A DNA stretch of 34,206 bases from Candidatus Gastranaerophilales bacterium (lineage in GTDB: Bacteria > Cyanobacteriota > Vampirovibrionia > Gastranaerophilales > Gastranaerophilaceae): contig CALUPY010000027.1 in NCBI GenBank assembly GCA_944322755.1, forward strand, positions 1 to 34,206, in the 5' to 3' direction. Every line of letters starts with the position of its first letter. Within the stretch, counting starts at the first letter, position 1. A program made the translations under genes and the position numbers. The notes beneath the pieces were generated by a model. That model searched no databases. It saw only the letters and a list, made by a program, of their open reading frames with translations, and was not told the DNA's origin. This document shows, one piece after another, positions 1-34,206 of this stretch.

Positions 1-260
1 TTCGGGCGGGCACGATGCGAAGCAAGTGCCCATGCGAGCAAAAACCACGCTTTTTGCGAGCGCCCGTAATCCAAGAGCGGATTTTGGCGGCTGTGGAGTC
101 GAGCCCGTAAGGGCGAGCGAACAGCCATGTGAGCAAGGTTGACGACGCGGGATTTGCGAAGCAAATCAAAGCGGAGTGCAAAACCTTGCGAACGTCAATA
201 ATCCAAGAGCGGATGTACCTTCTTTTTCGGCTGAGCTGAGGCGAAGCCAGAAAAATGGCG
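1..260. repeat. Hairpin-rich dispersed repeat mosaic, left end
   Basis: This stretch is clearly GC-richer than the genes around it and is built of short recurring words such as 'ccaagagcggat' (about 70 and 202) and small palindromes: GCCC-GTAA-GGGC at 103-114 and GATTTGC-GAA-GCAAATC at 151-167. Positions 44-85 ('accacgctttt...gagcggatttt') match 610-650, so the two blocks are related. Open frames here give low-complexity Arg/Ser/Ala-rich peptides typical of translated intergenic repeats, and none has a ribosome binding site. I see no gene. It probably continues beyond the left edge. Confidence 0.65.
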
Positions 261-340
261 TCACGGCATAGCGTAATACAACGAAGTCTGCAAAGGACTG
301 TAAATAGTGACACGTAAGTGCGCTGTGTGAAAATCTGTCA

Positions 341-359
341 TCCTGAACTTGTTTCAGGA
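341..359. repeat. Short inverted repeat in the repeat mosaic
   Basis: TCCTGAA-cttgt-TTCAGGA is a perfect 7-bp stem inside the dispersed-repeat block. Related 'cctgaac / caggat' words recur at about 404, 447, 910, 951 and 34103, so it looks like a recurring component of the family rather than a terminator. No T-run follows it. Confidence 0.5.
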
Positions 360-396
360 TCTTAACTGTGTGGCGTATAGCGCAATATAGTAAGCC

Positions 397-540
397 TGTA
401 AGATCCTGAACAGACACGATTGTTGCGGAGTTCCGGATTTTGCGCTTCAGGATGACAGTCTATGCTGTTTTTTGGATTGCCGCGCCCTCGTTCCTCGGGC
501 TCGCAATGACGCGTTATTTCATGTTTTCTTTCCCCGTCAT
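397..540 (+). repeat. 144-bp dispersed repeat, copy A
   Basis: This copy aligns without gaps to 901-1044 at an offset of 504 bp. The core from 'gtaagat' through 'cttcaggatgacagtc' to 'ctcgcaatgacgc' is nearly identical, and the last 25 bp is more diverged. Part of it (443-483) recurs at 34099-34140. The ending 'gcaatgac', with the nearby 'gaagcaatcc', resembles the common bacterial intergenic repeat whose false translation reads like HCE-RSDEAIQ. No coding function is supported. Confidence 0.8.
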
Positions 541-544
541 TGCG

Positions 545-775
545 AAAGGCGGAATCGGACGGGCACGCCGTGCGAGGCAAAGCCGAGCCCAGTGCCCTTG
601 CGAGGGGAAACCACGCTTTTCCCGAGCGTCCGATTTCAAGAGCGGATTTTCGGACGAGTGAGCGAAGCGAAACTCGGGGAGCGAGAACCGAAGTGAACAC
701 TGGCGCAAGCCAAGTGAACGACAGGTTCGAGCGTGAAGAAAATCCAAGACAGCGGAGCGACGAAGCAATCCAGTC
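545..775. repeat. Dispersed repeat block between copies A and B
   Basis: Positions 550-650 resemble 5-85, and 699-773 resemble the reverse complement of 34131-34206. Shared words are 'actggc..aagccaa', 'gaaatccaagacagcg' and 'gcaatcca'. The block therefore links both ends of the window to one repeat family. Overlapping open frames on both strands are compositionally odd and lack ribosome binding sites, so I do not call genes. The rest of the gap up to 1054 holds only copy B. Confidence 0.6.
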
Positions 776-900
776 GATCGACGCTGCTTATTTCTTAATC
801 TACGCACTATGTCATGCTGAAGCAATAACCTTGGGATGATGTTACCATCGTCTGTGTTCAGCATCTTACCAGTGCCGGAGACTGCGCTATACTTCAAGTA

Positions 901-1044
901 TGTAAGATACTGAACAGACACGATTGTTGCAGAGTTCCGGGTTTTGCGCTTCAGGATGACAGTCTATGCTGTTTTTTGGAATGCCGCGCCCTCGTTCCTC
1001 GGGCTCGCAATGACGCATCATGTTTCGCTTTCTTTCCCAGTCAT
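901..1044 (+). repeat. 144-bp dispersed repeat, copy B
   Basis: Second copy of the 397-540 element in the same orientation. Substitutions are scattered (for example 'gatcc' to 'gatac', 'ggatt' to 'ggaat'). It ends just downstream of the stop codon of the minus-strand gene at 1055-1246, so that gene's 3' trailer runs into the repeat. Confidence 0.8.
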
Positions 1045-1054
1045 TTTATGTTTA

Positions 1055-1246
1055 TTAAGCTATATAGTTGTTGCCAATCCAGCCTGCGCCAAGAAAAAAG
1101 CATTCCTCAAGCATTTTGTCCAAAGAACGGTATATTTTTTTTCTTGGTTTTTGCTGAGCTTTTTTTAAAGCTGCTTTTGTCTCGTCATACTGTGCTGCAA
1201 TGGACAGTGTATAATTTGCAAACGGGTTTGTCGATGATGTAGTCAT
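1055..1246 (-). CDS. Small hypothetical protein (63 aa)
   Basis: I do not recognise this family. The 63-residue product begins MTTSSTNPF, has a short basic helix-prone centre (KAALKKAQQKPRKK, about residues 24-37) and ends with a Gly/aromatic tail. A purine-rich 'gagagagat' lies just upstream of the ATG and could serve as the ribosome binding site. It follows the 126-aa coiled-coil gene by 79 bp on the same strand and is probably co-transcribed with it. The stop codon sits beside a dispersed repeat, so the end of the gene could have been altered by repeat insertion. It could also be a chance frame; size and lack of family keep confidence modest. Confidence 0.45.
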   Translation of the reverse strand: MTTSSTNPFANYTLSIAAQYDETKAALKKAQQKPRKKIYRSLDKMLEECFFLGAGWIGNNYIA

Positions 1247-1325
1247 TTTTTATCTCTCTCTATTTAGTCGGTAATTGGGGTTTTAATAGGCCTTAATTAG
1301 TTTTGCCTGATATTTGATGTATTAA

Positions 1326-1706
1326 TTACTGTGCGTAAGTAAATCCGTCTTTGATGTTGTTTTCTGTGAGCTTCTGCCAGCCGTCTTGTTGTGTAGCGAG
1401 CATTTTCTGTTTTGTTTCAGCCTGCTGTTTTTCAACATTAAGCTGCTGCTCTTTTACATGAATTCTTGCGAGCAATGCCTGATATTTAGACTGAAATGCT
1501 TCACTGTTCACATATTCAATGGCTGCTACAGGGTCATCATCCTGGTTTATGTAGTTCTGACATTCAATTTGCTGTTTTGTCGTGATATCTGCACTTTCTC
1601 TTGAAAGGTTCATAAGCTCATTTGTGATTTCCGTTATTCTTGATTCCAAATCAGCTTTTTGTGCAATTATGCTCTGTGATGTCAATTGTGATACAGCGAA
1701 GCCCAT
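1326..1706 (-). CDS. Coiled-coil hypothetical protein (126 aa)
   Basis: The product is 126 residues, almost entirely predicted helix. A first heptad-like segment covers about residues 8-50 (LTSQSIIAQKADLESRITEI) and a second Gln/Lys/Glu-rich segment about 80-115 (KEQQLNVEKQQAETKQK). There is no signal peptide or membrane segment. The start is supported by 'agagga' eight bases before the ATG. Both ends resemble the ends of the 181-aa protein at 8520-9065 (LxxRIxxLxxxLMxL near the N terminus, EKQQxETQxK near the C terminus), so I infer one lineage-specific family. Function is unknown. Its upstream region carries the TATCTCGTA motif shared with the small operon at 9683-10035. Confidence 0.75.
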   Translation of the reverse strand: MGFAVSQLTSQSIIAQKADLESRITEITNELMNLSRESADITTKQQIECQNYINQDDDPVAAIEYVNSEAFQSKYQALLARIHVKEQQLNVEKQQAETKQKMLATQQDGWQKLTENNIKDGFTYAQ

Positions 1707-2182
1707 CTCTTTATCCTCTTTCTTGTTTCTTACTTATTTCTCTCTTTATTTTTGTTTTATATATCTCGTATATATATAAAGTAATTTAGTATATAAAAAT
1801 TGCCTTTTTTGTATATATTTTCCTTAATATTTCGTAACAAACAAAAAAACCCAGGTTTTAGCCTTACGCCGAGCGGGTTTGAGGCAAAATGACCGCCCAA
1901 TAACAAGAATAACAAGATATATATATAATTATAATATATTGTTATGTTGGCGAAAAAAACAAAAAAATATAGCTCAAACCCTTATAGCAATAGAGTTTTG
2001 AGGCTGGCGACAAAAAATTTTAAAATTTGGTATATACTTTATATATACTATACCGCCCAAATTTCCTTATTATTAAAGAAAAATTTTAAACACTTATGCA
2101 AAAAGCTAATTTTTATAACAAAAAAAAGACAGAAAGACTTGTTGTGCATGTTGAATATTTTTTATAAAAATTGTCAAAAATT
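1707..2182. other. 476-bp gene-less, AT-rich region
   Basis: This holds the upstream region of the 126-aa gene (1707-1790) and the 3' trailer of the gene ending at 2183. Two GC-richer islands stand out, at about 1851-1904 and 1985-2060. Read on the minus strand both contain GGGCGGT followed by GCCTCAAA, separated by 6 bp in one and about 48 bp in the other. Within the first island two alternative stems are possible: GCCTTA/TGAGGC and GCGG/CCGC. A Lys/Tyr/Ile-rich open frame at 1944-2186 (+) looks like AT-driven noise. I cannot name any RNA here. Confidence 0.5.
1763..1789 (-). promoter_or_regulatory. Shared upstream motif (TATCTCGTA box), copy 1
   Basis: On the plus strand this 27-bp segment matches 10111-10137 at 22 positions, including TATCTCGTA and TATATAAA. 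Both copies lie upstream of minus-strand small lineage genes, about 60-80 bp from the start codon. Read towards the gene, it gives a TTTATATA box followed by TACGAGATA, which would fit a -10 region and a start site. No good -35 is evident. The function is inferred from the shared position only. Confidence 0.45.
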
Positions 2183-2551
2183 TTAATCTTCAGGCTGCAC
2201 ATCATATTTAGAAAGGAGCGCTCTGTGTTTTATGTCAAAAATTTGAGAAAGAGACAGCGCCGACAGTCCCGCGCCTGCAAGCGCACAAAGGACAGCTGAA
2301 AGTGACTGCATTGCCCCTGACATATTTTTTGCTGCAGCAGCACCGATTGTCGCACCGGCAACAGTACCAATAATCATTGTCATTCTTGTTTTTTTCTTCC
2401 ATCTAATATTTTCATCCTGAATTTGGGCTGAAAATTCATCGAATTTATCATTCGAAACCGTATATTTATGAGTAGTATGTTTGTTCCAGAGAGAATCTTT
2501 GATTGTTATTGATTTTAGATTTCCGGTTGATTGAACACTGCTAACCTGCAT
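2183..2551 (-). CDS. Small membrane protein with glycine-zipper-like segments (122 aa)
   Basis: This is a 122-residue protein of unknown family. Residues 1-50 are polar (MQVSSVQSTGNLKSITIKDS...). Two small-residue-rich hydrophobic segments follow, about 57-75 (MTMIIGTVAGATIGAAAAK) and 82-102 (LSAVLCALAGAGLSALSLS), with GxxxG/AxxxA spacing typical of packed transmembrane helices. A short charged tail follows. The start has 'agaaggga' upstream. It lies 75 bp downstream of the chromate-transporter pair on the same strand, so it may be read through from that operon or transcribed alone. I cannot assign a function. Confidence 0.7.
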   Translation of the reverse strand: MQVSSVQSTGNLKSITIKDSLWNKHTTHKYTVSNDKFDEFSAQIQDENIRWKKKTRMTMIIGTVAGATIGAAAAKNMSGAMQSLSAVLCALAGAGLSALSLSQIFDIKHRALLSKYDVQPED

Positions 2552-2626
2552 TCGGCTTTCCCTTCTTTTTTCTATGTGTATTTAAAAGTGTAGCAGAAAA
2601 ATTTTTGTTAGTGCAAAGTGTATGTT

Positions 2627-3211
2627 TTACAATATTTTACAAATCTTTTCTGCCAGGTAAACAACAACTCCAGCAACCGCCCCGAGCAGAATCAGCAGCA
2701 TTGGACGTTTACGCAGAAAATATCCGCAAACAGAGAAAAAGCACAGCATTATGACCGCTTTTAAAGAAACCAAATCCATGACCCTGTGTGATGCTGCGAA
2801 TTTGTCGATGGTAAGAATTGCTGATTTAAAAATCTGCAGCGCCGCAACTGTAATCAGCGCTACAGCAGCCGGCCTTAAGCCGTACATAATATACTCTGTA
2901 AAACAGCTGTTTTTATATTTTTTTAGTATTTTGGAAAGTATGGGCACAATTATAACAGAAGGAAGCACAACAGCAACTGTCGCAAGTACAGCCCCAAGAA
3001 AATTTCCCGCCTGAAAACCAGCATATGTCGCCATATTTATCCCGATAGGACCCGGTGTAACATTTGAAACAGCAATCATTTCCGTAATTGTATCTGCATC
3101 ATACCAGTGATAAACGGGAATAAGATAATACAAAAACGGGATTACCGTGTACCCTCCGCCCACAGCAACACAGCCGATTTTGAAAAATTCTACGAAAACA
3201 TCAATCAGCAT
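2627..3211 (-). CDS. Chromate transporter family protein, half-size subunit 2
   Basis: A half-size member of the CHR (chromate ion transporter) family, about 194 residues; short CHR proteins are usually near 190. The family signature FFKIGCVAVGGGYTVIPFL is at the N terminus and VTPGPIGINMATYAGF follows, then several hydrophobic segments ending in a membrane-anchored tail. Half-size CHR proteins are commonly encoded as adjacent pairs thought to work as heterodimers, and this gene overlaps its partner by 11 bp. I chose the ATG at 3211 because 'aagagg' lies at proper distance; the GTG at 3220 overlaps that site. Chromate is the tested substrate for some family members only. In an anaerobic, LPS-making cell the real substrate is unknown. 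Confidence 0.88.
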   Translation of the reverse strand: MLIDVFVEFFKIGCVAVGGGYTVIPFLYYLIPVYHWYDADTITEMIAVSNVTPGPIGINMATYAGFQAGNFLGAVLATVAVVLPSVIIVPILSKILKKYKNSCFTEYIMYGLRPAAVALITVAALQIFKSAILTIDKFAASHRVMDLVSLKAVIMLCFFSVCGYFLRKRPMLLILLGAVAGVVVYLAEKICKIL

Positions 3212-3758
3212 GCTTGGCACCTCTTAAGAGTTTTACAATTAATCCGCAAATACCGGACAAAATGATTATCCAGAAGGGTGAAACACGGAAAAATACCGCG
3301 GCAGCAATTGACACAATAAAAATTATTGATGTAAACCAGTCATTTACAGACTTTTTCCAGAGTTCGAGTATCGTCAAAAATATTAATACGCAGACTGCAA
3401 TGCCTATTTCGTTGAAGATTGACTGTACCAGCGGATAGTGCGATATATTTCCAAGCATGGTTGCGAAAATAATCATCGCAGCAAATGCAGGAAGACACAT
3501 CCCGAAAATGCTTGCCAGCGCACCGAGAATACTTCTTGCACTGTAGCCAATGAACATAGACACGCTGCCTGCAACTATTCCCGGAACACATTGAGCCAGA
3601 GCGTAGTAGTCTATCATCTGTTCCTGTGTACAGATTTTTTCTTTCTCAACTATCTCAGCCTGCAGAAACGGGAGTATTGCATAGCCGCCGCCAAATAATA
3701 CGAGTCCGATTTTAAAAAATATCCAGAATAATTTAAGTAAACTAACCTTTTTTTTCAT
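3201..3758 (-). CDS. Chromate transporter family protein, half-size subunit 1
   Basis: The 185-residue first partner of the CHR pair. It carries the N-terminal motif FFKIGLVLFGGGYAILPFL at about residues 14-32 and the second motif LAQCVPGIVAGSVSMFIGY at about 54-72, followed by four or so hydrophobic helices. The two proteins align over the full length with inserted differences, as expected for an antiparallel-duplicated transporter split into two genes. Its ATG follows the lpxB stop with no spacing (TAG-ATG), so it is translationally coupled to lpxB. Substrate specificity cannot be read from sequence; the lipid A context may be coincidental. Confidence 0.88.
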   Translation of the reverse strand: MKKKVSLLKLFWIFFKIGLVLFGGGYAILPFLQAEIVEKEKICTQEQMIDYYALAQCVPGIVAGSVSMFIGYSARSILGALASIFGMCLPAFAAMIIFATMLGNISHYPLVQSIFNEIGIAVCVLIFLTILELWKKSVNDWFTSIIFIVSIAAAVFFRVSPFWIIILSGICGLIVKLLRGAKHAD

Positions 3759-4877
3759 CTAAATGTCTTCAGCAATTATATGCGCAACTTTTTTTGAGGA
3801 CTCTTCCTGTGAAAGAAGGTCATGTACTTTTGACAAATCATTCACCATCTGTTCGCGATAGATACCGTCGTTCAAAATTTTCAGTATATTTTCTGCAATA
3901 ATATGCGGATTTGAGTCTTTTTGCAAAAGCTCTGGAACTATGTCTTTGTCCATGATTATATTCGGAAGACAAACACGCTCTATGCAGCGCACCAGTCTGT
4001 ACACAATATATGCAATCCACGGGCCTCTGTAGCTAATAATCATCGGCGTTTTATACAGTGCGGCTTCCAGTGCAACAGTTCCCGAGGCAAGCATTAATGC
4101 GTCAGAAACACTCAACAGCGCCTGATTGTCTCCTTTGATAACTTTTATATCAGCCTTTCCGAGATATTTTTCAAAAATTTCATCTTTTAAATTGGGCGCC
4201 TGTGACATAACAAACTGTACGTCTTGAGCTTTTTGTTGAATTAAATCTCTGGCTTTCAGAAATATCTTCATAAGATTTTTTAGTTCAAAAGGCCTGCTGC
4301 CCGGAAATATAGAGACAAGTTTTTTTGATTTGTCGAGATTATATTTTTCAAAAAAATCATCGCGGTTTGCAGGAGGCGGAAGCTGTGAAATAAGGGGGTG
4401 ACCGACATATTCTGCTTTTATTCCCTCTTTTTCATACATTTCTTTCTCGAACGGAAATATGGTCATGACCATGTCTATATTTTTTTTGACAGTGTTTATA
4501 CGCCATTTTCTAGACGCCCAAATCTGGGGCGGGATGTAGTAATATATCTTTAACCCGGCTTTTTTCAAAAATTTTGACAGATTCAGGTTGAATCCGCCGT
4601 AGTCAATCATCAAAACCAAATCCGGCTTATACTCGTTTATCAGATAGTCTGCAACCCTTTTGCCCAGCATATAATGGTCAAAAAGAATTTTTAAATCAAG
4701 CCCCATGGCTGACATTTTTGAATGGTCGGAGAAAAGCTTTACATTGAGACGTTTCAGCTGCTTGCCGCCTATAGCCTCAATTTGAATATCCAAGTCCATG
4801 TCATAAAGACGTTTTACGACAGCCGCGGCATGCGCGTCTCCTGATGCCTCTCCTGTTATAATAAAAAGTTTTTTCAT
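3759..4877 (-). CDS. lpxB: Lipid-A-disaccharide synthase
   Basis: LpxB (GT19 family) joins UDP-2,3-diacylglucosamine to lipid X, releasing UDP, at the inner face of the cytoplasmic membrane. The 372-residue length matches the family. Visible marks are the N-terminal TGEASGD (8-14), PQIWASRKWR (117-126, the usual P-x-W-A-W-R site), YVGHPL (157-162), FPGSRPFELK (191-200), ASGTVALEAAL (264-274) and LPNIIMDKDIVPELLQ (304-319). It overlaps the end of lpxI by 4 bp (ATGA), so the enzyme making lipid X and the enzyme using it are translated together. Nothing looks truncated. Confidence 0.96.
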   Translation of the reverse strand: MKKLFIITGEASGDAHAAAVVKRLYDMDLDIQIEAIGGKQLKRLNVKLFSDHSKMSAMGLDLKILFDHYMLGKRVADYLINEYKPDLVLMIDYGGFNLNLSKFLKKAGLKIYYYIPPQIWASRKWRINTVKKNIDMVMTIFPFEKEMYEKEGIKAEYVGHPLISQLPPPANRDDFFEKYNLDKSKKLVSIFPGSRPFELKNLMKIFLKARDLIQQKAQDVQFVMSQAPNLKDEIFEKYLGKADIKVIKGDNQALLSVSDALMLASGTVALEAALYKTPMIISYRGPWIAYIVYRLVRCIERVCLPNIIMDKDIVPELLQKDSNPHIIAENILKILNDGIYREQMVNDLSKVHDLLSQEESSKKVAHIIAEDI

Positions 4878-5692
4878 ACTGCCATCACAATAATATTATG
4901 CTTGTTTGCGTAATCAATAAGTTCTTTCTGATTTACTAGTATAGTTTCATTAGCCTCTACTGCAATAATTTTTGCGCCGTATTTTTTCATAACCTTTAAA
5001 GTGTTCACACCGACAGCAGGAATATCAAAGCGTTTGTCCTGTGTTGGTTTGCTGACTTTAACGATTACGACATCTTTTCTGCCGCCGAGCTTGCAGCCGC
5101 GTTCAATACATTTGTCAGTGCCTTCAATTGCCTCAACAGCCATAATCATTTTGTTTTTTATAACAACAGACTGTCCGACATCGAGTTTGCCCATTTCTTT
5201 GGCAAGCCAGTAACCGTATTCGACATCTACAATCTGCTCTGCGTCAGGTTCATGTATCCCGAGCACACCGGGCGGCGCAATAAGGTTTTTTATAAATATT
5301 GTCTGGTCAAGAACGGTAATACCCATTTCTTCAAGCTGATCGACTATAATGAGCATAACAGCATCATCATTCAGCCTTTGGGCTTCTTTCATAAGCCTTA
5401 ATGCTTCCATGTCAAATTTCGGACATCTCAGAAGCAGACCTTTATGAACCTTTCCTATAAAAGTAAGCTGGGTTATGTTCTCATTTCTGAGTGTTCTTTT
5501 TATTTTTAAAATCTCTCCGGGTCCGAAGTTGTAGACCTTTGAGCAGTATTTTTTTAACTGATTTCTGTTATCGGAAGACAATGAAATAGCTATCATTTCG
5601 AACCCGTTTTCCTGTGCTGCTTTTGCAACTGCAACGGGTAGAGCGCCGTCGCCGGCGATTAAACATTGTCTTTTATCCAACACGATAGACAA
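4874..5692 (-). CDS. lpxI: UDP-2,3-diacylglucosamine pyrophosphatase LpxI
   Basis: LpxI (formerly DUF1009) hydrolyses UDP-2,3-diacylglucosamine to lipid X and UMP. It is the alternative to LpxH known from Caulobacter and many non-enteric bacteria. The 272-residue product shows the N-terminal IAGDGALPVAVAKAA (about 12-26), the central PPGVLGIHEPD stretch, and the conserved C-terminal KVSKPTQDKRFDIPAVGVNT with its Asp and the Arg-Phe-Asp core. The start is a TTG at 5690-5692, chosen because AGGAGAGG lies just upstream; the in-frame GTG three codons later is too far from it. It follows recR by 138 bp and has its own candidate promoter, then runs directly into lpxB. Confidence 0.94.
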   Translation of the reverse strand: MSIVLDKRQCLIAGDGALPVAVAKAAQENGFEMIAISLSSDNRNQLKKYCSKVYNFGPGEILKIKRTLRNENITQLTFIGKVHKGLLLRCPKFDMEALRLMKEAQRLNDDAVMLIIVDQLEEMGITVLDQTIFIKNLIAPPGVLGIHEPDAEQIVDVEYGYWLAKEMGKLDVGQSVVIKNKMIMAVEAIEGTDKCIERGCKLGGRKDVVIVKVSKPTQDKRFDIPAVGVNTLKVMKKYGAKIIAVEANETILVNQKELIDYANKHNIIVMAV

Positions 5693-5732
5693 AATACCTC
5701 TCCTTAATTGTCTGTTATTCTAACGTCCTTTA

Positions 5733-5762
5733 ATAATACTATAAAAACACTCTTTATTACAA
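5733..5762 (-). promoter_or_regulatory. Candidate sigma-70 type promoter for lpxI-lpxB-chr
   Basis: On the minus strand TTGTAA (5757-5762) and TATTAT (5733-5738) are separated by 18 bp, about 40 bp before the TTG start of lpxI. It sits in the 138-bp gap after recR, consistent with a separate transcription unit for the lipid A genes. Confidence 0.5.
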
Positions 5763-5830
5763 ATATTTTTAACAGAAAGGGATTACCCCGGCTTTACAGA
5801 TTAGCTCTGCAAACCCGAAAAACAGGCTGT

Positions 5831-6430
5831 TCAGCTAACTTCACGCCTGCATTCTATAGCACGCGCAAGTGTAATCTCATCCGCATATTCAATATCAGAA
5901 CCTATTGGTATACCGAAGGCAATCCTGCTTATTTTTACATTAAAAGGTTTAATGAGCTTTGTTAAATACAGGCTCGTTGCCTCGCCCTCTACAGAAGGCC
6001 CCAGTGCAAGTATCACTTCTTTAATGTCATTGTTGGCAATACGCTGCAGAAGTTCTTTTATTCTGATATCCTCTGCTCCTATGCCCTCAATCGGCGATAT
6101 AAGCCCCTGCAGAACATGGTATTTGCCTTTGTATTCATTTGTGTTTTCTATAGCGACAAGATCCTTTGTCTCTGCGCATACGCATATCATAGAGCTGTCT
6201 CTGTTCGGGTCTGAGCATATTTCACACGGATTTGACGCTGACATATTGTAACAGATGTCACAGTAGTGGATGGTCTCTTTTGCAGTTACCATTGCATTGG
6301 CAAATTTTTCCACTTCTCCCATGGGCATTTTTAAAAGATAAAATGCGATACGCTGTGCGGATTTAGGGCCGATTCCCGGAAATCTCTGAAAATAATCTAT
6401 CAAAACAGCCAGAGGCTTTGTGTATTGCAT
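5831..6430 (-). CDS. recR: Recombination mediator RecR
   Basis: RecR acts with RecF/RecO in loading RecA onto gapped DNA. The 199-residue length is standard. Order of domains: N-terminal helix-hairpin-helix (FQRFPGIGPKSAQRIAFYLL, about 14-33), a four-cysteine zinc finger (CDIC...CEIC, about 57-72), then a Toprim domain (ICVCAETKDLVAIE through LALGPSVEGEATSLYL) and a C-terminal Walker-like ISRIAFGIPIGSDIEYADEITL segment. The ATG overlaps the ybaB stop by one base (TAATG), the usual ybaB-recR arrangement. Upstream dnaX, often part of this group, is not here. Confidence 0.96.
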   Translation of the reverse strand: MQYTKPLAVLIDYFQRFPGIGPKSAQRIAFYLLKMPMGEVEKFANAMVTAKETIHYCDICYNMSASNPCEICSDPNRDSSMICVCAETKDLVAIENTNEYKGKYHVLQGLISPIEGIGAEDIRIKELLQRIANNDIKEVILALGPSVEGEATSLYLTKLIKPFNVKISRIAFGIPIGSDIEYADEITLARAIECRREVS

Positions 6431-6762
6431 TAGAACAGTCCCGGTATGTTAATGCCGCCTGTTAGCGATTTCATTTTTGCTTCTTTAGCGCTGCTGGCTT
6501 GTGAAAGAGCCTGTTTCATTGCTGTTGAAATGATGTCCTCCAGCATTTCTACTGTATCATCATCTACAGCTGATGGATTCTCAGGGTTAAGAGCCTCTTT
6601 TTGGAGTTTTATTGATTTAAAATATCCCTGTCCGTCACAAACCACTTTGACAGAGCCGTTTCCTGCCTCTGCGCTGAATTCTGAATTCTCAAGCTCTGTC
6701 TGTGCTTCCTGGAGTTTTTTCTGCATAAATTGAGCTTGTTTCATCATTTGAGCTATGTTCAT
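6430..6762 (-). CDS. YbaB/EbfC family nucleoid-associated protein
   Basis: A small DNA-binding protein of the YbaB/EbfC family, about 110 residues, which forms dimers on DNA and is typically found just upstream of recR. The N-terminal helix IAQMMKQAQFMQKKLQEAQ, the central strand GSVKVVCDGQGYFKSIKL and the C-terminal helix with MKSLTGGINIPGLF are all typical. I chose ATG 6762 because 'gggagagg' lies nine bases upstream; a longer in-frame start at 6789 would include that site in the coding region. The gene is one-base coupled to recR. Confidence 0.93.
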   Translation of the reverse strand: MNIAQMMKQAQFMQKKLQEAQTELENSEFSAEAGNGSVKVVCDGQGYFKSIKLQKEALNPENPSAVDDDTVEMLEDIISTAMKQALSQASSAKEAKMKSLTGGINIPGLF

Positions 6763-6871
6763 TTTTGTAAACCTCTCCCTTTTTTCCAAGTTTTGTATAA
6801 ATATTATTTGAGTATTATAAATTATAAAATAAAATATTCTGTTTTTGCAAGAAATATGGTAATATTTTCAC

Positions 6872-7552
6872 ATGAACATGAAAAAGAACAAAGGATTTTC
6901 CACGCTGGAAATTATTGCATCTATTTTTGTTATTGTGGTTATATTCTTTGTCTGTATAAGGCCGATGCAGATGTATCAGCGAAAAAAGGATGCTGCATCG
7001 ATTTTAAAAAAGACATATTCTGAGCTGTTTCAAACATTACAAATGGCAGTTGGAGAAAACGGCGATGTCAGCAGATGGGGTTTCACGGGAAGATTTGAAG
7101 ACAGGAAAATTATACAAACAAAAATCGCTCCCCACTTAAACCTGGGGGAAAACTGTCTTGAAAAAACCGGCAAATGTGTACCTTTAGAAAATTACAAAAC
7201 ACTTGGAAACAAATATACTTCACTGAATTTAAGCATGCTTCCCGCTTTCACGCTGGCTAACGGCGCCAGCGTGATGTTTGATTTTATGCGCTCCTGCAAT
7301 GCGCAAGGCAGTGTGTGTGCACTGATATACATAGATGTGAACGGAAGTGCAAAACCGAATATGCTCGGACGGGATCTTTTTATTTTTGAGCTGAAAAATT
7401 CAAATTCAATGCTGGAACCTTACAATAAAAAAAATAAAGAGCTTATCTCTGACGCAAAAGAAGGCTGCAGCAAAAAATCTCTGGCCGCAAAAAACTGTGC
7501 TGCACTTATTTATAACAACAACTGGAAAATAGGAGATGACTATGACTGGTAG
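6872..7552 (+). CDS. Orphan type IV pilin-like / pseudopilin protein
   Basis: The N terminus KNKGFSTLEIIASIFVIVVI is a class III prepilin signal: a short basic leader, Gly then Phe at the cleavage site, Glu at mature position 5, and a 20-residue hydrophobic helix (about residues 11-30). The 226-residue product continues with a polar globular domain containing several cysteines (Cys-rich near KEGCSKKSLAAKNCAAL), so it could be disulfide-bonded outside the cytoplasm. It should need a prepilin peptidase and an assembly machine of the type IV pilus / type II secretion class, and none is encoded nearby. It is divergent from ybaB. The Shine-Dalgarno sequence is weak; a second ATG two codons in is also possible. 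Confidence 0.82.
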   Translation: MNMKKNKGFSTLEIIASIFVIVVIFFVCIRPMQMYQRKKDAASILKKTYSELFQTLQMAVGENGDVSRWGFTGRFEDRKIIQTKIAPHLNLGENCLEKTGKCVPLENYKTLGNKYTSLNLSMLPAFTLANGASVMFDFMRSCNAQGSVCALIYIDVNGSAKPNMLGRDLFIFELKNSNSMLEPYNKKNKELISDAKEGCSKKSLAAKNCAALIYNNNWKIGDDYDW

Positions 7553-7585
7553 TTTAAGCAAGAGAATTGCCGGTTTTCTTAAAAC

Positions 7586-7614
7586 TTGAAAAATGGCTGC
7601 CTGTTTATTATAAT
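7586..7614 (+). promoter_or_regulatory. Promoter of clpP
   Basis: TTGAAA (7586-7591) and a perfect TATAAT (7609-7614) are 17 bp apart, about 38 bp upstream of the clpP ATG. This is one of the best sigma-70 type matches in the window. It also shows that the in-frame TTG at 7586 is promoter, not start codon. Confidence 0.75.
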
Positions 7615-7651
7615 TTCCTTAAAAATGCTTGAAAGGGAGAAAATAGTTAAT

Positions 7652-8251
7652 ATGGATGAAAATAAAATACTGAGCTATATTCCGATGGTAATCGAACAGT
7701 CCTCTCGCGGAGAAAGAGCTTTTGATATATTTTCGAGGCTGCTCAGAGAAAGAATTATTTTCCTGGGCGAAGAAATTGATGATGAGATGGCAAATGTGAT
7801 AATTGCACAGCTGCTTCTGCTCGACTCGGAAAATCCGGAAAAAGATATTATGCTTTATATTAACAGCCCGGGTGGCGTAATAACTGCAGGACTCGCCATT
7901 TATGACACAATGCAGCATATCAGAGCCGATGTCAGCACTATATGCCTCGGTGAAGCCGCCAGTATGGGCGCATTTCTTCTCTCTTCCGGTGCAAAAGGTA
8001 AAAGGCTTTCACTGCCCAGCTCGAGAATCATGATTCACCAGCCACTGGGCGGTGCAAGAGGGCAGGCTACAGACATTGAAATTGAGGCAAAAGAAATCTT
8101 AAGAATGAAATCTATGTTGAATGAAATTCTTGCTTCTAACTGTTCACAGCCGCTCGACAAAATAAAAGAAGATACAGAAAGAGATTATTATATGTCTGCA
8201 CAGCAGGCTGTTGAATACGGCTTGATAGATAAAGTAATAAGCAGAGTGTAA
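7652..8251 (+). CDS. clpP: ATP-dependent Clp protease proteolytic subunit
   Basis: ClpP is the serine peptidase barrel that degrades proteins unfolded by ClpX/ClpA/ClpC in the cytoplasm. From the chosen ATG the protein is 199 residues, a standard length. The catalytic triad is Ser104 in GEAASMGAF, His129 in [10 protein letters not shown] and Asp178 in ERDYYMS. The oxyanion-loop motif [15 protein letters not shown] is at 71-85. The start is set by 'gaaagggag' upstream and by the promoter at 7586-7614. It is a single gene: clpX does not follow, and a terminator comes 37 bp after the stop. Confidence 0.97.
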
Positions 8252-8287
8252 ATGTAAAGATTTTGTTACATTTTAGTATATTTTATT

Positions 8288-8322
8288 AGGTAGTATTTAT
8301 TTAAAAACTGCCTATTTTTTTT
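8288..8322 (+). terminator. Rho-independent terminator after clpP
   Basis: AGGTAGT (8288-8294) pairs with ACTGCCT (8307-8313), seven pairs including one G-U, with an AT-rich loop, followed directly by ATTTTTTTT. Confidence 0.7.
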
Positions 8323-8519
8323 ATATATTATGCATAAAAAATATATAGTTTTTTTATTGAAGCTGTTTGAGATGTCGATGTATTCGCAGCAATAGCGTAC
8401 ATTAGAGGCATTTTTACAAAAAAAGCGGAAGAAGATGTTTTTTACAAGCAATTTATGAATGAAAAATGTTTTTATATAAATGTAAGGTTAAATAGTTTGG
8501 TTATGGTAGGAGACTAAAA
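8323..8519. other. Intergenic region with a possible decayed reading frame
   Basis: This 197-bp AT-rich stretch lies between the clpP terminator and the 181-aa gene. In one plus-strand frame, 8371-8517 is open for 48 residues (DVDVFAAIAYIRGIFTKKAE...), and a further five sensible residues lie before a TGA at 8368, but no start codon or binding site precedes it. It may be the tail of a decayed gene or chance. The end overlaps the ribosome binding site of the next gene. Confidence 0.3.
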
Positions 8520-9065
8520 GTGTACGCAATATTTACAATGCGAAAACTACAACTGACGCAGCGGATTAATCAGCTCCAGTACAGACAAATGCAGCTCTCC
8601 CAGAGATTGATGGATTTGGCTACGTACGCAGGCAACGTTGCTGACGGTATACTGACTCCGGAAGAGTTTATGAGCTCTCCTGCCAGTATATTCGGTGTTC
8701 AAACGAATTTTCTGAACAGCAGCATTCCGAAAGCTCTTTTCCAGGCCGGTACAGCAACACAAATGCATATAAACAATATTATGAATATGAACGCTATGTC
8801 CGGCGGTCAGTACGGCATGCTCGTTGACCCCAGCAATCCGAACTCAATATATGCAAATCAGTTCTTTATCTTTAATTCTTATTTCAAACAGGCTCTTGAA
8901 GCTGCAGGCAAAGCTGAAGCAGCCAAGATTAAAAAACTTGAAACAAATATACAGATGGAAAAACAACAGATTGAAACCCAACTGAAAGCAGCCGAAGCAG
9001 AACTCAAGTCTGTTGAAGAAGCAGAAACAAAAGGTATTGAGGCTTCAGCTCCTAAATTTGCTTAA
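8520..9065 (+). CDS. Coiled-coil hypothetical protein (181 aa)
   Basis: Unknown family, helix-rich throughout. Residues about 7-38 (MRKLQLTQRINQLQYRQMQL...) and 130-170 (KAEAAKIKKLETNIQMEKQQ...) are amphipathic coiled-coil segments, with a Met/Asn/Gly-rich middle (INNIMNMNAMSGGQYGMLVD). There is no signal peptide or membrane segment. The annotated start is a GTG with 'ggtaggaga' 8 bases upstream; an ATG six codons later gives MRKLQLTQ, and its spacing is less good. Both ends resemble those of the 126-aa protein at 1326-1706. It is monocistronic, with a strong terminator 75 bp downstream. It could be a structural or secretion-associated protein, but nothing in the sequence decides this. Confidence 0.82.
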   Translation: MYAIFTMRKLQLTQRINQLQYRQMQLSQRLMDLATYAGNVADGILTPEEFMSSPASIFGVQTNFLNSSIPKALFQAGTATQMHINNIMNMNAMSGGQYGMLVDPSNPNSIYANQFFIFNSYFKQALEAAGKAEAAKIKKLETNIQMEKQQIETQLKAAEAELKSVEEAETKGIEASAPKFA

Positions 9066-9138
9066 ACAAAATTAATAAATAATTTACATAATTCCTCGAT
9101 AATAATTCCTCGTTAGTGTGAAAGTGAGAATAAGTGAT

Positions 9139-9164
9139 ACCCCTATTTCAAAATAGGGGTTTTT
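9139..9164 (+). terminator. Strong rho-independent terminator
   Basis: ACCCCTATTT (9139-9148) and AAATAGGGGT (9151-9160) are perfectly complementary and are followed by TTTTC. It ends transcription of the 181-aa coiled-coil gene. Confidence 0.88.
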
Positions 9165-9176
9165 CTTTACAATTGC

Positions 9177-9203
9177 TTGCACTAATTTAAAAAAAGGTAT
9201 AAA
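9177..9203 (+). promoter_or_regulatory. Candidate promoter of the zinc-ribbon gene
   Basis: TTGCAC (9177-9182) and TATAAA (9198-9203) are 15 bp apart; an alternative -35, TTGCTT at 9173-9178, gives 19 bp. Either spacing is off the optimum, so this is tentative. It would leave a leader of roughly 90 bases before the ATG at 9301. Confidence 0.4.
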
Positions 9204-9300
9204 ATGTTCTAAAGTAAGTACTAAATCAATAGTAAGAATAAGAATTTTGCATTGGTGGCTATTTACGTATTAACAACATCAAAACAAGGAGAAACAAACA

Positions 9301-9579
9301 ATGTATCAAGATGAAACGCTCATCTGCGAAGACTGCGGAGCAGAATTTGTTTTTACGGCAGGGGAGCAGGAATTTTACGCGGAAAAGGGTTTGGTCAACA
9401 AACCAAAAAGATGCCCCGAATGCAGAAAGAATAGAAGACAGCACAACAGAAAAAAACTTTTTGATGTAAAATGTTCAAAATGCGGCTGTGATACAAAAGT
9501 TCCTTTTAAACCTACCCAGGGAAAAGAAGTCTATTGCAAAGAATGCTATCATGCAATGAAATCAGAAATTCAGGTCTAG
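9301..9579 (+). CDS. Zinc-ribbon protein, zf-trcl type (92 aa)
   Basis: A 92-residue protein with two zinc ribbons. The first is CEDC (9-12) with CPEC (38-41), spaced by the FVFTAGEQEFYAEKGLVNKP segment characteristic of the 'probable zinc-ribbon' family zf-trcl. The second is CSKCGC with CKEC near the C terminus. The linker is strongly basic (KNRRQHNRKK), which would suit nucleic-acid or ribosome contact. Such proteins are common in Cyanobacteria-related and Firmicute genomes, and their exact role is not known to me. The start has 'aaggag' eight bases upstream. It is transcribed alone, with a structured 3' region and terminator after it. Confidence 0.88.
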   Translation: MYQDETLICEDCGAEFVFTAGEQEFYAEKGLVNKPKRCPECRKNRRQHNRKKLFDVKCSKCGCDTKVPFKPTQGKEVYCKECYHAMKSEIQV

Positions 9580-9590
9580 TACCTGATATT

Positions 9591-9650
9591 ACCTAATAAT
9601 TTCTTATAACATATCAAACACATTAACATATCAAACTCGAATTATTAGGT
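9591..9650 (+). repeat. Inverted repeat with internal direct repeat in the 3' UTR
   Basis: ACCTAATAATT (9591-9601) and AATTATTAGGT (9640-9650) form an 11-bp perfect inverted repeat around a 38-nt loop. The loop contains a direct repeat, AACATATCAAAC at 9608-9619 and 9625-9636. It lies between the stop codon of the zinc-ribbon gene and its terminator, so it would be in the 3' UTR or a processed small RNA. Confidence 0.65.
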
Positions 9651-9655
9651 AAGAG

Positions 9656-9682
9656 GAAAGCGTCCTTTACGGGCGCTTTTTC
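9656..9682 (+). terminator. Rho-independent terminator of the zinc-ribbon gene
   Basis: AAGCGTCC (9658-9665) pairs with GGGCGCTT (9671-9678), eight pairs with one G-U, followed by a T-run. It adjoins the stop codon of the convergent 47-aa gene. Confidence 0.82.
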
Positions 9683-9826
9683 TTAAAATTTAATTAATGA
9701 TAATGATGCAACATTCTCTCTTTCATAGTTTACATTGGTTACACTTTGCATTGTTGTATAGAAAGTTATTATCAGCAGCAGCAAAGTTGCTATCAATGTG
9801 TAGTTTGCAATTCTTACTTCGTTCAT
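9683..9826 (-). CDS. Small single-pass membrane protein (47 aa)
   Basis: Found by hand. The frame from ATG 9826 encodes 47 residues, starting MNEVRIANYTLIATLLLLII. One hydrophobic helix of about 13-16 residues (LIATLLLLIITFY) is followed by a polar tail (QSVTNVNYERENVASLSLIK). A 'ggag' lies seven bases upstream of the ATG, in a gap otherwise without genes. It follows the 52-aa gene by 50 bp on the same strand. I know no matching family. Good ribosome binding site, convergent terminator right at its stop, and a clean membrane segment favour a real gene. Confidence 0.6.
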   Translation of the reverse strand: MNEVRIANYTLIATLLLLIITFYTTMQSVTNVNYERENVASLSLIKF

Positions 9827-9876
9827 ACATTCACTCCGTTTTCTCCAAGTCTAAATAGCCCTCTCTTTTTGCATTA

Positions 9877-10035
9877 TTAAGCCATAATGTTCAAAGAGTT
9901 GCCTGCTGCAAGCGAACCTGCTGTTTCTGCGCCCTGTCCGAAGAGCGGTTGCAATTCCTCGGGCTTTTTGTTATAGGCTAATGAACCCGCTGTCTCTGGT
10001 CTGAAACCGAATGCACCAATTGATTCAATGTTCAT
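9877..10035 (-). CDS. Small protein with duplicated ETAGSLA motif (52 aa)
   Basis: Found by hand. The frame encodes 52 residues starting MNIESIGAFGFRPETAGSLA and contains the heptapeptide ETAGSLA twice (residues 14-20 and 37-43). Each copy is preceded by a Gly/Phe-containing stretch (FGFRP and LFGQGA), so the protein looks like two diverged repeats. 'aaaggag' lies seven bases upstream of the ATG. No signal peptide or membrane helix is visible. The 47-aa membrane protein gene follows on the same strand. The upstream region carries the TATCTCGTA box shared with 1763-1789. Function unknown. Confidence 0.65.
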   Translation of the reverse strand: MNIESIGAFGFRPETAGSLAYNKKPEELQPLFGQGAETAGSLAAGNSLNIMA

Positions 10036-10110
10036 ACTTTACTCCTTTACTTATCACTCATCTTATTACTTACTTATTACTTACTTATTATTTACTCTTT
10101 ATATCTTTTG

Positions 10111-10137
10111 TATCTCGTACTTATATAAACGCATTTA
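10111..10137 (-). promoter_or_regulatory. Shared upstream motif (TATCTCGTA box), copy 2
   Basis: Matches 1763-1789 at 22 of 27 positions (TATCTCGTA, TATATAAA and ATTTA blocks identical). Similarity continues towards the genes as 'CTTATT...ACTCTTTAT'. It lies about 75-100 bp upstream of the 52-aa gene. Likely a promoter and start-site region of a common type; this is inferred from position and similarity only. Confidence 0.45.
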
Positions 10138-10287
10138 AAAATCTCTGATTTCAAACAGGGTTTTAAAATATTACAAAACTTAACAGAAACAGAAACATTT
10201 CTTAACAAAATTCTCTGAAACGCCCGTCATATCTGATAATTTTATATTAAAAGATACATGTAATCATTAAGAAAATATTAATTAATC

Positions 10288-10315
10288 TTGAGTAAACAGC
10301 TTGATAAACTATAAT
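10288..10315 (+). promoter_or_regulatory. Promoter of grpE-dnaJ
   Basis: TTGAGT (10288-10293) and a perfect TATAAT (10310-10315) are 16 bp apart, about 39 bp before the grpE ATG. It looks like an ordinary vegetative promoter rather than a heat-shock sigma-32 type. Confidence 0.65.
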
Positions 10316-10353
10316 ATATAGTATCAAAAATCAATAAAAAAAGGACGACTATT

Positions 10354-10947
10354 ATGAGGAACAATGATAATTCTTTAAATGAAGAAAAAGAAGGACTCGA
10401 AACTGTTGAAAACACGGATTCTTCAGCAAATAATCCGTTTTCTGACGAATGTATTTCAAAAGAGGAAGTTGACGAAATTACAGAAGAATGCGACAGTACT
10501 ATAGAAAAACTTCAGGCTGAAATTGAAAAACTGAACAACCAGTATCTGAGACTGGCTGCTGATTTTGACAATTACAGAAAAAGACAGATGCAGGAACGTG
10601 AAGCGCTTCTTAAATACGGCGCTGAAGATACACTCAAAAAACTTATCGAAACGCTGGACACAATAGACAGAGCGGTTGCATCTACGGAAAAGCTCGAAGA
10701 TGTAAATGCTGTAAAAGAGAGTTATAATATTGTTTTCAAACAGTTGTTTGACGCGTTGAAAAAAATAGGACTGGAAGTTATAGAAACAAAAGACACTACA
10801 TTTGACCCGAACTTGCACGAAGCAGTTATGCAGACACCGACATCAGAGTATCCGGAACATACCATAATTGCAGAACTGCAAAAAGGTTACAAACTCGGTG
10901 ACAGAGTTTTGAGACCGTCTCTGGTTAATGTGGCAGTCAGTGAATAG
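10354..10947 (+). CDS. grpE: Nucleotide exchange factor GrpE
   Basis: GrpE releases ADP from DnaK and resets the Hsp70 cycle in the cytoplasm. The 197-residue product has an acidic, disordered N terminus (1-45), a long coiled coil (about 45-105, [20 protein letters not shown], the usual family landmark) and a C-terminal beta domain with [16 protein letters not shown] (about 149-164) and [18 protein letters not shown] near the end. The start has 'aggacg' upstream. dnaJ follows after 8 bp; dnaK and hrcA, frequent partners, are not in the window. Confidence 0.96.
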
Positions 10948-10955
10948 AGAGAAAA

Positions 10956-12080
10956 ATGGCAAACTATTACGAGATACTTGGGGTAGAGCAGAGTGCGACA
11001 CAGGAAGAAATCAAACGGGCTTTCAGAAGAAAAGCAAGAGAGCTTCATCCGGATGTGAACAAAGCACCTGATGCGGAAGAAAGATTTAAAGAGCTTGGAA
11101 AAGCTTACGAAACATTAATGGACGAGCAAAAACGCTCGCTCTATGACAGATATGGAGAAGACGGACTTAAGAATGCTGGATATGACAACGCAGGGCCGTT
11201 TGATTTCGGCTTCGGAAATCTTAATGATATTTTTGAAACCTTCTTTTCCGGTTTTGGCGGAGCATACGGCAGGCATGCCGATCCGAATGCGCCTGTCCGG
11301 GGACACGATTTAAGGCTTGATATTGAGCTTGATTTTGAGGAAGCTGTTTTTGGCATAGAAAAAGAAATAAAAATTGACCATCTTGAAACCTGTACTGAAT
11401 GCAGCGGAACAGGGGCAAAGCCGGGCTCAAAACCTGTTACCTGTCCGACCTGCCACGGCTCCGGCCAGGTTCAGCAGGTTACCCAAACAATACTGGGCAG
11501 TTTTACGCAGGTGACTGTTTGTCCGAAATGTCATGGAAGAGGGCAGGTCGTCGAATCTCCATGCGCAAAATGCAAGGGAGAAGGCCGAATTGAGACAGAA
11601 AAAGCCGTAAAGGTTAAAATACCTGCCGGCATAGATGACGGTTCAAAAATGCGTATAGCAAAAGAAGGCGATGCCGGCAAAAACGGCGGCTCGAGCGGAG
11701 ATTTGTATGTAGTATTGCATGTTCGTCCGCACAAAACATTTAAAAGAGACGGATTTAATATATATTCCGAGGAGTTTATTTCCTTCCCGCAGGCTGTACT
11801 GGGAGACACCATTACTGTTAATACCGTCCACGGCGAAAAACAGTTGAACATCCCGGCCGGTACGGAATTCGGCAAGCTTTTAACTTTAAAAGGTGCAGGA
11901 GTGCCTATTCTCGGTTCAAATGACAGGCATGGCGATCATATTGTCGTGATAAAATACAAAACTCCAAAATCTCTCAATGAAGAAGAGAAAAGGTTGTACA
12001 AAAGATTGTTCGAAATCTCGACTAATCGTAAATCAAATGATAATATAATTAGTAAGTTTAAAAATGCAATTCACAATTAA
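10956..12080 (+). CDS. dnaJ: Chaperone protein DnaJ
   Basis: DnaJ (type I Hsp40) delivers unfolded protein to DnaK and stimulates its ATPase. The 374 residues hold a J domain (1-70) with HPD at 31-33, a G/F-rich linker (75-105), and a zinc domain with four CxxCxGxG repeats beginning at Cys146, Cys163, Cys189 and Cys203. Two C-terminal substrate domains follow, ending in FKNAIHN. The gene is complete. It is eight bases downstream of grpE with 'agaga' before the ATG, so the two form an operon. Confidence 0.97.
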
Positions 12081-12150
12081 CAAAACGTGAAGAGCTGAAT
12101 GATTTATAATACAAACAGAACTGCGGATAAAGAGGATAGTCAGGATAAAT

Positions 12151-13584
12151 ATGAAACTGAAAAAGATATTAGCGTTTGCGCTGGTTTATTTACTCACAAC
12201 AGGGGCGTCGTTTGCAACAAAACTTCCGGAACCGGTTGAAAAATACATAAAAAAAGAAATTCCAAACACAAGAGTTCGTTTTGACGGTCTGATTACCACC
12301 CCGAACGGCACAAACTATATACCTGTCTTTCCAGCTGCCACAAACAGAGCAGCCACTGCAGTCGTGAAAGAAACATATCCCGCAGGCAAAAAGTTCTCAC
12401 AGTATCCTGAGGTAATTCTTTTTGACAACAATTTTGCACTTCTTAAACTGATAAAAAACAAACAGGGAAGGCTGACTGTTACGGCCTCAAAAAACATTCC
12501 TCCTGTCGTAAAAGCAGGGGTACTGCCGCAGGACTTGCTTGTTCCACCGGGTCTTATACTGCCGGATGATATGAAAATAGTGCTCGGAAACTTAAAGATT
12601 CCTCTTATAAGCTCTCCTGTGAACAATTTTTTCCAGCAGGATTCGAATGCAAAATTAAAACCTGTTTATAAAAAAATTACTCCGCTTCCTGCTTTAAAAA
12701 ACAAAACTCTTTTGATAACGACCTTAGAATCTCCTAATGTCAATGTCGTACCGACAGATTCTGCTGAACCGAAGTTTGTGCTGAAAGTTAACGGACTGCC
12801 CAGATTTGTCGAGCCTGTATCGAACGACAACTATATAATGGTCGCAGCGTCAGGCAAAACGTTTATTGATATTGCGGATATAAATCAGTCAGTCCTGGCT
12901 AAAAAAATCGACCTTTCTGCTGTGCCGTCTGAAATAGTTTTGACACCTGATAAAAATACCGCATATGTAGCTGCTGCTAATGAGGAAGCAATTTTTGTTA
13001 TCGATATTCATTCAATGTCTTTACTTGAAAAAATAAAAATTGCCGGATATCCGAAACATCTCTATCTTGACGCAAAATCTGGAATGCTGGGATATATAGA
13101 CAAAACCTCAGGTGATGTCTATACACTGACTACCTCAATGCCCTATATAAATAAAAGAATAGCAAAAGTCGGAAACGTTTCGAAACTCCTCGTCAGCGAC
13201 AATAAGGTATACCTCCTGTCCCGTACAGAAAGCAAACTTTCTGTCTATGACATAGAACTGCAGGAGATGATTTTTGATGTTGATACAGTCGTAAAACCGA
13301 TTGATATGATGCAGTTTAACAACAAACTATACATTCTCTCCGGTACTAACAAACTCCAGATTTTTAACATGGACGATTTTTTGATGGAAGCCACTATAAC
13401 CATTGCGGATAAAGGTTTTACTAAAGATATGATAAAAGTTCCGGACTCAAATCTAGTTCTGATTACTAATATTGCAGGCAATAATTATTATGTCTTCGAT
13501 GTTTCAAAAAACCAGGTTGTCCAGACAGTCCCGATTTCGCTGAATATTAATGAATTAAAAATAATGAATGTAAGTGTAAAATAA
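12151..13584 (+). CDS. Secreted beta-propeller (YncE-like) protein (477 aa)
   Basis: The protein begins with a Sec signal (MKLKKILAFALVYLLTTGAS, cleavage probably near FA-TKLP). Residues about 24-190 form a pre-domain with NTRVRFDGLITTPNGTNYIP, which I do not recognise. From about 190 there are repeated strands of the YVTN/YncE propeller type, for example LTPDKNTAYVAAANEEAIFVID and MNVSVK at the end, so I infer a seven-bladed propeller that sits in the periplasm or on the surface. Ligand unknown. The next gene starts within its stop codon (TAATG), so it is coupled to an O-methyltransferase, an odd partner for a secreted protein. 'agaggatagtcaggataaat' precedes the ATG. Confidence 0.75.
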   Translation: MKLKKILAFALVYLLTTGASFATKLPEPVEKYIKKEIPNTRVRFDGLITTPNGTNYIPVFPAATNRAATAVVKETYPAGKKFSQYPEVILFDNNFALLKLIKNKQGRLTVTASKNIPPVVKAGVLPQDLLVPPGLILPDDMKIVLGNLKIPLISSPVNNFFQQDSNAKLKPVYKKITPLPALKNKTLLITTLESPNVNVVPTDSAEPKFVLKVNGLPRFVEPVSNDNYIMVAASGKTFIDIADINQSVLAKKIDLSAVPSEIVLTPDKNTAYVAAANEEAIFVIDIHSMSLLEKIKIAGYPKHLYLDAKSGMLGYIDKTSGDVYTLTTSMPYINKRIAKVGNVSKLLVSDNKVYLLSRTESKLSVYDIELQEMIFDVDTVVKPIDMMQFNNKLYILSGTNKLQIFNMDDFLMEATITIADKGFTKDMIKVPDSNLVLITNIAGNNYYVFDVSKNQVVQTVPISLNINELKIMNVSVK

Positions 13585-14132
13585 TGGTTGAGCTTGAAGA
13601 AACATTTAAAGAATTGGAAAAAACACAGCACGAGTTCTGGAATGTCTCAAGACAGACCGCAGTATTCATGAGCATGCTGATAAAGATATCTGATGTAAAA
13701 TCAGCTCTGGAGATTGGAACCTCAAACGGATATTCTACTTTATGGATTGCCGAGGCGCTTACCCATACAGGAGGTCATTTGACAACAATAGAGTTCTGGG
13801 AAAAACGCCAGAAAATTGCTGTTGGAAATCTGACTAAGCATGGACTGATTGAAAAGGTAACACCGATTACGGGTTCTGCGCTCCAGATTCTTCCCAATCT
13901 GGATATAAATCCTGATTTTGTATTTATTGACGCAAATAAGGCAGAATATATAAAATATTTTGAAATTTTAAAGGATAAAATGAAAAAAGGCGCTATCTTA
14001 CTTGCAGACAATGTGCTTTCACATAAAGAAAAAGTTAAGCCGTTTGTGGACAATATTTCTGCTGACCCTGATTTTCAGTGCCAGATTCTGGATTTGCCTG
14101 CAGGCATGCTTATGGCATTGAAACTTGTTTAA
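13584..14132 (+). CDS. Class I SAM-dependent O-methyltransferase (182 aa)
   Basis: A small O-methyltransferase of the caffeoyl-CoA/catechol type (family 3), which moves methyl from S-adenosylmethionine to a hydroxyl. Visible motifs are the SAM-binding SALEIGTSNGYSTLWIAEAL (about 34-53), the acidic ITGSALQILPNL loop, the metal-region PDFVFIDANKAEYIKYFEI (about 111-129) and LLADNVLSH (about 139-147). At 182 residues it is shorter than the 210-220 usual for plant-like members, matching compact bacterial ones. No Shine-Dalgarno is obvious; the start overlaps the stop of the preceding gene, so translation is probably coupled. Substrate unknown. Confidence 0.88.
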   Translation: MVELEETFKELEKTQHEFWNVSRQTAVFMSMLIKISDVKSALEIGTSNGYSTLWIAEALTHTGGHLTTIEFWEKRQKIAVGNLTKHGLIEKVTPITGSALQILPNLDINPDFVFIDANKAEYIKYFEILKDKMKKGAILLADNVLSHKEKVKPFVDNISADPDFQCQILDLPAGMLMALKLV

Positions 14133-14142
14133 TCCTGCTGAA

Positions 14143-14170
14143 CAGTTTTTGCATACTTCCTGCAAAACTG
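14143..14170. repeat. Hairpin downstream of the methyltransferase gene
   Basis: CAGTTTTTGCA and TGCAAAACTG form a ten-pair stem with one bulged T around a 7-nt loop, starting 10 bp after the stop codon. There is no T-run on the plus strand, so it is a weak terminator at best or a 3'-end stabiliser. Confidence 0.4.
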
Positions 14171-14239
14171 CAGATTTCATTGGTTATACTTGCCTTTTGC
14201 ACGGTAAAAAATCCCCATTAGCTAATAAATGTTAATATA

Positions 14240-14268
14240 TTTACTAATCACTCTAAATATGCTATTCT
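14240..14268 (+). promoter_or_regulatory. Promoter of the ompH/skp-like gene
   Basis: TTTACT (14240-14245) and TATTCT (14263-14268) are exactly 17 bp apart, about 33 bp upstream of the ATG. Confidence 0.6.
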
Positions 14269-14301
14269 ATTCGAGACAACATAAGAAAGAGAGTATAAAA
14301 C

Positions 14302-14742
14302 ATGAAAAAAATTGTTCTTTTATTAACTATGATGCTTCTTGCAACACCGGCATTCGCTGCAGGAAAATACGCCTCCGTTGATGTTGACAAAATCCTTAAC
14401 GGCTACAGCAAAACACAGTCTTTGAATGCAAATTTCCAAAAACAAGAAGCTGATATCCGTGTTTATATGTTAGACGCACAGAAAAAAGTTGTTTCTGCAA
14501 AAACCGATGCGGAAAGAAAAACACTTGAAGATAAGTACGGCAAAGAACTCCAGACAAAAATGGAAGCTATCCAAAAAGCTAAACTCGAAGCTCTCAAAGG
14601 ACTCGAAGTTGATGTAAAAGCAGCTATCCAGTCAGTCGGAAAATCTGGAAACTATGACTTGATTATGCCCAGTACAGCAGCTTTCTACGGCGCTACTGAC
14701 ATTTCAGATCAGGTAATTAAAGTATTGAACTCTAAAAAATAA
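14302..14742 (+). CDS. OmpH/Skp family periplasmic chaperone (146 aa)
   Basis: Skp-like proteins hold unfolded outer-membrane proteins in the periplasm as trimers. The signal peptide MKKIVLLLTMMLLATPAFAA is followed by the family start KYASVDVDKILNGYSKTQSL. A long coiled-coil arm spans about residues 45-115 (RKTLEDKYGKELQTKMEAIQ), then a C-terminal strand (NYDLIMPSTAAFYGATDISD) closes the body domain. Length fits. It has its own promoter and 'aaagagag' before the ATG. gmhA follows by 21 bp, which puts two envelope genes together. bamA and lpxD, the usual neighbours in Proteobacteria, are absent. Confidence 0.9.
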   Translation: MKKIVLLLTMMLLATPAFAAGKYASVDVDKILNGYSKTQSLNANFQKQEADIRVYMLDAQKKVVSAKTDAERKTLEDKYGKELQTKMEAIQKAKLEALKGLEVDVKAAIQSVGKSGNYDLIMPSTAAFYGATDISDQVIKVLNSKK

Positions 14743-14763
14743 CAAGGGTTATCAGTAAATTAA

Positions 14764-15345
14764 ATGAAACATTTTATTAAAGAATACATATCAGACTCAA
14801 TTGAGACAAAACAGCGCATCATGAACAATGATGCGCTTGTTGAAAAAATCAAAAACGCAGCAGAAGTCATTGCACAGTCCGTAAAGAGCGGACACAAGGT
14901 TTTAATCGCGGGCAACGGCGGCAGCGCTGCTGATTCACAGCATATTGCGGCTGAGCTTGTTTGCAGATTTTATTTCGACCGTGATGCCCTTCCTGCAATA
15001 GCTCTGACTGTTGATTCATCTGTCCTCACTGCTGCCGGCAATGACTACGGCTATATAAACGTTTTTTCCCGCCAGATTGAGGCGCTGGGCAATGAGGGCG
15101 ATGTATTTATTGCAATCACCACATCTGGAAATTCGCCCAATATTTTAAAAGCACTTGATGCTGCAAAAAAGAAAAAACTGACTAGCATACTTTTAACAGG
15201 CGCAAAAAACTCTCATGCAACAGAACGTGCAAATATTTCCATAAAAGTGCCGTCTGATGAAACTCCGAAAATCCAGGAGTCTCATATAATGATTGGGCAT
15301 ATTTTATGTGCAATTGCAGAAAAAGAAATTTTTTCAAAGTCTTAA
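14764..15345 (+). CDS. gmhA: Sedoheptulose-7-phosphate isomerase GmhA
   Basis: GmhA converts D-sedoheptulose 7-phosphate to D-glycero-D-manno-heptose 7-phosphate, the first step to ADP-heptose for LPS core. The 193-residue SIS-domain protein has IAGNGGSAADSQHIAAEL (48-65) and ITTSGNSPNILKAL (118-131). The zinc and catalytic positions known in E. coli (His61, Glu65, Gln172, His180) correspond to His60, Glu64, Gln171 and His179 here, all present. It sits between ompH and dnaG on the same strand. gmhB/hldE are not in the window, so the rest of the pathway must be elsewhere. Confidence 0.95.
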   Translation: MKHFIKEYISDSIETKQRIMNNDALVEKIKNAAEVIAQSVKSGHKVLIAGNGGSAADSQHIAAELVCRFYFDRDALPAIALTVDSSVLTAAGNDYGYINVFSRQIEALGNEGDVFIAITTSGNSPNILKALDAAKKKKLTSILLTGAKNSHATERANISIKVPSDETPKIQESHIMIGHILCAIAEKEIFSKS

Positions 15346-15375
15346 AAATATATTTGTGCTATACTGTCAGGTGAA

Positions 15376-17256
15376 ATGAGTGATATAACTTATCAGGACG
15401 TAATATCCCAAATAAAAGACAAACTGGACATCGTAGACGTCGTCTCAAAGCATGTTATTTTGAAAAAAAGCGGCGGAAACTACTGGGGGCTTTGTCCGTT
15501 TCATAATGAAAAAACTCCTTCCTTTAGCGTAAACCCGTCAAAACAGATATACAAATGTTTTGGCTGCGGCGAGGGCGGAGACGCATTGAGCTTTCTTATG
15601 AAAATAAACCACCAGAGCTTTGGCGAGGTAATAAAAGAACAGGCGGAGATTTTCGGTATACCTCTGCCCTCAAATTTCCAAAAATCGCAAGAATCACAGG
15701 GCGTAAAACAGCAGGTTCTTGAGGCGATGAAAGCAGCTTCCGAGTTTTATACAAGAAATCTATTGCTCGATAAGACGTCAAACGGCTATCAATACATAAA
15801 AAAAAGAGGCTTTGATGATGCTGTTATTACCAGATATAAACTGGGACTTGCGCCTAACAGCTATGAATCACTCCAAAACCACCTTAAAAAAGATTTTTCA
15901 ATGGAAATCCTTGAAAAAGCCGGACTGGTCATCAAAAGGGAGACTAATAACAGCTACATTGACAGGTTCAAGAACAGACTGATGATTTCCATTTTTGACG
16001 AGAAAGGCAACGTCGTTGCATTTGGGGCAAGGGCAATCGAAGACGGACAGAGCCCAAAGTATTTAAATTCATCAGAAACCATTGCTTACAATAAAAGCCA
16101 CATATTGTACGGCCTTTATCATGCGCAGGACGCCATAAAAAAAGAAGATGCAGTGATAATTATGGAGGGATATTTTGATGTAATATCCGCACAGGTGAAC
16201 GGAGTCGAAAATTGTGTGGGCGCCTGCGGAACTGCCCTGACAGAAAGCCATGTAAAACTGATTTCCAGATACAGTCCGTCACGAAAAATTTATCTGGCAT
16301 TTGATACAGATTCAGCCGGTCAAAAAGCGACAGAACGCGGCGCAGAGGTAATCAAAGAGGCTTTTATCGGACTCGGGAACATAAAACAGTTTGATGAAAA
16401 CTACACGTCTATGAATAACGACAAATACGCCTGTGAAATAAGAGTCGTAGTTCCTGCGGACGGAAAAGACCCAGATGAATTTATAAAAGAGCATGGCGCA
16501 CAGGAGTACAAAAAATATATACAAAACGCACCGCTTTTGCTTGATTATCAGATTAATAAAATACTCAGGCAAAAAACAGCTGACATGTCTCCTATAGAAA
16601 AAAGCAATATAGTAAAACAGGTTATCCCTTATTTGGATGAAATTAATAATAATATTATAAAAGACGAGTACATAAAAATTGTTGCAGCTAAACTGGAAAT
16701 AGAAGAACAGGCATTGAGAAAAGAATTGCGAAAATCCTTGCCGCAGTACACGAAAAAAGAGATTATAGCGGCACCGTCAGTTAACAAAACTTTAAATATT
16801 TCAGAAAAAGCGCAAAAAAATTTATTGTCACTTTATTTAATAAATGAAAGTGTTTATAGTATTCAATCATTAAATACGATATTAAAAAATATACACTATA
16901 CGAATGAAAAGTTAATAATTGTAAAAGATACAATTGACAAACTGTCACTTACGGTAAATAATGTTAAAGAATTAATCGATGCCCTGTATACGGCGTTTGC
17001 CGAAAATAATGAAATAAAAGAATTAATAACAGATTTGATATATTTATCCGACAGTTTCAAAGGCTTGTCAGAAAAGGATTTTAAAACAGTAATTAATGAG
17101 AATATCGAAACTATTAATACATATAAATTGAAGGAAGAACAAAGTCATTTACGCTCTATGTACAAAAAAGTAAATGACGATGAACTGCAGGCAATTGAAT
17201 ACCAAATGCAACTAAGAGAAAAAATTAAAAATAAGCTAAGAACTGGAGACAATTAA
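15376..17256 (+). CDS. dnaG: DNA primase DnaG
   Basis: DnaG makes RNA primers at the replication fork with the DnaB helicase. The 626 residues contain the N-terminal CHC2 zinc site (Cys40, His43, Cys61, Cys64, in [12 protein letters not shown] and [10 protein letters not shown]), the catalytic core with the RNAP-basin segment around 150-245, and TOPRIM motif [14 protein letters not shown] (about 260-273) and [15 protein letters not shown] (about 310-324). The Ile/Lys/Asn-rich C-terminal helicase-binding region is diverged. A TGn-TATACT element at 15357-15365 could be an extended -10, giving a very short leader. The stop overlaps the rpoD ATG (TAATG), the classic dnaG-rpoD arrangement. Confidence 0.97.
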
Positions 17257-18326
17257 TGAGCAGAAAAAGAATGTCAGATAAGTCACTCGTAAGTACAATC
17301 GATGAAGATGAATTGCAGACAGACGATGTTACCGGAGATGACCTTTTTAGCGAACCCGAAACCATTACTACAGGAACAATGGACGTTATTATCGGCAAAC
17401 CTTCTTCAGTAGACGATGAAATGTATATGGACTCCGAAGAAGAAGAGCAGGAAGAGACCTCTGACGTAGCTGTACCCAAAGGAGTATCACTTGATGACCC
17501 GGTCAGAATGTATTTAAGAGAAATAGGAAGAATTAAACTTTTAACTGCCGATGAAGAAATAGATTTGGCCAGAAAAATTATTCAGGGCGGAAGTGCCGGT
17601 GCAATTGCAAAACGCAAACTTGTTCAGGCAAACCTTAGACTCGTTGTTAGTATTGCAAAAAAATATGTCGGTCGTGGCATGCTCTTCCTTGACCTTATTC
17701 AGGAGGGAAACCTCGGACTTATCAGAGCTGCTGAAAAATTCGACCATGAACGCGGATATAAATTCTCAACCTATGCTACATGGTGGATTAGACAGGCTAT
17801 TACAAGAGCAATTGCAGACCAGGCAAGAACAATAAGAATACCTGTTCACATGGTTGAAACCATTAATAAACTTAAAAAAGTTACAAGAAAACTTGCGCAG
17901 GAACTCTCCAGAAAACCTACCGAAGAAGAACTTGCACAGGAAATGAGTATTTCTATAACAAAACTCAGAGAAATCATAAAAGTCGCACAAGAACCGCTCT
18001 CTCTTGAAACTCCTATCGGAAAAGAAGAAGATTCAAGACTCGGCGACTTTATTGAAGACAAAGACGCAGACGCTCCTGTGAAAACAGTTGCTCATGAACT
18101 TTTGAGGGAAGATTTGGCAGAAGTTTTGAGCGGACTCTCCCCGCGAGAAAGAGATGTTCTGAGACTCAGATTCGGTATGGATGACGGCAGACAAAGAACC
18201 CTCGAAGAAGTCGGACAGCTCTTCGGTGTCACCAGAGAACGTATCAGACAGATAGAAGCAAAGGCTCTGAGAAAACTCAGACACCCGAACAGAAGCAAAC
18301 GACTCAGAGAATATGTTGAAGTTTAA
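17256..18326 (+). CDS. rpoD: Primary sigma factor RpoD (sigma-70 / SigA)
   Basis: Housekeeping sigma factor that directs RNA polymerase to -35/-10 promoters. After an acidic, low-homology N terminus (1-75) come region 1.2 ([22 protein letters not shown], 80-101), region 2 ([20 protein letters not shown] through [20 protein letters not shown], 126-192), region 3 (about 200-275) and region 4 ([38 protein letters not shown], 294-344). At 356 residues it is short because it lacks the long non-conserved insert of E. coli RpoD. It is one base coupled to dnaG, with 'ggag' upstream. Many promoters listed in this window fit its expected specificity. Confidence 0.97.
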
Positions 18327-18337
18327 TAATAAAAAAA

Positions 18338-18366
18338 AAACGGAATCCTTAGATTCCGTTTTTTTA
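18338..18366. terminator. Bidirectional terminator between rpoD and the MCE gene
   Basis: CGGAATC (18341-18347) and GATTCCG (18352-18358) flank a CTTA loop, with an A-run before and a T-run after, so it can end transcription from both sides. The convergent gene ends at 18385. Confidence 0.88.
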
Positions 18367-18384
18367 TGCAGCTTTTTTTATTAT

Positions 18385-19293
18385 TTATTTGTTAATACTT
18401 CTGCCAAACAGTATCCTTAAACCTCCGAACGGCTTTCGCATAGTGCATTTTATGCCGGCTGTGATTTCTTTAAGATTAGCAGTCACTGCAGTCGCATTAG
18501 CAAGTGCGCATTCCAGCATGGGCATGCTTTGACCGATTGCATTCGTTGTACCGCCCAGATTTTCGCTGACTCCGGTAAATGTCTGGGTTATTGATTTCAC
18601 GTTAGTGCTTGCTTCATCAACATTGTCAAAGACCGTCTGCAGCTTTTCCTGTGTAATTGTCCTGTCTATGCGGGAAGTAAGGCGATTTGTATTGCTGGAA
18701 GCCAGTGCAAGATTTTTTGCGGAAATATTTATGTTTTCCCTGTTTTCTTCCACAATAGCATTTGCCATAGAAAGCAGGTCATTCAGACCGGCAGTGCTGC
18801 TTTCAAGGTTTGCCAGAGTATCTGAGGCATTTTTTTCCATTGCTTCGAGATTTTCTGTATCCATGCTCGAAAAGAATGAATGTGCGTCGATTGTAGTCGT
18901 GCCGTCAATGACTGATTTGTTTTTCAGCCTGATTGGATTAGGATTTTCAGGATAAATTAAATCAATATAGTCCTTTTCAAACCGCCCGCGCTTAATAATT
19001 TTCAGCTTCGCTGTCATGTTCTCCGGCAGGTTCAAATCATGCGGATAAAGAACCAGTTTTACAAGTGTGTGCTGATAATCCTTGCTATGGCGCACTCCGA
19101 CAATTTTCCCAACCTTGTGTCCTTTGTAAAAAACCGGAGCATGATGATGAAAAGGGCGCGCTTCCTTGAATCTTACGGTAATGTATGTGTACATTACCAT
19201 TCTGTAGAGTGTGATAATGCAGGCAGATAATACAAATATCAGTGCAAGCATTAGTTTGTGTTTTGCCCATATGTTTTTAATAAATTTTTTCAT
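18385..19293 (-). CDS. MlaD/MCE family envelope lipid-transport protein (302 aa)
   Basis: MCE proteins form hexameric rings anchored in the inner membrane that pass lipids across the periplasm. The protein has an N-terminal membrane anchor (LMLALIFVLSACIITLYRMV, about 14-33), one MCE domain (about 36-130, with APVFYKGHKVGKIVGVRHSK and KRGRFEKDYIDLIYPENP), and a long helical tail (about 140-285) with repeated Asn/Ser/Thr-rich heptads (SAKNLALASSNTNRLTSRID). No MlaE permease or MlaF ATPase is adjacent, which is unusual. No clear Shine-Dalgarno sequence precedes the ATG. It ends at the shared terminator with rpoD. Confidence 0.87.
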   Translation of the reverse strand: MKKFIKNIWAKHKLMLALIFVLSACIITLYRMVMYTYITVRFKEARPFHHHAPVFYKGHKVGKIVGVRHSKDYQHTLVKLVLYPHDLNLPENMTAKLKIIKRGRFEKDYIDLIYPENPNPIRLKNKSVIDGTTTIDAHSFFSSMDTENLEAMEKNASDTLANLESSTAGLNDLLSMANAIVEENRENINISAKNLALASSNTNRLTSRIDRTITQEKLQTVFDNVDEASTNVKSITQTFTGVSENLGGTTNAIGQSMPMLECALANATAVTANLKEITAGIKCTMRKPFGGLRILFGRSINK

Positions 19294-19437
19294 ATGGAAA
19301 CTATATTAAAGTTTTAAGAAAAAAGATATTACCCGTCCGGCAAACCGGAAGGACAAAATACAAACTGCATTATTGCCAGCATGCCTGTAAGGTTATTTCA
19401 CGTATACAGCACACACAGCATAGTCTGGCGTCAGATA

Positions 19438-19770
19438 TTACTTCTTAAGATTTTCAGGAATATGTTTTTGCCAGTCTGCGTCAAGATTCTGTATGAATTT
19501 GTGCGCGTCAAGAACATCATCGTAACCAATTGCATCAGGTCCTTCCTGAATTTCAAGCACAAGCTCATTTTCTGTACAATCTTTCTTTCTGTCAGCACAG
19601 CTGCCAAACAGCGCTATTCCGAAGCCTTTTCCGCATGCCTGGCAGACAACCTGCACAACATACAACTCTTTTTCCTGTCTTACTACTCTCACAGATTCTG
19701 CAGTAAAATCAGCTCTGCATTCTGAACAGCACATATCTGACAAAATTGTATCTACAAATTTCTTTTTCAT
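19438..19770 (-). CDS. Small zinc-ribbon hypothetical protein (110 aa)
   Basis: The product has a four-cysteine zinc ribbon: CCSEC near residues 14-18 and CQAC near 44-47, separated by an Arg/Val-rich strand (VRVVRQEKELYVVQ). A Cys pair follows (SCADRKKDC), then an acidic helix-rich tail ending DADWQKHIPENLKK. I do not recognise the family. Start choice: 'tgagg' sits six bases before the second of two adjacent ATG codons (19770); a GTG at 19782 overlaps the binding site. Upstream on the same strand is a 180-bp AT-rich gap, so it should have its own promoter. A regulatory or RNA-binding role would be a guess. Confidence 0.75.
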   Translation of the reverse strand: MKKKFVDTILSDMCCSECRADFTAESVRVVRQEKELYVVQVVCQACGKGFGIALFGSCADRKKDCTENELVLEIQEGPDAIGYDDVLDAHKFIQNLDADWQKHIPENLKK

Positions 19771-19964
19771 CATAATCCTCACAATACTATAAACATCTTT
19801 TATTTTAAATACAAATTCTTTTTTTTAATAAATATTTACGTTTTTTTTTGCCTATTTTATTATTATTAGGGCTAAATCTGTAAAAAAAATACATTAAATG
19901 GTGTTTAAAATTATTTATTTTTGGGAACTATAATCATGTAAATAGGTAATCAGCAGGTGACATC

Positions 19965-20057
19965 ATGGAAATTTTAAGTTTAGTAGCATTTGGCTTATTA
20001 ATGTATTTTGCATTTATTGCTATTCCGTCTTTCATGGAAGAAAAAACAGCACATTAA
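19965..20057 (+). CDS. Very small membrane protein (30 aa)
   Basis: Found by hand. The frame codes for 30 residues: MEILSLVAFGLLMYFAFIAI, then PSFMEEKTAH. It is one transmembrane helix with a short, charged C-terminal tail. 'caggtg' lies seven bases before the ATG, a TATAAT at 19929-19934 could be its -10, and a strong terminator follows 24 bp after the stop. So the gene has a complete transcription unit of its own, which is persuasive for such a short frame. The size and layout recall small accessory subunits of membrane complexes, but I cannot match it to any known one. Confidence 0.62.
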   Translation: MEILSLVAFGLLMYFAFIAIPSFMEEKTAH

Positions 20058-20080
20058 TCCCCGTTTGAAAAGATTTAAGA

Positions 20081-20116
20081 ATGTCCGTGCAAATTCAGTT
20101 TTGTACGGGCATTTTG
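20081..20116 (+). terminator. Strong terminator after the 30-aa gene
   Basis: ATGTCCGTGCAAA (20081-20093) pairs with TTTGTACGGGCAT (20100-20112), 13 pairs with two G-U, loop TTCAGT, followed by TTT. Confidence 0.82.
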
Positions 20117-20202
20117 CGTATTAACATAAACACAGACGCTGCTGCAAAAAAAAAGTTCCGATAGAATTGTATTGTTTCTACTATTGTTTTTATTATGCCA
20201 AA

Positions 20203-20236
20203 ACAAAAAAGCAGCCGTTATTCGACTGCTTTTTGT
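20203..20236. terminator. Bidirectional terminator of the HEAT-like gene
   Basis: AAAAAGCAGCCG (20206-20217) pairs with CGACTGCTTTTT (20223-20234), 12 pairs with one mismatch/G-U position, A-run on one side and T-run on the other. It lies 24 bp past the minus-strand stop at 20260. Confidence 0.85.
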
Positions 20237-20259
20237 TTATATGCCTTTTAAGATTCAAT

Positions 20260-21219
20260 CTATTTGATTTCGGCGAGTTTTGCAAGACCGTCTTCTGCGA
20301 CTTTTCTGACGTTCGGGTCTTCATCCTGTTTAGAAAGATTGAAAATTTCTTCCATAACAGGTTTGTATTCAGGTCTTGCGTTATAAGCGAGGGCTGCAAG
20401 TCCGCTTGCTCTGAGCATCGGAGAGCTGCTGTCTTTAATCGTTGATACGATTTGTTCCATACCGGGCAGGTCTTTGATGTCAGGTGTAACATTGTTCTTA
20501 GCCTGGAATTCTTTAACAAGCAAATCCTGGAGAATTGCTACGGTAAACAAAGCGTACTGTTTATTTCTGTCAGCCATTTCTTTTTCTGAAATTTTTTGTG
20601 CTTCAGCAGTTTCTTCAGCTGTCAATGTTTTACCATCTGCAAGCTGTTGTCTCAATTCGAGCTGTTTTGGAGTTGCATCCTGAAGTTGTGTTGTATCTTT
20701 AGCAATTACACCAAGCAGGCTTTCCATCAATTCCTGGTCAAGAAGTTGTTTTGCTTCTACAGGATTGTGCTGTGCTATATCCGCAATTTTTTCAATAGCA
20801 GCACCAGCTGTCTCGAGGTTGTCAGACTTTACTTCTGCAGCCATTGCCTTTGTGTCAAGAGTGGAAACGGGCTGAGTCTCCTGCGGAGCCGGCGGAGGTG
20901 TTACTGTAGTCGGTGCCGGAGCCGGAGCAGTCTGCTGCGGGGGCTGAGGAGCCGGAGGTATCACTGACGGCGGTACAGGATTAACGTTCTGGGTGTTCTC
21001 AACCGGAGGCGGTACAGGAACCGGAGGCTGTTGGGAGGGCGGATTATACACCGAGTTTGTCGGAACAGTGTATATTGAGTTTGCTGGTATAGCGTATGTT
21101 GGATCCGGCTGTGCAAATGATTTCGGATCGAAAATCTGAATGTTAACTGCATTAACCTGAGGCTGCTGTCTGTATTGCGGCTGTTGTACAGGAGTATAAG
21201 CTTGTGGTGCTTGTATCAT
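20260..21219 (-). CDS. Proline-rich, HEAT-like repeat protein (319 aa)
   Basis: Three parts are visible. Residues 1-45 hold a Gln/Pro-rich start (MIQAPQAYTPVQQP) and the module NAVNIQIFDPKSFAQPDP (23-40), which is identical in the small protein at 21392-21583. Residues about 46-120 are a low-complexity Pro/Gln/Thr linker (PPAPQPPQQTAPAPAPTT). Residues about 125-319 are alpha-helical and look like HEAT/armadillo repeats (LDTKAMAAEVKSDNLETAGA, and at the end LRASGLAALAYNARPEYKPV and DEDPNVRKVAEDGLAKLAEI). There is no signal peptide. 'gggga' precedes the ATG. I infer a scaffold whose N terminus docks to something the small paralog also docks to; function is unknown. Confidence 0.85.
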   Translation of the reverse strand: MIQAPQAYTPVQQPQYRQQPQVNAVNIQIFDPKSFAQPDPTYAIPANSIYTVPTNSVYNPPSQQPPVPVPPPVENTQNVNPVPPSVIPPAPQPPQQTAPAPAPTTVTPPPAPQETQPVSTLDTKAMAAEVKSDNLETAGAAIEKIADIAQHNPVEAKQLLDQELMESLLGVIAKDTTQLQDATPKQLELRQQLADGKTLTAEETAEAQKISEKEMADRNKQYALFTVAILQDLLVKEFQAKNNVTPDIKDLPGMEQIVSTIKDSSSPMLRASGLAALAYNARPEYKPVMEEIFNLSKQDEDPNVRKVAEDGLAKLAEIK

Positions 21220-21334
21220 ATTTTTCCCCTTTATTAATAATGTCTGGTTTTCTAAATATTTAATAAATATAAAGATTTAAAATTGCTATTTTTTCGTCTG
21301 ATTTTAATAATTCTTAACATATATATTTTTTTGA

Positions 21335-21371
21335 GAAGAAAAGAGCAACTAGATTAACAAAAGCTGCTCTT
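21335..21371 (-). terminator. Terminator of the 63-aa module gene
   Basis: On the minus strand AAGAGCAGCT pairs with AGTTGCTCTT (21341-21350 and 21362-21371), ten pairs with one G-U, 11-nt loop, followed by TTCTTCT. It lies 20 bp after the stop codon. Confidence 0.72.
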
Positions 21372-21391
21372 ATTGTTTAGAGATATGTAAA

Positions 21392-21583
21392 TTAATTAGA
21401 TTTCGGTGCTTCGGGATACTGATAAATCGGTGCTTCCGGATAGCTGTAAGTAGGATCCGGCTGTGCAAACGATTTCGGGTCAAAAATCTGGATATTAACA
21501 GCATTGACCTGAGGCTGTGAGTAAGGTGATTGTTGAACCGGTACCTGCTGGACAGGGGCGTAGTTCTGCGGTGCTTGTATCAT
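21392..21583 (-). CDS. Small Gln/Pro-rich protein sharing the N-terminal module (63 aa)
   Basis: The product starts MIQAPQNYAPVQQVPVQQ and contains NAVNIQIFDPKSFAQPDP at 27-44, then a short Tyr/Pro repeat tail (two copies of YPEAP) and ends KSN. It is in effect the N-terminal module of the 319-aa protein without the HEAT-like body. Start chosen at 21583, not at the longer in-frame 21676, because GGAGG lies five bases upstream and the 319-aa paralog begins with the same MIQAPQ. It has its own terminator, so the two genes are separate units about 170 bp apart. It could be a decoy, adaptor or competitor for the same partner. Confidence 0.78.
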   Translation of the reverse strand: MIQAPQNYAPVQQVPVQQSPYSQPQVNAVNIQIFDPKSFAQPDPTYSYPEAPIYQYPEAPKSN

Positions 21584-21938
21584 AAGTCCTCCATTAAGTG
21601 TCGTTTGTATTTGGATTAATAATTGAAAAGATTTTTTTTTGCTAGTACCTGAAATTTTATTAACAAAAGTTAACAATAAATCCCAAAACCGGCGCGTGGC
21701 AAAGCTTTCTTAGGTGAGTTCTAATCTTAATATACAGTAAAATATAGAAAAAATTATCCCGTTCAGCCTGTTTTTGGCTTTTCCATGCTTTAGATTACAA
21801 CCAACATGCCCTGATTGCAAATGAATAGCAAAAATACATTAAGAAAAATCCCAAAAATCAGACAGCAGGGCTATCTTAGTTTATTGTGGCATTTATTTTA
21901 TTTTTATATTATTTTATTAGTAAATTAAAGGTGCACAA
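21584..21938. other. Divergent intergenic region, 63-aa gene / nadB
   Basis: These 355 bp hold the leader of the minus-strand gene and the nadB promoter. Around 21690-21712 is a GC-richer patch ('accggcgcgtggcaaagc'), and GCCCTG at about 21809 is complementary to CAGGGC at about 21866. I cannot assign either to a known RNA. No open frame with a ribosome binding site is seen. I did not recognise a NadR/NiaR-type operator. Confidence 0.45.
21884..21912 (+). promoter_or_regulatory. Promoter of the nadBC-etfBA operon
   Basis: TTGTGG (21884-21889) and TATTAT (21907-21912) are 17 bp apart, about 26 bp before the nadB ATG. No other promoter is needed for the four genes, which all overlap. Confidence 0.6.
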
Positions 21939-23576
21939 ATGAAACATTCAAAATATTCAGTAATAATTGTAGGAAGCGGAGTTGCGGGTTTGTATGCCGC
22001 AATTAAATTGTCAGAGAGCATAGCTCTCCCTGACGGAATCCTGCTCGTTACGAAATCGCTTCTCTCGGAAAGCAACTCCAGATACGCACAGGGAGGAATA
22101 GTCGGCGTTCTTCCGGAAAACAAAAAAGATTCAGTCAGTCTTCATGTTGCTGACACATTAAAAGCAGGCTGCGGGCTTTCTGACCTTAACGTAGTTAAAT
22201 TTATCTCGGAAAACAGCAAATTTGCAATACAAGACCTGATTGAGTACGGAGTTAATTTTGATAAAAACGAAAAACAAGAACTAACATTTACTCTCGAGGG
22301 CGCCCACAGTGTCAGAAGAATTCTCCATGCTGGTGGCGACGCAACAGGCTACAGTATTGAAAAAGCGCTTGTTGAAAAAGTAAAAAATGACCATTCCATA
22401 TCAAGAAATATTTCAATATACGAACAGACACACGCTGTCGAACTTCTTGTTGATTCAAAGAGACAGTGCCGCGGAATAATCGCATTTAACGCTGTTACAA
22501 AAGAATACGAAACGATATATGCACCGGCTACAATTCTTGCAACAGGCGGCACAGGCCAGGTCTATAAATACACAACGAACCCGGCTGTTGCAACAGGTGA
22601 CGGACTTGCACTCGCTGTCAGAGCAGGCGCGCAAATAAAGGATATGGAATTTATTCAGTTCCATCCGACTGCACTTTCAATTGACAATGATGATTCGAGA
22701 TTCCTCATATCAGAGTCAGTCCGCGGTGAAGGCGCAAAACTTATCAACAAAGACGGTGAATATTTCATGGAGCGTTATCATGAGCAGAAAGACCTTGCAA
22801 GCCGTGATATAGTTACACGTTCAATTTATGCTGAAATGAAACGCACCGGAGTAGACAAGGTTCATCTGGACGCAACTTTGATTCCTGTTGAGACTTTTAA
22901 AAAGAGATTTCCCAACATCTATGCAAACTGCCTGAAGGCAGGTATTGATGTTACCAGAGACTATATTCCTGTTTCTCCTGCGGCGCACTACTGCATGGGC
23001 GGAATAAAAACCTCTGTTGACGGACATACTTCACTGAAAAATCTTTACGCAATCGGTGAAGCAGCCTGCACATCTCTTCACGGCGCAAACAGGCTCGCAA
23101 GCAACTCGCTTCTCGAGTGTGTTGTTACGGCGTATGAGCTTGTTAACAGGCTTTCTTTCTGTAATTTACAAAATTCTGAAATTATTGATGACTCAATAAT
23201 GGAGCTTATTAAAAAATATTCGGTATCTGATGATGAGCCGCGTTCAGATGAAGATATGGACAAATTTATTTCAGAAATAAAAGAAACAATGTGGAAAAAT
23301 GTCGGCATAGTCAGGGATGAGACCTCTTTGTTGACTGCTCTGTCTGATATAAACAAGATTTCATCCGCCTTTAATCTGAATAAAATCTGTGCGACAGCAA
23401 AAGAATATGAGGTCAGAAACCTTATCTACGTAGCAAAAAGTATTATAAATGCTGCTCTTAAAAGAAAAACCTCTATCGGTGCGCATTTCCGTTCAGACTC
23501 GGTCGAAGAGCCGCAGCAGAAAACTACTGTGGAAATATTAAAGGAAAAATCTGATGAGTCAACAGTTACTGCATGA
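21939..23576 (+). CDS. nadB: L-aspartate oxidase NadB
   Basis: NadB oxidises L-aspartate to iminoaspartate with FAD; NadA then makes quinolinate. The 545 residues belong to the fumarate reductase / succinate dehydrogenase flavoprotein fold: FAD-binding VGSGVAGLYAAIKL (11-24), the RYAQGGIVGVL segment near 48, EGAHSVRRILHAGGDATGYS (about 118-137), MEFIQFHPTAL (about 236-246), and the C-terminal CMGGIKTSVDGHTSLKNLYA region with GANRLASNSLLEC. 'aaggtg' precedes the ATG. It overlaps nadC by 23 bp. The natural electron acceptor in an anaerobe would be fumarate or something else; the etf genes downstream make ETF worth considering. nadA is not in the window. Confidence 0.95.
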   Translation: MKHSKYSVIIVGSGVAGLYAAIKLSESIALPDGILLVTKSLLSESNSRYAQGGIVGVLPENKKDSVSLHVADTLKAGCGLSDLNVVKFISENSKFAIQDLIEYGVNFDKNEKQELTFTLEGAHSVRRILHAGGDATGYSIEKALVEKVKNDHSISRNISIYEQTHAVELLVDSKRQCRGIIAFNAVTKEYETIYAPATILATGGTGQVYKYTTNPAVATGDGLALAVRAGAQIKDMEFIQFHPTALSIDNDDSRFLISESVRGEGAKLINKDGEYFMERYHEQKDLASRDIVTRSIYAEMKRTGVDKVHLDATLIPVETFKKRFPNIYANCLKAGIDVTRDYIPVSPAAHYCMGGIKTSVDGHTSLKNLYAIGEAACTSLHGANRLASNSLLECVVTAYELVNRLSFCNLQNSEIIDDSIMELIKKYSVSDDEPRSDEDMDKFISEIKETMWKNVGIVRDETSLLTALSDINKISSAFNLNKICATAKEYEVRNLIYVAKSIINAALKRKTSIGAHFRSDSVEEPQQKTTVEILKEKSDESTVTA

Positions 23577-24396
23577 TTTTATAATAGAAAAACACATCAA
23601 AGCCGCACTGGAAGAGGATATTGGCTACGGAGACATCACAACAGACTTTTTATACAGTGAAAACGATACTCTGACAGCCTGTTTACGTACCAGAGAGGAC
23701 GGCATATTCTGTGGAATGCTGGTATTTGAAAAGGTCTTTTCAATTCTCTCGCCTGATGTTAAAGTTACGCGTCTTGTAAACGACGGTGATGAAATCAAAA
23801 AAGGCCAGAAACTCGCTGAAGTTACAGGCCCGGCAAGAGCAATTCTGACAGGCGAAAGAACTGCCCTGAATTACGTTCAGAGAATGTCCGGCATCGCAAC
23901 CGAAACAAATAAATATCAGAAGGCAATTGCTCCGTACTGTGCGAGAATAACCGACACCAGAAAGAATACTCCGGGTTTCAGATATTTTGAGAAATACGCT
24001 GTACATACAGGCGGTGCAAGACTTCACAGGTTTAATCTCTGTGACTGTGTTATGATTAAAGACAATCACATCCGCCATGCCGGCTCTATCACAAAGGCTG
24101 TTAGCCTGATTAAAGAAAACCTGTCGCATGCACATAAAATCGAAATTGAATGCGAAACAAAAGAAGAAGTCAAAGAGGCGCTCGAATGCGGGTGCGATAT
24201 CATCATGCTCGACAACATGCCTGTTGACAAAATGCTAGAATGCGTTAAGCTGATAGACAAAAGGGCTATTGTTGAAGCGAGCGGAAATGTTAAACTTAAT
24301 ACAGTAAACGAAATTGCTTCAACAGGCGTTGATGTTATTTCCACCAGCGCAATTGTAGCAAATGCACCGGTCTTAGATTTAGGATTAGATATTTGA
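23554..24396 (+). CDS. nadC: Nicotinate-nucleotide pyrophosphorylase (quinolinate phosphoribosyltransferase)
   Basis: NadC joins quinolinate and PRPP to form nicotinate mononucleotide with loss of CO2, the third step of de novo NAD synthesis. The 280-residue protein has an N-terminal domain with EEDIGYGDITTDFL, then the barrel with GERTALNYVQRMSGIAT (about 110-126), RKNTPGFRYFEKYAV (about 136-150) and CVMIKDNHI (about 169-177), and CDIIMLDNM and VEASGNV near the end. It starts 23 bp inside nadB in another frame and its stop overlaps the etfB ATG (ATGA/TGATG). So the four genes are probably one transcript. Confidence 0.96.
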   Translation: MSQQLLHDFIIEKHIKAALEEDIGYGDITTDFLYSENDTLTACLRTREDGIFCGMLVFEKVFSILSPDVKVTRLVNDGDEIKKGQKLAEVTGPARAILTGERTALNYVQRMSGIATETNKYQKAIAPYCARITDTRKNTPGFRYFEKYAVHTGGARLHRFNLCDCVMIKDNHIRHAGSITKAVSLIKENLSHAHKIEIECETKEEVKEALECGCDIIMLDNMPVDKMLECVKLIDKRAIVEASGNVKLNTVNEIASTGVDVISTSAIVANAPVLDLGLDI

Positions 24397-25205
24397 TGGA
24401 TAAAAACTTTAAAATAATTGTTTTCATAAAACAGGTGCCTGACACCGATGATATAAAATGGACTGAAAACAATACAATACAGCGCGAGGGACTGGATAGT
24501 ATTATAAACCCCTATGACCTGAGCGCCCTGCAGACTGCTGTTGAAATTAAAAAATACCGCAAAAAGAATGCAAAAATAATTGCAGCTGCAATGGGGCCAA
24601 TTCAAGCAAATGACGTGCTAAAAGAAGCGCTTGCTCTGGGTGCGGACGAGGCTTATCTTCTCTCTGACAAAAAGTTTTCAGGCGCTGACACCCTGGCTAC
24701 CGCGTATACACTTTCGCAGTTTGTTAAAACTAAAGTACCTGATTTTGACCTTATAATTTGCGGACAACAGGCTGTAGATGGAGATACGGCACAGACACCG
24801 TCGAGTATGGCTGAAAAGCTCGGAATTGCGCAGATTACCTGCTGCAAAAGCATTGAAGAGCTGACTGACGACAGTATTACGGCACTGAAAGATACAAAGG
24901 ATTTCACGTCAACTATCAGGGCAAAACTTCCTGTTCTTCTCACCATTGACAGACAGGGAACTTATATTAACCCTTGTATTAATGACTATATACGTGCACA
25001 GGACACTGAAATCTCTATACTCGGTGCAGACGACATAAATGCTGACGCTGCAAAAATCGGATTTTCAGGCTCACCTACTTATGTAAAACGTGCATACAGA
25101 GCTCTTAAAGACCGGAAAAATAAAATCATAACAGAAGACTATATTTCTGTTTTAAAATCGGAAATATCCCTTGCAAAAGAGAAAGAGAACTGCGGCAATG
25201 GCTAA
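24396..25205 (+). CDS. etfB: Electron transfer flavoprotein beta subunit
   Basis: EtfB forms a heterodimer with EtfA that shuttles electrons between flavoprotein dehydrogenases and a quinone or ferredoxin/NAD system. The 269-residue product begins MDKNFKIIVFIKQVPDTDDI, with the family markers NPYDLSALQTAVEIKK (about 36-51), AMGPIQANDVLKEALALGAD and DGDTAQTPSSMAEKLGI (about 127-143). I start at ATG 24396, which overlaps the nadC stop; an in-frame TTG one codon earlier is less likely. Whether it is a bifurcating ETF cannot be judged from this read. No acyl-CoA dehydrogenase or ETF-quinone oxidoreductase gene is adjacent. Confidence 0.93.
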   Translation: MDKNFKIIVFIKQVPDTDDIKWTENNTIQREGLDSIINPYDLSALQTAVEIKKYRKKNAKIIAAAMGPIQANDVLKEALALGADEAYLLSDKKFSGADTLATAYTLSQFVKTKVPDFDLIICGQQAVDGDTAQTPSSMAEKLGIAQITCCKSIEELTDDSITALKDTKDFTSTIRAKLPVLLTIDRQGTYINPCINDYIRAQDTEISILGADDINADAAKIGFSGSPTYVKRAYRALKDRKNKIITEDYISVLKSEISLAKEKENCGNG

Positions 25206-26190
25206 TATACTTGTGTTTTTAGAAACGGATGAAAACGGAATAATAAAGGCATCTGAGGAGATTGTTTCATACTGTGTGAGCAATTTTAAAAACTCACAGG
25301 TAAATGCAGCTGTGATTCTTTCAACTGGCCTTACGCAAACAGTAAAAGGACAGTTGTGCAATTCAGGGCTAGATAATATTTATTTGTTCATTAATGACGA
25401 CGCATATTCTACGGAACTTTACGCCCAAATTCTTTCCGGCTTTTTGCAAGAGAATATGCATGATGTTTTTCTCATTTCAGCAACACCTTTGGGCAGAGAT
25501 GTTGCACCCCGAATTGCCTCAAAAATGAATATAGGTCTTACTGCAGACTGCACTGAAATAGGACTGGATGAACAAAACAAACTTCTTGCTACACGTCCGA
25601 CATACGGCGGGAAGCTGATGGCAACTATACTTTCAAAAACAGTGCCACAGTTTGCCACAATCCGCCCCGGTGCTTTGAAACAAACACCGCTGCAGAATGA
25701 AAAAACAGTTAATTTTGTAGAAATACATCCTGAAATTGACCATTCTAAAATTTTGTGCGAGGTAATTTCTTTTCAGAGAAAAAACAAAGAAAGCTCTGAC
25801 TGGACATCAGCTGATATCATAATATCGGGCGGCCGCGGACTCGGGTCAAAAGAGAATTTTGAACTTATATACAAACTGTGTGATTTAATTGGCGCAAAGC
25901 CTGCAGCTTCAAGATGTGCTGTAGAGCTTGGCTGGGCAGACAGCGCTATTCAGGTGGGACAGACAGGGTCTTCTGTTTCTCCCAAATTGTATATTGCATT
26001 CGGAATATCCGGTGCTATGCAGCATCTTGTCGGCATAGAAAATGCAGACAGGGTTATTTCTGTTAATACTGATAAAAATGCACCAATTACAGCCTCCTCT
26101 GATATTTCGGTGATTGCAGACGCTGTTACTGTTTTAAAATCGCTTATAAATGAAATAGAACCTGAGACTGAAAACGCAAGAAAAAACTGA
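25198..26190 (+). CDS. etfA: Electron transfer flavoprotein alpha subunit
   Basis: EtfA carries the FAD of the ETF heterodimer. About 330 residues from ATG 25198. The N-terminal half is the Rossmann-like domain (MANILVFLETDENGIIKASE). The C-terminal FAD domain shows GGRGLGSKENFELIYKLCDL, then RCAVELGWADSAIQVGQTG, SPKLYIAFGISGAMQHL and VNTDKNAPITASSDISV, the usual order of FAD-binding motifs. It overlaps etfB by 8 bp, so the two are coupled. I placed the start at MANIL; an upstream in-frame ATG at 25171 would lie inside etfB and lacks a site. No strong terminator follows before the convergent uvrB. Confidence 0.94.
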   Translation: MANILVFLETDENGIIKASEEIVSYCVSNFKNSQVNAAVILSTGLTQTVKGQLCNSGLDNIYLFINDDAYSTELYAQILSGFLQENMHDVFLISATPLGRDVAPRIASKMNIGLTADCTEIGLDEQNKLLATRPTYGGKLMATILSKTVPQFATIRPGALKQTPLQNEKTVNFVEIHPEIDHSKILCEVISFQRKNKESSDWTSADIIISGGRGLGSKENFELIYKLCDLIGAKPAASRCAVELGWADSAIQVGQTGSSVSPKLYIAFGISGAMQHLVGIENADRVISVNTDKNAPITASSDISVIADAVTVLKSLINEIEPETENARKN

Positions 26191-26269
26191 TTTCCAAACT
26201 GTACCAAAGCACTAAACACGCTTGTGTATTCTTATTTCGTGCATCAAAATTTTACCTGTATTTTATCGG

Positions 26270-28270
26270 CTATTTCTTTTGCGCCTTTGCCATTTCTCGA
26301 AGTTTTTTGAGCTGGTCTCTTATTTCTGCTGCTCGTTCAAAATCTAGTATCTTTGCGGCTTTATGCATATCTTTTTCAAGCTTTTCAATAATTTTGGGGA
26401 TATCCGAGACATTTGCATTCATCTCGACCATTTCTTCTGCAACAATATCCTCGAAATTTCTATAACTTGCAACAAGCTGCAGGAGATTGTTTTCCACGGG
26501 CTTTTTGATGGTTTTAGGTACTATATTGTGTTCTTTGTTGTATTTCATCTGTATGTCACGGCGGCGGTTAGTTTCGTTTATTGCCATTTCCATGCTGTCG
26601 GTAATTTTGTCAGCATACATTATAACCCTGCCGCAGGCGTTTCTTGCGGCTCTGCCTATTGTCTGAATAAGACTTGTTTCGGAACGCAGGAAACCTTCTT
26701 TGTCCGCATCCATTATTGCAACAAGCGACACTTCCGGAATATCGAGCCCTTCTCTGAGAAGGTTTACACCGACCAGTACATCAAAATTTCCCAGTCTTAA
26801 ATCTCTAAGTATCTCAACTCTTTCAAGTGACTGGATTTCGCTGTGCAGGTATCTTACACGTACGCCAATCTGGTTCAAGTATTCTGTCAAATCCTCTGCC
26901 ATGCGCTTTGTAAGAGTGGTAATCAGGACTCTTTCGTTTTTGTCTGTGACTGTCTTTATTTCTTCAATAAGGTCATCGACCTGATTTTCTGTAGGTTTAA
27001 CAGTTATTTCCGGGTCGACAAGCCCTGTCGGACGTATAATCTGCTCGACAAGCTGGTCGGAAATGCTTCGCTCAAAAGCAGCAGGAGTAGCAGATATAAA
27101 TATTTTCTGATGGACGCGCGACCAGAATTCTTCATCAGTAAGCGGCCTGTTGTCTTTTGCGCACGGAAGCCGGAATCCGTATTCTATCAAAGTATCCTTT
27201 CTCGCTGCGTCGCCTCTGCACATACCTTTTAGCTGCGGAATTGTAACATGGGATTCGTCGATTACGAGCAAAAAATCGTCTTTAAAATAATCAAGAAGCG
27301 TGGCAGGCGGAGAGCCTACAGGACGGCGTTCAAGTATTCTGGAATAATTTTCTATACCGCTGCAATAGCCCATCTCTTTAATCATTTCAATATCATATTT
27401 TACACGCTGCTCAAGCCTTTGTGCTTCAACGAGTTTGTTCTGTGCATAAAGCTCTCCGAGTCTCTGCTGCAGCTCCTGCCGGATAAGTTTTATTGTCTCT
27501 TCTAAATCTTCATCAGACGACATGTAATGAACAGCAGGGAAAATAACTGTTTCTGACGGGGTTTCGAGTATTTCGCCTGTGACATTGTCAATTCTTGTGA
27601 TTTTTTCGATTTCATCACCGAAAAAGCTTATTCTTGTTATCACTTTTTCATAAGGCGGCATGATTTCAACAAAATCACCCCTTGCCCTGAAATTAGAGCG
27701 TCCGAGCTCAAGGTCATTTCTCGAGTACTGTGAGGAGACAAGCATTCTGAGCAGTTCGTCTCTTTCGAGTGTGTCGCCGGTTTTTAGTGTAATTGCACCT
27801 TTAAAATAGTTTTCAGGCAGACCCAAACCGTAGATACAGCTGACAGAGGCAACTACTATTACATCTTTTCTCTGATAAAGGCTGCGTGTTGTATTATGGC
27901 GCAGGCGGTCAATTTCATCGTTAATAGTTGCCGATTTTTCAATAAAGGTGTCTGTTCTCGGAATATATGCCTCCGGCTGGTAGTAGTCATAGTAACTTAT
28001 GAAATATTCAACAGCATTGTCCGGAAAAAGTTCCCTAAACTCATTGTACAGCTGTGCTGCAAGGGTTTTGTTGTGCGCAATAATGAGTGTGGGTTTTTGC
28101 ACCTGCTCTATCACATTTGCGATTGTAAAAGTTTTTCCGGATCCTGTTATTCCGAGCAGAGTCTGGGCGTCACAGCCGAGATTTATTCCGTCAACAAGCT
28201 CTTTTATTGCCTTTGGCTGGTCGCCTGCCGGTTTGTATTTTGATACTATTTTGAACTTCTTTTGCTCCAT
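26270..28270 (-). CDS. uvrB: Excinuclease ABC subunit B (UvrB)
   Basis: UvrB is the damage-verifying helicase-like subunit of UvrABC nucleotide excision repair. The 666 residues are full length. Visible are Walker [17 protein letters not shown] (38-53), the beta-hairpin region [20 protein letters not shown] (93-112), the Walker B-type [13 protein letters not shown], helicase motifs [20 protein letters not shown] and [20 protein letters not shown], the Arg finger [10 protein letters not shown], and a C-terminal UVR motif ([20 protein letters not shown]). No clear Shine-Dalgarno precedes the ATG. It converges on the etf operon and is divergent from the TPR gene. Confidence 0.97.
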
Positions 28271-28315
28271 AAAAATATATTAACACCAAAGATTAAAATA
28301 AGCATAGACGGGTAG

Positions 28316-28344
28316 TTGTTAACTTGCTTTGCTTCGGGTATAAT
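28316..28344 (+). promoter_or_regulatory. Promoter of the TPR gene
   Basis: TTGTTA (28316-28321) and a perfect TATAAT (28339-28344) are exactly 17 bp apart, about 28 bp upstream of the TPR start codon. Confidence 0.72.
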
Positions 28345-28372
28345 TTAAAAAACTAATGACAGGGAGAGGCAA

Positions 28373-29794
28373 ATGAGTACAAAAATTTCTATACCGCAGG
28401 CACTTGCCAGAGCAACAGAGTTTGAAGAAAAAGAAGAATTCGATAAAGCGTATGAATGCTTAAAATATGCATATTCAATGGACAAAACAAATCCGGAAGT
28501 GCTTCAGCAGCTTGCTATGACAGCCCAGCTTATGCACAACAGCGAAGATGCTATAAACTACTGGAATGAGCTGATGATGGTTCATCCGGAAAATCCGATT
28601 TCTTATACACAGCTTCTTGACCTGTATTTTCATGATAATAAGTATGAATACTATATGACCAGAGCTAAACTTAAAACCCTGGAGGGCAGACTGCAGCAGG
28701 CTGTTTCTGATTATAAAAAAGCAATCTCAAATACTTCTGACGATAAAGAAATTTTAAATGCAAGATATTTGCTTGCACAGAGCCTTGAACTTATTGACAA
28801 ACCCATGCAGGCTATTGACGAGTATTTGAGAATACTCGACCAGGAACACAATGAGAATGTCTACGGCTCTCTTGCTGCAATTTATTACAATCACGATAAA
28901 GACTCTGCTATAGACATATTAAAAAGAGCACTGGAAGATTATCCGGACAATAATATGTTCAAAGAGCTTCTTGCTAAAATATATATGGAAACAGGAAATT
29001 ATTCCGCTTCTCTTGATTATGCTACTTCACCGCTGTCAAAGGCAAAAGCTTTATTAATGCAGGAAAAAAATGATGAAGCGATGGAGATTATGGAAAAATG
29101 TTCGGATGCTGACAAAAAAACACCGAAATATCATGCTCTTATGGCTGAATATTATTACAATAAAGATGAGTTTCAAAACTCTCTGGATTGTATAGAAAAA
29201 CTGGAAAAAATGGACGGAAACAATCCTCTGGTATTCCAGATGAGAGCACTTGTTTACGAAAAACAGGGAATGGATTTTGAGGAGCATTATAACTGGGGTA
29301 TGTATTATATAAAGAAAAACAGCTATGACCTTGCTTTGAATGAATACTTGAATGCGTATAACTCAAATCCCCAAAATAAAGATATAATAAATGAGCTCAT
29401 TAATTTGTATACAGTGTTAAATGATAATATTGCCGCTATTGAATTTACTGAAAAATTGGCAGAAATTGATAAAACGAATGTTGCTGCATTGAAAAAACTT
29501 GCCGTTTTTTATGCCGGCTCAGGATATGACGACAGGGCGCAGGAGTATTATAAACGATTGTATGAAGTAAACCCCAGAGACTATGAGGTTTTACTTTCTC
29601 TGGGCAAATATTATGAGAGTAAGAAAAAAATGCAGACGGCAAAAGAATTTTATGAAGAATTTCTGAAATATGCACCTTCTGCATCGCTTGATAGAGAAAA
29701 GATTGAGCAAAAGTTAAAAAATGCTGAAAATGAAGAAAATTATGAAGAAGAAGGTTTTTTGGATAAGATAATAAACTTTTTTTCAAAAAAATAA
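28373..29794 (+). CDS. Tetratricopeptide repeat protein (473 aa)
   Basis: A cytoplasmic-looking TPR superhelix, used for protein-protein contacts. There is no signal peptide. TPR-type helix pairs run from residue 8 to about 450 in roughly 34-residue steps, with typical A/G/Y/P positions: for example FEEKEEFDKAYECLKYAYSM, LAKIYMETGNYSASLDYATS, MAEYYYNKDEFQNSLDCIEK and LSLGKYYESKKKMQTAKEFY. The acidic linker ENEENYEEEGF leads into a hydrophobic amphipathic end (LDKIINFFSKK), possibly a membrane-touching helix. 'agggagagg' precedes the ATG. The partner is unknown. The tRNA-like repeats begin immediately downstream. Confidence 0.9.
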   Translation: MSTKISIPQALARATEFEEKEEFDKAYECLKYAYSMDKTNPEVLQQLAMTAQLMHNSEDAINYWNELMMVHPENPISYTQLLDLYFHDNKYEYYMTRAKLKTLEGRLQQAVSDYKKAISNTSDDKEILNARYLLAQSLELIDKPMQAIDEYLRILDQEHNENVYGSLAAIYYNHDKDSAIDILKRALEDYPDNNMFKELLAKIYMETGNYSASLDYATSPLSKAKALLMQEKNDEAMEIMEKCSDADKKTPKYHALMAEYYYNKDEFQNSLDCIEKLEKMDGNNPLVFQMRALVYEKQGMDFEEHYNWGMYYIKKNSYDLALNEYLNAYNSNPQNKDIINELINLYTVLNDNIAAIEFTEKLAEIDKTNVAALKKLAVFYAGSGYDDRAQEYYKRLYEVNPRDYEVLLSLGKYYESKKKMQTAKEFYEEFLKYAPSASLDREKIEQKLKNAENEENYEEEGFLDKIINFFSKK

Positions 29795-29822
29795 TTGACA
29801 GGATATATTTATTTAGTATTAT
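29795..29822 (+). promoter_or_regulatory. Promoter at the head of the tRNA-Val locus
   Basis: A perfect TTGACA (29795-29800) begins right after the TPR stop codon. TATTAT (29817-29822) follows at 16 bp, or TATAAA (29820-29825) at 19 bp. The first tRNA-like unit starts at 29838, 15 bp beyond. This is the strongest -35 in the window. Confidence 0.65.
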
Positions 29823-29837
29823 AAATATACAGAAGTC

Positions 29838-29900
29838 GGGTGTTTAGCTCGGTTGCCCTGTCAGATAAAGCTTCCCTTGGAAGTGCTGGTAAAAAACCGG
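29838..29900 (+). repeat. Diverged tRNA-Val-like unit (unit 0)
   Basis: The sequence starts GGGTGTTTAGCTCGGTTG, close to the intact tRNA's first 18 bases, then diverges and later has AAAGCTTCCCTTGGAAG, a shortened version of its anticodon arm. No T-arm or CCA is present, so it cannot make a tRNA. The start-to-start distance to unit 1 is 63 bp. Confidence 0.7.
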
Positions 29901-29991
29901 GGGCGTTTAGCTCAGTTGCTAAGTGAGGTTTACCTCACGTTTTTAAATAAAGCTTCCCTTGGGAAGTGCGTGAAAATTAAATATATGGTGC
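29901..29991 (+). repeat. 91-bp tRNA-derived unit 1
   Basis: It begins GGGCGTTTAGCTCAGTTG, identical to the intact tRNA-Val, but the D-arm then changes to GTGAGG-ttta-CCTCAC (29923-29938) with a T-run at 29940-29944, a terminator-like hairpin. It rejoins as AAAGCTTCCCTTGGGAAG, where the anticodon loop is lost. At its end TTGGGA (29959-29964) and TATATG (29982-29987) are 17 bp apart and could be a promoter firing at the next unit. It matches unit 2 at 90 of 91 positions. Confidence 0.85.
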
Positions 29992-30082
29992 GGGCGTTTA
30001 GCTCAGTTGCTAAGTGAGGTTTACCTCACGTTTTTAAATAAAGCTTCCCTTGGGAAGCGCGTGAAAATTAAATATATGGTGC
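29992..30082 (+). repeat. 91-bp tRNA-derived unit 2
   Basis: Near-identical tandem copy of unit 1, the only difference being T to C in 'gggaagTgcg'. It contains the same hairpin (30014-30029) and T-run, and the same TTGGGA (30050-30055) / TATATG (30073-30078) pair with 17-bp spacing, which here sits immediately in front of the intact tRNA gene. Confidence 0.85.
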
Positions 30083-30158
30083 GGGCGTTTAGCTCAGTTG
30101 GTAGAGCGCTTCCCTTACAAGGAAGATGTCGGGAGTTCGAGCCTCTCAACGCCCACCA
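30083..30158 (+). tRNA. tRNA-Val (anticodon UAC)
   Basis: A complete 76-nt cloverleaf. Acceptor GGGCGTT pairs with AACGCCC, D-stem GCTC/GAGC encloses AGTTGGTA, and the anticodon stem CTTCC/GGAAG encloses CTTACAA, giving anticodon TAC. The variable loop is ATGTC, the T-stem is GGGAG/CTCTC (one G-U) with loop TTCGAGC, and the discriminator base is A. CCA is encoded at 30156-30158. UAC decodes GUA/GUG and wobble partners of valine. It is the only full-length copy in the locus, is flanked by tRNA-derived pieces on both sides, and is followed by a UUCG-loop terminator. Confidence 0.97.
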
Positions 30159-30163
30159 TTTAT

Positions 30164-30190
30164 AAAAGACTACTTCGGTAGTCTTTTTTT
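30164..30190 (+). terminator. Terminator of tRNA-Val
   Basis: AAAAGACTAC (30164-30173) and GTAGTCTTTT (30178-30187) enclose a stable TTCG tetraloop and run into a T-tract. Confidence 0.9.
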
Positions 30191-30289
30191 GTTGAGAGGC
30201 GTCTTACTCCCGACGGGAGTTCTCTTCTCATTTAAAAACTGACATTTAGTCAGTTTTTAAACAAGAGCTCTTCTCAACGCCCACCATTT
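30191..30289. repeat. Inverted T-arm copy and split copy of the tRNA 3' end
   Basis: 30191-30214 (GTTGAGAGGC...ACTCCCGAC) is the reverse complement of the tRNA's 30127-30150 except for four or five central bases. It meets a direct copy at ACTCCC-GAC-GGGAGT (30206-30220). The direct copy is GGGAGTTC, interrupted by a hairpin segment (30223-30271), then TCTCAACGCCCACCATTT at 30272-30289, an 18-bp exact repeat of the tRNA 3' end at 30144-30161. No gene lies between them. It could be an old integration or rearrangement scar. Confidence 0.8.
30234..30258. terminator. Bidirectional hairpin, terminator of the HExxH gene
   Basis: AAAAACTGAC-ATTTA-GTCAGTTTTT is a perfect 10-bp stem. Reading the minus strand, it lies 40 bp past the stop at 30298 and ends in a T-run, so it can terminate that gene. 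On the plus strand it also interrupts the second copy of the tRNA 3' end. Confidence 0.75.
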
Positions 30290-30297
30290 TTAAATGA

Positions 30298-31134
30298 CTA
30301 CTTATTCTCAAGCATTGTCTGCTTCATACCAATCCCGAGAAGAAGCCCTGAAATTACGTATGTCATCCACGCGAAAAAGTAATTCTTCTTAAGCGGAGCA
30401 AGATTAATTTTATTTCCATAAACTGCCTTTGCCTGTTTTGCAGCTTTGATTCCCCGAAGAGAAGCAAGCCCTTCTTCTATAATCGTCGGCAAAAACGCAG
30501 CAAATCCGATTTTTCCTGCATTTCTTTCAATAAATGTTTCTCCGTCCTTTGGACTTTTGGGCATAAACATGTTTGTAATAAGAAGGGCTGTGGGAAGGCT
30601 TGCGAGTTTGAATCTCGAATTTTGCAAAAATCTCATAACCGGCCCTTTGGTAGAATTTATCGCATGCCCGATTTCGTGAAGAATAAGATATGGTTTTGAT
30701 TTTGGGGCAACAGCGAGATTCAGCTTGCTGTTAAAAAATGCATTCGCGCCGCGTGCAACCTCGTTAAAGGCACCAGGCGAATTGTACCGCTGCTCGAACA
30801 AGTATTTGTTAGCTTCATCAACATAGCCGAGAGTGACTTTCAGATTATTTTTCACGGCCATATCTTTTGCAATATTTCTGGCAATATCATTTTCTGCAAA
30901 AGCTTTGCCCTGCATGAGTTTTGCAGAACACCACTGAGACAGCGTCTGCAAGGACATTGCAATAATCTGCAGCAAAGCTGCACTGCCCAGAGTTTTCGCA
31001 GCACTGTCAGAAGCCCCTTCTGCACCATATGACCCGTAGTAAGGCGAGTTTTTGAAAGACAAATGCTGCTGCACGTGTGCATTTTGTGATGGTTGTTGTC
31101 TGTTTATTTGATACTGCTGCTGAATATTTAACAT
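30298..31134 (-). CDS. Putative membrane-associated HExxH metallopeptidase (278 aa)
   Basis: The zinc motif HEIGH is at 153-157, in the context PYLILHEIGHAINS. A second acidic motif, EEGLAS, is at 220-225, which could supply the third zinc ligand as in gluzincins (HExxH...E). Residues 1-40 are Gln/Asn/Ser-rich (LNIQQQYQINRQQ), and hydrophobic segments lie near 50-66, 180-192, 207-219 and 254-270, so it is probably embedded in the inner membrane. No signal peptide is obvious. The family is not recognised, and catalytic activity is inferred only from the motif. It is monocistronic between tRNA-Val and lptB. Confidence 0.75.
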   Translation of the reverse strand: MLNIQQQYQINRQQPSQNAHVQQHLSFKNSPYYGSYGAEGASDSAAKTLGSAALLQIIAMSLQTLSQWCSAKLMQGKAFAENDIARNIAKDMAVKNNLKVTLGYVDEANKYLFEQRYNSPGAFNEVARGANAFFNSKLNLAVAPKSKPYLILHEIGHAINSTKGPVMRFLQNSRFKLASLPTALLITNMFMPKSPKDGETFIERNAGKIGFAAFLPTIIEEGLASLRGIKAAKQAKAVYGNKINLAPLKKNYFFAWMTYVISGLLLGIGMKQTMLENK

Positions 31135-31247
31135 TATACGAGTCCGCTTTCACACATTTACATTAAATCATGTAACGCTTAAAATTTGCTAGAATTATGA
31201 CAAATTGTATAAAATCTTTAACTTTTCTTTTAACTTTAAACAATGGT

Positions 31248-31277
31248 TTGTGGTAAACTTTTGTCAGAGGATATAAA
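31248..31277 (+). promoter_or_regulatory. Candidate promoter of the lptB operon
   Basis: TTGTGG (31248-31253) and TATAAA (31272-31277) are 18 bp apart, about 36 bp before the lptB ATG. Confidence 0.5.
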
Positions 31278-31312
31278 TATAATTTTTAAAATTTGGGGAA
31301 ATTAGGATTCGA

Positions 31313-32038
31313 ATGAAAATAGAAGCAAAAAATCTTGTAAAAATATACGGAGACAGAACTGTTGTAAACGACATCAGCTTTGAAGTGAACAAAGGCGAAG
31401 TTGTCGGCCTACTAGGGCCCAACGGAGCAGGAAAAACTACTACATTTTATATGGTCGTAGGTCTGGTAAAACCTAACGGCGGACAGGTTTTTCTGGGAGA
31501 TAAAGATTTAACAAACGTGCCGATGAACGTGCGCGCAAAAGAGGGTATCGGCTATCTTCCGCAAGAAGCCTCTATTTTCAGAAAACTCTCTGTTGAAGAT
31601 AATATAAAACTTGTGCTGGAGATGAACGACAAACTGACTCCGGATGAAAAGAAAGAAAAACTGGAAGATTTGCTCTCTGAATTCGGTATGACGCGCCACA
31701 GAAAATCAAGTGCTGTTGCGCTGTCAGGCGGAGAACGAAGAAGGGTAGAGCTTGCACGTGCGCTTGCCGCAAGCCCTGAGTTTATTCTCCTCGATGAGCC
31801 TTTTACCGGTATTGACCCCATAGCTATCGGAGAAATCAAAGATAACATAAGAAAACTGTCGGAAGAAAAAGGTCTGGGGGTTTTGATTACAGACCACAAT
31901 CCAAAAGCAACTCTTTCGATTACGGACAGGGCTTATGTAATTTTTGACGGAAAAATAAAAATTCAGGGCAAGAGTGAAGATGTTGCTGTTGACCCGACGG
32001 CAAAAGAATTTTACTTAGGAAAGGACTTTACTCTCTAA
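31313..32038 (+). CDS. lptB: LPS export ABC transporter ATPase LptB
   Basis: LptB powers extraction of LPS from the inner membrane through LptF/LptG. The 241 residues are full length: Walker A GLLGPNGAGKTTTFYMVVGL (33-52), Q-loop YLPQEASIFRKLSVEDNI (about 81-98), signature ALSGGERRRVELARALA (about 137-153), Walker B FILLDEPFTGIDPIAI (about 157-172) and switch ITDHN (about 193-197). The GIDPIAIGEI phrase is typical of LptB. 'aggattcga' leads to the ATG. The TAATG overlap couples it to the permease. lptA/lptC were not seen. Confidence 0.94.
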   Translation: MKIEAKNLVKIYGDRTVVNDISFEVNKGEVVGLLGPNGAGKTTTFYMVVGLVKPNGGQVFLGDKDLTNVPMNVRAKEGIGYLPQEASIFRKLSVEDNIKLVLEMNDKLTPDEKKEKLEDLLSEFGMTRHRKSSAVALSGGERRRVELARALAASPEFILLDEPFTGIDPIAIGEIKDNIRKLSEEKGLGVLITDHNPKATLSITDRAYVIFDGKIKIQGKSEDVAVDPTAKEFYLGKDFTL

Positions 32039-33150
32039 TGAGCTTTGGCGTAAGAATTTTCGACAGATACATAACTAAACAGGTTTTTGCAGCGACTCTT
32101 GTGTGCATTGTGCTGTTTGTCGTAATCTGGATTGCGCCGGAAACGCTTCTTAAAGTCATAAAAAGAACATTAGCTGGAATTTACACTCCGTGGGTTGGTG
32201 TACAGCTTTTGATAAATGAAATACCTAAAATAGTCGGAAAGGCTTTGCCTGTAGGACTTTTGCTCGGTACACTTTTTACCTTTGACAAGCTGAGCAAGGA
32301 TTTTGAACTCACTATTTTAAGAGGAATCGGTTTGACTTTCTGGCGAATAGTTACTCCGATAATTGCGCTGAGTATTGTCTTTACTGTCCTGTGCTTTTCT
32401 CTGTACAATACCCTTATTCCACAGAGTGAAAAAAGAATACTTGCACTGAAAAATGAATCATACCAGACACACTTTGTATTCACAATTAAAAACAAAGCAA
32501 ATGACAGAATGGACAAAATACTGGTCGTGCCTAATTATCACAACAATCAGATAAGCAACCCTGTCGTACTGAATTTTAACGAAAACCAGTACAAAGACAC
32601 TAGCGTTCTGAATAATGTGCTGATGGCGGATTACGCCGTATACAAAAACAACGAATGGTGGCTGCATAATGTTAAAAGATACCAGCTTACGGAAGACGGC
32701 GTGTTTAAAAGTATAGACAATTTTAAAGAAAGAAGAGTTCTCACGGGCGAAAAAGCCGATACTGCATACAAACTCATGAAATACTCGGTAAAAAGAGACC
32801 GTGAGATGAATAACTCGGAAATTACCGAATATATAAGGCTTTTGAAGCAAGAGGGTCTGAAAGACGAATACAGGTTTATGCTGAACAAATATCTGCAGCG
32901 CTATTTCCATTCTTTAATCTGTATTTTGTTCGCAATACTCGGCTGTCTGCTCGGTTTTAGCCAGCCCAGAGAGCAGAGACTGGTCGGGTTCACGATTGGG
33001 CTGGCTATTGTATTCGGTTATTATATTACACTGCCGTTCTTTGATATGTGCGCGGAGAAAGGACTTTTGAGCCCGTATATAACGTCATCAATCCAGCCTG
33101 TTGCAATCATTATTGCCATACTGGTTTTCAAGAGGATAAAGGATTTATAA
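32038..33150 (+). CDS. LptF/LptG family permease (YjgP/YjgQ)
   Basis: The membrane half of the LPS exporter. The 370 residues start in the usual way (VRIFDRYITKQVFAATLVCI), with membrane segments near 17-35, 60-80, 101-121 and three at the C terminus (about 290-365), and a central periplasmic beta-jellyroll (about 130-260, e.g. YAVYKNNEWWLHNVKRYQLT). The C-terminal ILGCLLGFSQPREQRLVGFT is typical of the family. E. coli has two different permeases, LptF and LptG. Only one is in this locus, so a partner must be elsewhere or the protein acts as a homodimer. It is one base coupled to lptB. Confidence 0.92.
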   Translation: MSFGVRIFDRYITKQVFAATLVCIVLFVVIWIAPETLLKVIKRTLAGIYTPWVGVQLLINEIPKIVGKALPVGLLLGTLFTFDKLSKDFELTILRGIGLTFWRIVTPIIALSIVFTVLCFSLYNTLIPQSEKRILALKNESYQTHFVFTIKNKANDRMDKILVVPNYHNNQISNPVVLNFNENQYKDTSVLNNVLMADYAVYKNNEWWLHNVKRYQLTEDGVFKSIDNFKERRVLTGEKADTAYKLMKYSVKRDREMNNSEITEYIRLLKQEGLKDEYRFMLNKYLQRYFHSLICILFAILGCLLGFSQPREQRLVGFTIGLAIVFGYYITLPFFDMCAEKGLLSPYITSSIQPVAIIIAILVFKRIKDL

Positions 33151-33151
33151 C

Positions 33152-34072
33152 ATGTTTTTTACAAAAAAGATATTAGCGGCGCTGCTTATTGCAATCCCGG
33201 TTATCAGTGCTGTTGCTCCTGTTTTTTCTGCAACTATAGAAGAGCAGCAGGAATATTTCGGCATACCCGAGCCTGCTGTGGAATGCATAAGAAAGCCTCC
33301 GACAGCTCCGAGACGTATCGAAATAGAAAACCGCAAAGGTATATATATTGTAAAAATTCCGTATGAAAAAATAAAACTTATCCGCCCGCATGTGACAAAA
33401 CTTTTGACTTTTAACAAGAGTGTTTTTGACGCTCTTAATGTCGAACTCGTCGTAAATGGCGGATATTTCGATGCAAACAACAAACACACCGTATCATATG
33501 TTGTAATTGACGGAAAAACGGTTCTTGACCCGAAAAAAAATGACAGCCTTATGAACAGCGTAACACTTGGAAAGCATCTTGATGAAATCCTTGACAGGAC
33601 TGAGTTCAGGGTGCTTGACTGCGGGGGCGAAATGAAATTCGATATCCAAAAACACTCTGCACCTGCAAACAGAAAACTCTTCGACCGATGCAAAATTGTT
33701 CACTCCCTGCAGGCCGGGCCTGAACTGTATCCGACGCTTCGAATGGAGGAGGAGTATTTTGTGGAAAAAAAAGACGGCAAGGTCGTCAGAGACTCAATTA
33801 CTGCGCTCAAAAAGTGTGCGAGGACGGCTATTGGTATTAAAGGGAAAGATTTGTATATCATTATTGCCACAACAAAACACAAGCTCACACTGCCCGAACT
33901 CTCAAAGCTGTGCGCTGATTTAAAACTCGATAAGGCAATGAACTTTGACGGCGGCGGTTCAACTTCTCTTAATTTCAAAGGAACCGACAATCCGGCATAC
34001 AAAAATCTTGAAATTATCTCAGACAAAAAGAAAAGCGCAAGAAAATTGAAATCCTTCCTTATTGTTAACTAA
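33152..34072 (+). CDS. Phosphodiester glycosidase (NAGPA-like) family secreted protein
   Basis: The 306-residue product has an N-terminal signal or anchor (ILAALLIAIPVISAVAPVFS, about 7-26). The domain (about 50-300) is of the NAGPA type, with VELVVNGGYFDANNKHTVSY (about 94-113), VVIDGKTVLDPKKNDSL and the active-site phrase MNFDGGGSTSLNF near the C terminus. NAGPA homologues remove GlcNAc from a phosphodiester, and bacterial ones act on exopolysaccharide or wall-type glycans, but the substrate here is unknown. It starts two bases after the permease stop, so it is probably translated from the LPS-export transcript. It ends in front of the right-hand repeat. Confidence 0.88.
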   Translation: MFFTKKILAALLIAIPVISAVAPVFSATIEEQQEYFGIPEPAVECIRKPPTAPRRIEIENRKGIYIVKIPYEKIKLIRPHVTKLLTFNKSVFDALNVELVVNGGYFDANNKHTVSYVVIDGKTVLDPKKNDSLMNSVTLGKHLDEILDRTEFRVLDCGGEMKFDIQKHSAPANRKLFDRCKIVHSLQAGPELYPTLRMEEEYFVEKKDGKVVRDSITALKKCARTAIGIKGKDLYIIIATTKHKLTLPELSKLCADLKLDKAMNFDGGGSTSLNFKGTDNPAYKNLEIISDKKKSARKLKSFLIVN

Positions 34073-34098
34073 TCGGGCATGCGTAGATTATTGTTGAA

Positions 34099-34206
34099 CG
34101 CTTCAGGATGACAGTCTATGCTGTTTTTGTGGATTGCCGCGCACCTTCGGTCGCTGTCTTGGATTTCCTTCTCGCTCAGCTCTGTCGCTCGTTTGGCTTT
34201 GCCAGT
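34099..34206 (+). repeat. Dispersed repeat at the right end
   Basis: 34099-34140 ('cgcttcaggatgacagtctatgctg...') matches 443-483 and 947-987 in the same orientation. 34131-34206 matches the reverse complement of 699-773. So the window is bracketed by members of one repeat family. It continues beyond the right edge. Confidence 0.75.

Follow-up and report, generated by a model that had tools for sequence, protein, structure and literature searches.

Two neighbouring genes of a bacterium from Candidatus Gastranaerophilales, an uncultured order of cyanobacterial relatives living in the gut, spell the same 24 residues with different codons, which raises the question of what keeps the protein sequence constant and what a small gene built around this stretch might do. 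The window, i.e., the whole stretch of DNA analysed (34,206 nt, contig CALUPY010000027.1), carries both genes on its minus strand: one encodes a HEAT-like protein, here called HEAT-A, and the other a 63-residue protein, here called the stub. The features of the locus are as follows:

20260..21219, minus strand: HEAT-A, 319 aa, with a predicted P/Q-rich disordered N-terminus (residues 1-120) that contains the module and a predicted all-helical HEAT/ARM domain (residues 123-316)
21395..21583, minus strand: stub, 63 aa, a module-only paralogue without the HEAT domain
21094..21165, minus strand: module copy in HEAT-A, 24 residues, QPQVNAVNIQIFDPKSFAQPDPTY
21446..21517, minus strand: module copy in the stub, 24 residues, differing from the HEAT-A copy at nine silent positions
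21220..21235, minus strand: HEAT-A leader, AAAGGGGAAAAAT, of the HEAT-A type common to several genera
21584..21600, minus strand: stub leader with Shine-Dalgarno sequence, TTAATGGAGGACTT, of the type TTTAA(C/T)GGAGGA also found before stubs of related genera
21341..21371, minus strand: hairpin with a T-rich stretch between the stub and HEAT-A, missed by the consensus scan
20206..20234, minus strand: intrinsic-terminator-like hairpin 3' of HEAT-A

Both ORFs were confirmed at these positions and on this strand, as was the run of 24/24 identical residues that a preliminary description had reported; the common MIQAPQ start that it had pointed out falls inside a longer alignment. It had counted seven differences in 65 bp, all synonymous: the silence of the changes holds, and the count is corrected to nine nucleotide differences in 72 bp, 9/9 of them synonymous. 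Under neutrality, such an outcome has a probability of P = 9e-7 by site counting and of P <= 7e-6 in simulations with a transition bias of up to 8. The statement that the rest of the two proteins is unrelated had to be given up, because residues 1-58 of the stub align to the HEAT-A N-terminus at 74% identity (E 3e-16), an alignment that takes in MIQAPQ, the P/Q linker and the Y-x-Y-P side.

The C-terminal domain of HEAT-A has, by prediction, a HEAT/ARM fold. In an AlphaFold model (38 sequences, single chain), residues 123-316 form a confident helical repeat domain (pLDDT > 90) and residues 1-120 are predicted to be disordered (pLDDT 30-57). Structure comparison of the model retrieved ARM/HEAT repeats (VIA Z up to 15.6), matches which name the fold and not the function because helical repeats often give middling scores; Foldseek gave zero matches at E <= 0.001, and just above this threshold only ARM/HEAT-type structures. 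Since the HEAT-A of the window scores 15.2 bits against Pfam HEAT_2 (PF13646), below the cut-off of 27.7 bits, it was filed as HEAT-like by its fold and by its homologue L053, which passes that cut-off (30.7 vs 27.7 bits). ARM/HEAT repeats are often peptide-binding scaffolds. HEAT-A was matched at E <= 1 in 78 of the 99 relatives searched, which were mostly Candidatus Gastranaerophilales (GTDB), with three weak matches outside the order and no clear homologue there in these searches. As far as searched, it is spread over most of the order and restricted to it, and the N-termini of the homologues nearly always contain a related motif.

The stub adjoins HEAT-A in 4/4 genomes of the window's genus. 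In the clade that unites this genus with two sister genera (support 100/99; the genus labels of part of the records were inferred from sequence similarity), a stub of 57-146 aa lies directly upstream of HEAT-A in 26/26 of the fetched genomes in which the DNA upstream was readable, and a comparable stub is found in one genome of the distant genus g29. The stubs are under purifying selection: whole-stub dN/dS is 0.068 in the window's genus and 0.215 in the sister genus g6, and the stub core of the window's genus has zero residue change at pS 0.72, all of these being pairwise counts over short stretches with near-saturated silent sites, in genomes that are mostly metagenome-assembled. Stub length and the C-side vary between genera. 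The modules of stub and HEAT-A match by lineage, being identical in the window's genus, sharing NAIKI in g6 and agreeing over 17 residues in g29. The hairpin at 21341..21371 is a possible, if weak, candidate for the terminator of the stub transcript.

The identity of the two copies could in part be a matter of descent. Recent gene conversion between the window genes was ruled out, because, at silent sites, the two copies of one genome are as far apart (pS 0.46-0.78) as copies from different species are (0.26-0.98). The stub-type leader is kept across genera and HEAT-A has a leader of its own, AAGGGGAAAA; judged by these sequences, the stubs of different genera are one and the same gene. Within the window's genus, the stubs are much nearer in N-terminus and module to their own HEAT-A than to other stubs (module score 89.5 vs 22.1). 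Probably, one homogenisation took place in the stem of the genus, before its four species split, and was followed by strong selection on both copies at the protein level; the coding part of the stub would have been overwritten once from HEAT-A by gene conversion or recopying. Parallel retention of ancestral sequence is the weaker alternative, conceivable because the HEAT-A of the outgroup g33 also has NAVNIQIY. Because the two copies probably have this partly shared origin, their identity is not wholly due to selection.

The conserved core of the module has the consensus x-A-V-[NK]-I-x-[IV]-x-[ND]-P and is carried across Candidatus Gastranaerophilales by two HEAT/ARM-type proteins, HEAT-A and a second one, HEAT-B. 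It was found in 49/52 HEAT-A (the three misses have the close variant NAVQINM), 45/46 HEAT-B (the one miss has NVNIIINNP) and 28/28 stubs, frequencies that are not independent because the motif itself had served to retrieve part of the loci; the core is also present in loci that were found through HEAT homology. It starts between residues 16 and 86, always near the N-terminus. The A, I and P of the core are near-invariant in HEAT-A, and position 3 is K in 37/49 HEAT-A versus N in 39/45 HEAT-B. In the sister genus the [ND]P cap is apparently not strictly needed, because most stubs there have GA at this place.

Over the first 20 module codons, eight copies from four species have zero residue change with silent sites near saturation. 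The core gives pN 0 and pS 0.72-0.86 in both genes of the window's genus, and its pN of 0.000-0.020 compares with 0.20-0.29 in the remaining HEAT-A tail. Counted by software, the excess of silent over non-silent change is thus present, which strongly supports the earlier suggestion of protein-level selection on the module. The search of the genome and its relatives located the module well beyond the original pair, and the description of the small protein as a standalone version also stands, since all readable genomes of the clade have a module-only gene under purifying selection. Scanned genome-wide with a looser motif, the four congeners gave 6-14 matches per genome vs 1-7 in a reversed control, and besides the stub/HEAT-A pair a few of these recur between congeners. 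Pattern matches in two viral contigs used as phage decoys both lay inside unrelated phage-type proteins and were judged to be chance.

Most of the order has HEAT-B, usually as a single copy per genome. A sample of 292 genomes from the phylum contained it in 130 cases, of which 130/130 belong to the same family or order and none lies outside; by this survey, HEAT-B seems to be a signature gene for the order. The HEAT-B of the window's genome lies on another contig (G000:C1:169838-170530) with the core variant GSVNIIINNP. A small protein with hydrophobic segments, probably a membrane protein, directly follows HEAT-B in 41/43 loci (about 36 distinct places), and in several families and genera HEAT-B, the hydrophobic protein and HEAT-A stand in one row. 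This order-wide pair, which has no family assignment, is represented by L165:3815-4979 (G000:C1), where HEAT-B is followed by the small protein with hydrophobic segments. For the stub, HEAT-B and the hydrophobic protein, no Pfam or NCBIfam family scored above cut-off, and PHROG matches were weak. The HEAT-B C-termini of families f2 and f3 (L121, L122, L124) read GQ(R/N)LN(I/V/L)(I/M)S-x, and the g6 stubs mostly end in a tail of the type Q-x-(V/I)(N/D)Y-x-A; a shared C-terminal motif is possible from these endings. A 52-aa ORF of the window (9877-10035, minus strand), which contains ETAGSLA twice, has the C-terminus LNIMA, like certain HEAT-B ends. LNIMA was rejected as a motif widespread in the genus, its terminal DNA pattern occurring once each in two congeners.

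Elsewhere in the window, positions 29901-30158 contain two tandem 91-nt units, 99% identical and each starting with an apparent tRNA 5' half, which directly abut tRNA-Val(tac) at 30083-30158. Positions 1-1050, a region without convincing genes, contain degenerate direct repeats (189 nt at 85% and 49 nt at 80%).

The residues of the module stayed fixed while their DNA spelling drifted, and therefore the module most likely grips a partner; a conserved motif that stands at varying distance from the fold and is shared by two scaffold-type proteins and a module-only protein is what one would expect of a docking site. On balance, the module is probably, if by no great measure, a short linear docking motif in the disordered tails of HEAT-A and HEAT-B, and the stub a module-only paralogue that has a leader of its own and may also have a separate terminator. 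It is plausible that the module docks to a partner, and an adaptor or localisation role fits the same sequence data about equally well. The motif would bind one partner common to HEAT-A, HEAT-B and the stub, by strand addition through its alternating hydrophobic, beta-strand-like stretch capped by [ND]P, and the HEAT domain would carry a second binding activity. By analogy with microProteins, the stub may be a competitor of HEAT-A, which would compete with it for the common partner or modulate it. A wider picture, in which HEAT-A, HEAT-B and the small probable membrane protein form an order-specific scaffold system built on one docking motif, with a regulatory microProtein in one clade, is offered only tentatively and is rather doubtful.

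Alternatively, the module could dock in the groove of a HEAT domain, either that of HEAT-A in cis or in trans or that of HEAT-B, giving autoinhibition or a scaffold chain for which the stub would be a free ligand. The ARM/HEAT repeats to which the fold comes nearest include many that bind peptides, and module and HEAT domain almost always occur within one protein; however, the single-chain AlphaFold model from 38 sequences leaves the module undocked in cis (pLDDT about 35), and we consider such groove docking unlikely. Homotypic assembly, in which the V-x-I-x-I strand acts as a self-matching beta-zipper and the carriers co-assemble as amyloid signalling motifs do, appears distinctly unlikely. 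The core is indeed beta-prone and set in a P/Q/Y-rich low-complexity context, and a stub and its adjoining HEAT-A have lineage-matched modules, but this matching within pairs is also explicable by gene conversion, the hydrophobic positions alternate with polar or charged ones, and no NLR or Bell-type effector domain was found among the proteins scanned, the module carriers being HEAT-A, HEAT-B and the stubs. Moreover, the modules of HEAT-A and HEAT-B mostly differ within the order, as seen in K vs N at position 3, and a common outside partner is therefore favoured over self-assembly.

A role of the module as an N-terminal tag for localisation or export, in place of docking to one regulatory partner, would agree with the module's constant place near the N-terminus and with the link of HEAT-B to a hydrophobic, probably membrane, protein; nevertheless, a gene encoding the tag and little else would be needless, the tail as read from its sequence has no long hydrophobic stretch like that of a signal peptide, and the idea is improbable. 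Highly improbable is an inert stub, i.e., a partial HEAT-A copy whose likeness is maintained by gene conversion: the homogenised N-terminus in the window's genus and the variable length and C-side between genera would suit it, but a gene kept in all 26 readable genomes of the clade with dN/dS far below 1, and with silent differences from its neighbour as large as those between species, argues against it. The docking motif with a module-only paralogue thus remains the preferred reading.

Parts of this arrangement resemble known systems, and no paper describing HEAT-A, HEAT-B or the stub was found in the literature searched. The predicted C-terminal domain of HEAT-A has the same fold as HEAT/ARM repeat proteins (Pfam HEAT_2 and HEAT, designed ARM repeats, importin alpha), from which HEAT-A differs in its long disordered tail with the motif and, for the protein of the window, in scores below the Pfam cut-offs. 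Amyloid signalling motifs of bacteria measure 21-40 aa (PMC12261475). The bacterial amyloid signalling sequences (BASS) and RHIM-like motifs are, like the module, short beta-prone motifs common to neighbouring genes, whereas the module has hydrophobic-polar alternation with a proline cap and its HEAT-A and HEAT-B versions mostly mismatch within genomes; it was not filed under these sequences because an attached NLR or effector is lacking. The module is closer to short linear motifs (SLiMs) in its roughly ten conserved positions, its place in a predicted disordered P/Q-rich tail, a core firmer than its flanks and more than one carrier protein. It differs from them in that it matched no known motif class and, in the genomes searched, occurs in one bacterial order only. 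As the motif occurs in HEAT-A and HEAT-B and also as a natural module-only protein, the stub offers a ready-made bait for the partner.

MicroProteins are single-module paralogues that titrate the partners of larger proteins. The stub is alike in being a small protein that has only the part through which a larger homologue presumably interacts and is encoded by a separate gene under selection; it differs in being bacterial, in adjoining its parent gene and in having a disordered module and not a folded dimerisation domain. At the gene level it can thus be grouped with microProteins, the interaction role of its module being presumed. Docking motifs and module-only paralogues are both known kinds; as far as tested, the present instance and its restriction to one lineage are new, and, if the proposed competition is true, the stub would be an example of a microProtein in bacteria whose parent gene is evident.
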